35,531 bases of DNA, from positions 1-35,531 of IMG/VR virus record IMGVR_UViG_3300032288_001668; one strand, 5' to 3'. This document shows, piece after piece, positions 1 through 35,531 of the stretch. The DNA comes from a virus. The notes under the pieces were generated by a model. The model made no database searches, was not told where the DNA came from, and saw only the letters and a program-made list of their open reading frames with translations. Each line of letters opens with the position of its first letter. Within the stretch, counting starts at the first letter, position 1. Position numbers and translations under genes: made by a program.

Positions 1-591
1 GGAATCTATGGCTTTTTGTCTAAAGCACATATCGACCAGCAGATCAAGATGAACAGTGGTATCGCAACACAGATTCCTGTTATTGAAACACAGATCAACT
101 CTAAAGAACTAACTATTCGAGACCTCGATAAGCAGATTGCAGTTATTGATGATGCTATCAAGAAACTAATCGATACAGGCAAATCTGAAAACGCACTCAA
201 GAATAATGAGAAGCAAACAAGTAAGCGTGATGAGTTAGTAAAGAGAAAAGAGAAAGAAACTGCTGATCTTGTTGCTATCAAGTCCAAGAAGATTGAACTT
301 GAATCTGAAGTCAAAAAGATTGAAGCAGAAGTAGGACCAATCAAATATATTGCTGAGTTGTTTTATGACACATCTGATACAAAACTGCTTGACAAAGCAG
401 TCAGAGGTGTTATAATCATTCTCATCATCGTATTTGATCCTCTTGCTATTTTTCTACTGATAGCATTCAATATTTCGATGAAGCGTAAAGAAGAAGGGAA
501 CATGGAGTACTTGGAAATACCAAAGTCATTTCGTGAGCCTAAGAAAACAAAAAAGAAAAAAGTGGTAGTACAAGATCAAAATGATTTCTAA
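1..591 (+). CDS. Coiled-coil membrane protein, 5'-truncated by the window edge
   Basis: The frame is open from base 1, so this is the C-terminal part of a longer protein. A TTG at 16 could act as a start but has no clear ribosome site, so I treat the gene as partial. The visible part is about 196 residues. It has a long charged heptad-like coiled coil over the first 110 residues. A hydrophobic segment follows (VRGVIIILIIVFDPLAIFLL), and then a basic tail with a K-rich cluster. The pattern of coiled coil, one membrane segment and a short basic tail is shared by conserved membrane proteins of T4-like marine phages, whose function is unknown. The gene lies just upstream of uvsX. The TAA stop is directly followed by ATA, giving a TAAATA late-promoter-like core. 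I am sure it is coding and unsure of its role. Confidence 0.75.
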   Translation, partial: GIYGFLSKAHIDQQIKMNSGIATQIPVIETQINSKELTIRDLDKQIAVIDDAIKKLIDTGKSENALKNNEKQTSKRDELVKRKEKETADLVAIKSKKIELESEVKKIEAEVGPIKYIAELFYDTSDTKLLDKAVRGVIIILIIVFDPLAIFLLIAFNISMKRKEEGNMEYLEIPKSFREPKKTKKKKVVVQDQNDF

Positions 592-597
592 ATAGAG

Positions 598-617
598 TGT
601 GGGCGAGATTGCCCACA
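598..617 (+). promoter_or_regulatory. Hairpin in the uvsX leader
   Basis: A perfect 7-bp stem (TGTGGGC with GCCCACA) closes a 6-base loop in the 48-base gap before uvsX. No T-run follows, so it is unlikely to be a strong intrinsic terminator. It ends about 10 bases before the uvsX ribosome site, so it may stabilise the 5' end of the mRNA or act in translational control. The structure is seen directly; the role is inference. Confidence 0.5.
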
Positions 618-639
618 TTCACATTCTAAGGAGAACCTT

Positions 640-1692
640 ATGTCTGATATCTTTTCTGACCTGCTCAAAGAAGCAGGCAACGAATACGCTGGTATTGCTG
701 AAGATGGTGTTGAAGCAGGTGACATCACAGGCTATATCAGTACCGGCTCTTATTCTCTCAATGCACTACTCTCTGGTTCAATCTACGGTGGCTTCCCTGC
801 AAATAAAGTCACTGCTCTAGCTGGTGAACCATCGACTGGCAAGACCTTCTATGCCATGAACATCTGTCGAGAGTTTCTCAAAGCAAATCCCACAGGCTTT
901 ATCTTTTACTTCGAATCGGAATCTGCGATCTCAAAGCAGATGCTATCTGATCGTGGTATCGATACAAAGCGTATGGCAATTGTGCCTGTAGCGACAATTC
1001 AAGAGTTTCGCACACAGTCAATCAAGATCCTCGATAAGTACATGCTGCGTGAAAAAGGTGATAAGAGTGAGAAGCCACCAATGCTTTTCGTTCTAGATTC
1101 TCTAGGCAATCTATCAACTGAAAAAGAAGTTGCGGATATGTCTGAAGGCAAAGACACACGAGACATGACTCGGGCACAGTTGATCCGTGGTGCATTTCGT
1201 GTGCTCACACTCAAGCTCGGTAAAGCAAAGGTGCCATTGATCGTAACCAATCACGTTTATGATGTAGTTGGTTCATATGTTCCTGTGAAGAAGATGGGTG
1301 GTGGCTCTGGTCTAGAGTATGCAGCATCTACCATCGTGTTTCTATCCAAGAAGAAAGACAAGACTGACAACGAGGTAACAGGTGCAATCGTCACTGCTGT
1401 TCTCAAGAAGGCTCGATTGACGATTGAGAACAAGAAGGTCGAAACACTGCTAGAATACACAGACGGTCTTGATCCATACTATGGTCTGCTTGATCTTGCA
1501 GAGAAGTTTGGTATCTTCAAGAAGGTATCAACTCGATTCGAACTACCAAGTGGTGACAAGGTGTTTGAGTCTGCCATTCTCAAGAATCCAGAGAAGTATT
1601 TCACTCAAGAAATTTTAGATCAAATCGACGAGAAATGTAAAGATGAGTTTCTATATGGCAAAACTAATGTAATGGTGGAGACTGAAGAATGA
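640..1692 (+). CDS. uvsX: UvsX/RecA-type recombinase
   Basis: This is a 350-residue RecA-fold strand-exchange ATPase of the T4 UvsX type. It coats single-stranded DNA and drives recombination-dependent replication and repair. Walker A is GEPSTGKT at residues 62-69. The putative catalytic Glu lies in the FESES strand near 92. Walker B is LFVLD at 149-153, and a downstream TNHVYD strand matches the RecA motif region. The length is close to UvsX (about 390) and RecA (about 350). The start follows a strong ribosome site (AAGGAG, about 7 bases away). The stop overlaps the next start (ATGA), so it forms a unit with the small gene and the helicase that follow, as recombination and helicase genes do in T4-like phages. 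None of its 11 Arg codons is AGA, unlike the late genes of this window. Confidence 0.95.
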
Positions 1693-1991
1693 TTGTTGGC
1701 GAAGACTTCAAATTTCGTGATGATATCAAAGCAGACACAGCACCAATCGAAATCTTGACTGAACCGTACAAAGGTGTTATACTACGTTACACTAAAGTCG
1801 GCATCAAGGAAGAAGAAGAGAACGATAATGTGCTTCTTCAATTTGAGTATGAACTGATTGAGATGGGTGAACACACTGAAACAAAACTTCGTCGAGATGT
1901 AAAGTTTCAAGAGTTTGCTGGTCTGATTTTGAATGCGTTGCTTCTCGAATCCTTAGAGGCTGAAGAGAAAGATCAAAAGGAAAAAGAATGA
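1689..1991 (+). CDS. Small conserved protein between uvsX and helicase
   Basis: This encodes a 100-residue protein of unknown function. It overlaps uvsX by 4 bases upstream and the helicase by 4 bases downstream, so all three are probably translated as a coupled unit. The sequence is mixed alpha/beta with an acidic stretch (IKEEEEN) and a highly charged C-terminus ending in KEKE. No enzyme motif or membrane segment is visible. Its position suggests a role linked to recombination or replication, perhaps a loader, a single-strand-binding helper or a modulator. That is inference from context only. I do not recognise the family with certainty. Confidence 0.8.
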
Positions 1992-3355
1992 ACATTGAAA
2001 AGATTGTCTTGAAGAATCTGTTCTTAAATGAAGCATACACAAGAAAGGTTCTGCCATTCATCAAAGACGAATACTTTCTTGCTGAGGAAGATAGAACACT
2101 TTTTAAGACAATCAAAGATTTTCTGTTGAAGTTCAACACTCAACCAACGTTTGATGCTTTGCGTCTCGAGGTTGAATCAAAGGAAAATCTAAGGGAAGAT
2201 ACAGTCAATCAAATTGTTACTTCTCTCAAGGAGTTTCATGCTTCCGAAGAGAAGACTAACATTGATTGGCTTGTATCTTCTACTGAACAGTTTTGCCAAG
2301 AGAAAGCAATCTATAACGCCATCATGAAGTCGATTGATATCATGAACAGCAAAGGCAAGGAGAGTAAGGGTGCAATCCCTACTCTTCTTTCTGATGCGTT
2401 GGCTATCTCATTTGATCCTAATGTTGGTCACGACTATCTCGAACAGTATGACGAACGATATGAGTATTATCATCGAGTTCAAGAGAAGATTCCGTTTGAC
2501 CTTGAGTATTTCAATAAGATCACAAAAGATGGATTGCCCAAGAAGACTTTGAACATTGCGTTGGCAGGTACAGGTGTTGGTAAGTCGTTGTTTATGTGCC
2601 ATGTTGCGGCATCATGCCTCAATCAAGGCAAGAACGTTCTGTATATCACCCTTGAGTTGGCTGAAGAAGAAGTAGCCAAGCGTATCGATGCCAATCTCAT
2701 GAACATCTCGTTTGAAGATTTGATGGTATTGCATCAAGACAACTATATGAAGAAGGCTGAGTCAATCAAGAAGAAGACCAATGGCAAACTTATCATCAAA
2801 GAATATCCAACAGCGTCAGCATCAACGATCCATTTCAAGGCTCTGTTGAATGAACTTAGTCTCAAAAAGACATTCAAGCCAGATATCATCTTTGTTGATT
2901 ATCTCAATATCTGTAGTTCAGCACGAATCAAGCCAGGTGGCAATGTCAACTCATATACCTACATCAAGTCAATTGCCGAAGAGCTTCGTGGTCTAGCCGT
3001 AGAGTTTGAAGTCCCGTTGGTGAGTGCAACACAAACGACACGATCTGGTTATGTGAGTTCCGACATCGGTCTTGAAGATACGTCCGAGTCGTTTGGTCTA
3101 CCAGCCACAGCCGATTTCATGTTTGCGTTGATCTCGACAGAGGAACTTGAAGAACTTGGTCAAATCTTGGTCAAACAGTTGAAGAATCGATACAATGATC
3201 CTTCTACAAACAAACGGTTCGTAATAGGTATTGACAGGAGCAAAATGAAGTTGTATGATGTAGAATCTTCCGCACAAGCAGATATCGTGGATTCTGGACA
3301 AGTTCCAAATCAAGTAGAAGCCAAGAATAAGTTCAAAGCATTGAAGGTGGTCTGA
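1988..3355 (+). CDS. Replicative DNA helicase, DnaB/gp41 type
   Basis: This is a 455-residue hexameric replicative helicase of the DnaB/T4 gp41 superfamily, which moves on the lagging strand and pairs with the primase at 32999. The N-terminal 150 residues form the helical domain. The RecA-like core has Walker A at 193-200 (AGTGVGKS), the TLELAEEE strand at 221-228 and Walker B at 300-304 (IIFVD, followed by YLNI). The SATQTTRSG segment matches the conserved DnaB motif after Walker B, and KNRYNDP resembles the arginine-finger region. The length agrees with gp41 (475). The start overlaps the upstream stop and its own stop overlaps the next ATG (TGATG), which indicates an operon. Confidence 0.93.
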   Translation: MNIEKIVLKNLFLNEAYTRKVLPFIKDEYFLAEEDRTLFKTIKDFLLKFNTQPTFDALRLEVESKENLREDTVNQIVTSLKEFHASEEKTNIDWLVSSTEQFCQEKAIYNAIMKSIDIMNSKGKESKGAIPTLLSDALAISFDPNVGHDYLEQYDERYEYYHRVQEKIPFDLEYFNKITKDGLPKKTLNIALAGTGVGKSLFMCHVAASCLNQGKNVLYITLELAEEEVAKRIDANLMNISFEDLMVLHQDNYMKKAESIKKKTNGKLIIKEYPTASASTIHFKALLNELSLKKTFKPDIIFVDYLNICSSARIKPGGNVNSYTYIKSIAEELRGLAVEFEVPLVSATQTTRSGYVSSDIGLEDTSESFGLPATADFMFALISTEELEELGQILVKQLKNRYNDPSTNKRFVIGIDRSKMKLYDVESSAQADIVDSGQVPNQVEAKNKFKALKVV

Positions 3356-3600
3356 TGAAATATTCTGTTCATTTGGTAGAAGATAATGAGAATAACTTCT
3401 TTCATGTTGTGTATGAACATGCAACGGAGCAAGTAATCGATTACTTCTTCTTTGAAGACGAAGCAAACGATTACGGACTATTCCTAAATAAAGGTGGTGC
3501 ATTCGATGGCTTTACACCTAAGTTTATCTTGACGGAAATCAAGTACCCGAACAACACGGCAAGTATAAACAGGAAGTTTGAAGATTTGTTAGCTGAATAA
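3355..3600 (+). CDS. Small hypothetical protein after the helicase
   Basis: This is an 81-residue protein that I do not recognise. Its ATG overlaps the helicase stop by one base (TGATG), which implies translational coupling and supports it as real. It starts with a beta-rich segment (YSVHLVEDNENNFFHVVYE) and has an aromatic acidic middle (YFFFEDEANDYG). No Cys, membrane segment or catalytic motif is present. It is the last gene of the uvsX-helicase unit: a new sigma70-like promoter starts 17 bases after its stop. The function is unknown. Confidence 0.7.
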   Translation: MKYSVHLVEDNENNFFHVVYEHATEQVIDYFFFEDEANDYGLFLNKGGAFDGFTPKFILTEIKYPNNTASINRKFEDLLAE

Positions 3601-3616
3601 TTCCCACAATCGTGAC

Positions 3617-3645
3617 TTGACATGGAATGTTTTGCCTGTTATACT
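3617..3645 (+). promoter_or_regulatory. Consensus sigma70-like promoter
   Basis: TTGACA at 3617-3622 and TATACT at 3640-3645 are separated by exactly 17 bases. Transcription would start near 3652, shortly before the AGGAG ribosome site of the metallopeptidase at 3670. It sits in an intergenic gap between two units. Three similar promoters recur in this window (7257, 19498, 32936). Confidence 0.8.
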
Positions 3646-3669
3646 GTGTCTCAATCAACAGGAGCATAC

Positions 3670-4104
3670 ATGGCATATCTACGCATCCGTGGCTACAACG
3701 AAAACTTGACCAAGCGTGAGACGGAACGTGTTATTGACTTGTTTGGAAAACATCTTCTTGGTAAGATGTACAAACATGTTGATATCGATGTTGAGTTCCT
3801 TCGTCTACATGGTATGTGGGGTCGGTGTGGTATCATTGACATCCATAAAGGTAAGTGTCGTGACTTTGTGTTGGAAATCAATAGCAAGCTGTGCAAGAGG
3901 AATCAAATCAAGACCATCGCTCATGAGTTGGTACATCTAAAGCAGTTTGCTCGTGGTGAGTTTATGGATCTAGGTTGTGATGAATACAAGTGGAAGGGCA
4001 GCATCATGCGGTTGCCCGACTCGCAGTACATGAAGTTTCCGTGGGAAGTAGAAGCATACTCCATGGAAAACAAGCTGTATGAAATCTACAAAGAGAACTT
4101 CTAA
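3670..4104 (+). CDS. HExxH putative zinc metallopeptidase (SprT-like)
   Basis: This encodes a 144-residue protein with a zincin motif, HELVH at 85-89, in the helix TIAHELVHLKQFARGE. The later segment PWEVEAYSME may provide the third zinc ligand. SprT-like and related small phage metallopeptidases share this arrangement, but no substrate can be assigned. I chose the ATG at 3670 over the in-frame ATG at 3622. The earlier ATG lies inside the promoter spacer and has no ribosome site, whereas 3670 has GGAG 7 bases upstream. Its stop overlaps the next start (TAATG), coupling it to the deaminase. It has no signal peptide, so it acts in the cytoplasm. A structural rather than catalytic role is possible. 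Confidence 0.8.
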   Translation: MAYLRIRGYNENLTKRETERVIDLFGKHLLGKMYKHVDIDVEFLRLHGMWGRCGIIDIHKGKCRDFVLEINSKLCKRNQIKTIAHELVHLKQFARGEFMDLGCDEYKWKGSIMRLPDSQYMKFPWEVEAYSMENKLYEIYKENF

Positions 4105-4574
4105 TGGGAAACATATTGCCCTACCCGAGAATGCCTGAGGAGCGTAAAAGTTCCTCAGGCGTAAAACACACAAGATACATGAATGTCCTTTCTAAACTAG
4201 CCGCAGACATTCCACAACCCGTTGGTGGTAATGCTAGACTATCAGCCTGTATCGTTTATCGAGGTGATATCGTCTCGTTTGGTATCAACGAAATGAAATC
4301 ACATCCTTTTCAGGCTAAGTATGGTAAGAATGCTGACTCTGTGTTCCTTCATGCCGAAACATCTGCTATCAAGAATGCTCTCAAGTATATTTCACAGGAC
4401 GAACTGGAAAAATCCACGCTATATATTTGTCGTGTAAAGTATATGGATCATACCAAGAAGCAACTTATTTTTGGACTGTCAAGACCATGCCCAGGTTGTT
4501 TTCGATGCATAAACACGTTCAACATCAAGCAAGTTGTTTTTTCACTTGACGGGCATGGTTATGATATGCTATAA
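4104..4574 (+). CDS. Cytidine/deoxycytidylate deaminase-family protein
   Basis: This is a 156-residue zinc deaminase. It carries the signature HAE at 83-85 (FLHAETSAIK) and PCPGC at 128-132, which give the His and two Cys zinc ligands and the catalytic Glu. T4-like phages use dCMP deaminase to make dUMP for thymidylate synthesis, and here ThyX at 34020 would use that product. The sequence is diverged, so a nucleoside or free-base deaminase or an RNA-editing relative remains possible. It is coupled to the upstream peptidase through TAATG. A 9-bp perfect inverted repeat lies inside its first 20 codons. A late promoter overlaps its stop region. Confidence 0.82.
   Translation: MGNILPYPRMPEERKSSSGVKHTRYMNVLSKLAADIPQPVGGNARLSACIVYRGDIVSFGINEMKSHPFQAKYGKNADSVFLHAETSAIKNALKYISQDELEKSTLYICRVKYMDHTKKQLIFGLSRPCPGCFRCINTFNIKQVVFSLDGHGYDML
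4133..4160 (+). repeat. Perfect inverted repeat within the deaminase gene
   Basis: GCCTGAGGA at 4133-4141 is mirrored by TCCTCAGGC at 4152-4160 around a 10-base A-rich loop. It starts 29 bases after the start codon and has no T-run. A 9-bp perfect stem here could slow translating ribosomes or bind a protein. The codons involved encode a Glu/Lys/Ser-rich, probably flexible N-terminus, so the protein sequence puts little demand on them. Confidence 0.55.
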
Positions 4575-4577
4575 ATA
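4570..4577 (+). promoter_or_regulatory. T4-type late promoter (TATAAATA)
   Basis: The exact T4 late promoter -10 octamer TATAAATA lies 27 bases before the start at 4605, overlapping the end of the deaminase gene. T4 late promoters need only this element plus gp55/gp33/clamp. It suggests late expression of the His-rich exported protein and the exported nuclease. Confidence 0.7.
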
Positions 4578-4604
4578 CCGAACATGAACGAAAGGGACAA
4601 CACT

Positions 4605-4886
4605 ATGTTCAAGGTCATCGCTCTTACCACTCTACTAATCTTCTCTACAATCACAGGAACTACCAATGTTCGAGCACAATCTAGCACAGATGAAGTTATC
4701 GTTGGTGCTCTTATCCTTGGTCTGGGTATTGCAGCACTTGCTGAGGGTCGGCGTCACTATCGCAGGCATCACCATCATCACAATCATTATGCTCCTCAAT
4801 ATGTTCCCCATCATTATGCACCTCGGCATCATCTAGATCGTCCTCGGTGGCATCACGAACATAGGCATCATCGTCACCATCGCTAA
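4605..4886 (+). CDS. His-rich exported small protein
   Basis: This 93-residue protein has an N-terminal signal peptide (MFKVIALTTLLIFSTITG, with likely cleavage near VRA-QS). A second hydrophobic, Gly-rich segment follows (VIVGALILGLGIAAL). About 45 residues at the C-terminus are dominated by His, Arg, Pro and Tyr, including a run of five His. The tail could bind divalent metals (Zn, Ni, Cu) or anionic envelope polymers. Short bacterial RcnB/YgdI-like and Gly-zipper proteins look similar. The start at 4605 has a ribosome site (AAAGGGA) 7 bases upstream, whereas an ATG at 4584 has none. It is preceded by a late promoter and followed 14 bases later by the exported nuclease. The role is unknown. 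Confidence 0.7.
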   Translation: MFKVIALTTLLIFSTITGTTNVRAQSSTDEVIVGALILGLGIAALAEGRRHYRRHHHHHNHYAPQYVPHHYAPRHHLDRPRWHHEHRHHRHHR

Positions 4887-4900
4887 TCAGGAATTTTGTC

Positions 4901-5338
4901 ATGAAAAAGATTGTCATCTCTATCCTGCTGTTCCTAGCATCTCTAGGTTCAGCACTCGCCCAACAAGTACATGATTACAAGATCCTACGTGTCATCGATG
5001 GTGATACTGTAGAAATCGAAGCACCATTTCTTCCAGTAGAACTAAAGCAAGTATTCTCATTACGTCTCGTTGGTATCGATACACCCGAAAAGGGTGCTCG
5101 GGCTAAGTGTGAACGTGAGCGGGAACGTGCTGCTGAAGCTAAGAAATTTGTTGAAGATCGTATTGCCGCAGCCAAAAAGGTTCAAGTGTTGCTTGTTGGT
5201 TGGGACAAATACGGCGGTCGTGTTCTTGGTGACGTAGTGCTTGACGGTGAATATCTAAGTCTAACTTTAATCATCAATAACTATGCTGTGATGTACAACG
5301 GTTCTGGCAGAAAGAAGGATTGGTGCGATGGACGCTAA
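4901..5338 (+). CDS. Exported thermonuclease-like (SNase) nuclease
   Basis: This 145-residue protein has a clear signal peptide, with likely cleavage after ALA at 18-20. A staphylococcal-nuclease OB-fold domain follows: VIDGDTVEIE at 31-40, LRLVGIDTPE at 54-63, a Glu/Arg-rich helix at 71-88, and GWDKYGGRVLGDV at 100-112. Arg55 and Arg107 fit the two active-site arginines of SNase, and the Glu-rich KCERERE segment may supply the catalytic acid. The product should be a calcium-dependent nuclease acting in the periplasm or outside the cell. It could degrade released host or competitor DNA. Its C-terminus overlaps the next small gene. It follows the late-promoter-controlled His-rich protein. Confidence 0.85.
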   Translation: MKKIVISILLFLASLGSALAQQVHDYKILRVIDGDTVEIEAPFLPVELKQVFSLRLVGIDTPEKGARAKCERERERAAEAKKFVEDRIAAAKKVQVLLVGWDKYGGRVLGDVVLDGEYLSLTLIINNYAVMYNGSGRKKDWCDGR

Positions 5339-5534
5339 GAAGGATTCTTCATCATTTTGGTCATGCGAATGTATCGGTCCTCAAGAGGGTCAAGAATACT
5401 GTCCATGTGTTCTTGAGATGTATGCCAAAGAGCAACAGTTTAGGGAATCGTATGAATCCATCATGCAGAAACTTTCCGATCTTCAACAAGAGATAGAGAC
5501 CTGTAGCTCAATGGTTAGAGCCGATCGCTCATAA
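5328..5534 (+). CDS. Small Cys-rich protein running into tRNA-Met
   Basis: This encodes a 68-residue protein that overlaps the nuclease end by 11 bases and has AAGGA upstream of its ATG. The N-terminal half has CECIGPQEGQEYCPC, a possible metal-binding Cys cluster, followed by a predicted helix (YAKEQQFRESYESIMQKL...). The last 12 codons and the TAA stop lie inside the tRNA-Met gene, and the stop is formed by bases 5532-5534 of the anticodon loop. Either the protein truly ends there or the original 3' end was replaced when the tRNA arrived. I do not recognise a family. Coding status is likely but not proven. Confidence 0.55.
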   Translation: MDAKKDSSSFWSCECIGPQEGQEYCPCVLEMYAKEQQFRESYESIMQKLSDLQQEIETCSSMVRADRS

Positions 5535-5572
5535 CGGTTTGGTTGGGGGTTCGAGTCCCTCCAGGTCTACCA
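5497..5572 (+). tRNA. tRNA-Met or tRNA-Ile2 (anticodon CAT)
   Basis: A full cloverleaf can be drawn. The acceptor stem AGACCTG pairs with CAGGTCT. The D stem GCTC/GAGC pairs, and the anticodon stem is followed by loop CTCATAA with CAT at 5530-5532. The T arm is GGGGG TTCGAGT CCCTC, the discriminator is A and the CCA end is encoded. CAT may mean elongator Met or, with lysidine modification, Ile reading ATA; sequence alone does not decide. It overlaps the 3' end of the upstream coding sequence. Confidence 0.9.
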
Positions 5573-5576
5573 AATA

Positions 5577-5669
5577 GGGCGATAGCACAGGTGTGCGGGA
5601 GAGATTTATAAACTCTTATAGCGGCAGATTACCGTTCTCGGGAAGGCTCGATACCTTCATCGCCTACCA
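5577..5669 (+). tRNA. Type II-like tRNA with unusual anticodon arm
   Basis: The 7-bp acceptor stem GGGCGAT/ATCGCCT, the T arm (GAAGG, loop CTCGATA, CCTTC) and the encoded ACCA end support a tRNA of 93 bases. The D arm is a compact GCAC-AGGT-GTGC hairpin. A long variable region with its own stem (GCGG/CCGT near 5621-5634) points to the Leu/Ser/Tyr class. The anticodon arm is odd. GAGAG/CTCTT encloses a 9-base loop ATTTATAAA. Forcing a 7-base loop leaves a mismatch and gives TAT or ATA. I cannot assign the amino acid. It could be a degenerate or atypical tRNA. Confidence 0.6.
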
Positions 5670-5672
5670 TAA

Positions 5673-5747
5673 GCACTATTGGTGAACTGGCTATCATATC
5701 GGTCTGTCGAACCGGAGTAGAGGGATCGAAACCCTCATAGTGCGCCA
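5673..5747 (+). tRNA. tRNA-Asp (GTC)
   Basis: The acceptor stem GCACTAT pairs with ATAGTGC. The anticodon stem TCGGT/ACCGG closes the loop CTGTCGA with GTC at 5706-5708. The T arm is GAGGG ATCGAAA CCCTC. The G discriminator, an Asp identity element, and an encoded CCA complete a 75-base tRNA. It lies 3 bases after the previous tRNA. Confidence 0.92.
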
Positions 5748-5764
5748 ACTATATACTTCTTTAT

Positions 5765-5839
5765 TCCAGCGTAGCTCAACGGTAGAGCAATCGGCTGTTA
5801 ACCGATTGGTTATAGGTTCGAATCCTATCGCTGGAGCCA
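5765..5839 (+). tRNA. tRNA-Asn (GTT)
   Basis: The acceptor stem TCCAGCG/CGCTGGA, a D arm GCTC/GAGC, the anticodon loop CTGTTAA with GTT at 5797-5799, a T arm with TTCGAAT, a G discriminator and an encoded CCA give a standard 75-base tRNA-Asn. It is the last of four tRNA-like genes packed between 5497 and 5839. The bases between them hold no other feature that I can see. Confidence 0.95.
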
Positions 5840-5855
5840 ATTCAAAGGAAAATCT

Positions 5856-6713
5856 ATGACTATTATTGACAAGTCCACTTACTTCGTGGGCAATGACACT
5901 GGAATTCTTCTCATTCATGGTCTTGGTGGTACTCCTGTTGAAATGCGTTATATCGCTAATGGACTACATCGTGCAGGTTACACAGTCTATTGCTGCCAAC
6001 TTGCAGGACATTGTGGTTCACCTGAAGACCTACAAAAAGTTACATGGAAAGACTGGCTTGTCTCAGTCGAACAAGCACTAGACAAGATGAAACATTGCAA
6101 GAAGGTGTTCGTTGGTGGACTATCAGCAGGATCATTGCTGGCTCTGTATCTCGCAGAGAAATATCCTAAGCGTATCTCTGGTTGCCTGCTTTACTCACCA
6201 ACACTTGTTCTCAACGGCTGGTCACTGCCATTCTATATGAAGTGGCTTCGTCATTTGCGTCCATGGATGATGATGTTTGACATGATGCTATCTGAGCGTC
6301 ATCCACATGGCATCAAGGATGATCGTGTGCGAAACATGATCGTCAATTCTATGCAAAGCAACACAACTGATGCTGGCACATTCTACACACCACTATCAAC
6401 GATGATTCAATTCAATTGTTTGTCTGCGTACATGCGTAAGCGATTGAGTAACATCAAAGTTCCTCTCATTACATTCCATCCACGTGAAGATGATTTTGCT
6501 CATATCTCCAACTCAGAGGAGATTGTCAGAAAGTCATCCGGTCGTGCGGAGTTAGTTGTGCTCGATGACTGCTATCATATTATTGTGCTTGACAGGCAGC
6601 GAGACATTGTGCTATATAAGAGTCTAGAGTATGTCTCTTCGTTTCTTTCAGCGGAACGAAAAGATCGTGAGAAGAAAGTTCTACAGTATAGGTCACGTAG
6701 TTCAGTTGGATAG
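5856..6713 (+). CDS. Alpha/beta hydrolase (carboxylesterase-like)
   Basis: This is a 285-residue cytoplasmic serine hydrolase of the carboxylesterase/monoacylglycerol lipase type. The oxyanion loop HGLGG is at 21-25. The nucleophile elbow GGLSAG at 87-92 makes Ser90 the nucleophile. An acid follows near Asp212/Asp213 (HPREDDF), and His241 lies in DDCYHIIVLD. A Met/Trp-rich cap occupies about 125-160. The substrate is unknown; it might be a host lipid, an acyl ester or a small signal molecule. The start has AAAGGA upstream. The last codons and the TAG stop (6711-6713) lie inside the following tRNA-Arg, so the C-terminal tail was probably captured from tRNA sequence. A second, unrelated-looking hydrolase of the same fold lies at 7829. 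Confidence 0.87.
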   Translation: MTIIDKSTYFVGNDTGILLIHGLGGTPVEMRYIANGLHRAGYTVYCCQLAGHCGSPEDLQKVTWKDWLVSVEQALDKMKHCKKVFVGGLSAGSLLALYLAEKYPKRISGCLLYSPTLVLNGWSLPFYMKWLRHLRPWMMMFDMMLSERHPHGIKDDRVRNMIVNSMQSNTTDAGTFYTPLSTMIQFNCLSAYMRKRLSNIKVPLITFHPREDDFAHISNSEEIVRKSSGRAELVVLDDCYHIIVLDRQRDIVLYKSLEYVSSFLSAERKDREKKVLQYRSRSSVG

Positions 6714-6767
6714 AACAACGGATTTCTAATCCGTATGTCGCAGGTTCGAGTCCTGCCGTGATCGCCA
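6691..6767 (+). tRNA. tRNA-Arg (TCT)
   Basis: The acceptor stem GGTCACG pairs with CGTGATC (one G-T pair). The D arm is TTC/GAA. The anticodon stem ACGGA/TCCGT closes the loop TTTCTAA, with TCT at 6726-6728 within that loop. The T arm is GCAGG TTCGAGT CCTGC, with a G discriminator and an encoded CCA. It reads AGA/AGG codons. AGA dominates in the late genes of this window and is absent from uvsX, so this tRNA probably supports late translation. It overlaps the hydrolase 3' end by 23 bases. Confidence 0.93.
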
Positions 6768-6796
6768 CTTCTCGTAAACAATCAAGGAAAAATAAA

Positions 6797-7249
6797 ATGA
6801 AGAAGACGCTACTTTTCGTAGCCCTAATGCTATTTGCTACACCAGCATTTGCTGATTCGGGCTTCGACAACTTCCCAACGGCATTCAAGACTGAATCGAT
6901 GGCAGATAAGGCACTACGGGAATCTCGAGGTGCTCGTGGTTCTCACGATCATGGTTCACATTGTATGCCTCAGCCTATTCGTGCAATGCTTGACACTGTG
7001 CGATCACTTTTTGGCTCTGTTGGTATTATCTCGGCTCATCGTCCTGGTGCAAAGATTCGTGGAACAGGAAAAGCCAGTTATCATGCATCATGTCAGGCCG
7101 TAGATATTGTTCCACCCAAGAATAAGCGTAATGAAGTAATTGCTTATCTCAAAGCAAATTGGAATGGTGGGCTTGGAACGTATTCCTGCGGTGCTCATCA
7201 TGTCCATCTTGATACTGGACCTCGTGTCCGATTCCATAAGTGTCATTAG
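6797..7249 (+). CDS. Exported M15-family peptidase, endolysin candidate
   Basis: This 150-residue protein has a Sec signal peptide (MKKTLLFVALMLFATPAFA, cleavage after residue 19). It has the zinc-ligand pattern of the M15 DD-/LD-carboxypeptidase group: ISAHRPG at 78-84, H96 and D103 in SYHASCQAVDIV, and H137 in HHVHLD. Such domains cleave peptidoglycan peptides and are common phage endolysins. Exporting it by Sec would place it directly at the wall, with little need for a holin. Alternatively it remodels the wall or the envelope during infection. I chose ATG 6797, preceded by AAGGA. An upstream in-frame start at 6758 lies within the tRNA. It follows tRNA-Arg, away from the holin/spanin-like genes at 22.5-23.1 kb. 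Confidence 0.85.
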   Translation: MKKTLLFVALMLFATPAFADSGFDNFPTAFKTESMADKALRESRGARGSHDHGSHCMPQPIRAMLDTVRSLFGSVGIISAHRPGAKIRGTGKASYHASCQAVDIVPPKNKRNEVIAYLKANWNGGLGTYSCGAHHVHLDTGPRVRFHKCH

Positions 7250-7256
7250 TTTCCTC

Positions 7257-7284
7257 TTGACATCTCTGTAGTTCCTGTTATAAT
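7257..7284 (+). promoter_or_regulatory. Consensus sigma70-like promoter
   Basis: TTGACA at 7257-7262 and a perfect TATAAT at 7279-7284 are separated by 16 bases, just after the peptidase stop. Transcription would start near 7291, before the small membrane protein at 7310, the lipoprotein and the downstream hydrolase genes. Confidence 0.8.
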
Positions 7285-7309
7285 ATATCAGAAATGCGAA
7301 GAGGCAACT

Positions 7310-7411
7310 ATGGAAATCTTGGAACGTATCGCTTTGGGAGTAGGCATTCTTGCCTACTTCCTTTTTGTATGTCTTGTACTGAGTTTTATCGTCAACATCT
7401 TCTACTACTAA
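7310..7411 (+). CDS. Small membrane protein, 33 aa
   Basis: This is a 33-residue open frame that begins right after a consensus promoter, with a GAAGAGG ribosome site 5 bases or so before the ATG. Most of it is one hydrophobic helix (about residues 8-30, LGVGILAYFLFVCLVLSFIV), with a short acidic N-terminus (MEILER) and an aromatic end (FYY). Single-span miniproteins of this size in phages often modulate host membrane enzymes or act in lysis or exclusion, but no role can be assigned here. Its position as first gene after a strong promoter supports expression. Confidence 0.6.
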   Translation: MEILERIALGVGILAYFLFVCLVLSFIVNIFYY

Positions 7412-7424
7412 CATGGAAAGCAAA

Positions 7425-7799
7425 ATGAAAATCGCAGCAATCGCACTAGCATCTGTTCTCCTGTCTGGTTGTTCTATGTCGGTATGGCACACTCGTACAC
7501 AACCCGCTCAGGTAGATATTGGTCAGTTTTCACGCAAGGTCCATTTTATTGAGTTGATGGAACTCGTTCATGAGAACTGGCACAAGGGTGCATCACCTGC
7601 TTTGAAAGAAAAGGCTCAACGACTGATGTTTGAAGCAGGTCTGGTTCAGCAGTGTGCTAACAAGAAGTGCTGGCTTGCATACAGCAATCTGCGCATCACA
7701 ACTGAAGAAGATTGGATTGTGATCGAGTATCCTGACAAGTCAATCCTCAAGATTGATGCCCGTGAACCCGATAAAGCAGCCAAGATCATTTATGGTTAA
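7425..7799 (+). CDS. Putative lipoprotein
   Basis: This 124-residue protein has a lipoprotein signal: MKIAAIALASVLLSGC, with lipobox LSGC and lipidated Cys16. The mature part is charged and helical, with a pair of Cys (QQCANKKCW) and no catalytic motif that I recognise. I prefer ATG 7425, with GGAAAG a few bases upstream, to ATG 7413, which has no ribosome site. Its neighbours are a tiny membrane protein and an alpha/beta hydrolase under the promoter at 7257. Envelope lipoproteins in phages can serve superinfection exclusion or lysis. The o-spanin role is better filled by the gene at 22883. Confidence 0.75.
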   Translation: MKIAAIALASVLLSGCSMSVWHTRTQPAQVDIGQFSRKVHFIELMELVHENWHKGASPALKEKAQRLMFEAGLVQQCANKKCWLAYSNLRITTEEDWIVIEYPDKSILKIDAREPDKAAKIIYG

Positions 7800-7802
7800 A
7801 AT

Positions 7803-7810
7803 GATAAATA
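7803..7810 (+). promoter_or_regulatory. Possible late promoter (GATAAATA)
   Basis: GATAAATA differs by one base from the T4 late octamer and lies 18 bases before the start at 7829, just after the lipoprotein stop. One mismatch and a short spacing make this a weak call. Confidence 0.35.
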
Positions 7811-7828
7811 GCCTTGTCAGGAGATCAC

Positions 7829-8446
7829 ATGAACAAGAATCTATTTCTCATTCACGGCGCATGGTGTTCTAAGCAAGGCTTCAACTACATCACCAAGAAG
7901 GTGCTAGACGATACGAATGTCGGTCGTATTCATTGCTTTGAGTATGACTGCCAAAGAGAAAGCATGGCGGACATTGTTTGCCGTGCTAAGTCACAGTTAG
8001 AGAACGTCTCAGAAAACGGACTCAAAACGGTTGTGGCAGGTCATTCGATGGGCGGCTTAGTTGCTTTGAAACTGTCACAACGTCCCACTGTATCCCGAAC
8101 AATCACTCTCGCATCACCACTCTCTGGTCTCAAGATGAATCGCTGGCTGCACGCTATGTTGATGTGGCATGCCCCTATTCTGCGTGATATTGTGCCAGAT
8201 TCCACATTCATTCAAAACTTGCACAAGAAGGTATTCGAGCGCAATCCTATTGACGTGTTGATCTCTAACACGGGCTTCAATCCTATGATCTATGAGCCAT
8301 CTGATGGTGTGATTCCCATTACAACACAAACAAAGTGGACACCACCTGGAGCCTCGATATATAAGATCGAAGCCAATCATAGTGAAATTCTACAAGCACC
8401 AGAAACAATCATTTGCATCGAGAGAGCCTTGCGTGAGTTACAATAA
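7829..8446 (+). CDS. Alpha/beta hydrolase (lipase/PGAP1-like)
   Basis: This is a 205-residue serine hydrolase. HGAW lies at 9-12, and the nucleophile elbow GHSMGG is at 71-76 (Ser73). An acid is at Asp159 in SDGVIPI and a base at His184 in EANHSEIL, so the triad is complete. The spacing and the GHSMGG motif resemble lipases, PGAP1-like and thioesterase-type hydrolases rather than the GLSAG esterase at 5856. The start at 7829 has an AGGAG ribosome site; an in-frame ATG at 7814 does not. Its end overlaps the next gene by 14 bases. The substrate is unknown; lipid or acyl-ester hydrolysis in the host is plausible. Confidence 0.87.
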   Translation: MNKNLFLIHGAWCSKQGFNYITKKVLDDTNVGRIHCFEYDCQRESMADIVCRAKSQLENVSENGLKTVVAGHSMGGLVALKLSQRPTVSRTITLASPLSGLKMNRWLHAMLMWHAPILRDIVPDSTFIQNLHKKVFERNPIDVLISNTGFNPMIYEPSDGVIPITTQTKWTPPGASIYKIEANHSEILQAPETIICIERALRELQ

Positions 8447-9062
8447 TCCGTTCTACCGTTTCTATCACATGTTAGCGTATATACCTTCACGCATTCATTT
8501 CAAGCGTAAGAAGCACATCAACGTTCTTGAGAAGAACAAACTCGCAGCAACACTATCAAAAGGCTACTATGTCATTCTAACAGGCAACAACTATTCTCTG
8601 TCAAGTCTAGTTGTTCGCTTCATCACTCTTATCAAAACAGGCAAGTGGGTTCCATACAGTCATGTGCTCATGAACGTGGATAACATCGAATCGCCTGATG
8701 AGCGTGATGATTTCAAATTCATGGAAGCAACTGCTGTTGGTGTTCACTACTCAACATTCGACGAGGTGTTTGACTGTGACTATGTTTGCGTGATGACACC
8801 CAAGAATATCGACAACGTGGAATGGACACGGATCATTGACAAAGCAGTCGAACAAAACAACAAGCCCTATGATGATCTGTTTCAGTTAGCAGACGACACA
8901 CATATTTCCTGTGTTGAGTTGGTCAGAACAGCATTGATGGCAAACGACTCATACAAAGACGAGTTTCAGCACCTCGAGATGTTGATTCAAGAAGAAGGCA
9001 ATTTGTTACCTCAAATGTTTCGTGACTGCCAAGACTTTGAGGTCGTGTTTGAAATAAAATAG
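8433..9062 (+). CDS. Permuted papain-like hydrolase (YiiX/NlpC-P60-like)
   Basis: This is a 209-residue protein with the layout of YiiX/YebB-type permuted NlpC/P60 enzymes. The strand GYYVILTG is at 44-51. The segment VPYSHVLM at 73-80 carries His77, KFMEAT carries an acid near 98, and a late ISCVELV at 158-164 gives the nucleophile Cys160. His before Cys in sequence is the permuted order. These enzymes cleave amide or thioester bonds in lipids, peptides or peptidoglycan. I prefer the GTG at 8433, which gives a 14-base overlap and a GAGAG ribosome site, to an upstream ATG at 8382 that would overlap the hydrolase by 65 bases. It shares a transcript with the lipase-like gene. Confidence 0.7.
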   Translation: MSYNNPFYRFYHMLAYIPSRIHFKRKKHINVLEKNKLAATLSKGYYVILTGNNYSLSSLVVRFITLIKTGKWVPYSHVLMNVDNIESPDERDDFKFMEATAVGVHYSTFDEVFDCDYVCVMTPKNIDNVEWTRIIDKAVEQNNKPYDDLFQLADDTHISCVELVRTALMANDSYKDEFQHLEMLIQEEGNLLPQMFRDCQDFEVVFEIK

Positions 9063-9071
9063 AGGTTCCTT

Positions 9072-9389
9072 ATGAAGTCGAAAGAACTAATGTTGATCAA
9101 GAACTTTCCTAAAATGTTCCAGAGAATGTCGGCTTCTACACATGATCTTGAGGTTTGTGTTACATTCTATAACTGTCAACATAAGGAATACGATAGACTA
9201 TACGAGTTCTGTAATGTTGTCCAAGCGTATCTGGACTATATGAATACATCATCACAAACAAAGATTCCACAGGTTGTGATTGAAGAGGTGAGATGTCTTG
9301 ACAACCACATTAAGATTGTATATACTGGTGGTGATGATTACGTCAGGACTCTAATCAAAGAATACCTAACTCAGAGAACGGGAAATTAA
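9072..9389 (+). CDS. Hypothetical protein upstream of speD
   Basis: This 105-residue protein is of unknown function. A ribosome site (AGAGGTTCC) precedes the ATG, and one base separates its stop from the speD start, so the two are surely cotranscribed. The sequence is predicted alpha/beta, with an aromatic helix (YDRLYEFCNVVQAYLDYM) and a final strand-turn-helix (IKIVYTGGDDYVRTLIKEYL). It has three Cys but no paired metal motif. Tight linkage to speD hints at a partner in polyamine metabolism; this is context only. Confidence 0.7.
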   Translation: MKSKELMLIKNFPKMFQRMSASTHDLEVCVTFYNCQHKEYDRLYEFCNVVQAYLDYMNTSSQTKIPQVVIEEVRCLDNHIKIVYTGGDDYVRTLIKEYLTQRTGN

Positions 9390-9390
9390 A

Positions 9391-9744
9391 ATGGCTGTTG
9401 TACCTCCTGGTGGCAAACACCTGATATTAGAACTTTGGTCCGATCGTGATGACCTTTTGCGTGATCACGACAGGATTCGGGATATCTGTATTGCTGCGGC
9501 TAAGAAGGCTAACGCAACTGTCATCACTGAACATTTCCATCACTTCGGTGAGGAGTATGGTGTGTCTGGTGTCGTCGTCCTTGCGGAATCACATATCTCA
9601 ATTCACACGTGGCCAGAGGAAGGTTATTGCGCCATTGATGTGTTTATGTGTGGTGCTTGCGATCCCAACGACACTCTCGAAATCTTTGAGACTGAACTAG
9701 AATCCACCAAGTGCTCAATCAAGGTTCTCTATCGCCCTATCTAA
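9391..9744 (+). CDS. speD: S-adenosylmethionine decarboxylase proenzyme
   Basis: This is a 117-residue prokaryotic class AdoMet decarboxylase (SpeD/SpeH). It makes decarboxylated S-adenosylmethionine, the aminopropyl donor for spermidine. The signature LAESHISIHTWPEEGY is at 64-79. Self-cleavage between Glu66 and Ser67 would create the pyruvoyl cofactor. His72 and Cys87 (FMCGACDP) match the processing and catalytic residues of the Thermotoga enzyme. The length is typical of this short family. Polyamines neutralise packaged DNA and aid replication, and speD occurs in marine T4-like phages. No spermidine synthase or ornithine decarboxylase is visible in the window, so the phage must use host partners. 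Confidence 0.93.
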   Translation: MAVVPPGGKHLILELWSDRDDLLRDHDRIRDICIAAAKKANATVITEHFHHFGEEYGVSGVVVLAESHISIHTWPEEGYCAIDVFMCGACDPNDTLEIFETELESTKCSIKVLYRPI

Positions 9745-9778
9745 GGATTTATATCATGAATCGCTATGGAGTTGAGAA

Positions 9779-10219
9779 ATGACCAAATGGATCGTGAAAT
9801 GGGAAGATGGTAAAACACAACAGTATGTTCCTCATGACAGTTATGGTATGACTTCTTTTATCAAACAAGGACTGAAAAAAGGCAAAGTAACAGTCAACGA
9901 TAAAGAAGTTTACATTACTGAAGAAGGATATTGGATGGAAATACAGGATGAAAGTGTTATGAAACCACAAGTAAATGACTACGAACAAGAATGTGATGCG
10001 TATTGGGATTCCTTGAGCAAAGAAGATCAACTCAAAGCATTCTACTCTGTCTGTAAACGTATCCTCAAGGGTGATGTAGTAGACCGTGGCTCTTATCGGT
10101 ATGTGCTTTATGATGTGTTTGAATTTGAACCTGATGCATATCGGGCTGGTATGGATTGTGGATATTTTAGCATCCACAACATCATCTTTGAAGGGTTAGA
10201 TGCAGGAGAAGAAAAATGA
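9779..10219 (+). CDS. Hypothetical protein
   Basis: This is a 146-residue protein with a GGAG ribosome site 8 bases upstream. The N-terminal half looks like a small beta-rich module (MTKWIVKWEDGKTQQYV...ITEEGYWMEIQ). A helical C-terminal half starts near YEQECDAYWDSLSKEDQ and contains RGSYRYVLYDVFEFEPDAY. The C-terminal half resembles a conserved but uncharacterised module in T4-like phages. No catalytic motif is visible. It overlaps the next gene by 4 bases (ATGA) and starts a run of small, compact, AT-richer genes. Confidence 0.75.
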   Translation: MTKWIVKWEDGKTQQYVPHDSYGMTSFIKQGLKKGKVTVNDKEVYITEEGYWMEIQDESVMKPQVNDYEQECDAYWDSLSKEDQLKAFYSVCKRILKGDVVDRGSYRYVLYDVFEFEPDAYRAGMDCGYFSIHNIIFEGLDAGEEK

Positions 10220-10590
10220 CTTCCTTCAATCCAAAACTCTCGTCAAATTCACTCTTATCCAAATGGGGGTTTAGAGATGGTGATCAATTCAGTGACTTTG
10301 TTTATGAAAACAACTATGACGTGCCTTGGCATACTACAACTCAAGAATTTCCTATAGACAAAGAAATACTAAAAAGAGTTGTTGAGAGATATTTGATTCC
10401 TGCTCTACCATGCAAAGTTCGTCTACAGTGCTTTGTTACACAGCATAATTGCGTAAGAGTTCATCCTGATGATTTCGAAGAACTATCAACACAACCCGAA
10501 ACTATTGTGGAAATTACTGAACAACAATTGAGAGATATTTGTGAAGAAGTAAGACAAGAATATGTGAAATACAAAAAGATTGGAACTTGA
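10216..10590 (+). CDS. Hypothetical protein
   Basis: This encodes a 124-residue protein, overlapping the upstream gene by 4 bases. It is soluble and mostly acidic at the C-terminus (EITEQQLRDICEEVRQEYVKYK). A central strand-rich part (LPCKVRLQCFVTQHNCVRVHP) carries two Cys and two His that are not spaced as a standard zinc finger. No family is recognised. Gene order and overlap support expression with the neighbours. Confidence 0.7.
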   Translation: MTSFNPKLSSNSLLSKWGFRDGDQFSDFVYENNYDVPWHTTTQEFPIDKEILKRVVERYLIPALPCKVRLQCFVTQHNCVRVHPDDFEELSTQPETIVEITEQQLRDICEEVRQEYVKYKKIGT

Positions 10591-10592
10591 AA

Positions 10593-10973
10593 ATGGCATA
10601 TCGTGATTATATTCACTGTAGTGAATGCGATTGTAAATTAATATATGATGGTTATGATAGTATCAGGGAAACTTTAGAGGAAAAATATAATACAACATCT
10701 CTCATTTGTCCTGATTGTTTAAGGGTAAAAACAGAAACAATAGAAAGTTTAATGAAAACTAATGTGTTTCTTTCTAAACTGCTTTCAAAGCAATCAAATA
10801 CAGAATCAAAATTTGCTGTGAATACGATTCCAATATCATCTCCTGAATTTAGAGCAGAAATATGGGTTGACGGAAACAAAACTCAAGTGTATACTGGTCA
10901 AGATGCAATAGACGTTGAGTTAGGGAAAATACCCGTTCCAAAAAACGCTAAAATAAGGATAATTGATGTATGA
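10593..10973 (+). CDS. Zinc-ribbon small protein
   Basis: This 126-residue protein starts with a CxxC pair (HCSECDCK, residues 10-15 region) and has a second CxxC pair (ICPDCLR) about 27 residues later, which is a typical zinc ribbon. The C-terminal half reads as a small beta domain (FRAEIWVDGNKTQVYTGQ) ending in IRIIDV. I take the ATG at 10593. An upstream TTG at 10587 overlaps the previous stop and is less likely. Zinc ribbons of this kind bind nucleic acid or proteins; no specific role is evident. Its stop overlaps the start of a 28-residue frame. Confidence 0.7.
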   Translation: MAYRDYIHCSECDCKLIYDGYDSIRETLEEKYNTTSLICPDCLRVKTETIESLMKTNVFLSKLLSKQSNTESKFAVNTIPISSPEFRAEIWVDGNKTQVYTGQDAIDVELGKIPVPKNAKIRIIDV

Positions 10974-11056
10974 CAGACTTTCAAAAACTTGTAGATCAAG
11001 CATATGAAGAAGGAAGACAAGCATATAAAGATGGTTTGGTTGAGATGCAGGTGTGA
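10970..11056 (+). CDS. Tiny hypothetical protein, 28 aa
   Basis: This open frame overlaps the upstream stop by 4 bases (ATGA), the usual coupling in this region. The predicted product is one amphipathic helix (TDFQKLVDQAYEEGRQAYKD). It ends 21 bases before the metallophosphoesterase start. Size makes coding status uncertain. The ATGA junction and the clean helical composition favour a real gene. Confidence 0.4.
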   Translation: MTDFQKLVDQAYEEGRQAYKDGLVEMQV

Positions 11057-11077
11057 AAAACACAAAGAGGAATAAAA

Positions 11078-11917
11078 ATGAAAATTGATTATATGTCTGA
11101 CCTTCATTTTGAGTTTTCTCAGCACCGTAGACCACTACCAAATATCAAAGGTGGTGATGTACTGATTTTGGCTGGAGACATCACAACTGCTGCCATGTTC
11201 CGTGACAAAAGAACCGATAAAGATGCTAGATCACATTCCAAGTTCATGAACAAGTTCAAAAAAGATGTGATTGACAAGTACACCCATGTCTTGTATATTA
11301 TGGGTAATCATGAACACTACAATTCCATCTTTCACAAGACACTTCTTGACCTAAAAGAAGGATTTTCCAGACATGGAATGGAAAAAGTTTTGTTCTGTGA
11401 TAACCATAGTGTTCTGATTGATGACACTGTGTTTGTTGGTTCTACTCTCTGGTCTGACTTTGAAAATGGTAACGATCTCTCTATGTACAACTGTGGTCGT
11501 GGTATGAACGACTTCAGAGTGATTGGTTCAATGGACGTAGAAGATATGAACTATTTCAACAGATATACATCTAGAATTATCACACCAGAGTTTATTCTTG
11601 AGGAACACAAAAAGTCTCTGGAGTTTCTAAAGACCAATGTTGCGTTAGGTAACAAAGTAGTTGTCTTTACGCATCACGGACCAACGAATCAGTCTTTACA
11701 TTTTGAACATATTGGTAACGGCATGGACGGCGCTTATTGTTCTGATCTGTCTGAGTTCATTTTAGATAATCCACAAATCAAGGTCTGGATTCATGGGCAT
11801 ACACATCAAAGCAAAGACTATATGATTGGTGAGTGCCGTGTTGTAGCCAAACAACAAGGCTATTACATGGAACGAAGTTATTCACAATTTGATGGACCAG
11901 GAACTGTAGAGATTTGA
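11078..11917 (+). CDS. Calcineurin-like metallophosphoesterase
   Basis: This is a 279-residue metallophosphoesterase with all five family blocks in order: D8 and H10 in SDLH, D34 in LAGDI, N77 and H78 in MGNHEHY, a His in FTHHGP, and GHTH in WIHGHTHQSKD. It should hydrolyse phosphomonoesters or phosphodiesters with two metal ions. Phage members include nucleic-acid-end phosphatases, cyclic-nucleotide phosphodiesterases and 5'-phosphatases, so the substrate is open. It could act in DNA repair, in recycling or against host nucleotide signals. A strong AGAGG ribosome site lies 8 bases before the ATG. It overlaps or abuts small genes on both sides. Confidence 0.9.
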   Translation: MKIDYMSDLHFEFSQHRRPLPNIKGGDVLILAGDITTAAMFRDKRTDKDARSHSKFMNKFKKDVIDKYTHVLYIMGNHEHYNSIFHKTLLDLKEGFSRHGMEKVLFCDNHSVLIDDTVFVGSTLWSDFENGNDLSMYNCGRGMNDFRVIGSMDVEDMNYFNRYTSRIITPEFILEEHKKSLEFLKTNVALGNKVVVFTHHGPTNQSLHFEHIGNGMDGAYCSDLSEFILDNPQIKVWIHGHTHQSKDYMIGECRVVAKQQGYYMERSYSQFDGPGTVEI

Positions 11918-11919
11918 TT

Positions 11920-12150
11920 ATGACATGCAAGACTTATGATGTTGTCACATGTGATCGGTGTGGTGTAAAAGAGAATACTGATGAACCATATGCTACTGAA
12001 AGATTCTACAAATGGGGTAAGGTTTGGTATGCTCAAGCCAATGGTCCTATTTGGTTAAACAAAAAAGGATTACCTTCAGATGTAAAAGATTGCGCTGATG
12101 TGTGCCCAAATTGTATTCGTGATCTAAACAAATGGTGGGAAAAGAGATGA
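11920..12150 (+). CDS. Zinc-ribbon small protein
   Basis: This is a 76-residue protein with two CxxC pairs, CDRCGV near the N-terminus and CPNCIRDL near the C-terminus, which together make one zinc ribbon. Between them lies an aromatic segment rich in Trp and Tyr (FYKWGKVWYAQANGPIW). The ATG at 11920 follows the phosphoesterase stop closely, and its own stop overlaps the next start (ATGA). Similar short zinc-ribbon proteins are common in T4-like phage genomes without known function. Confidence 0.65.
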   Translation: MTCKTYDVVTCDRCGVKENTDEPYATERFYKWGKVWYAQANGPIWLNKKGLPSDVKDCADVCPNCIRDLNKWWEKR

Positions 12151-12311
12151 CCGAAGACCAAATTGAAAAATACGCCATGAGAATTGCTTTGGGTAATAAT
12201 GGTGGTGGTTGGGCAACACATTATAAAGAAGATCAAAAAGAATTTTGGAGAAATATGGTTAGAGAGTTAGTCCAAGACATCACACAGACAACAGGAAAGA
12301 AAGATGACTGA
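12147..12311 (+). CDS. Small hypothetical protein, 54 aa
   Basis: This frame overlaps the upstream gene by 4 bases and the downstream gene by 8, so it fills the space between them exactly. The product is acidic and helical, with a Gly-rich turn (ALGNNGGGWATHYKED) and a Trp-containing helix (EFWRNMVRELVQDIT). No family is recognised. Gene packing on both sides is the main support. Confidence 0.55.
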   Translation: MTEDQIEKYAMRIALGNNGGGWATHYKEDQKEFWRNMVRELVQDITQTTGKKDD

Positions 12312-12546
12312 CATAGTAGATATTCTTGAAAAGTCCACTCATGATGGGTGGGACGAAAATGCTAAAACTACTATATCAAGTAGTGTTCTTGTAGAAGCAA
12401 AAAATGAAATTGAACGTCTTAGGGAAGCATTACGAAAAATCGGTTACGATTACGTTGAACTATCACATGACAAAGTGCAGTGGCTTTATCTGGAACATAT
12501 CAAGATTGCCAGAAAAGCATACCAAGAAAGTTTTAATAATGGCTGA
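12304..12546 (+). CDS. Small helical protein, first of a tandem pair
   Basis: This encodes an 80-residue acidic helical protein. It opens with MTDIVDILEK and contains EIERLREALRKIG, both closely matched in the next gene (MADIVDRLK and EIERLRQRLRQI). This suggests gene duplication followed by loss of the intervening segment in one copy. It overlaps the next start by 8 bases. The IERLR helix with Leu heptads suggests self-association or pairing with its paralogue. No biochemical role is known to me; Ea22-like phage proteins have a similar look. Confidence 0.65.
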   Translation: MTDIVDILEKSTHDGWDENAKTTISSSVLVEAKNEIERLREALRKIGYDYVELSHDKVQWLYLEHIKIARKAYQESFNNG

Positions 12547-12724
12547 CATTGTTGACCGCCTGAAAGCCTATGCCGAGATCAATGAGCAGTTTGGCACATA
12601 CACCGAAGCCAAGGCTGCTCGGGATGCTGCTGAAGAGATTGAACGTCTCCGCCAACGTCTCCGCCAGATCATTGACGATATTGCTGCTGATATAGATAAT
12701 ACGAATCAGAAAAAGAATAAGTGA
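12539..12724 (+). CDS. Small helical protein, second of a tandem pair
   Basis: This 61-residue protein is a shorter paralogue of the preceding gene. It shares the M-x-DIVD start and the EIERLR helix, and adds an Ala-rich linker (YTEAKAARDAAEE). It is predicted to be almost wholly helical and able to form a coiled coil. The ATG at 12539 sits inside the last codons of the paralogue. Its stop is 22 bases before the pstS start. The function is unknown. Confidence 0.6.
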   Translation: MADIVDRLKAYAEINEQFGTYTEAKAARDAAEEIERLRQRLRQIIDDIAADIDNTNQKKNK

Positions 12725-12746
12725 TAACTGAATGGAGAATAATATC

Positions 12747-13724
12747 ATGAAGAAACTTTTGACTACAGCAATGCTACTATCCCTCACTGCGCCTGCACTA
12801 GCACAGACCAAGACGATTGCTATTGATGGATCGTCAACTGTGTTTCCAATCGTTGAAGCACTAGCCGAGGAATATCAGAAGAGCACCAAGAATCAGGTAC
12901 GAGTAACAGTTGGTATTTCTGGTACTGGCGGTGGTTTCAAGAAGTTCTGTCGTGGTGAAACGCAATTCTCAAATGGCTCTCGTCCTATTCTCAAGTCAGA
13001 AATCGAAGCCTGTAAAGCAAACGGTATTGAGTTTATCGAACTGCCACTTGCCTATGATGCTCTCACTGTCGTCGTCAACAAAGCCAATTCACTCAAGTGC
13101 ATCAAGGTTTCTGAACTGAAGACAATGTGGGCACCAGACAGCCAAAATGTCGTCATGCGTTGGAATCAAGTCAATCCTGCATGGTCCAATCAGCAACTCC
13201 GTCTGTTTGGCGCTGGCTCTGACTCAGGCACATTTGATTACTTCACTGAAGCCATCGTTGGTAAAGCGAAATCTTCACGAGGTGACTATACGGCATCTGA
13301 AGACGACAATGTGCTCGTGAAGGGTGTTGTGGGCAATCCTGATGCTCTGGGGTATTTCGGCTTTGCTTATTATTTCTCCAACAAGGACAAGCTGAAGGCA
13401 CTTGAGATTGACAATGGTTCTGGTTGTGTTGCTCCCTCTTTTGAAAATGTTCTCAAGGGATCATATAGCCCACTGTCTCGTCCACTCTTCATCTATGTGT
13501 CGGCCAAAGAAGCCAAAAAACCAGAAGTCGCTCAGTTTGTTGAATTTATGATGGCAAACGCATCTAAGCTAATCAAGGAAGTCAATTATCTTCCTCTGCC
13601 TGATAATGCTTATACCTTTGGTCTGACACGGTTCAAGGCAAACGAAGTCGGAACAGCCTTTGCGGGTCAATCTGAGATCGGTGTGAGCATTGAAGACATT
13701 CTAAAGAAGAAGCCAAAGATGTGA
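12747..13724 (+). CDS. pstS: Periplasmic phosphate-binding protein PstS
   Basis: This is a 325-residue substrate-binding protein of the high-affinity phosphate ABC transporter. It has a signal peptide (cleavage after ALA, about residue 19). The phosphate-site segments [21 protein letters not shown] and [12 protein letters not shown] follow in order, with a later GYFGFAYYF core. The length matches PstS. T4-like marine phages carry pstS to keep phosphate flowing into infected cells. I saw no Pho box upstream. The start at 12747 has GGAG 9 bases upstream; an in-frame ATG at 12732 does not. The gene precedes the prkA cassette, with one small membrane frame between. Confidence 0.93.
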
Positions 13725-13731
13725 TCTGAAC

Positions 13732-13836
13732 ATGACAGGTGAATATATACAAGCAGCCCTAGCCATTGTTTGCGTGATCGTTATGGTTGGGGCTGCTATC
13801 TATGCGACAATTAAAAATGCTCAAGGTGATGACTAA
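13732..13836 (+). CDS. Small membrane protein, 34 aa
   Basis: This short frame follows pstS by 7 bases. It encodes an N-terminal acidic segment (MTGEYIQ), one hydrophobic span (AALAIVCVIVMVGAAIYA) and a short polar tail. It is the second tiny single-span protein in the window. Its TAA stop is fused to ATA, giving a TAAATA late-promoter-like core upstream of prkA. Coding status is plausible from its composition but unproven. Confidence 0.5.
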   Translation: MTGEYIQAALAIVCVIVMVGAAIYATIKNAQGDD

Positions 13837-13871
13837 ATAATGCATGTTCAATAGCAAGGGATTTAACCATA

Positions 13872-15809
13872 ATGTCAATCCTACAAAAGTTCAAGGCGGA
13901 CTATGATAGTGCCGAAAAACAGACACTAACTCTAGATGAATATCTCACACTCTGCTCTAAAGATAAAATGGCATATGCCTCTGCTGCTGAAAGAATGGTT
14001 GCAGCTATTGGTGAGCCAAAACTGGTTGACACATCAAAAGATGCCCGACTATCACGTATCTTTACCAATCGCACCGTTCGTGTTTATCCTGCATTCGAAG
14101 ATTTCTATGGCATGGAAGACACCATCGAACGCATCGTTGGATTCTTCAAGCACGCTGCGCAGGGACTAGAAGAACGCAAACAGATTCTATATCTTCTCGG
14201 TCCTGTGGGTGGTGGTAAGTCGTCACTAGCCGAGAAACTGAAAGAGTTGATGGAAACACACCCCATCTATGCTCTAGCAACAGAAACTGGCGAAGTGTCT
14301 CCTGTGTTTGAGACGCCACTAGCACTCTTCACAAAGTACGCTAAGTCCATCGAAGAGCAATATGGCATCGATCCCCGCTATCTCAACACAATTCCATCAC
14401 CCTGGGCTCTCAAGCGGCTCAAGCAATTCAATGGTGATCTCTCCAAGTTCCGTGTGGTCAAGCTAAAGCCATCTAAGTTGGAACAAATCGCAGTGATGAA
14501 GACTGAGCCTGGAGACGAGAACAATCAAGACATCTCAACTCTAGTCGGTAAGGTTGATATTCGCAAGCTAGAGAAGTTCAGCCAAAACGATTCAGATGCC
14601 TATTCATATTCTGGTGGTCTATGTCGTGCCAACCAAGGTCTTCTTGAGTTCGTTGAAATGTTCAAGGCGCCAATCAAGGTGCTGCATCCCTTGCTAACAG
14701 CAACACAAGAAGGCAACTACGTCGGCACCGAAGCCATATCTGCCATTCCATTTCAGGGCATCGTTCTAGCTCACTCTAACGAATCTGAGTGGCAAGCCTT
14801 TCGTGGCAACAAGAACAACGAAGCCTTCTTGGATCGTATCTGCGTAATCAAGGTGCCATACTGCCTACGTGTGGACGAAGAGAAGAAGATTTACGAGAAG
14901 ATGATTCGGTCATCATCACTCAAGGCTGCTCCCTGCGCACCACAGACCGTAGAGATGCTAGCCCAGTTCTCAATTCTCACTCGTCTAAAGTATCACGACA
15001 ACTCAACTCTGTTCTCCAAGATGCGTGTTTACAACGGTGAGAACATTCGTGAGTCCGATCCACGCGCCAAGACCATTCAAGAGTATCGTGACGTGGCTGG
15101 TGTTGATGAAGGCATGGAAGGCATCTCAACTCGGTTTGCCTATAAGATTCTCTCCAAAACCTTCAACTTCACTGCTGAAGAAGTGGCGGCTGATCCCGTG
15201 CATCTCATGTATATTCTTGAACAGTCAGTCAAAGGCGAACAGTTTGGCGAAGAGAAGGAAGAAACCTATCTTGACTTCATCAAGTCTGAACTATCCCCTC
15301 GGTATGCCGAGTTCCTTGGCAACGAGATTCAAAAGGCTTACCTAGAAAGCTACAACGAATATGGACAGAATCTATTTGATCGGTACATTGAGTTTGCCGA
15401 TGCATGGTGTCAGGACTCAGAGTTTAAGGACCCAGACACTGGTTTGCTCATGGACAGGTCTTTGCTTAATGACGAACTAGAAAAAGTTGAGAAGCCTGCT
15501 GGTATCGGTAATCCCAAGGATTTCCGTAACGAGGTTGTCCAGTTCTGCCTACGTGCTCGTGCAAAGCCTGAGAACAATGGCAAGAATCCCAAGTGGACAT
15601 CATACTCTGTTCTTCGTGATGTGATCGAAAAGCGTATGTTCTCGCAAGTTGAAGACATTCTACCTGTCATCTCTTTTGAAGGTAAAAAGGACAAGGAGAT
15701 GGATCGCAAGCATAAGGACTTCATCAAGCGCATGGAAGATCGTGGGTACACACCACGGCAGATTCGTCGCCTTGTTGAATGGTATCTTCGCATCCGAAAG
15801 AGTTCCTAA
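13872..15809 (+). CDS. prkA: PrkA-type serine protein kinase
   Basis: This is a 645-residue protein, full length for the PrkA/YeaG family (about 640). It has an N-terminal AAA-like ATPase domain with Walker A GPVGGGKS at 110-117. A long central part follows (ALFTKYAKSIEEQYGIDPR; AHSNESEWQAFRGN; EAFLDRI), and the C-terminal PrkA domain ends basic. In E. coli, YeaG acts with YeaH in nitrogen starvation and stress adaptation. In Bacillus, PrkA affects sporulation and has been reported to have protease activity. The start has AAGGGA upstream, with a TAAATA element about 35 bases before it. The stop overlaps the next ATG (TAATG). With yeaH and spoVR downstream it re-creates the bacterial starvation module inside a phage. 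Confidence 0.95.
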   Translation: MSILQKFKADYDSAEKQTLTLDEYLTLCSKDKMAYASAAERMVAAIGEPKLVDTSKDARLSRIFTNRTVRVYPAFEDFYGMEDTIERIVGFFKHAAQGLEERKQILYLLGPVGGGKSSLAEKLKELMETHPIYALATETGEVSPVFETPLALFTKYAKSIEEQYGIDPRYLNTIPSPWALKRLKQFNGDLSKFRVVKLKPSKLEQIAVMKTEPGDENNQDISTLVGKVDIRKLEKFSQNDSDAYSYSGGLCRANQGLLEFVEMFKAPIKVLHPLLTATQEGNYVGTEAISAIPFQGIVLAHSNESEWQAFRGNKNNEAFLDRICVIKVPYCLRVDEEKKIYEKMIRSSSLKAAPCAPQTVEMLAQFSILTRLKYHDNSTLFSKMRVYNGENIRESDPRAKTIQEYRDVAGVDEGMEGISTRFAYKILSKTFNFTAEEVAADPVHLMYILEQSVKGEQFGEEKEETYLDFIKSELSPRYAEFLGNEIQKAYLESYNEYGQNLFDRYIEFADAWCQDSEFKDPDTGLLMDRSLLNDELEKVEKPAGIGNPKDFRNEVVQFCLRARAKPENNGKNPKWTSYSVLRDVIEKRMFSQVEDILPVISFEGKKDKEMDRKHKDFIKRMEDRGYTPRQIRRLVEWYLRIRKSS

Positions 15810-16240
15810 TGAAATCATTCAAGCAACATCTTCAAGAAAGTAAAGTGCCTTCAATAAAGAAGATAGCACAGTCCCTCGGTGGCAAGACGGGTGAGGGTGA
15901 AGATTGTGATGGTGGTTATTGGGCACATGGTGGCAGATGCCAAGAGTTTAGAAAGAGTCTGAAAGAGAAACTAAAAGATCATGGGTATAAAGTTGTGCCC
16001 CATGATCATCCAGACGCACGTAAACCAGGACATATTGTAGAATGGGATAGTGAGTATCATGGCTTGCACGGCAATCCACCTGAAAAACATAAGAAAATGT
16101 TCTTGCATGGTCACAACAATCATAATTGGCTTCAAGTGACTGACCATAATGGAACAAGACATTATGACTCAATGAATCCCGAAGGTGTTAAGCATCCCCA
16201 TCAATTTAAGTTTTTCAAAGATGTGGTAAAAAACTCATGA
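15809..16240 (+). CDS. Small His-rich protein with capsid-targeting-like N-terminus
   Basis: This 143-residue protein begins MKSFKQHLQES. That matches the shape of T4 capsid-targeting sequences (for example MKTYQEFIAE of internal protein III), and the LQE could be the cut site of a gp21-type prohead protease. The rest is rich in His, Gly, Asp and Lys, with GEDCDGGYWAHGGRC near residue 35 and a C-terminal part containing HGHNNHNWLQVTDHNG. The body is unknown to me. If the leader works as in T4, the protein is packaged and injected. It is coupled to prkA (TAATG) and to yeaH (ATGA), so it is an integral member of the cassette. An ATG at 15779 is rejected because it overlaps prkA. Confidence 0.7.
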   Translation: MKSFKQHLQESKVPSIKKIAQSLGGKTGEGEDCDGGYWAHGGRCQEFRKSLKEKLKDHGYKVVPHDHPDARKPGHIVEWDSEYHGLHGNPPEKHKKMFLHGHNNHNWLQVTDHNGTRHYDSMNPEGVKHPHQFKFFKDVVKNS

Positions 16241-17505
16241 CAAACATCATTGATCGCAGAAAGAATCCACGAGATAAGACTATCCGCAATCGGCAGAAGT
16301 TTATTCAGCGTTCCAAGTCTGCGATTCGTGAGAGAGTAAAAGAGATCATCGAAAAAGGTAGTATCAAGGATATCGATACTACCAAGACCAAGATCAAAGT
16401 GAAGGGTGTTTCGGAGCCATCCTTCTCTATTGATCGTCGCACAGGGAACAAGAAGTATGTTCTTCCTGGTAACAAGCAATATGTTCATGGCGACAAAGTA
16501 CCCAAAGAAGAACAAGACGGTGGTTCTGGCGGAAGAGGCAAACAAGCAGGCAAAGGTCGTGGCGAAGATGACTTTGAGTTTCTGCTAACTCAAGAAGAGT
16601 TTGCCGACTTCCTGTTCGATGAACTTGAACTACCCAATCTGATCAAGAAGCAACTCAAGAATACCACTCTGGTTGAGTATCAGAAGGCGGGTTACAAGAG
16701 CTTCGGCACACCCAATCAGATTGACATTGCACGAACAGCCAAGAATGCTATCGGTCGTCGTATTGGTCTCAATCGCCCCAAGAACGAAGATATTGAAGAA
16801 CTAGAACAGCAACTTGAAACTGAAACTGATCCAGACAAAAAAGAAGAACTTAGGCTAAAGATCGAAGAACTAAAAGCCAAGCAGATCGCTGTTCCTTGGA
16901 TTGATCCCTTTGATGTGAAGTATCGCAACTATGTTCCTGTCCCCAAGCCAATCACTCAGGCTGTGATGTTCTGCGTGATGGACATCTCAGCATCTATGCA
17001 GGAGAAGGAGAAGGACATTGCCAAGCGGTTCTTCATGCTGCTTCACATGTTCCTCAAGCGCAAGTATGAAAAGTTAGAAGTCGTTTTCATTTCACATCAT
17101 GATCGTGCTCAAGAAGTTGATGAGGACACGTTCTTTCATTCTCGTGAGACAGGCGGCACACTTGTATCATCTGCTCTCACACTTACCAACGAAATCATTG
17201 ACAAGCGGTATCCACTTTCTGACTGGAACATCTATGTGGCTCAGTGTTCGGATGGTGACAACGCATCATTTGACTATGACTACATTGCCGATGAAATGTC
17301 TGTGTTGATGCCCAAGGTTCAATACTTTGCATATGTTGAAGCGGCTAATCCTCATACCGCTGCAATGGGCATGGTATCTGAACTCTGGCGCACCTACGTC
17401 TACATCATCGATAAGTATCCACATCTACAGATTCGAATGGTGTTTGATAACACAGGCATCTGGGAAGTATTCACGGAACTGTTCTCAAAGGAGAAGTCTG
17501 CATAA
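16237..17505 (+). CDS. yeaH: YeaH/YhbH (DUF444) family protein
   Basis: This is a 422-residue protein of the DUF444 family, which is partnered with PrkA in bacteria. A basic N-terminus (IIDRRKNPRDKTIRNRQKFI) and a Gly-rich low-complexity linker at 93-109 precede a von Willebrand A-like domain. Its MIDAS-like motif FCVMDISASM lies at 245-254 (Asp249, Ser251, Ser253), and a later TGGT segment gives the expected conserved Thr. The length agrees with E. coli YeaH (427). A coiled segment near 183-215 (EELEQQLETETDPDKKEEL) is present. It overlaps the upstream gene by 4 bases and abuts the HNH gene by TAATG. Confidence 0.93.
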   Translation: MTNIIDRRKNPRDKTIRNRQKFIQRSKSAIRERVKEIIEKGSIKDIDTTKTKIKVKGVSEPSFSIDRRTGNKKYVLPGNKQYVHGDKVPKEEQDGGSGGRGKQAGKGRGEDDFEFLLTQEEFADFLFDELELPNLIKKQLKNTTLVEYQKAGYKSFGTPNQIDIARTAKNAIGRRIGLNRPKNEDIEELEQQLETETDPDKKEELRLKIEELKAKQIAVPWIDPFDVKYRNYVPVPKPITQAVMFCVMDISASMQEKEKDIAKRFFMLLHMFLKRKYEKLEVVFISHHDRAQEVDEDTFFHSRETGGTLVSSALTLTNEIIDKRYPLSDWNIYVAQCSDGDNASFDYDYIADEMSVLMPKVQYFAYVEAANPHTAAMGMVSELWRTYVYIIDKYPHLQIRMVFDNTGIWEVFTELFSKEKSA

Positions 17506-17978
17506 TGCCAAGAGGGATATATCCTAGACAATCAATGAAAGACAGATTTTGGTCTAAGGTTGATAAGAGCGATGGTCATGGTCCAAACGGAGATTGTTGG
17601 GTGTGGACATCAGAAACAATCAAACAAGGGTATGGTCGCTTCTGGATGAAGGGTGGTCCTATTCTCGCACATAGGGCATCTATTCTTTTGTCCGAGGGTA
17701 AAATGCCTGATCAAGACGTTCTACACAAATGTGATAATCCAAAATGCGTTAGACCAGATCATCTCTTTCTCGGTAGTCATTCTGACAACATGAAAGACAT
17801 GATTGAAAAGGAAAGACAGCGTAGAGGTGATTCATCACCCGTTGCTGTTGTGAATAGTCAGCAGGTACAAGAAATTCGAAGCAGCAAAGAGACGAATGCA
17901 TATCTAGCAAAAGTGTACGGCATTGACTCTTCGCAAATCTCAAGAATTAGAAATCACAAATCTTGGAGTCATGTCTAA
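17505..17978 (+). CDS. HNH homing endonuclease
   Basis: This 157-residue free-standing homing endonuclease has an HNH_3-type core, with AHR at 55-57, VLHKCDNPKC at 72-81, H86 in RPDHLF, and N95 in SHSDNM. His74, Cys76, Cys81 and His86 are the catalytic and zinc residues. The C-terminus carries a helix-turn-helix/NUMOD-like DNA-binding segment (NAYLAKVYGIDSSQISRIR). The gene sits seamlessly between yeaH and spoVR, with TAATG at both borders, as if it had inserted at an original stop-start overlap. It probably cleaves phage genomes that lack it, at or near this junction. Confidence 0.9.
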   Translation: MPRGIYPRQSMKDRFWSKVDKSDGHGPNGDCWVWTSETIKQGYGRFWMKGGPILAHRASILLSEGKMPDQDVLHKCDNPKCVRPDHLFLGSHSDNMKDMIEKERQRRGDSSPVAVVNSQQVQEIRSSKETNAYLAKVYGIDSSQISRIRNHKSWSHV

Positions 17979-19495
17979 TGGCCAAGAAGACCAAACTCTT
18001 GTATGAAGATAACACATGGACATTTGATCGTCTGAAACGTGCAAACGAAGCCATCGAAGAAATTGCACTAAAGGAACTCAAGTTGGATGTGTATCCAAAT
18101 CAGATCGAAATTATTGGGTCTGATCAGATGTTGGATGCTTATTCGTCTGTTGGGCTTCCAATTATGTATCATCATTGGTCGTTTGGTAAGAACTTCATTC
18201 AAGAAGAATACTCTTACCGTAAAGGCATGTCGGGACTAGCATACGAGATCGTGATCAATTCAAATCCTTGCATCAGTTACCTGATGGAGGAGAACTCCAT
18301 GACCATGCAAACACTCGTGATTGCTCATGCTGCCTATGGTCACAACCATTTCTTCAAGAACAACTATCTGTTCAAGCAGTGGACCGACGCAGGCTCTATC
18401 GTTGATTATCTCGTGTTTGCTCGTAACTACATCAGCAAGTGCGAAGAGGAACACGGTCCCGAGACTGTAGAAGAAATTCTGGATGCTTGTCATGCCATCA
18501 TGGACTATGGTGTAGATCGGTATAAGCGTCCTACCAAACTCAATAAGCAGAAAGAGAAAGAGCGTCAGAAAGAACGTGCTGAGTATGTTCAAGCCCAAGC
18601 CAATCTGCTCTGGTCAACACTGCCTAAGAAGTTTGAGGTGTTGCCTGCTCTCAACCAGGGTAAGATTTTCCCCAAAGAGCCACAAGAGAATTTGCTTTAC
18701 TTCATCGAAAAGCATTCGCCCAAGCTAGAAGCATGGCAACGTGAGATCGTTCGTATCGTTCGCAAGATCAGCCAGTATTTCTATCCACAGCGTCAAACCA
18801 AGCTGATGAACGAGGGCTGGGCGTCATTCACTCACTATTACATCATGAAACGTTTGTGGGAAAAGGGTCTGATCGATGATGGTTCCCACCTTGAGTTTCT
18901 GCATTCACATTCGTCTGTCCTGTATCAGCGTCTGCATGATAACAAGCACTACTCTGGCTTCAATCCCTACGCACTTGGGTTTGACATGTTTACAGACATT
19001 CGTCGCATCTGCGAAAATCCAACTGAAGAGGACAAGGAGTATTTCCCCGACATTGCTGGTCAGCCTTGGCTAGATGTGTGTCTGGATGCTGTTGCCAACT
19101 ATCGTGACGAGAGTTTCGTCACACAGTTCCTCAGTCCAACGATCATGCGGAAGTGGCAATTGTTCGAGGTAACAAATCGAACCAAGGATGCTCATTATCT
19201 GATCAGTGGCATTCAAAACAGAACGCACTACAACGATATTCGAAACTCACTAAGCAAGCAATATTCCATCCAGTCCTGGCAGCCTGATATTCAAATCATC
19301 AATGCCAATCTGGATACAACACGAACTCTCCAACTTAGATACACATCCATCAATGGTGCGGAACTCAACAATACCAAGTATGATGTAATGGAACATATGG
19401 AAAAGTTATGGGGTTATCCAGTCACGATGGAAGACAACATTTCACCAAAAGGAACTGATGTTGATCTGTTTATTAGGGACGATTCGGGCGTTTAG
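17978..19495 (+). CDS. spoVR: SpoVR family protein
   Basis: This is a 505-residue protein, full length for the SpoVR/YcgB family. Recognisable blocks are MYHHWSFGKNF near 55, GLAYEIVINSNP, the His-rich AHAAYGHNHFFKNN, EGWASFTHYYIMKRLWEKG in the middle, and FNPYALGFDMF. In Bacillus SpoVR affects spore cortex formation. In E. coli ycgB is an RpoS-dependent partner of yeaGH. The conserved His and Glu residues suggest a metal site, but the biochemical function is not established. I chose ATG 17978, which overlaps the HNH stop; an upstream ATG at 17963 lies inside the HNH gene. It ends the cassette, and a new promoter starts 3 bases later. Confidence 0.93.
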   Translation: MAKKTKLLYEDNTWTFDRLKRANEAIEEIALKELKLDVYPNQIEIIGSDQMLDAYSSVGLPIMYHHWSFGKNFIQEEYSYRKGMSGLAYEIVINSNPCISYLMEENSMTMQTLVIAHAAYGHNHFFKNNYLFKQWTDAGSIVDYLVFARNYISKCEEEHGPETVEEILDACHAIMDYGVDRYKRPTKLNKQKEKERQKERAEYVQAQANLLWSTLPKKFEVLPALNQGKIFPKEPQENLLYFIEKHSPKLEAWQREIVRIVRKISQYFYPQRQTKLMNEGWASFTHYYIMKRLWEKGLIDDGSHLEFLHSHSSVLYQRLHDNKHYSGFNPYALGFDMFTDIRRICENPTEEDKEYFPDIAGQPWLDVCLDAVANYRDESFVTQFLSPTIMRKWQLFEVTNRTKDAHYLISGIQNRTHYNDIRNSLSKQYSIQSWQPDIQIINANLDTTRTLQLRYTSINGAELNNTKYDVMEHMEKLWGYPVTMEDNISPKGTDVDLFIRDDSGV

Positions 19496-19497
19496 GG

Positions 19498-19526
19498 TTG
19501 ACATGGACGTATTGATTTGCTATTAT
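19498..19526 (+). promoter_or_regulatory. Sigma70-like promoter
   Basis: TTGACA at 19498-19503 and TATTAT at 19521-19526 are spaced by 17 bases, immediately after the spoVR stop. Transcription would start near 19533, about 20 bases before the methyltransferase start. It sets the SpoU gene apart from the prkA cassette. Confidence 0.75.
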
Positions 19527-19553
19527 AAGCAACATTCAGAATGAGGAACAAAC

Positions 19554-20120
19554 ATGATCATTGACGATTGCACCAAGTTCAATGTATTCGATGAGTTCAA
19601 AAGTCTAACACTTGATGATGTAAAAGCGATTCAAAAGAGTGAATCACTTCCATATGCAGTTGCAGCGGTAAATCTCACTGGCGATCTAAATATCTCTAAC
19701 ATGGTTAGGTCTGCTGCTGTGTTTGGTGCTCAAGAGTTTATCACTGTAGGCAAGCGTAGATTTGATAGACGTGGATGTGTTGGTGCTCAAAACTATATTG
19801 AGATCAAACACCATGATGACACACTAACAGCACTCGACCAAATCATGGAAAATTATCAACCTGTATTTGTTGAGCAGGGAGGAGAAGACTTGTACTGCAA
19901 AGACTTTTATGACTGGACTAAGCCACCGTGCTTAATGTTTGGATCGGAGAGTTTTGGCTTACCACAAGAATATCTTGATCTTGCTCCACATTACAATATT
20001 CCTATTGTTTCTATTTCACAAATCGGTGTCATTCGATCACTCAATGTGGCTGCTGCGGCTGCGATTGTAATGTGGAAAGTTGCAATGGATTTACGACCAA
20101 TGCCTAGGAGTTACAAATGA
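19554..20120 (+). CDS. SpoU/TrmH-family RNA 2'-O-methyltransferase
   Basis: This is a 188-residue SPOUT methyltransferase. Motif 1 reads NISNMVRSAAVFG at 46-58, with Arg52 as the catalytic Arg. Motif 2 is MFGSESFGLPQE at 128-139. Motif 3 is IRSLNVAAAAAI at 160-171, forming the AdoMet-binding knot. Related enzymes methylate tRNA Gm18 (TrmH), U/C32-34 (TrmJ/TrmL) or rRNA. This minimal form lacks extra RNA-binding domains. A phage with many tRNAs may use it to modify its own or host tRNAs. It has its own sigma70-like promoter, suggesting early or middle expression. The next gene overlaps its stop. Confidence 0.9.
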   Translation: MIIDDCTKFNVFDEFKSLTLDDVKAIQKSESLPYAVAAVNLTGDLNISNMVRSAAVFGAQEFITVGKRRFDRRGCVGAQNYIEIKHHDDTLTALDQIMENYQPVFVEQGGEDLYCKDFYDWTKPPCLMFGSESFGLPQEYLDLAPHYNIPIVSISQIGVIRSLNVAAAAAIVMWKVAMDLRPMPRSYK

Positions 20121-20437
20121 GTGCTGATAACTGTGTTGCTATACTAGCCACAAAAATCTATCCAGATGCTAAAGACTACCAAGAGTGGCGAGTATGTGTA
20201 GCACATGCTATCGGTAATGTATTCAAGAATGACTGTTACATGCATCAGTATTTCAAGAACTCACCTGTGTTTGAGATATATGAAGATGCGTTGTTTTTCG
20301 CACAACAGTTAGAACTTGATCGTGGTCCAACAGATATGGGAGTCGTCATCATAAAGCATCCATTAGGTAGAACTTGGGACGAAATCGTTTCAAGACGGTC
20401 ATATATAAAAAAGAAGAGTAAACACAAACGTAAGTAA
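20117..20437 (+). CDS. Hypothetical protein
   Basis: This encodes a 106-residue protein overlapping the methyltransferase by 4 bases (ATGA). It starts MSADNCVAILATK, a beginning I associate with small uncharacterised phage proteins. It has a central region with several Cys and Tyr (VFKNDCYMHQYFK) and ends in a strongly basic tail (KKKSKHKRK), which may touch nucleic acid. A tRNA-Glu gene starts 3 bases after its stop. The function is unknown. Confidence 0.7.
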   Translation: MSADNCVAILATKIYPDAKDYQEWRVCVAHAIGNVFKNDCYMHQYFKNSPVFEIYEDALFFAQQLELDRGPTDMGVVIIKHPLGRTWDEIVSRRSYIKKKSKHKRK

Positions 20438-20440
20438 TCT

Positions 20441-20515
20441 GCTTCTTTCGTCTATCGGTTAGGACACTAGACTTTCACTCTGGTAAGACGGGTTCGATTC
20501 CCGTAGGAAGCGCCA
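20441..20515 (+). tRNA. tRNA-Glu (TTC)
   Basis: The acceptor stem GCTTCTT pairs with AGGAAGC (one T-G pair). The anticodon loop CTTTCAC has TTC at 20474-20476. The T arm is ACGGG TTCGATT CCCGT, with a G discriminator and an encoded CCA, giving 75 bases. It is a lone tRNA far from the cluster at 5.5-6.8 kb, directly downstream of a methyltransferase that may act on RNA. Confidence 0.94.
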
Positions 20516-20536
20516 ACAATGACAAGGAACTATATC

Positions 20537-21091
20537 ATGCTCAAACGAATCCTACTATCCCTCACTATCCTGTTCACATCAACGATTTCAGTGTTAGCAC
20601 AAGACTTCTTTACAGAAAAGGCTGATAACTGGATTATCGTTGGTCGTCCATCTGTTGATAACAAGAATGCGTTTTGTGGTGCTGAACTGTCATTTCGAGA
20701 TGGATCTGCTTTCACACTATACAAAGACTTGATTGATGGTGAAGTGTACATCGTTCTCAGTAATACTCGTTGGAATATCGGTGATCCACCACAGTCTCGT
20801 TCTAAGTTGCGTTTGAACTTTGTAAGTCGTGGTGGAGATGTAAAGGGTGGCACAATCGACTATCTTCTTCTAAATAAGAACACGATTGTCATCCCTGGTA
20901 TCAACTCTGGTGCTTTTGTTCCAGACTTCATGGCAAGGCACAAGCTAGAAATCATCATGCCAGGTACAATTGAGAATGCTACGATTCCACTAGATGGAAC
21001 AACACGGGCTGTTGAACTATTGGCTAAGTGTGTTGATGTAGCAGGCAAGCAAGAACCACCAAAGTCAGGAGGTAAAAAGATCGACCTATGA
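20537..21091 (+). CDS. Exported protein of unknown function
   Basis: This 184-residue protein has a signal peptide (MLKRILLSLTILFTSTISVLA, cleavage before QDFF). The mature part is beta-rich (WIIVGRPS, CGAELSFRDGSAFTLYKD, GEVYIVLSNTRWNIG) and ends with a Gly/Lys tail. Two Cys may form a disulfide. The layout resembles small periplasmic beta-sandwich proteins of alphaproteobacteria, but I cannot name a family. ATG 20537 is chosen because AAGGAAC lies at a suitable distance; an ATG at 20519 touches the tRNA end. It couples to the small membrane protein that follows. Confidence 0.75.
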   Translation: MLKRILLSLTILFTSTISVLAQDFFTEKADNWIIVGRPSVDNKNAFCGAELSFRDGSAFTLYKDLIDGEVYIVLSNTRWNIGDPPQSRSKLRLNFVSRGGDVKGGTIDYLLLNKNTIVIPGINSGAFVPDFMARHKLEIIMPGTIENATIPLDGTTRAVELLAKCVDVAGKQEPPKSGGKKIDL

Positions 21092-21225
21092 ACAAAGAAC
21101 CAAATGCGTTTGAAGCACTGTTTTACTGGTTGCTCGTAAACTATCAAACGGTATTTGCTGCGACAGTTTATGCTGCTTCGTTGTTCTTCATTCTAGCCGT
21201 AATGACTCAATCAATCAGAGTTTAG
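21088..21225 (+). CDS. Small membrane protein, 45 aa
   Basis: This frame overlaps the upstream stop by 4 bases (ATGA) and has AGGAGG about 15 bases before its ATG, within the upstream gene. The product has a polar start (MNKEPNAFEAL), then a hydrophobic hairpin or single long span (FYWLLVNYQTVFAATVYAASLFFILAVM) and a short polar end. Its TAG stop overlaps, on the opposite strand, the stop of the minus-strand gene. It may work with the exported protein before it. Its function is unknown. Confidence 0.6.
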   Translation: MNKEPNAFEALFYWLLVNYQTVFAATVYAASLFFILAVMTQSIRV

Positions 21226-21521
21226 CCATCATTGGTATATTTGTGATCTGGTTGATCAGCCTTAACTTCGGCTAGAGTTTTAGTCTTCTTTCTGCTTTTC
21301 TTAGGAGGTGCGGGCACATTGTCTGCACTTCCTTTTTGTGCTGGTACATCTGGAACATCTACTGAAAGAGTAGCTTGTGCTTCACCTTTACCAGACATAT
21401 AGATTGCTGCCAAATCTGTCGCACCAACTTGTGCTGATAGTTCAAATGATCTACCACGAATGATGATCTTGTTGTTCTCATAAACAATATCAACCTTCTC
21501 TGTCTTTTCAAATGTAGCCAT
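21222..21521 (-). CDS. Small protein on the minus strand under a late promoter
   Basis: This is the only convincing minus-strand gene in the window. It encodes 99 residues from the ATG at 21521-21519, which has GGAG 8 bases upstream. An upstream in-frame ATG at 21533 is less suitable. A reverse-strand TATAAATA lies 31 bases upstream. The N-terminal half is a small beta/helix module (VDIVYENNKIIIRGRSFELSA). The C-terminal half is low-complexity, with Val/Asp/Pro, a KKSRKKTK basic patch and a polar end. It is convergent with the small membrane protein, the two stops overlapping. It is probably a late, virion-related or DNA-binding protein, but no family is recognised. Confidence 0.75.
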   Translation of the reverse strand: MATFEKTEKVDIVYENNKIIIRGRSFELSAQVGATDLAAIYMSGKGEAQATLSVDVPDVPAQKGSADNVPAPPKKSRKKTKTLAEVKADQPDHKYTNDG

Positions 21522-21552
21522 AGTTTTCTCCAAAAAGTGATCGACGACATTG

Positions 21553-21560
21553 TATTTATA
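21553..21560 (-). promoter_or_regulatory. T4-type late promoter on the minus strand
   Basis: TATTTATA on the + strand reads TATAAATA on the minus strand, an exact late octamer, 31 bases upstream of the minus-strand gene start. It is 12 bases from an identical + strand element facing the other way. Confidence 0.72.
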
Positions 21561-21572
21561 GAAGCATTTGCT

Positions 21573-21580
21573 TATAAATA
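21573..21580 (+). promoter_or_regulatory. T4-type late promoter
   Basis: An exact TATAAATA octamer lies 31 bases before the start at 21612. Together with the opposite element at 21553 it makes a divergent late promoter pair at the entry of the virion-associated region. Confidence 0.75.
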
Positions 21581-21611
21581 AGAATGAATACTTACGTGTA
21601 AAGGATCACAA

Positions 21612-22052
21612 ATGTCTTCTTGGAAGTCATTTATTGCGTTATGTGGCAGATTCATTCTTTTACTATCCAAAATAAGACGACTAGGCGAGTCAATCAAACG
21701 TCCAACATCCACCACAGAATACAAACCAGAAGAATTGCTGAAACCGAATACATCGGTCAAGGCTAGATTTGATATGCTTATGAGTGAGATTGCTCTTATT
21801 CAAGAAAGGATATCATACATGGCAATAAGTCTAGCTGCCCTCACAGAACAAGTTGAGAGAGTTGCCGCAGCACAAGCAACCGCAGTTGAAAAGATCAATA
21901 AACTTGTCGCAGATATGGAATCTATTACTGCTGATCTGGCTGCAAAAGCCGCAACAGCAGAAAATGCCGTAGATGCAAACGAACTAAATGCTTTGGTAGA
22001 AAAACTCAAAGTATCTACCGATTCACTGATAACCGCTGTAGAAAGGAAATAA
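21612..22052 (+). CDS. Coiled-coil protein with a possible internal start
   Basis: This is a 146-residue protein. The first 69 residues are basic with a short hydrophobic helix (FIALCGRFILLLSKIRR). From residue 70 on it is an Ala/Leu/Val heptad coiled coil (MAISLAALTEQVERVAAAQA...). That second part is a clear paralogue of the following gene, and the match begins exactly at Met70, encoded at 21819. That Met has its own AAAGGA ribosome site, so a 77-residue short form may also be made. Short coiled coils of this type are common in phage virion regions, perhaps in trimeric fibres or decoration. A late promoter precedes the gene. Its function is not established. Confidence 0.7.
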   Translation: MSSWKSFIALCGRFILLLSKIRRLGESIKRPTSTTEYKPEELLKPNTSVKARFDMLMSEIALIQERISYMAISLAALTEQVERVAAAQATAVEKINKLVADMESITADLAAKAATAENAVDANELNALVEKLKVSTDSLITAVERK

Positions 22053-22053
22053 T

Positions 22054-22365
22054 ATGGCCCTCAATCTAGATAGACTAGCAGAAGAAGTAACACGAGTAAC
22101 TACCGTTCATGCTTCTGCTATGACACTTCTCAAGAAACTTACAGGTGAACTAGAAGCAGTATCAGCAGAACTTGCTGCTAAAGCTGCTCAAGTACCACCT
22201 GTACTAGACACTGCACCACTTGAAGCCCTCATTGACAAACTCAAGGCTTCTACTGATGTCCTCGCTGGTGCTGTTGCCGAATCAGATGATGTCGTTCCAG
22301 TAAAAGAAGATGTTGTAGTTGATACTCCAACAGAAGAAGTTGTCGCTGAACCAAAGACTGAATAA
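22054..22365 (+). CDS. Coiled-coil protein, tandem paralogue
   Basis: This encodes a 103-residue protein that starts one base after the previous stop. The first 75 residues match the second half of the upstream protein in pattern: MA-x-x-LxxLxEEVxRV, an SAELAAKAA block, and ALIDKLKASTDVL. The C-terminal 28 residues are an acidic, Val/Pro-rich tail. Heptads of Leu, Val and Ala predict a parallel coiled coil, perhaps hetero-oligomeric with the paralogue. It is the last gene before an intrinsic terminator. The role is unknown, possibly virion structural. Confidence 0.75.
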   Translation: MALNLDRLAEEVTRVTTVHASAMTLLKKLTGELEAVSAELAAKAAQVPPVLDTAPLEALIDKLKASTDVLAGAVAESDDVVPVKEDVVVDTPTEEVVAEPKTE

Positions 22366-22390
22366 CAGTCCAGCACAGCTAGATTATTTG

Positions 22391-22427
22391 AGTACGGGAG
22401 CTTCGGTTCTCGTACTTTTTTGTTTTT
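22391..22427 (+). terminator. Intrinsic terminator with TTCG tetraloop
   Basis: An 11-bp stem (22391-22401 with 22406-22416, including G-T pairs) closes a stable TTCG tetraloop at 22402-22405. It is followed by TTTTTT (22416-22421, the first base shared with the stem) and, after one G, five more T. It ends the coiled-coil gene pair and isolates it from the lysis genes. Confidence 0.88.
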
Positions 22428-22434
22428 ATAAATA
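22427..22434 (+). promoter_or_regulatory. T4-type late promoter
   Basis: An exact TATAAATA octamer starts in the last T of the terminator tract, 39 bases before the holin-like gene at 22474. The terminator-promoter junction suggests independent late control of the lysis cassette. Confidence 0.75.
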
Positions 22435-22473
22435 TGATAAGGCCCACATATGGGTATTTTATGGAGAAAACAA

Positions 22474-22656
22474 ATGATGAAGGGTTATCGTACATACCTA
22501 GTTTCTGCTCTAGTTGCTGTCTTTGGCGTACTCGAAATGACCAACTGGAATGCTATTCTTGACAATCCTCAAGCAGGCATGGTTGCTCTTGGCTCAGCCG
22601 TTCTAATGGCTGTTCTTCGCACACTAACAACCACGCCACCTGGCGCTAAAGAATAA
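22474..22656 (+). CDS. Small membrane protein, putative holin
   Basis: This 60-residue protein has two hydrophobic segments, about residues 8-24 (LVSALVAVFGVLEM) and 40-54 (MVALGSAVLMAVLRTL), separated by a turn. Its N-terminus is short and basic (MMKGYRTY) and its C-terminus is polar. This is a class II holin-like layout. GGAG lies about 9 bases before the ATG at 22474; a second ATG at 22477 could give a dual start. Its stop overlaps the next start (TAATG). The context, with an Rz-like and an Rz1-like gene directly downstream, supports a lysis role. The identity is inferred. Confidence 0.65.
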   Translation: MMKGYRTYLVSALVAVFGVLEMTNWNAILDNPQAGMVALGSAVLMAVLRTLTTTPPGAKE

Positions 22657-22883
22657 TGCAGTATATCGCAGCCATTCTAGGATTCTTCTCTGGTGCCTTC
22701 AAAGCATTTGGAAGAATCCTGGATATGCTCAGAACTAAAAGAGATGTTAACCAAGGTCGTACTCTTGAGCAGGCTGAACAAGCTGTAAGAGAAAACGAAC
22801 TCATGCGAAAAGAGACTGAAGTCCTAACAGAGAATAGGACCAAAGACGACATTGCTAAGAAATTAGAAAACGGAACATTCTAA
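22656..22883 (+). CDS. Putative i-spanin (Rz-like)
   Basis: This 75-residue protein starts with a short hydrophobic N-terminal segment (YIAAILGFFSGAFKAFGRIL), which may act as a signal anchor. A long charged coiled coil follows (TLEQAEQAVRENELMRKETEVLTENRT). This is the layout of inner-membrane spanin subunits. It is smaller than lambda Rz, as is common in other phages. Both its ends overlap its neighbours by single bases (TAATG), placing it between the holin-like protein and a lipoprotein. If correct, it spans the periplasm and fuses the membranes with its lipoprotein partner. Another coiled-coil membrane role is possible. Confidence 0.62.
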   Translation: MQYIAAILGFFSGAFKAFGRILDMLRTKRDVNQGRTLEQAEQAVRENELMRKETEVLTENRTKDDIAKKLENGTF

Positions 22884-23134
22884 TGAAAGTGATTTCTATT
22901 TTGACACTGGCTTTGATGCTAAGTGGTTGTGCTAGTATTACTCCAGAACGAGTTGAGTTTGCATACTCAAGATGTCCTGTGTTGAAGAAATACACACAAC
23001 AAGAAATGATGCAAGCAGCAAAAGAAGTTGCAAATTTACCTAACGAATCTCAAATCGCTGAGATGATGGCTGATTATTCTAAGTTGCGTGATGCATGTAG
23101 GCTAGCAGAGAAAGAACTCAAGAAACAAAGATAA
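22883..23134 (+). CDS. Putative o-spanin lipoprotein (Rz1-like)
   Basis: This is an 83-residue lipoprotein. Its signal MKVISILTLALMLSGC has lipobox LSGC, with lipidated Cys16. The mature part is helical and charged, with two more Cys (YSRCPVLKK and RDACRLAEKEL). A lipobox protein immediately after a coiled-coil membrane-anchored protein is the classic arrangement of separate spanin genes. The TAATG overlap couples it to the i-spanin candidate. Its TAA stop is followed by ATA, giving GATAAATA. The role is inferred from order and layout. Confidence 0.68.
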   Translation: MKVISILTLALMLSGCASITPERVEFAYSRCPVLKKYTQQEMMQAAKEVANLPNESQIAEMMADYSKLRDACRLAEKELKKQR

Positions 23135-23137
23135 ATA
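23130..23137 (+). promoter_or_regulatory. Possible late promoter (GATAAATA)
   Basis: One mismatch to the late octamer; the TAA of the lipoprotein stop is part of it. It is too close to the start at 23140 to give that gene a leader, so if active it would serve dps and later genes. Confidence 0.3.
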
Positions 23138-23139
23138 TT

Positions 23140-23349
23140 ATGAAACCTGTATTGAAAACTATGCTAACAGAACGTAAAGCTGTTTCTGAAAAAAGACTTG
23201 CAATCTGTAGAGAATGTGAGTATTTTAGAGAACGTGCAGCCAAGTGTGAAAAGTGTGGCTGCTTTATGGAATACAAAACGATGCTAATGAGTGTAGAATG
23301 CCCAATAGGCAAATGGGGCAAAGAAAAAGAGGATAATCAAAATGGCTGA
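23140..23349 (+). CDS. Small four-cysteine zinc-binding protein
   Basis: This 69-residue protein has a CxxC pair, ICRECEYF, and a second cluster, CEKCGCFM, followed by a last Cys in SVECPIGKW. The order of Cys pairs and the ending CPIGKW match a small zinc-finger family common in T4-like phages just before virion-related genes. It is basic and probably binds nucleic acid or a virion protein. It overlaps the Dps start by 8 bases. The biochemical role is unknown. Confidence 0.75.
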   Translation: MKPVLKTMLTERKAVSEKRLAICRECEYFRERAAKCEKCGCFMEYKTMLMSVECPIGKWGKEKEDNQNG

Positions 23350-23785
23350 TTCGTTGATTGATCAAGCAAAGAAGGTTCTTGCTGATACGTTTGTTATGTA
23401 CATGAAAGCACATTCTTATCACTGGAATGTGATTGGTCCAGATTTTCCACAACTTCATGACTTCTTCGGTAAACTATACGAAGAACTTCATGATGCTATT
23501 GATCCTCTTGCAGAACACATTCGTGCTCTCGACGCATTTGCACCTGGCACACTTGTTCGTATGACAGAACTAAGTACAATAAAAGAAGACGAGAAAATTC
23601 CTACAACACAAAACATGATTGCTAATTTGCTTGATGCTAACGACAAAGTTATGAATACACTGGTTGAAGCTCGCAACAAAGCAGATGTTCTAGAGATGTA
23701 TGGTTATGTAAATTTTCTCGAAGAGAGAATTATGGTTCACTCTAAACATCGTTGGATGCTAAAATCTATCGCAGAAAAGAAATAG
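23342..23785 (+). CDS. dps: Dps-family ferritin-like protein
   Basis: This is a 147-residue four-helix-bundle protein. The ferroxidase residues keep the E. coli Dps spacing: His27 in SYHWNV, His39 in PQLHDFF, Asp54 and Glu58 in AIDPLAEHIRALD. Dps forms a 12-subunit shell that oxidises iron with peroxide and protects DNA. In a phage it may guard intracellular or packaged DNA from oxidative damage. It lies among late genes, but 4 of its 5 Arg codons are CGN, unlike its AGA-rich neighbours, which suggests more recent acquisition. It overlaps the zinc-finger gene upstream. Confidence 0.93.
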   Translation: MADSLIDQAKKVLADTFVMYMKAHSYHWNVIGPDFPQLHDFFGKLYEELHDAIDPLAEHIRALDAFAPGTLVRMTELSTIKEDEKIPTTQNMIANLLDANDKVMNTLVEARNKADVLEMYGYVNFLEERIMVHSKHRWMLKSIAEKK

Positions 23786-23795
23786 GATATAGTCA

Positions 23796-24941
23796 ATGTC
23801 AAGCAAAGCACTTACATACATCAAAGAAATTGCCGTAGAGCAAAATTTTGGTCTATTGTTCGAAGCAAGGACAAAAAGAAAACATATTGAAGTAAGCACT
23901 GGTAGTGGCGGTGATGCTGCTGGTAAAGCATTTGAAGTTCACGTCGCTAAACATATAGGCCATATTCTTAGAGGTGGTGCTAGTGCAGAAGATCATTATC
24001 CAGAACATTTTAGTGATGAATCTGGAGACACACCTCAACAGTCTGTTAAAAAACAAAAATCAAGACTAGGCAAAACACTTCACGATCAAGTCGAAAGACA
24101 TGCCAGAAGAATGGCATATCATATCGTTAATCATATGAGAAAACAAGGTGTAGAGCTTGATCACACATCAAAAATACATTGGACTTCTAAACCAAAAGAT
24201 TTAGAAAGATTGACTGGCAAAAAAGGTATCAAAGGCACAGCAGATATAACTATAACACACGCAGGAAAGCATCATGGTTTTAGTCTCAAATATTCAACAT
24301 CTGAAACTAAACCATCTCTAAGATCACCCGGTATCGAAGATTTGAATACCATGCTTAAGGCAGATCATAAACATGTAAATAATTTGGTTAAAGATACAAA
24401 AGAAAAAATTAAAAAAACTGTAGGACATTATGTTGGTGAAGGAAATAATGACACAAAACACAATGCATTTAAAAGTTTGTTAACAAGACATTCTAGTAGT
24501 CAAGAACATAAATCAGCAAGAGCAGCATTAGAACATTCAAAAAGTTTGCATCATCAACTTGCATCACATTACAGCGATTCATTTAATAAACTAAATCATG
24601 AAGAAAGAAAATCATTTATAAGAAAAATGAATGATGCTGAAGAACAACCAACAATAAAACCATATAGAGCAAGCTATAATGGTGCTAGAAACTCATCTCA
24701 TATATCTAATCCAACAAAAGACTTTGATGAAACAGATTCAAATACACATCATTATTCTTCTGAATCAAATGGAGCATCTGTTAACATATATGCACATCAC
24801 CATGATGGATCAAGAACAAAAGTTGCATCATTTGGTATAAAAAATAAAGGATCTTCTCCTTTTAAAGGAATAGGAGGTCGTGTTGGCGATGTTTCTAAAA
24901 CTGTATCAAGAATGAAGTTAAGAATTAAAAAGAAAAAGTAA
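23796..24941 (+). CDS. Virion-region protein with PD-(D/E)XK nuclease-like core
   Basis: This is a 381-residue basic protein. A possible restriction-endonuclease fold is seen in the N-terminal half: Glu47 in GKAFEVHVAKHI, Asp150 in KGTADITIT, and SLK at 163-165 in GFSLKYST. This fits the E / D / (x)K order of PD-(D/E)XK nucleases. The C-terminal half is His/Ser/Lys-rich and looks disordered, and the end (SRMKLRIKKKK) is strongly basic. An AGGA ribosome site precedes the start. Similar proteins occur near virion genes of T4-like phages, so it may be packaged and act on host DNA on entry. The catalytic assignment is tentative. Confidence 0.62.
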   Translation: MSSKALTYIKEIAVEQNFGLLFEARTKRKHIEVSTGSGGDAAGKAFEVHVAKHIGHILRGGASAEDHYPEHFSDESGDTPQQSVKKQKSRLGKTLHDQVERHARRMAYHIVNHMRKQGVELDHTSKIHWTSKPKDLERLTGKKGIKGTADITITHAGKHHGFSLKYSTSETKPSLRSPGIEDLNTMLKADHKHVNNLVKDTKEKIKKTVGHYVGEGNNDTKHNAFKSLLTRHSSSQEHKSARAALEHSKSLHHQLASHYSDSFNKLNHEERKSFIRKMNDAEEQPTIKPYRASYNGARNSSHISNPTKDFDETDSNTHHYSSESNGASVNIYAHHHDGSRTKVASFGIKNKGSSPFKGIGGRVGDVSKTVSRMKLRIKKKK

Positions 24942-24944
24942 ATA

Positions 24945-25655
24945 ATGTCTCAACTCGATAACATTGAAAGAGAAATACTCAGAACGATATCACAAGCTGT
25001 AGTGTCAAATAAAAATAAACCAATACAGCTAAAGATACAGAATGAGTATTTCTCTGATGTTACTGGAGCAAGAAGATATACTGGTGTTCAGCACGGTGAT
25101 AATGAAGTTTATACAGATTTTGTTATAGAAAGAAGAAGCGCAAGAGGTTATAATGTTGCACTAAAAAGTGCTGTTATGAATGAAAGTATTGAACGACTTG
25201 ATATTATTGTACCTAATCTTAAAACTAGATTCATGAAAAGTGTTTATAAAAAACTAACTGAAATGAATCTAGAAAAAGATCAAGATGTTCCAAATATGTT
25301 CGGTAAGATTGATGAGAGAAACAAGAGAAAACTTGTGACTGGTACATATTCTGTTGGTGGTCCAATCGATTTCATGTATATTGAATTACCCAGATCAATC
25401 AAATCAGACTTTGATGAAGATTCAGGTTTACTTGTTATGCCCGGCAAATTAGTTAATATGGATGAATATTCTAAATCATTTGAATTATATCTCAATCTTA
25501 GACCTGCATATTCAGATCAGAAATATGATCCAGATATGCAACGAGGCGGAATCAAAATGATCTATGGTAAATCAAGATCAAAAGGTGTATCTGATATTGA
25601 AATAGTAGTAACAAACTCAGTAGATCAAAATGGTATTCTAGTTAACATTGAATAG
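24945..25655 (+). CDS. Hypothetical late protein
   Basis: This 236-residue protein starts 3 bases after the preceding stop (TAAATAATG). It is mixed alpha/beta and soluble, with a central part FVIERRSARGYNVALKSA and a segment SVGGPIDFMYIELPRSI. No motif is recognised. Thirteen of its 15 Arg codons are AGA by my count, the clearest case of the late codon style. Probably it is a virion or assembly protein, from position only. Confidence 0.72.
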   Translation: MSQLDNIEREILRTISQAVVSNKNKPIQLKIQNEYFSDVTGARRYTGVQHGDNEVYTDFVIERRSARGYNVALKSAVMNESIERLDIIVPNLKTRFMKSVYKKLTEMNLEKDQDVPNMFGKIDERNKRKLVTGTYSVGGPIDFMYIELPRSIKSDFDEDSGLLVMPGKLVNMDEYSKSFELYLNLRPAYSDQKYDPDMQRGGIKMIYGKSRSKGVSDIEIVVTNSVDQNGILVNIE

Positions 25656-25663
25656 AATAAATA
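25656..25663 (+). promoter_or_regulatory. Possible late promoter (AATAAATA)
   Basis: One mismatch to the late octamer, directly after the TAG stop of the preceding gene and 25 bases before the next start. In this AT-rich gap the match could be chance. Confidence 0.4.
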
Positions 25664-25688
25664 AATTATCACTCAAAGAAAAGATAAT

Positions 25689-27914
25689 ATGAAAAAGCAA
25701 CTAACAGTTCCAGCAATAGGTCAAACATTCAGTCGTGGTTTGATGCCTCAGATTGGACCAGAATCAATAAAAGACTTTCAGAAATATTTGAAAGCACACG
25801 GCATCGGTTACAATATGGCAGAGATGCCAACAGGTTCACTAAAAGCAACACAATCAGAATTTGATGGTGCTAAAGTTCTTCAATTGATGGGAACAAAAAA
25901 CAAAGATCCAATCATTGTGTCAAACGACGATCATGTTTTAGATGGACATCATCGTTGGTTAGCAAATCACAACTCAGGTCAAGAAATGACCAAATCATGT
26001 CAAGTCGATCTACCTGTTTTAGAACTCATGCGTGTTGCCAAAGAATACAGAAACAGACTCAACGAAGAACTATCACACAAAGACTTTGGTCCTATGATGG
26101 ACACATTCGTCTCGTTTGCATCTGATAAACTCGGTATCAAATCTATACCAAAAGTCAATTACAAAAACAACGACGATCAAGATGCACAGCCAAGTTTCGG
26201 TGGCTATAATCCATCTTCACAAGAAATAATCGTATGCACTAAGAACAGACATCCAATGGATGTGTTTAGAACTATAGCACATGAACTTGTCCATCACAAA
26301 CAAAATGAAGATGGTAAAATCAAAGACGTATCAAAAGAAGGTTCTACTGGCAGTCCAATCGAAGATGAAGCAAACTTCATGGCAGGCAGACTTCTGAGAT
26401 GGTATGCAAAAGCAAATCCAGGAACGTTTGAACTATCACACATTACTGAAGCAACACTCGATGAAGATTTGAGAAAGTGGTTTCGTGAAAAGTGGGTTAG
26501 ATTCGATACCAAAGGTAATATCAAAGGTCAATGTGCTAGAGATGAAGGTGAAGGCAAACCAAAATGTCTACCTCTAGCAAAAGCAAGAGCACTAGGCAAA
26601 GCAGCAAGAGCCAAAGCAGCAAAGAGAAAAAGAAGGGAAGACCCAGTGGCAGATCGATCAGGCAAAGGCGGTAAGCCTATCAATGTTAGAACAGAATCAG
26701 TCCAAACTGCTATCGATAAAATCAATCGTGATCGAAAGAAAAAAGTTTTGATGGAAAAAAATGTACCAACAAATCCAGAACTTTGGTCAAAAGCAAAGTC
26801 ACTAGCCAAACAAAAGTTTGATGTATATCCATCTGCATATGCTAATGGTTGGGCATCAAAGTGGTACAAAAGCAAGGGTGGTGGTTGGAAATCTAAAGTT
26901 GAAGAAGCAAAGAACTATGATGGTGCTGAAGCAAAACAAACAAGAGCCATCGACAAAGAGTTCACAAAGTTTCTAGAAGAAGATGATTACAGAACAAACA
27001 CATACAATAGAGAATGGGGCACAACATCTCTTGCTAACATGTACAAAAGAGATACTCCTGGTCAAATGGCAGAAGGCATAAAACTGGGTTCAAATACTCC
27101 TGTTTATAGAGAATATGAAGGTATGGGTAGAACAACAGTTGGCAATCTACAAGGTCAAGGTGTATATGAAGCAATAAAAAGAAAAAAGAAAAAGAAACTA
27201 GAAGAAGATGGTGTGCTTGATACTGCATCTGGTGCAGTTGGTCTTCCTGTTTCTGATTCTATTGGTCCTGAGTTTGGTGTTGCTAAGTCTCCAAGTCTAA
27301 TCGGTGGTCTTGTTGGTGTATCTTCACCTGTAACTGGTTTTGGTCCAGCAGGTACCATTTATCCTTATGGCACATATGGTATTGCTGAATCAGTTATTGA
27401 TTGGATGAATAAAGATGATACACAAGCTAGATTTGCCAAGAAATATGGTAATCTTGCTGAACAAAGATTGATTGAGGCTGGTATCAAACTAACAGAAGCA
27501 GATAACAATCAAGAAATCACAAAAATGTCTCGTCCATTCAGTCAAATTCGTGAATCATGGGACGCTAGATATGGTGGTGATAAGTATCAACCAGTTGGTA
27601 TGTCAGCATCTGGTGAGAAATATGTTGATGAAGAATCACCAGCATGGACACGCAAAGAAGGTCAAGATCCAGAAGGTGGTCTAAATCGCAAGGGTATTGC
27701 TTCATATCGACGTGCTAATCCAGGCTCTAAACTCTCGATGGCTGTCACAACTAAGCCTTCAAAGCTAAAGAAAGGTTCTAAAGCAGCAAATAGAAGAAAG
27801 TCTTTCTGTGCTAGAATGGGTGGCATGAAAAAGAGACTTACATCTGCTAAGACCGCAAGAGATCCAGATTCAAGAATCAACAAAGCTCTGCGAAAATGGA
27901 ACTGTGAAGAATAA
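25689..27914 (+). CDS. Multidomain protein: ParB-like domain, HExxH peptidase, small phage modules
   Basis: This 741-residue protein appears to be a fusion of four parts. (1) A ParB/Srx-like domain at about 15-120, with the hallmark DGHHRW at 85-90. (2) A zincin at about 130-245, with HELVH at 198-202 and EDEANFMAGRL downstream giving a possible third ligand. (3) Basic Cys/Trp modules at about 262-405, with REKWVRFDTKGNIKGQCA and YPSAYANGWASKWY. These resemble small domains repeated in T4-like phage proteins (DUF5872 type). (4) A C-terminal module at about 650-741, with RRANPGSKL, RRKSFCARMGG and TARDPDSRINKALRKW (DUF6321 type). It is probably a virion or injected protein; the enzyme activities are untested. 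Confidence 0.8.
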   Translation: MKKQLTVPAIGQTFSRGLMPQIGPESIKDFQKYLKAHGIGYNMAEMPTGSLKATQSEFDGAKVLQLMGTKNKDPIIVSNDDHVLDGHHRWLANHNSGQEMTKSCQVDLPVLELMRVAKEYRNRLNEELSHKDFGPMMDTFVSFASDKLGIKSIPKVNYKNNDDQDAQPSFGGYNPSSQEIIVCTKNRHPMDVFRTIAHELVHHKQNEDGKIKDVSKEGSTGSPIEDEANFMAGRLLRWYAKANPGTFELSHITEATLDEDLRKWFREKWVRFDTKGNIKGQCARDEGEGKPKCLPLAKARALGKAARAKAAKRKRREDPVADRSGKGGKPINVRTESVQTAIDKINRDRKKKVLMEKNVPTNPELWSKAKSLAKQKFDVYPSAYANGWASKWYKSKGGGWKSKVEEAKNYDGAEAKQTRAIDKEFTKFLEEDDYRTNTYNREWGTTSLANMYKRDTPGQMAEGIKLGSNTPVYREYEGMGRTTVGNLQGQGVYEAIKRKKKKKLEEDGVLDTASGAVGLPVSDSIGPEFGVAKSPSLIGGLVGVSSPVTGFGPAGTIYPYGTYGIAESVIDWMNKDDTQARFAKKYGNLAEQRLIEAGIKLTEADNNQEITKMSRPFSQIRESWDARYGGDKYQPVGMSASGEKYVDEESPAWTRKEGQDPEGGLNRKGIASYRRANPGSKLSMAVTTKPSKLKKGSKAANRRKSFCARMGGMKKRLTSAKTARDPDSRINKALRKWNCEE

Positions 27915-27920
27915 TAAATA
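27913..27920 (+). promoter_or_regulatory. Possible late promoter (AATAAATA)
   Basis: One mismatch to the late octamer, overlapping the stop of the multidomain gene and 42 bases before the next start. A second ATAAATA overlaps it by four bases. AAGGAACC further down is the ribosome site. Confidence 0.4.
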
Positions 27921-27962
27921 AATAACAATATAGTCAATTTTTCAGTCTAAGGAACCAAAACC

Positions 27963-29537
27963 ATGTTTGATAATAAGTTCACAAAAAGAGATGCTCTTGC
28001 AGAATCAGTAAAGCAAGTTATGCTTGAGAATGAGATTCGCAGACAAGTTGAATTTACTCTCAATGAACAACTTGGCATTCATTCCAAAAATGCTCTTCCA
28101 CATGAACAACATGCTCAATATGATGCTATGCTCAACGAAGCAATCAAAGATGCTTTGAGCGAAGGCATGTGGCCAAAGAAGAATATGGAAGAAGAACATC
28201 CTCCATACTCTGAAAAACAAGAAAGATTGGCTAAACTAGGTACAGTGTCTGGTCATGGCGGTAATCCTGAAAAAATTGATGATAAAGATTTGAAAGCTGC
28301 TCGTAAAGGTCATGCTCATAAGGTAGGTCTTGAAGAAGCCAGTGCAGACAAATTGAGAAGATATATCAAAGGTGCAGAAGCATCTCGTGATGCCGCTGCT
28401 GAAAAGTTTGTTCGTGCTCCAAAAGGTGCAGATCGCAAAGCAGGTGGCATAACAATTCAAAAACGAATGGCTGGCATGTCTATGGCTAGAGCCAAATTGA
28501 CTGGTGAACCTTATGCTGAAAAACCTGGAATTTCCAAAACTAAAACTGAACCTAAAGTATTAGCAAGAGAAGAATCTCTTGAAGAAGCATCACTAGAAGC
28601 AAGAAAAGCTGTACTTGCTAGAGCAAAGAAAAGATCACAAGAAGCACGGAAAGATGTTGGAGATGTTGATCCAGCATCACTATCTACTCCTGCAGGTCAA
28701 AGATTTACAAAAGCGTCTGGTCGTGAAGCATCCGCTGAATTAGGTGTTCAAAGAAGAATGAACCCTGCTTTTGGTAAAAAGAAACTTGAAGAAAAACTAA
28801 CAAAGAGCATGTCAGCTGGCGATGTTATTTCTGACTTCGTTCATTCAAAAAATCCTAAGTTTGCTGGTAAGTCTAAGAAAGAAAGACAAAAGATGGCTCT
28901 AGGTGCATATTATGGTATGCATCCTGAGAAGTCTAGAAAGCAGATGGATGAATCACTAGAATCAATTCTAGAAGAGATTGCTCTCAATCTTCAAGAACAG
29001 TTTGTCTACATCTATGAGAATGGCGATTATGCCATGATGAATGAATTCCTTGGTTCATTGACCGAAGAGCAAGCTGAGTTGTTAGGTTTGAATGAAGCCA
29101 CACCAGGAAATGATATGGAAATGGGTGCAGCATTACGTCCAAATCCACAAGCTCTTCAAGCAGCAAGAGCTGGAAGATCACTAGATCCTAATGCAAGACA
29201 ACCTGTTTCAAGAGCAGAATTTGCTGCTAAACATCAACAAACATACGGAGCAACTGCTCGAAGAGAATCCGATGCTCTGTATAACAAAAGTAGTGGTGTG
29301 AGAACAGACGGCGAAGGTGGTTCAGCACAAGACGTTGGTTCTAATGCATCAAAACCAGCAGCACCTGCACCAGCAGCACCTGTACCAGCAGCACCAGCTC
29401 CACAAGCAGCAGCACCAGCCCCACAAGCAGCTAGACCAGCACCAAGACCACAACCTGCTGCTCCCCGTCCAGCTTCTAGCAGCGAAGGTGGTGCTATTCA
29501 AAATAGATCAAGTGTATTTGGTGGTGATCGAGGATAA
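27963..29537 (+). CDS. Large charged late protein with Pro/Ala-rich tail
   Basis: This is a 524-residue protein. Helical, acidic and basic stretches fill the N-terminal 270 residues. A recognisable module then reads AGDVISDFVHSKNPKFAGKS followed by KKERQKMALGAYYGMHPEKS, a pattern recurring in T4-like phage virion-region proteins. A coiled acidic part follows (ESLESILEEIALNLQEQ), then a low-complexity Pro/Ala/Gln tail (about 455-505), which is probably an extended linker. No enzyme motif is visible. Many LxE and AxE sites are present, as in prohead core proteins that are cut during maturation, though this is weak evidence. It has a good AAGGAAC ribosome site. Confidence 0.72.
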   Translation: MFDNKFTKRDALAESVKQVMLENEIRRQVEFTLNEQLGIHSKNALPHEQHAQYDAMLNEAIKDALSEGMWPKKNMEEEHPPYSEKQERLAKLGTVSGHGGNPEKIDDKDLKAARKGHAHKVGLEEASADKLRRYIKGAEASRDAAAEKFVRAPKGADRKAGGITIQKRMAGMSMARAKLTGEPYAEKPGISKTKTEPKVLAREESLEEASLEARKAVLARAKKRSQEARKDVGDVDPASLSTPAGQRFTKASGREASAELGVQRRMNPAFGKKKLEEKLTKSMSAGDVISDFVHSKNPKFAGKSKKERQKMALGAYYGMHPEKSRKQMDESLESILEEIALNLQEQFVYIYENGDYAMMNEFLGSLTEEQAELLGLNEATPGNDMEMGAALRPNPQALQAARAGRSLDPNARQPVSRAEFAAKHQQTYGATARRESDALYNKSSGVRTDGEGGSAQDVGSNASKPAAPAPAAPVPAAPAPQAAAPAPQAARPAPRPQPAAPRPASSSEGGAIQNRSSVFGGDRG

Positions 29538-29540
29538 TAT

Positions 29541-29771
29541 ATGAGATTTGATAAACTCGTTGAGATGGTTAAAAGTGTTGGCAGAGAAAAACTAGAAGAA
29601 CGTCATCATTCAGAAAGATATGCCAGAGGTGCCACTAGACGCATCTCTGGCAGATACAGACCAGGTATCAAATTGGCTCAAGAGGCTCAGGAAACTGAAG
29701 AACCTGCAAAAGAGAAAACTGAGGTAAACTTTGAACCTCAACTCAATTCTCAGATAGCCCAGAATAGATAA
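29541..29771 (+). CDS. Small charged late protein
   Basis: This 76-residue protein starts 3 bases after the preceding stop. It has a basic first half (VKSVGREKLEERHHSERYAR and RRISGRYRPG) and an acidic second half rich in Glu. No hydrophobic core is evident, so it is probably disordered or helical in a complex, like small prohead core proteins. Its TAA stop forms part of GATAAATA. It is not recognised as a known family. Confidence 0.6.
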   Translation: MRFDKLVEMVKSVGREKLEERHHSERYARGATRRISGRYRPGIKLAQEAQETEEPAKEKTEVNFEPQLNSQIAQNR

Positions 29772-29774
29772 ATA
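29767..29774 (+). promoter_or_regulatory. Possible late promoter (GATAAATA)
   Basis: One mismatch to the late octamer, 28 bases before the start at 29803, with a strong AAGGAG ribosome site between. The spacing suits an abundant late structural gene. Confidence 0.45.
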
Positions 29775-29802
29775 CTAAATAAAAATAAAAGGAGTAATAC
29801 AA

Positions 29803-30408
29803 ATGAGTCTTTGGGGTAAATTAGATACTGCTTCTGGTAATCAAAAGCCAGTATTTGCTAACACATCCAACGTTCAATCAAGTTCAACAATCAACGGCGC
29901 CGCAGCTAACACTGCTAAATTTTATGGTGCTGTTATGGGTGTTTCCGCTACTGAAAAAACTACTGCTGAAGGAACAGCACAGAATCCAGCCCATGCAGGT
30001 TGGGTGTCAGTTAAGTATGGCACAGGTCCAGTTGTTTCTATTTCTGCATCTGGTGGTTCTGGCATCAATGCTGCTGGTTATCTTCTTCTTACAGATACAT
30101 CAGCACATGGTCAAGGTACTGCTGTCAATGCTTCATTCACTATTGCTAATTCACAGAACACACTACAATCATTCTCATCTAACGCACAGCTCAATGTTAT
30201 TAACACAATCACAGTTGTAAATGGTGGTTCTGGTTGGTCAAATGCTTCAGCTATCACTGTTACAACAAATGGCCCAAACATCTCACTTCCAACATTCACT
30301 GTAACTCTCGGTGGTCGTGCTGGTCGTATTAAGACTGAAACACTTGTTGCTATGGGCACAATCTCTGGTGATGATCCAAGAGATAACGTCGTATATTCTG
30401 GAGTCTAA
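29803..30408 (+). CDS. Probable virion structural protein
   Basis: This 201-residue protein is rich in Gly, Ser, Thr, Asn, Ala and Val, with almost no Cys and few charges, typical of beta-rich virion surface proteins. It starts MSLWGKLDTASGNQKPVF, a beginning I associate with abundant structural proteins of cyanophage-like T4 relatives. The sequence has repeated beta-type segments (VVSISASGGSGINAAGY, ITVVNGGSGWSNASAITVTT). It ends RDNVVYSGV. A strong AAGGAG ribosome site and a possible late promoter imply high expression. Confidence 0.72.
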   Translation: MSLWGKLDTASGNQKPVFANTSNVQSSSTINGAAANTAKFYGAVMGVSATEKTTAEGTAQNPAHAGWVSVKYGTGPVVSISASGGSGINAAGYLLLTDTSAHGQGTAVNASFTIANSQNTLQSFSSNAQLNVINTITVVNGGSGWSNASAITVTTNGPNISLPTFTVTLGGRAGRIKTETLVAMGTISGDDPRDNVVYSGV

Positions 30409-30411
30409 TAA

Positions 30412-31014
30412 ATGAAAAACCTCAAGGAAGAAGTTGATATCACACCATATGTTGAAAGAGGTCTTGTTGGAGTCAATGTTGATGCTGTTCGTGACAACAT
30501 CAACACATTTCTGACTGGTTCTTTGAGCAAGTGTTACATTACTCCTTATATTGCCATAGAAAAAATCAGAAAAGTTCTAGCTAACTTTCACATCTTTCTT
30601 CCTAAGACAACCTTTCTTGAGGGTGATCGTGGAGTAGAAGTATTCCAGATCAAGCAATTTGGCGAAGTCATGGGTATGAGAGATAATGGAGAAGTCGTCA
30701 CAAAAGTCGATAATCCATACTCTCTCTACTTTGAATACAAGATGAATGATCGTGGTCTATTCGACGTGTTTGCAGAAATCGTAACACAAGAAGAACTAGA
30801 TGATCTTCTTGATAATGTTGAAGACGATATGAATGATGAAGATATTGAAGATGAGCGTGAAGATAGACTAGACGAAGTTGCTCTTGCTGGTCCAGAAACA
30901 GGCCATAGAAGAATTTCAGGTGCACCAGACAGCGGAATGGCAATGGACTATGATGATTCTGAATCTATGCCAAAGCCAAAGATGAAACTCGTTCTACGTA
31001 AAAAAAAAGTCTAG
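30412..31014 (+). CDS. Acidic late protein, possible frameshift donor
   Basis: This 200-residue protein starts 3 bases after the preceding stop. The first 120 residues look folded (VDAVRDNINTFLTGSLSKCY, EVFQIKQFGEVMGM). A very acidic region follows (EDDMNDEDIEDEREDRLDE), then a basic end, KMKLVLRKKKV. The last codons are AAA AAA AAA GTC TAG in a run of nine A. A -1 slip on this run would bypass the stop and enter the next frame, which is open from 31002 and reads SLDEARGLSKPEL before its first ATG at 31071. Probable virion or assembly protein; the role is unknown. Confidence 0.72.
   Translation: MKNLKEEVDITPYVERGLVGVNVDAVRDNINTFLTGSLSKCYITPYIAIEKIRKVLANFHIFLPKTTFLEGDRGVEVFQIKQFGEVMGMRDNGEVVTKVDNPYSLYFEYKMNDRGLFDVFAEIVTQEELDDLLDNVEDDMNDEDIEDEREDRLDEVALAGPETGHRRISGAPDSGMAMDYDDSESMPKPKMKLVLRKKKV
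31000..31008 (+). promoter_or_regulatory. A9 slippery run, candidate -1 frameshift site
   Basis: Nine consecutive A cover three in-frame AAA codons just two codons before the TAG stop, fitting A-AAA-AAA slippery geometry. A small stem (TCTAG/CTAGA) with a 6-base loop follows. The -1 frame is open for 57 bases before its first ATG. Transcriptional slippage, or a sequencing error in the homopolymer, are alternatives. Confidence 0.5.
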
Positions 31015-31070
31015 ATGAGGCTAGAGGTCTATCTAAGCCAGAACTTACAGCAATTAGACTTGCTGGTAAG

Positions 31071-31592
31071 ATGAAACTTAGAATGAAAAAGAAGAATGCA
31101 AAAATACCACCTGAAAAGATAAAACCTCAAGATAGACCCACTAAACTCAAAGTGAAAAAATCTGCTGAATCTGCATATAAATCCATGCAGGCAGCTATGG
31201 GTAATTTTGATGATCAGTGGAGAGAATCAGAACGAAATAACTCAAATCATGCCAGCAAACAGAACTTAGAAAAGTTTGCTAATCTAGCTGATAAAGAGTT
31301 TATGGCAGCTAGAAAAGCTAAGCCAGATATGGAAAAGTATAAAGTATCTTATAATAAATATCAACAACGAAAAGAAACTATTCGTCGTATGATGAATAGA
31401 TTAGAGAAAAAACTAGATGAACAATCTTTTCTAGCACATATGCCCAGAAGATATCTTGACAAATTTCCAGGTGTCAAACAAGATCCTCAAAAGGCTGCTC
31501 AATATGTGAGAGAAAGAGGAAGAAAAGCAGACGTAGCGAAACACTATATACCTTCACTAAAGAATATTATACCACGTATGAAACCACACTAA
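31071..31592 (+). CDS. Basic late protein, possible frameshift product
   Basis: This encodes a 173-residue basic, helical protein when started at ATG 31071. That ATG has no usable ribosome site: GGTAAG directly touches it. In-frame sequence upstream, from 31011, reads LDEARGLSKPELTAIRLAGK, which looks coding, so the natural product may be a C-terminal extension of the upstream gene through a -1 shift at 31000-31008. The sequence holds MKLRMKKKN, similar to the basic ends of other late proteins here. It then has a helical middle and a C-terminal module (FLAHMPRRYLDKFPGVKQDP). Virion association is inferred from position. Confidence 0.65.
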   Translation: MKLRMKKKNAKIPPEKIKPQDRPTKLKVKKSAESAYKSMQAAMGNFDDQWRESERNNSNHASKQNLEKFANLADKEFMAARKAKPDMEKYKVSYNKYQQRKETIRRMMNRLEKKLDEQSFLAHMPRRYLDKFPGVKQDPQKAAQYVRERGRKADVAKHYIPSLKNIIPRMKPH

Positions 31593-31600
31593 AGAGAATA

Positions 31601-31987
31601 ATGTTTGATGATTTGAATGAAAACAATTTTCTTATCTATGCTATGAAATGCTACAATACTCCAAATTGCATCATGAGCGAATTTGAAGGAGATTTGAAGC
31701 GGATAAAGTATATCAAGAGATTGATTAGAAAATATAAAGCAACTGGTGATTTGAGAGAGCGATTGATACTAAATCATATCATTGTTCTCTCAAATGTGTT
31801 TGGAACAGAAGCAACAGTTAGAATGTTATTCTATAAGATAGACAGAGATGACTATCACATACTGAAAACATTCTTACTGTTTTTGTCTTATATGCCACAA
31901 GTTGTAATTGGTATCAGAGGAAGAAACATCAACTCAAGTGATATCACAGTTGATTTGGATGTAGGTCAAAGACTAAGAAGTATTTAA
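31601..31987 (+). CDS. Conserved T4-like phage protein (DUF7207-like)
   Basis: This is a 128-residue protein opening MFDDLNENNFLIYAMKCYNTP, with the helical core DLKRIKYIKRLIRKYK and RERLILNHIIVLSNVFG and then a hydrophobic helix (LKTFLLFLSYMPQVVIGI). The same sequence pattern is conserved across T4-like phages of marine bacteria, near virion and replication genes, with no known function. It starts 8 bases after the preceding stop, with AAAGAG upstream. Family recognition is from memory and not checked. Confidence 0.75.
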   Translation: MFDDLNENNFLIYAMKCYNTPNCIMSEFEGDLKRIKYIKRLIRKYKATGDLRERLILNHIIVLSNVFGTEATVRMLFYKIDRDDYHILKTFLLFLSYMPQVVIGIRGRNINSSDITVDLDVGQRLRSI

Positions 31988-32050
31988 AGTATTTCATTGA
32001 AACAGGCACACAGCCATTATATACACGTTGTCAAGGGTGTCAAGAGAAAA

Positions 32051-32458
32051 ATGAAGCGATTTGTACGAAAAATAGAGGAAGATGCACCAGCAAATTCTGC
32101 TGGTAGTGGTGGCATTGCTGGTATTGGTGTAGGTCCACAAGGTGAGCCTGGAATTACTCCTTCACGAACAAAATACAAAAAAGATAATGCACTTTTCACT
32201 AAAAAAGTCCTTAGACGCAGATTGCCACAATTGATGACAGGCATGTTTGCTGGCAATCAAACTTTCATAGTTCCTGAATCTGTCTTCTATGAAGTTTCCA
32301 TGGCAAGAAAAGATGGAAAACAGTTGATGGAATTTATAAACGAAACAAGTTGTGGCAAGAGCATATATGAATATGCCAGAAAGAATCCAAAAAAACCTGT
32401 AATACTACAATGCGAGAAAACTGGATCAATGTGTTATGCTAAATACGGAAGCAAGTAA
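32051..32458 (+). CDS. Conserved late phage protein
   Basis: This is a 135-residue protein from ATG 32051, preceded by AAGAGA. An in-frame TTG at 31997 would add 18 residues but has no ribosome site. The N-terminus, MKRFVRKIEEDAP, has the shape of the short leaders seen on packaged phage proteins. A Gly-rich segment, IAGIGVGPQGEPGI, follows and occurs in several T4-like virion-region proteins. The C-terminal part (PVILQCEKTGSMCYAKYG) has two Cys. Its end overlaps the next gene by 23 bases. Probably a virion component; not proven. Confidence 0.7.
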   Translation: MKRFVRKIEEDAPANSAGSGGIAGIGVGPQGEPGITPSRTKYKKDNALFTKKVLRRRLPQLMTGMFAGNQTFIVPESVFYEVSMARKDGKQLMEFINETSCGKSIYEYARKNPKKPVILQCEKTGSMCYAKYGSK

Positions 32459-32939
32459 CTCGGAGCCACTATCAGTGTCAGTAACAGACGAATGCGCTTA
32501 TAAGAACAAGTTGGAAATTGCTTTGCTCAAAAAAGATATTGACAATATAAAAACAACTTTCCAACAATCTGAATCTTCCATTTCTAGACTTGAACAGGTA
32601 GCGATTGATATCTCTAGAAATGCTTCTCTTCATGAACAAAAGATCAACTCACAAGACAGGCTCATATCAGACATAGAGAGAGTTTTGGAAACACAAAGAC
32701 AAGACAGTAATGATGAGATGCAGAAGTTGAACAATAAAATCAATACCGTGAATGTAGACTTGACTAACAAAATCAACCAATCACAACAAACGATTCTAAC
32801 TGAAATACACGGACTCAAGACTGATCTTACCAACAAGATTTCCGAAATAGACATGTATCGCTACATGGTTATGGGTGCAATCGGATTGGGTGTATTTCTC
32901 CTTTCTAAAGCCATCGACATAGCCAAAATATTTCATTGA
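32436..32939 (+). CDS. Coiled-coil protein with C-terminal membrane anchor
   Basis: This encodes a 167-residue protein. A Ser/Glu-rich N-terminus leads to a long coiled coil (about residues 25-135), with repeated motifs NKINTVNVDLTNKINQ and LTNKISEID. A single hydrophobic span near the end (MVMGAIGLGVFLLSKAI) and a short tail follow, suggesting a tail-anchored inner-membrane protein. Similar genes precede the primase in T4-like marine phages. It may organise membrane-linked replication or take part in lysis; neither is shown. Its end overlaps the -35 box of the primase promoter. Confidence 0.7.
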   Translation: MLNTEASNSEPLSVSVTDECAYKNKLEIALLKKDIDNIKTTFQQSESSISRLEQVAIDISRNASLHEQKINSQDRLISDIERVLETQRQDSNDEMQKLNNKINTVNVDLTNKINQSQQTILTEIHGLKTDLTNKISEIDMYRYMVMGAIGLGVFLLSKAIDIAKIFH

Positions 32940-32964
32940 CAACGTGACTCAATCAGTGTATTGT
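32936..32964 (+). promoter_or_regulatory. Sigma70-like promoter
   Basis: TTGACA at 32936-32941 and TATTGT at 32959-32964 are spaced by 17 bases. They start the primase-thyX-nrdJ unit at the boundary between late and replication genes. Confidence 0.7.
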
Positions 32965-32998
32965 TAGCTCCATTTGACTTAATGGAAAACGGTGATGC

Positions 32999-34018
32999 AT
33001 GACCATATTCGTAGACAGACAATATGTTTCGTTTGTTTCAAACAAACTCCAAAGGTTTGCTCAAAAGAAAGAGTTCCTTTGGACGTTTAGGTGTCCGTTC
33101 TGTGGAGATTCTAAAAAGAACAAGCTCAAGACTCGTGGATATTTCTATAGAACAAAGACAAACATCAACTATATCTGTCACAACTGCGGTGCTTCCATGT
33201 CTCTTGGTAACTTTATCAAGAGCGTTGATCCACATCTATATTCCCAGTACCAACTTGAGAAGTACAAGAATGAGAGCCATAGTAACGTAGCACGTCCAGA
33301 CTTCTCTTTGGCTAAGGAACAACCTGTATTCCAAAAGAAGGTGATCAATCTACCCAAGCTATCTGAACTCGATGACAATCATCCAGCAAAACAGTATGCA
33401 TTGAAGCGGAAACTACCACGTCTCAATGAATTGTACTATGCTGAAGACTTCAAGGGCTTTGCTTTGTCTATGTTTCCTGCAACATCTGATGGCATCAAAA
33501 AACTTTATGAGAACGATCAAAGAATTGTGATTCCATTTTTTGATGCTGAAAATACGTTACAAGGTGTGCAAGGTCGCACGATCTCAAACTCCAAGATTCG
33601 CTATATAACTCTGAAGATGGCTGAAGACTCTAAGAAAGTTTTTGGTCTCAACAAGATCGACTTTTCCAAAACAATTTACGTAGTAGAAGGTCCACTCGAC
33701 AGTCTGTTCTTAGATAACTGCATTGCCCCTATGGATGCAGCATTGTACTCAGTGATTCAGACAGTTGGTGATCATGACTACATATTTGTTTTCGACAACG
33801 AACCACGCAACAAAGAAATCGTCAAGCACATGAGTAAAGCAGTCAAGACAGGCAAAAAGATTTGTGTGTGGCCAGCCACCATCAAGTCTAAGGACATCAA
33901 TGATATGATTCTGTCTGGCATGACTTCTGATCAAATCAAATCTACAATTGATTTCAATACATTCTCTGATCTCAAAGCAAAACTTCAACTCCAACTTTAT
34001 AAAAAATGTGAGGTATAA
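32999..34018 (+). CDS. DNA primase, gp61/DnaG type
   Basis: This 339-residue primase makes RNA primers for lagging-strand synthesis with the gp41-like helicase at 1988. The N-terminal zinc-binding domain has Cys32 and Cys35 (RCPFCGDS) and Cys60 and Cys63 (ICHNCGAS). The Toprim core has Glu230 in YVVEGPLDS and the DNE of VFDNEPR at 266-268. The length equals T4 gp61 (342). The ATG at 32999 follows a clear promoter but a weak ribosome site (GGTG), so translation may be modest. ThyX follows one base after its stop. Confidence 0.92.
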   Translation: MTIFVDRQYVSFVSNKLQRFAQKKEFLWTFRCPFCGDSKKNKLKTRGYFYRTKTNINYICHNCGASMSLGNFIKSVDPHLYSQYQLEKYKNESHSNVARPDFSLAKEQPVFQKKVINLPKLSELDDNHPAKQYALKRKLPRLNELYYAEDFKGFALSMFPATSDGIKKLYENDQRIVIPFFDAENTLQGVQGRTISNSKIRYITLKMAEDSKKVFGLNKIDFSKTIYVVEGPLDSLFLDNCIAPMDAALYSVIQTVGDHDYIFVFDNEPRNKEIVKHMSKAVKTGKKICVWPATIKSKDINDMILSGMTSDQIKSTIDFNTFSDLKAKLQLQLYKKCEV

Positions 34019-34019
34019 T

Positions 34020-34688
34020 ATGAGCGTTCGTCTAATCGCTATGACACAGCCTATTCTGGGTGCATTCGAAGGTAGTAAGAGTCTACTTTCTTCTGAAGAC
34101 CTGGTTGCATACTGTGCTCGTGTGTCCAATCCTGCTAATCAAGAAAATTTCGATACGTCAGCCAAGCTACTCAAGTACCTCAGCAAGAACCAACACTGGA
34201 GTCCATTTGAGATGGTTCATGTTGTCATGGAAATAAATACGACTCGTGACATTGCTCGACAAATTCTTCGGCATCGATCATTCTCGTTCCAAGAGTTCTC
34301 TCAACGGTATGCTGACGCTTCACAACTTGGATTTCAGACTCGTGAAGCACGACTACAGGACACAAAGAACCGTCAAAACTCTATCGAAACAAGTGATCAG
34401 AAGATCAAAGACACATGGGAAATCAAACAACAGCAACTTATCCATGAAGCTAAATTAACATACAAGTGGGCACTAGAAAATGGTGTTGCTAAAGAACAAG
34501 CCCGTGCTGTTCTTCCAGAAGGCATCACAATGTCTCGCATGTATATGTCTGGAAGTTTACGGAGTTGGATTCATTATTGTCAGTTGCGCATGGGTAATGG
34601 TACACAGAAAGAACATCGTGAGATTGCTACAGAATGCTGGAATATCATCACAACACAATTCGCATCTATCAAGAATTTAGAGGAGTAA
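34020..34688 (+). CDS. thyX: Flavin-dependent thymidylate synthase ThyX
   Basis: This 222-residue enzyme methylates dUMP to dTMP using FAD, NADPH and methylene-tetrahydrofolate. The ThyX signature RHRSFSFQEFSQR lies at 84-96, with HWSPFEM at 59-65 and a later EGITMSRMYMSGSLRSW segment, as in the family. The length fits (about 220-250). ATG 34020 is chosen, with GAGGT upstream; an in-frame start at 33948 is inside the primase gene. With the deaminase at 4104 and the class II reductase at 34867 it forms a dTTP-producing set. Confidence 0.95.
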   Translation: MSVRLIAMTQPILGAFEGSKSLLSSEDLVAYCARVSNPANQENFDTSAKLLKYLSKNQHWSPFEMVHVVMEINTTRDIARQILRHRSFSFQEFSQRYADASQLGFQTREARLQDTKNRQNSIETSDQKIKDTWEIKQQQLIHEAKLTYKWALENGVAKEQARAVLPEGITMSRMYMSGSLRSWIHYCQLRMGNGTQKEHREIATECWNIITTQFASIKNLEE

Positions 34689-34691
34689 TTT

Positions 34692-34856
34692 ATGGCTTGT
34701 AATAAACCAGATTGCTGTGGTGGCAATTGCGGGTCACCACAGGGGTGCATCTGTCCCCCAACATCAGAACTAACCTGTCAGAATCCAAACTGTCCACGCA
34801 AAGCAAAGACAGTAAATGAGGCCACAGGATCAACAAAGAAGCTATTGCAGGAATAA
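34692..34856 (+). CDS. Cysteine-rich miniprotein, 54 aa
   Basis: This small frame starts 3 bases after thyX, with an AGGAG ribosome site 6 bases before its ATG. It has eight Cys in the first 34 residues, as CC, CxC and Cx4C spacings (PDCCGGNCG, GCICPP, TCQNPNC), and a short basic helical tail. Such a protein could bind zinc or a cluster like a metallothionein, or act as a redox partner. It lies exactly between thyX and nrdJ, whose class II enzyme needs dithiol reduction, so a thiol-supplying role is conceivable but unproven. Confidence 0.65.
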   Translation: MACNKPDCCGGNCGSPQGCICPPTSELTCQNPNCPRKAKTVNEATGSTKKLLQE

Positions 34857-34866
34857 GGTAGGAACA

Positions 34867-35531
34867 ATGCTAAACAAAAAGAACAATTATGGGATGACCT
34901 CTTATCAGGAGTTCATTCATCTTTCTCGGTACTCTCGTTGGCTCCCAGAAAAGAACCGTCGTGAGACTTGGCCCGAGACTGTAGCTCGTTATTTCGATTT
35001 CTTCGAAGAGCACTTGAAGGACAACAACAAGTTTACCCTTACAAAGGAAATGCGTAAGGAACTTGAGGATGCTGTTCTTTCTATGCAGATCATGCCATCT
35101 ATGCGATGCTTGATGACTGCTGGTGAAGCTCTCAAGAAGGAGAACGTAGCTGGCTATAATTGTTCTTATGTTGCTGTAGACAATCCTCGGTCATTTGATG
35201 AGATCCTTTATATCCTCATGAATGGCACAGGCGTTGGATTCTCTGTCGAACAGAAGTATGTCGATCAACTACCACTTGTCGCTGAAGAACTCCATGAGAC
35301 TGACACCGTAATCGTTGTAGCAGACTCAAAGCTCGGTTGGGCTAAGGCTCTCAAGGAGCTTCTTCAGCTTCTTTATGTTGGTCAGATTCCAAAGTGGGAT
35401 GTAAGCAAAGTGCGTCCTGCTGGTGCACCACTCAAGACATTTGGTGGTCGTGCATCGGGTCCTGATCCACTTGTCTCTTTGTTCCAGTTCTGCACTGCTA
35501 TCTTCAAGAAGGCTGCTGGTCGTCGGCTAAC
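34867..35531 (+). CDS. nrdJ: Class II (cobalamin-dependent) ribonucleotide reductase, 3'-truncated
   Basis: The frame from ATG 34867 stays open to the window end, giving 221 complete codons of the N-terminal part. The blocks MPSMRCLMTAGEAL near 76-89, NVAGYNCSYVAVDNP with a likely redox Cys99, and LMNGTGVGFSVEQ at 117-129 match adenosylcobalamin-dependent ribonucleoside-triphosphate reductases. The enzyme makes deoxynucleotides with a B12 radical and needs no oxygen or second subunit, so infected cells must supply cobalamin. The visible end, FKKAAGRRL, is within the core. An AGGAAC ribosome site precedes the start. Confidence 0.93.
   Translation, partial: MLNKKNNYGMTSYQEFIHLSRYSRWLPEKNRRETWPETVARYFDFFEEHLKDNNKFTLTKEMRKELEDAVLSMQIMPSMRCLMTAGEALKKENVAGYNCSYVAVDNPRSFDEILYILMNGTGVGFSVEQKYVDQLPLVAEELHETDTVIVVADSKLGWAKALKELLQLLYVGQIPKWDVSKVRPAGAPLKTFGGRASGPDPLVSLFQFCTAIFKKAAGRRL

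Follow-up and report, generated by a model that had tools for sequence, protein, structure and literature searches.

Bacterial and Phage Relatives of the Trio

PrkA, YeaH and SpoVR form a trio that is conserved across bacteria. In E. coli, yeaGH are found together, with ycgB elsewhere in the genome. Starvation roles have been described for the three families (PMC4664914, PMC10954441), and YeaGH has been presented as a metabolic brake (PMC10954441). In Rhizobium etli, no gene on the array is induced by ppGpp more strongly than prkA, the first gene of a prkA-vWA-spoVR operon (CH02817-CH02815); the prkA mutant displays no clear stress phenotype (PMC3188799). PrkA from B. anthracis oligomerises with ATP, kinase or protease activity having gone undetected, and both the ATP-dependent oligomerisation and the kinase or other activity are disputed even for bacterial PrkA (PMC13001217).

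In phages, individual genes of the trio have already been annotated. The Ralstonia lytic jumbo phage RsoM2USA carries ORF28 (SpoVR) and ORF30 (PrkA) on one strand, two ORFs apart, separated by a yeaH-sized gap; ORF29 is not named in the main text, and the pair is not presented as a module (PMC8504454). The ten virion bands identified in this phage include neither PrkA nor SpoVR (PMC8504454). A spoVR gene has been noted in a virome (PMC8940887), and trio-type genes are annotated in the phiYS40 record. Thermus phages phiYS40, TMA, phiLo, MN1 and Lalka possess adjacent PrkA, vWA and SpoVR-like genes, as does the DNA analysed here, but their proteins are only ~25% identical, their order is vWA-SpoVR-PrkA, and they sit on very long tree branches. 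Group 2.2 jumbo phages likewise associate an AAA+ ATPase with a vWA protein, in a MoxR-vWA pair for which a chaperone function is proposed; the ATPase of this pair belongs to MoxR and not to the PrkA family, the vWA protein is fused to a metallopeptidase, and SpoVR does not accompany them (PMC7824862). A literature search found no description of an intact phage module, of its recurrence across large phages, or of a late-type promoter in front of it.

The Locus and Its Insertions

The window, a linear IMG/VR fragment of 35.5 kb, is of phage origin: it carries UvsX-, DnaB- and ThyX-type genes, and a 163.9 kb relative (G001) harbors gp23, TerL, tail sheath and tail tube genes. An earlier note had placed a complete trio here, and its coordinates hold. 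Full-length prkA (yeaG-like, 645 aa, 13872..15809), yeaH/DUF444 (422 aa, 16237..17505) and spoVR (ycgB-like, 505 aa, 17978..19495) follow each other on the plus strand in bacterial order. Two further genes on the same strand, orfX (143 aa, 15809..16240) and an HNH endonuclease gene (17505..17978), are interleaved. All junctions read from the sequence are stop-start overlaps: TAATG between prkA and orfX (15807-15811), ATGA between orfX and yeaH (16237-16240), and TAATG again between yeaH and the HNH gene (17503-17507) and between the latter and spoVR (17976-17980). The most likely starts of orfX and spoVR are the ATG at 15809 and the ATG at 17978, the latter rather than the TTG at 17963.

The earlier note had described the trio as lying together with two extra genes. 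These are indeed present and coupled by overlaps, but they are insertions and not module members, because in the closest relative, L004 (PrkA 99% identical), the trio is directly contiguous and lacks both. The operon is recognisable by order, common strand and translational coupling: it is contiguous in L004 and, in the window, contains two inserts joined by stop-start overlaps. OrfX, located between prkA and yeaH, has no family match in Pfam or NCBIfam and no phage match. The gene between yeaH and spoVR is probably a homing-type insertion, judging from its HNH domain (PF13392, phrog_59) and the empty allele in L004; sequence identity dips around it. Across the viral trios, the inserted elements are of HNH, GIY-YIG and intein type.

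The Three Proteins

All three proteins exceed the equivalog cut-offs of their NCBIfam models. PrkA matches PF08298 and PF06798 end to end, both its AAA+ and PrkA C-terminal domains being complete, and scores 1175.8 bits against PRK15455 (cut-off 576). Its Walker A (GPVGGGKSS, 14199..14225, plus strand) and the EFVEMFKAP segment of the Walker B region follow the bacterial consensus without differences. A "Serine protein kinase" of known structure (PDB 9xip/9xiq/9xir) is a sequence homologue over residues 78-626 (E 6.3e-54), although a distant one, with GPVGSAKST as its own Walker A. YeaH, a VWA-domain protein, matches PF04285 over residues 4-419 and scores 527.9 bits against PRK05325.1-2 (cut-off 396). 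Its MIDAS motif DxSxS is intact as DISAS (DISASM, 16981..16998, plus strand), and its predicted fold matches VWA domains with E-values down to 2.3e-7. In contrast with the MoxR-vWA system, PrkA domains are the only ones matched by the ATPase in Pfam, and YeaH matches DUF444 alone, with no N-terminal metallopeptidase fusion.

SpoVR matches PF04293 and PF24755 end to end and scores 778.8 bits against PRK11767.1 (cut-off 679). The conserved HAxxGHN and NEGxAxxxH motifs are both present, as HAAYGHNHFF (H117, H122; 18326..18355, plus strand) and NEGWASFTH (E279, H286; 18809..18835, plus strand). An in-frame intein-like insert occurs at the first motif in one phage contig (L061), and inteins lie at or just before the second in two others (L189, L099); these inteins point to the active site of SpoVR. 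Its structure is predicted confidently (pLDDT 84.6, pTM 0.83), and the model has no PDB match below E 0.001; its only viral structure match is a protein of 617 aa, a length in keeping with phiLo SpoVR. No solved relatives of YeaH or SpoVR were found by sequence.

Distribution, Selection and Exchange with Bacteria

The trio is not peculiar to the T4-like phage of the window. Of 83 distinct IMG/VR records, 70 carry prkA, DUF444 and spoVR as a complete set with order and strand unchanged; in the other 13 the trio is incomplete and abuts a contig end. Order and strand are kept in every complete viral record (70/70). The carriers include dozens of large uncultured phages, among them gp23- or terminase-bearing contigs of 137-578 kb, and the Thermus phages hold a divergent version.

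Between the window and L004, dN/dS is 0.011 for prkA, 0.067 for yeaH and 0.050 for spoVR, against a median of 0.077 for 28 genes. Similar values are found in other phage lineages (overall range 0.01-0.09); since dN/dS is saturated across the core clade, closer pairs were used instead. Each of the three protein trees contains the core viral clade, their tree distances correlate at ~0.74, and a phage-only clade has 100% support. The trio proteins are inherited as one unit under purifying selection. This agrees with the earlier proposal that selection holds the set together; neither regular truncation nor relaxed selection, either of which had been named as speaking against a functional module, was observed.

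The phage trio resembles the bacterial operon exemplified by R. etli in families, order, strand and full length. Phage PrkA is 65-70% identical to bacterial PrkA, the upper value being reached with alphaproteobacteria, and the PrkA tree indicates virus-bacteria exchange more than once; from this identity and repeated exchange, the same PrkA biochemistry may be argued for phages and bacteria. The phage trio differs from the bacterial operon by its separate viral clade, by its HNH/GIY-YIG and intein insertions, and by a late-type viral motif in place of the stress-regulated (RpoN/ppGpp) promoter.

Upstream Motif and Genomic Neighbourhood

This motif, CTAAATA (13833..13839, plus strand), lies 39 nt upstream of prkA and resembles a T4-type late promoter. 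CTAAATA or ATAAATA precedes prkA at 25 of 46 viral loci and at none of 80 bacterial loci, and is absent from yeaH and spoVR starts (0/70), so that a TATAAATA/CTAAATA-type box stands just upstream of the first gene only, as in a T4-type late unit. The late reading of CTAAATA relies on its occurrence 51 nt ahead of the G001 tail sheath gene, on genes following gp23 that are orthologous in three phages (CTAAATA in two, ATAAATA in the third), and on its report as the late promoter of phage Aeh1 (PMC1524935). The motif upstream of prkA suggests late expression of the trio. However, UvsX and 19% of neighbouring ORFs have the motif in front of them too, so it is no proof of late timing. It was found at only 1 of 7 loci tested in a marine lineage (~28 contigs), and not directly upstream of gp23 in other lineages. 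No expression timing for phiYS40 was found in the literature.

In three lineages the trio resides among head, neck or tail genes. In Thermus phage Lalka8 it is inserted between portal/minor head genes and TerL, unlike that of the window, and in phiYS40 it is near TerL. In L030, T4-type neck and sheath-stabiliser genes and TerL follow immediately downstream of it, and in a marine lineage virion, PAAR and tail-like genes lie upstream of it. In the window and L018 lineages, the trio is far from structural genes.

Possible Roles in Infection

These data suggest that many large phages themselves supply the trio machine at the end of infection. The explanation we prefer, with middling confidence, is that a late operon provides the bacterial AAA+/VWA/SpoVR stress machine once host transcription is off. 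The phage would carry a complete and functional copy of the trio, transcribed as a single operon from a T4-type late promoter of its own. PrkA would assemble into an ATP-driven AAA+ ring, YeaH, a VWA protein whose MIDAS is intact, would dock clients onto it, and SpoVR, a probable metal-site protein, may be a third component or a client. We infer late transcription, complex formation, a client and a physiological effect. The machine would act late, in a cell drained of energy and nutrients; with its transcription off, the host could not induce its own copy via ppGpp, NtrC or RpoS, and until its virions are complete the phage would itself provide that "quiesce and protect" activity. Large phages of several lineages keep the trio intact, often behind a late-type promoter; it is therefore worth ~5 kb to the virus, and its target is probably common to late infection and starvation. 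Were a phage lacking the trio to show a phenotype, the function would become testable. Against a late operon of this kind stand the scarcity of the motif in the marine lineage, the unclear phenotype of the R. etli mutant, the lack of a general association with other starvation genes, and the structural-gene placement in three lineages, which suits a role in virion assembly equally or better.

Such a role, the main rival reading and one that we consider doubtful, would make PrkA/YeaH, together with SpoVR, an AAA+/VWA chaperone pair that remodels or assembles head, neck or tail proteins, by analogy with the argued phage MoxR-vWA precedent (PMC7824862). The neighbourhoods in Lalka8, phiYS40, L030 and the marine lineage, as well as the late-type motif, are in keeping with it, but the window and L018 lineages place the trio far from structural genes, and PrkA stays close to bacterial homologues whose hosts build no virions. 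PrkA and SpoVR are also missing from the RsoM2USA virion bands, though a chaperone could leave the virion. In a broader version, rather unlikely in our estimation, the trio would be a widespread late viral machine, swapped between large phages and bacteria, that assembles or matures proteins at the end of infection. If so, the "starvation" trio of bacteria would serve generally in protein maturation as an AAA+/VWA system, and its client and SpoVR chemistry could be found via the phage copy.

The earlier note had proposed that the phage exploits the starvation signalling of its host or pre-empts it, perhaps to go on infecting slow-growing cells; holding a pseudolysogenic state would be another such use. 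This early role draws on the bacterial starvation roles of the families and on the PstS-like and Dps/ferritin proteins also encoded in the window, and we judge it improbable. Pre-emption fits poorly with the late-type motif upstream of prkA, and this motif, taken with the structural-gene neighbourhoods, speaks for action late in infection rather than for early pre-emption. The idea of a general set of starvation genes was rejected, pstS and dps/ferritin being found in 1 and 5 of 17 trio-bearing records, respectively (counts from trio carriers alone).

It is very improbable that the trio is an AAA+/VWA complex disabling or evading host defence, or excluding other phages. Such pairs are known from bacterial conflict systems (PMC7159879, PMC7824862), but the trio neighbourhoods showed no association of a defence type, and the bacterial copies are stress-regulated housekeeping operons. 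Hardly credible, and largely refuted already, is an artefact or a passenger of no benefit to the phage: IMG/VR does contain false positives, yeaGH at the end of the Enterobacter phage LAU1 record resembles a host flank, and homing endonucleases and inteins inside the trio could have moved it as a cassette, yet hallmark genes on trio-bearing contigs, purifying selection, the phage-only clade and the trio kept in L004 without either insert argue otherwise. For the window lineage, host contamination was rejected in view of the G001 hallmarks and the fully supported (100%) viral clade.

The prkA-yeaH-spoVR Trio and Its Inserted Genes

In this linear IMG/VR virus record of 35.5 kb, prkA (13872-15809), yeaH (16237-17505), and spoVR (17978-19495) are all of full length; each matches its Pfam family from one end to the other and scores above the curated NCBIfam threshold. 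The Walker A motif of PrkA, the MIDAS of YeaH, and both conserved SpoVR motifs are intact. Pfam, NCBIfam, and motif comparison thus bear out the earlier note, according to which the three genes keep their full length and key motifs; the stop-start overlaps that it described are read from the sequence at 4/4 junctions, as TAATG or ATGA. The starts of spoVR and of orfX, a 143-aa ORF between prkA and yeaH, were corrected to ATG 17978 and ATG 15809, respectively.

The nearest relative, locus L004 of the 163.9-kb contig G001, encodes PrkA, YeaH, and SpoVR proteins 99%, 95%, and 96% identical to those of the window. Because its trio is directly contiguous, with no gene between, the two extra genes of the window are insertions. 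The one in the yeaH/spoVR gap is an HNH endonuclease gene (PF13392, phrog_59), while a search for family and phage matches to orfX, in the prkA/yeaH gap, returned none. Nucleotide identity to L004 is ~83-86% in the 300-nt blocks flanking the HNH gene (window 16800-18300) and 94-98% just past spoVR, and the dS of yeaH and spoVR is above that of most neighbour genes. This dip and the raised dS may reflect a co-conversion tract left after homing. In other viral loci, the same junctions show gaps of 530-2677 nt, some of which are occupied by GIY-YIG-like ORFs of a single cluster (e.g., L012, L092). Contig G001 also has a 237-aa ORF on the reverse strand, ~0.8 kb upstream of prkA and between a pstS-like gene and prkA, that is absent from the window, so gene gain or loss takes place at both cassette edges.

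Spread and Genomic Surroundings

The trio is widespread in large phages. The best 80 of 202 PrkA relatives from an IMG/VR scan were kept and, after removal of duplicates, 83 viral records were compared. All three genes are present in 70/83, with identical order and strand in 70/70; in the remaining 13, one trio gene lies at or near a contig end. Among the carriers, contigs of 137, 158, 164, 202, 323, 342, 363, and 578 kb have strong matches to gp23 and terminase. Four uncultured INPHARED genomes of 595-642 kb have the trio, and so do Thermus phages, at ~25% identity. The PrkA and SpoVR genes of Ralstonia phage RsoM2USA stand two ORFs apart (PMC8504454). Enterobacter phage LAU1 (MN688132, 1-3308) has yeaG and yeaH only, annotated as phage genes at the extreme end of a record for a lambda-like prophage; they are probably host flank.

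The three families and the bacterial operon are already known. PHROGs holds families for all three proteins, listed as "unknown function", and among the viral sporulation genes of an oxygen minimum zone, spoVR is reported to be the most abundant one (PMC8940887). Two jumbo-phage papers (PMC13282480, PMC9123017) do not mention the trio genes, and no description of an intact viral module or its promoter was found in the open-licence literature.

From one lineage to the next, the genes around the trio are completely different. In Thermus phage Lalka8, it has portal/minor head genes on one side and TerL on the other; in L030, its neighbours are T4-type neck, sheath-stabiliser, and TerL genes; in a marine lineage (~28 contigs), virion, PAAR, and tail-like genes lie upstream of it; in the L018 group, a phage EF-G follows it; and in the window, it stands between PstS-like protein and SpoU methylase genes. 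As it stays together while its surroundings change, the cassette behaves as an autonomous module. Seven viral contigs carry the EF-G gene behind the trio (L018, at 14988-17057, L017, L023, L028, L029, L034, and L041), and that of L018 has a late-type motif of its own. The window encodes its PstS-like phosphate-binding protein (12732-13724) directly before the trio and a Dps/ferritin-like protein (23342-23785) downstream; these are further starvation-type genes of this phage, which trio carriers in general do not share. Five tRNA genes (Met, Asp, Asn, Arg-TCT, and Glu) are located at 5497-6767 and 20441-20515, that for Glu shortly past the trio and the SpoU-type RNA methylase gene.

Inheritance and Selection

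The PrkA tree places the window inside a 16-row viral clade (support 100%) beside a mainly alphaproteobacterial group. Virus and bacterium labels must change 4 times, and supported branches make at least 3 of these changes unavoidable; as the bacterial sample is biased to close relatives, the tree says little on the direction of transfer. A 14-row core viral clade is found in the separate PrkA, YeaH, and SpoVR trees (support 100, 99, and 100), and tree distances between the three proteins correlate at ~0.74, with a permutation maximum of 0.125. Between the window and L004, dN/dS is 0.011 for prkA, 0.067 for yeaH, and 0.050 for spoVR (median of 28 genes, 0.077); other viral lineages have medians of 0.061, 0.092, and 0.061. 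Truncation and relaxed selection were looked for in the viral records and dN/dS values, and neither was found, in agreement with the earlier proposal that selection keeps the module whole.

A Late-Type Promoter Motif

Late promoters of T4-like phages are of the TATAAATA type, and for phage Aeh1 CTAAATA has been reported in this role (PMC1524935). In G001, the genes for gp23, the tail tube, and a head-tail adaptor are preceded by NATAAATA, and that for the tail sheath by CTAAATA at a distance of 51 nt; in the window, CTAAATA lies 39 nt upstream of prkA. It is the commonest 7-mer within 80 nt upstream of 46 viral prkA genes (17 loci). CTAAATA or ATAAATA precedes prkA within this distance in 25/46 loci; their density in these loci would predict 0.98, and resampled upstream sequence 3.9 (maximum 11, 500 resamplings). 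The motif is seen at prkA in 9/13 phage groups. Other ORFs of these loci have it in 153/813 cases (Fisher p 2e-7 against prkA, the rows not being independent), and bacterial prkA loci in 0/80. It was found at 0/70 viral yeaH or spoVR starts, which fits a single transcript for the trio. As UvsX of the window and of G001 has the motif in front of it too, late timing can only be inferred from it; together with the repeated siting among structural genes, it suggests that the trio acts late.

Candidate Function

PrkA of B. anthracis, for which modelling gave a hexamer of the AAA+ clade III type, had no detectable kinase or protease activity and oligomerised with ATP (PMC13001217). The predicted structure of YeaH shows a VWA domain with a MIDAS, and its structural matches include the MIDAS domain of Rea1, which in this AAA+ remodeller serves for docking. 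In SpoVR, H117, H122, E279, and H286 are invariant, and no PDB relatives of its confident predicted model were found. Three phages carry in-frame inserts in or beside its HAxxGHN and NEGxA motifs, of which two match intein models (L099:9998-13069; L189:15516-17423, from the 636-kb phage LR756504) and one has intein-like ends only (L061:13412-15832). Because inteins usually sit in active sites, we infer that the conserved motifs form the SpoVR active site, perhaps a metal-binding one.

YeaG of E. coli acts together with YeaH as a metabolic brake (PMC10954441), and in R. etli no gene on the array was induced by ppGpp more strongly than prkA, which shares an operon with vWA and spoVR genes (PMC3188799). 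On account of these protein features, the YeaG-YeaH brake, and the ppGpp-induced operon, the candidate function that we favour from sequence, giving it about an even chance, is a phage-supplied copy of the bacterial PrkA-YeaH-SpoVR machine, which would be made late in infection, when the host cannot induce its own. The main rival, a role of the trio in virion assembly, is considered unlikely. Since phage PrkA is still 65-70% identical to bacterial PrkA, the conserved job seems more probable than an entirely new one specific to phages. The PrkA Walker A motif shows SAK or TAK in place of GGK in L012, L013, L105, L107, and the Thermus phage loci L192-L194, as also seen in the solved PrkA homologue 9xip.

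Follow-up and report, generated by a model that had tools for sequence, protein, structure and literature searches.

The best-known cases of frameshifting in tailed phages are the tail chaperones and some coat proteins. Described coat-protein frameshifts include the 10A/10B proteins of phages T3 and T7 and those of Listeria phage PSA (PMC5009743). Frame changes also arise by transcriptional slippage, as in Shigella spa13, Citrobacter tssM and the potyvirus P3N-PIPO (PMC5009743, PMC4256274). In E. coli, slippage by RNA polymerase needs a run of at least eight A (PMC6260861), and the shift rate of A-rich ribosomal heptamers that lack stimulators is well below 1 percent (PMC4066793). A different precedent comes from the T4 head, where an N-terminal peptide of the internal proteins targets them into the prohead and gp21 cuts after L/I-X-E (PMC9026906). 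Among the papers searched, none reports a poly-A junction of the type described here, in which a late T4-like phage gene carries a run of nine A (A9) that is very probably a recoding site of some kind.

The window (the whole stretch of DNA analysed, 35,531 bases) is part of the record of a T4-like phage. Gene A (30412–31014, on the forward strand like the other features of this locus) encodes in the 0 frame a short form of 200 amino acids (MKNLKEEV...LRKKKV) with a conserved domain at about residues 20–158. Its 3' end reads CGT AAA AAA AAA GTC TAG, with exactly nine A at 31000–31008, a 0-frame heptamer A_AAA_AAA inside the run and the TAG two codons past it. The -1 frame is closed just 5' of the A9 run and open from 31002 to 31592 (B, 196 codons), with its stop 8 nt before the next gene. 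This neighbor (31601–31987; phrog_407/DUF7207, T4-like GC 198) served as the syntenic anchor for collecting relatives. Reading through in the -1 frame extends A by 193 residues, including a C-terminal domain (LDEQSFLAHMPRRYLDKFPGVK..., 31413–31589), to an A-B fusion of 393 residues, where the first-pass annotation had estimated about 390. That annotation had also described an A9 run closing the upstream gene, a -1 frame open from 31002 and a late first ATG without a good ribosome site, all of which hold. The ATG is codon 23 of B (31071) and has an SD energy of -2.8 kcal/mol, compared to a median of -5.1 kcal/mol for gene starts in the window. The short protein A, ending in KKKV, would be the main product, and the fusion would come from a fraction of events in which the transcript gains one A or the ribosome slips by -1 on A_AAA_AAA. 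Both products are presumably made, in some ratio.

We compared 30 loci, a few of them near-identical to one another, in which gene A immediately precedes the phrog_407 gene; all sequences were metagenomic consensus contigs, reference phages excepted. In 22 of the 30, the end of the A frame falls somewhere from 11 nt within the next gene to 34 nt before it. In two more (L112:3872–6361 and L114:3119–4279), the region past A forms a gene of its own with an overlapping ATG; the L112 gene starts MKTFSQFLAEE, and the searches made found no similarity between these downstream genes and B. The remaining six (the window, L001, L002, L090, L092 and L099) have an otherwise unexplained gap of 86–586 nt. 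Within the final 20 nt of the A frame, all six carry A9 or A10, followed by an open -1 frame, and in all six the +1 frame closes within 4–10 nt. Gaps before the next gene thus occur in 6/6 loci with such a run and in 2/24 without (Fisher p ~5e-5, relatedness among the 30 loci ignored). Furthermore, the -1 frame runs to within 8 nt of the following gene start in five of the six, and also in L181, a seventh locus with an A9 junction found later; the exception is L092, where it ends 228 nt short.

The junction falls at differing places in the protein among the A9 members. For example, in L090, L092 and L181 the C-terminal domain (LDEQSFLAHMPRRYLDKFPGV) directly follows the A9 run and is read in the -1 frame. 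In the window it shares the frame of the rest of B, and in L006 it continues in frame past a run of eleven A (A11). Because the same domain is in frame elsewhere, the joined protein appears to be the common state, which the A9 members would reach by a -1 shift. The first-pass annotation had proposed -1 frameshifting or polymerase slippage giving a short form and a fusion. The relatives support it: the nearest one keeps both the A9 run and the -1 frame, most others encode one continuous protein, and no stand-alone B gene with a good ribosome site was found.

Comparisons with Pfam and PHROGs returned nothing for A or B, tblastn of A, its relative L068 and B against 50,697 phage records gave no match, and genome contigs yielded no relatives. 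Profile comparison linked A to the gene that directly precedes phrog_407 in phage Melnitz (E 1.6e-8), with a weak link to the corresponding gene in HTVC008M. The 'head protein' p148 of S-PM2 adjoins the same anchor gene and was rejected as a relative, having no visible likeness to A. Among solved structures there was neither a sequence match nor a significant fold match. A 1134-residue viral protein annotated as anti-CBASS Acb1 (A0A6J5LTH6) gave a fold match to the model of the A domain (E 5e-4), a hint of possible fusions between A-type domains and counter-defence cargo.

The number of A9 runs is not in itself evidence of recoding. The window contains one, against 1.8–2.7 expected, so an excess of A9 was rejected as proof. 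This A9 is the sole run of eight or more A within the 35.5 kb, and runs of at least seven are depleted (4 observed, ~14 expected). Across the lysine-rich gene A family, the presence of A9 does not exceed the synonymous-codon expectation (7 versus 5.0, P 0.20), and its position at the end of the open reading frame does so weakly (6 versus 2.8, P 0.03). Three whole related records, gathered by protein similarity of A or its neighbor independently of the run, and the window together contain five runs of at least nine A, four of which lie at the gene A junction. Furthermore, the chance that the -1 frame stays open for ~193 codons past the stop is far below 1e-5 at a stop density of 0.098, a value taken from the -1 frames of genes in two related phages. 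What lies above chance at the window site is the run's place at the end of the reading frame, the long open -1 frame and the conservation of both in relatives.

Similar junctions recur in other proteins. A scan of IMG/VR with the pattern A9GNYTAGANGA returned 63 contigs; in 25, a figure that is not a prevalence because the pattern demands TAG and favors a -1 reading of KKxL, a long 0-frame open reading frame ends in KKK[V/D/A]-stop and the -1 frame continues for 54–839 residues, reading KK[S/R]L[D/E] past the junction. These 25 junctions belong to about eight unrelated phage protein families, four with several members and four with a single member, for which the support is the frame layout alone. 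In-frame homologues are known for two families. The best-sampled family, found on jumbo-size and other contigs, has an A10 site with a KKKV-stop/KKSLDE junction (L116, L119 at position 3056, L123, L125, L169, L187, L194 and L203); L186 clusters with it and L196 is in frame. Its -1 frame is conserved without a start, including 60 codons ahead of any ATG (pN 0.05, pS 0.48). A membrane-anchored family has five shifted members (L157, L163, L166, L176 and L179; ...AESASKKKD-stop/KKRLEE...) and three in-frame members (L168, L174 and L177) with QKK where the shifted ones have KKK. Pelagibacter phage Mosig encodes a distant relative of the N-terminal part of this family.

As to which machine slips, we lean modestly towards RNA polymerase as the main route. 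All the sites carry A9 or A10, above the eight-A threshold for the polymerase (PMC6260861), and this threshold, taken with the low shift rate of heptamers (PMC4066793), favors transcriptional slippage. So does a run kept at 9–10 A in varying codon phases, where seven would serve the ribosome, and so does the want of a conserved SD or hairpin. The families involved point the same way. In a control scan for exactly seven A (at least 120 contigs, at least 19 -1 junctions), 18 of the 19 junctions among the matches listed fell in one tail-assembly-chaperone-like family (assigned by eye), whereas the same strict pattern with nine or more A gave junctions in 17 of 20, from several families. We lean no further because a ribosomal heptamer is present in any A9 too, and because reporters with A8 show little slippage by E. 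coli RNA polymerase, for which reason slippage efficiency could also be low.

Programmed ribosomal -1 frameshifting on A_AAA_AAA/G as the sole mechanism, as in the phage tail-assembly chaperones, is possible, though we consider it the less probable route; a small share of the probability goes to both machines together or to some other route. Each site has a slippery heptamer X_XXY_YYZ in the 0 frame (A_AAA_AAA, or A_AAA_AAG in L092) with a stop within a few codons, and the conserved coding -1 frame without a start of its own is what a -1 frameshift cassette would contain. However, the heptamer does not discriminate, since any A9 contains one. The A7 junctions have a like form (KKD-stop/KKRLEE...), which indicates that A7 followed by GAC TAG can serve the ribosome; L212, L216 and others of this tail-chaperone-like family, with A7-GAC-TAG -1 junctions reading EEAKKD-stop/KKRLEEDSWLFFEFF..., served as a positive control for the scan. 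Stimulators, which are not strictly required, are poorly represented. A strong upstream SD is absent at five of the six gene A-family sites, L099 having an SD-like stretch of -5.1 kcal/mol, and was rejected as a stimulator. The small hairpin after the run, which the first-pass annotation had counted as an argument, was likewise rejected: its stability is ordinary (z -1.05; 31 of 200 shuffles equally stable), and folding was not consistently stable across the six related sites (z -1.65 to +1.1).

Phase variation at the DNA level, in which an A gained or lost between generations would switch the fusion on or off, is unlikely. Nine-base homopolymers are mutable, and homologues occur both in and out of frame, as with the in-frame A11 of L006. 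However, all the -1 sites of the gene A family have a length that needs a shift, and the switched-on length in the same context was not found in related members of the two best-sampled families. Furthermore, the in-frame homologues of one other family differ by QKK for KKK and not by one added A.

Still less probable is that B is a separate gene read from its own ATG, GTG or TTG, or a decaying remnant, and that A simply ends in KKKV. Several relatives have A proteins that end in KKK-stop, a separate downstream gene does exist in L112 and L114, and the SD of the phrog_407 gene is itself weak (-2.9). However, the relatives ending in KKK-stop adjoin the next gene with no extension, and the relatives examined yielded no stand-alone gene homologous to B with a good ribosome site. 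The closest relative, L001, retains both CTACGT-A9-GTC and the -1 frame. The first ATG of its B is codon 90, and the GTG/TTG starts, present from codon 40 on, are weak; yet this B aligns with B of the window from the first codons past the run (KKSQLTEAKGLTKGELKAI versus KKS-LDEARGLSKPELTAI), which makes an independent start unlikely. The first 23 codons ahead of the ATG in the window are also conserved. The substitution rates of the -1 frame between the window and L001 (dN 0.34, dS 0.77; dN/dS ~0.44) and between the window and L090 (dN 0.17, dS 0.66; dN/dS ~0.25), both ratios below 0.5, indicate that B is a protein under purifying selection. An assembly or sequencing error in the homopolymer, a known weakness of some platforms and conceivable in a metagenomic contig, is very improbable given that diverged relatives share the A9 run and its frame relation at two different places in the protein and that eight contigs of another family carry an A10 version.

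The products of gene A may be destined for the phage head. The N-termini of A relatives (MKSFKQFVNEE, MKKFKDFLSEE and MKRFTEYLNED) resemble the T4 internal-protein peptide MKTYQEFIAEA; this capsid-targeting likeness (MKxxxxFxxE type) is clear by eye in several relatives, and the MKNLKEEVD of the window fits it poorly. Motifs of the form [LI][NDEST]E are enriched about threefold in the extensions (25 observed versus 8.3 expected from shuffles). In the window, the LDE motif at residue 153 closes the conserved domain (EDR-LDE/VALA, 30868–30876), the one at 201 falls at the frame change among the first residues read after the shift (KKS-LDE/ARGL, 31011–31019) and the one at 335 precedes the C-terminal domain. 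All are candidate sites for a prohead protease under the L/I-X-E rule (PMC9026906). Furthermore, the records of two relatives encode a gp21 homologue (PF03420, found in those of L001 and L092) and a gp23 homologue in which LNE occupies a propeptide-like position, so that the T4-type pairing of a gp21-type protease with L/I-X-E sites is seen in the relatives' records and the motif enrichment.

Based on the capsid-targeting-like N-termini, the enrichment and placement of the LxE motifs and the gp21 and gp23 homologues of relatives, we propose, at even odds, that A and A-B are a head polyprotein in which the slip sets the amount of C-terminal module that is packaged. The N-terminus would carry A into the prohead as an internal head protein, the gp21-type protease of the phage would cut at the LDE motifs, and the slip rate would fix how many B modules are supplied per A, a role that frameshifting plays for Gag-Pol. 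Two other proteins of the window have related features. A 741-residue protein (25689–27914) with a weak metalloprotease match and a C-terminal DUF6321 contains several K-rich LxE motifs (KKKKKLEED) and is another candidate head polyprotein. The listed TTG start of the gene at 31997–32458 is doubtful, and an internal ATG gives MKRFVRKIEEDAPANS, a capsid-targeting-like N-terminus.

More tentatively, A9-10 followed by G[T/A]C TAG A could be a general recoding cassette, read as KKK[V/D]-stop in frame and as KK[S/R]L[D/E]E after a -1 slip. It would serve unrelated virion-type proteins of T4-like and jumbo phages, act mainly by RNA polymerase slippage and dose protease-released head modules in the manner of Gag-Pol. 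If true, the C-terminal halves of many phage proteins are being overlooked by gene callers, and phages would have a testable mechanism for tuning the amounts of the proteins packed, and possibly injected, with their DNA. Both consequences are tied to the recurrence of the poly-A junction in several unrelated families and to the prohead-protease motifs.

The gene A junction shares features with several known systems. Like the lambda gpG/gpGT tail-assembly chaperone, it would place a -1 shift near the end of a structural gene and give a short and an extended product, and the A7 versions share the KKD-stop/KKRLEE form. However, gene A carries nine or ten A, lacks a stimulatory hairpin and stands among head or virion genes; it has no PHROG or Pfam match that would make it a tail chaperone and precedes phrog_407 and a DNA primase rather than a tape measure. 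As in programmed transcriptional slippage, an A-rich run leads into a -1 frame that extends the protein at its C-terminus, here in a late gene of a double-stranded DNA phage known from its sequence alone. The coat-protein frameshifts likewise add a C-terminal domain to a minority of a head protein, but the major capsid protein is a different one (gp23, encoded elsewhere in relatives) and the extension of A has candidate protease sites. The T4 proteins IPI–IPIII and Alt, with their capsid-targeting sequence and gp21 cleavage at L/I-X-E (PMC9026906), resemble A in the N-termini of its relatives and the LxE enrichment. A differs, as far as its sequence tells, in having a conserved structured domain past the N-terminus and many LxE sites, and in C-terminal modules expressed by a change of frame. 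Although it has no homology to A-B, retroviral Gag-Pol would follow the same proposed logic, in which the shift sets the ratio of a packaged extension that is cut by a protease.
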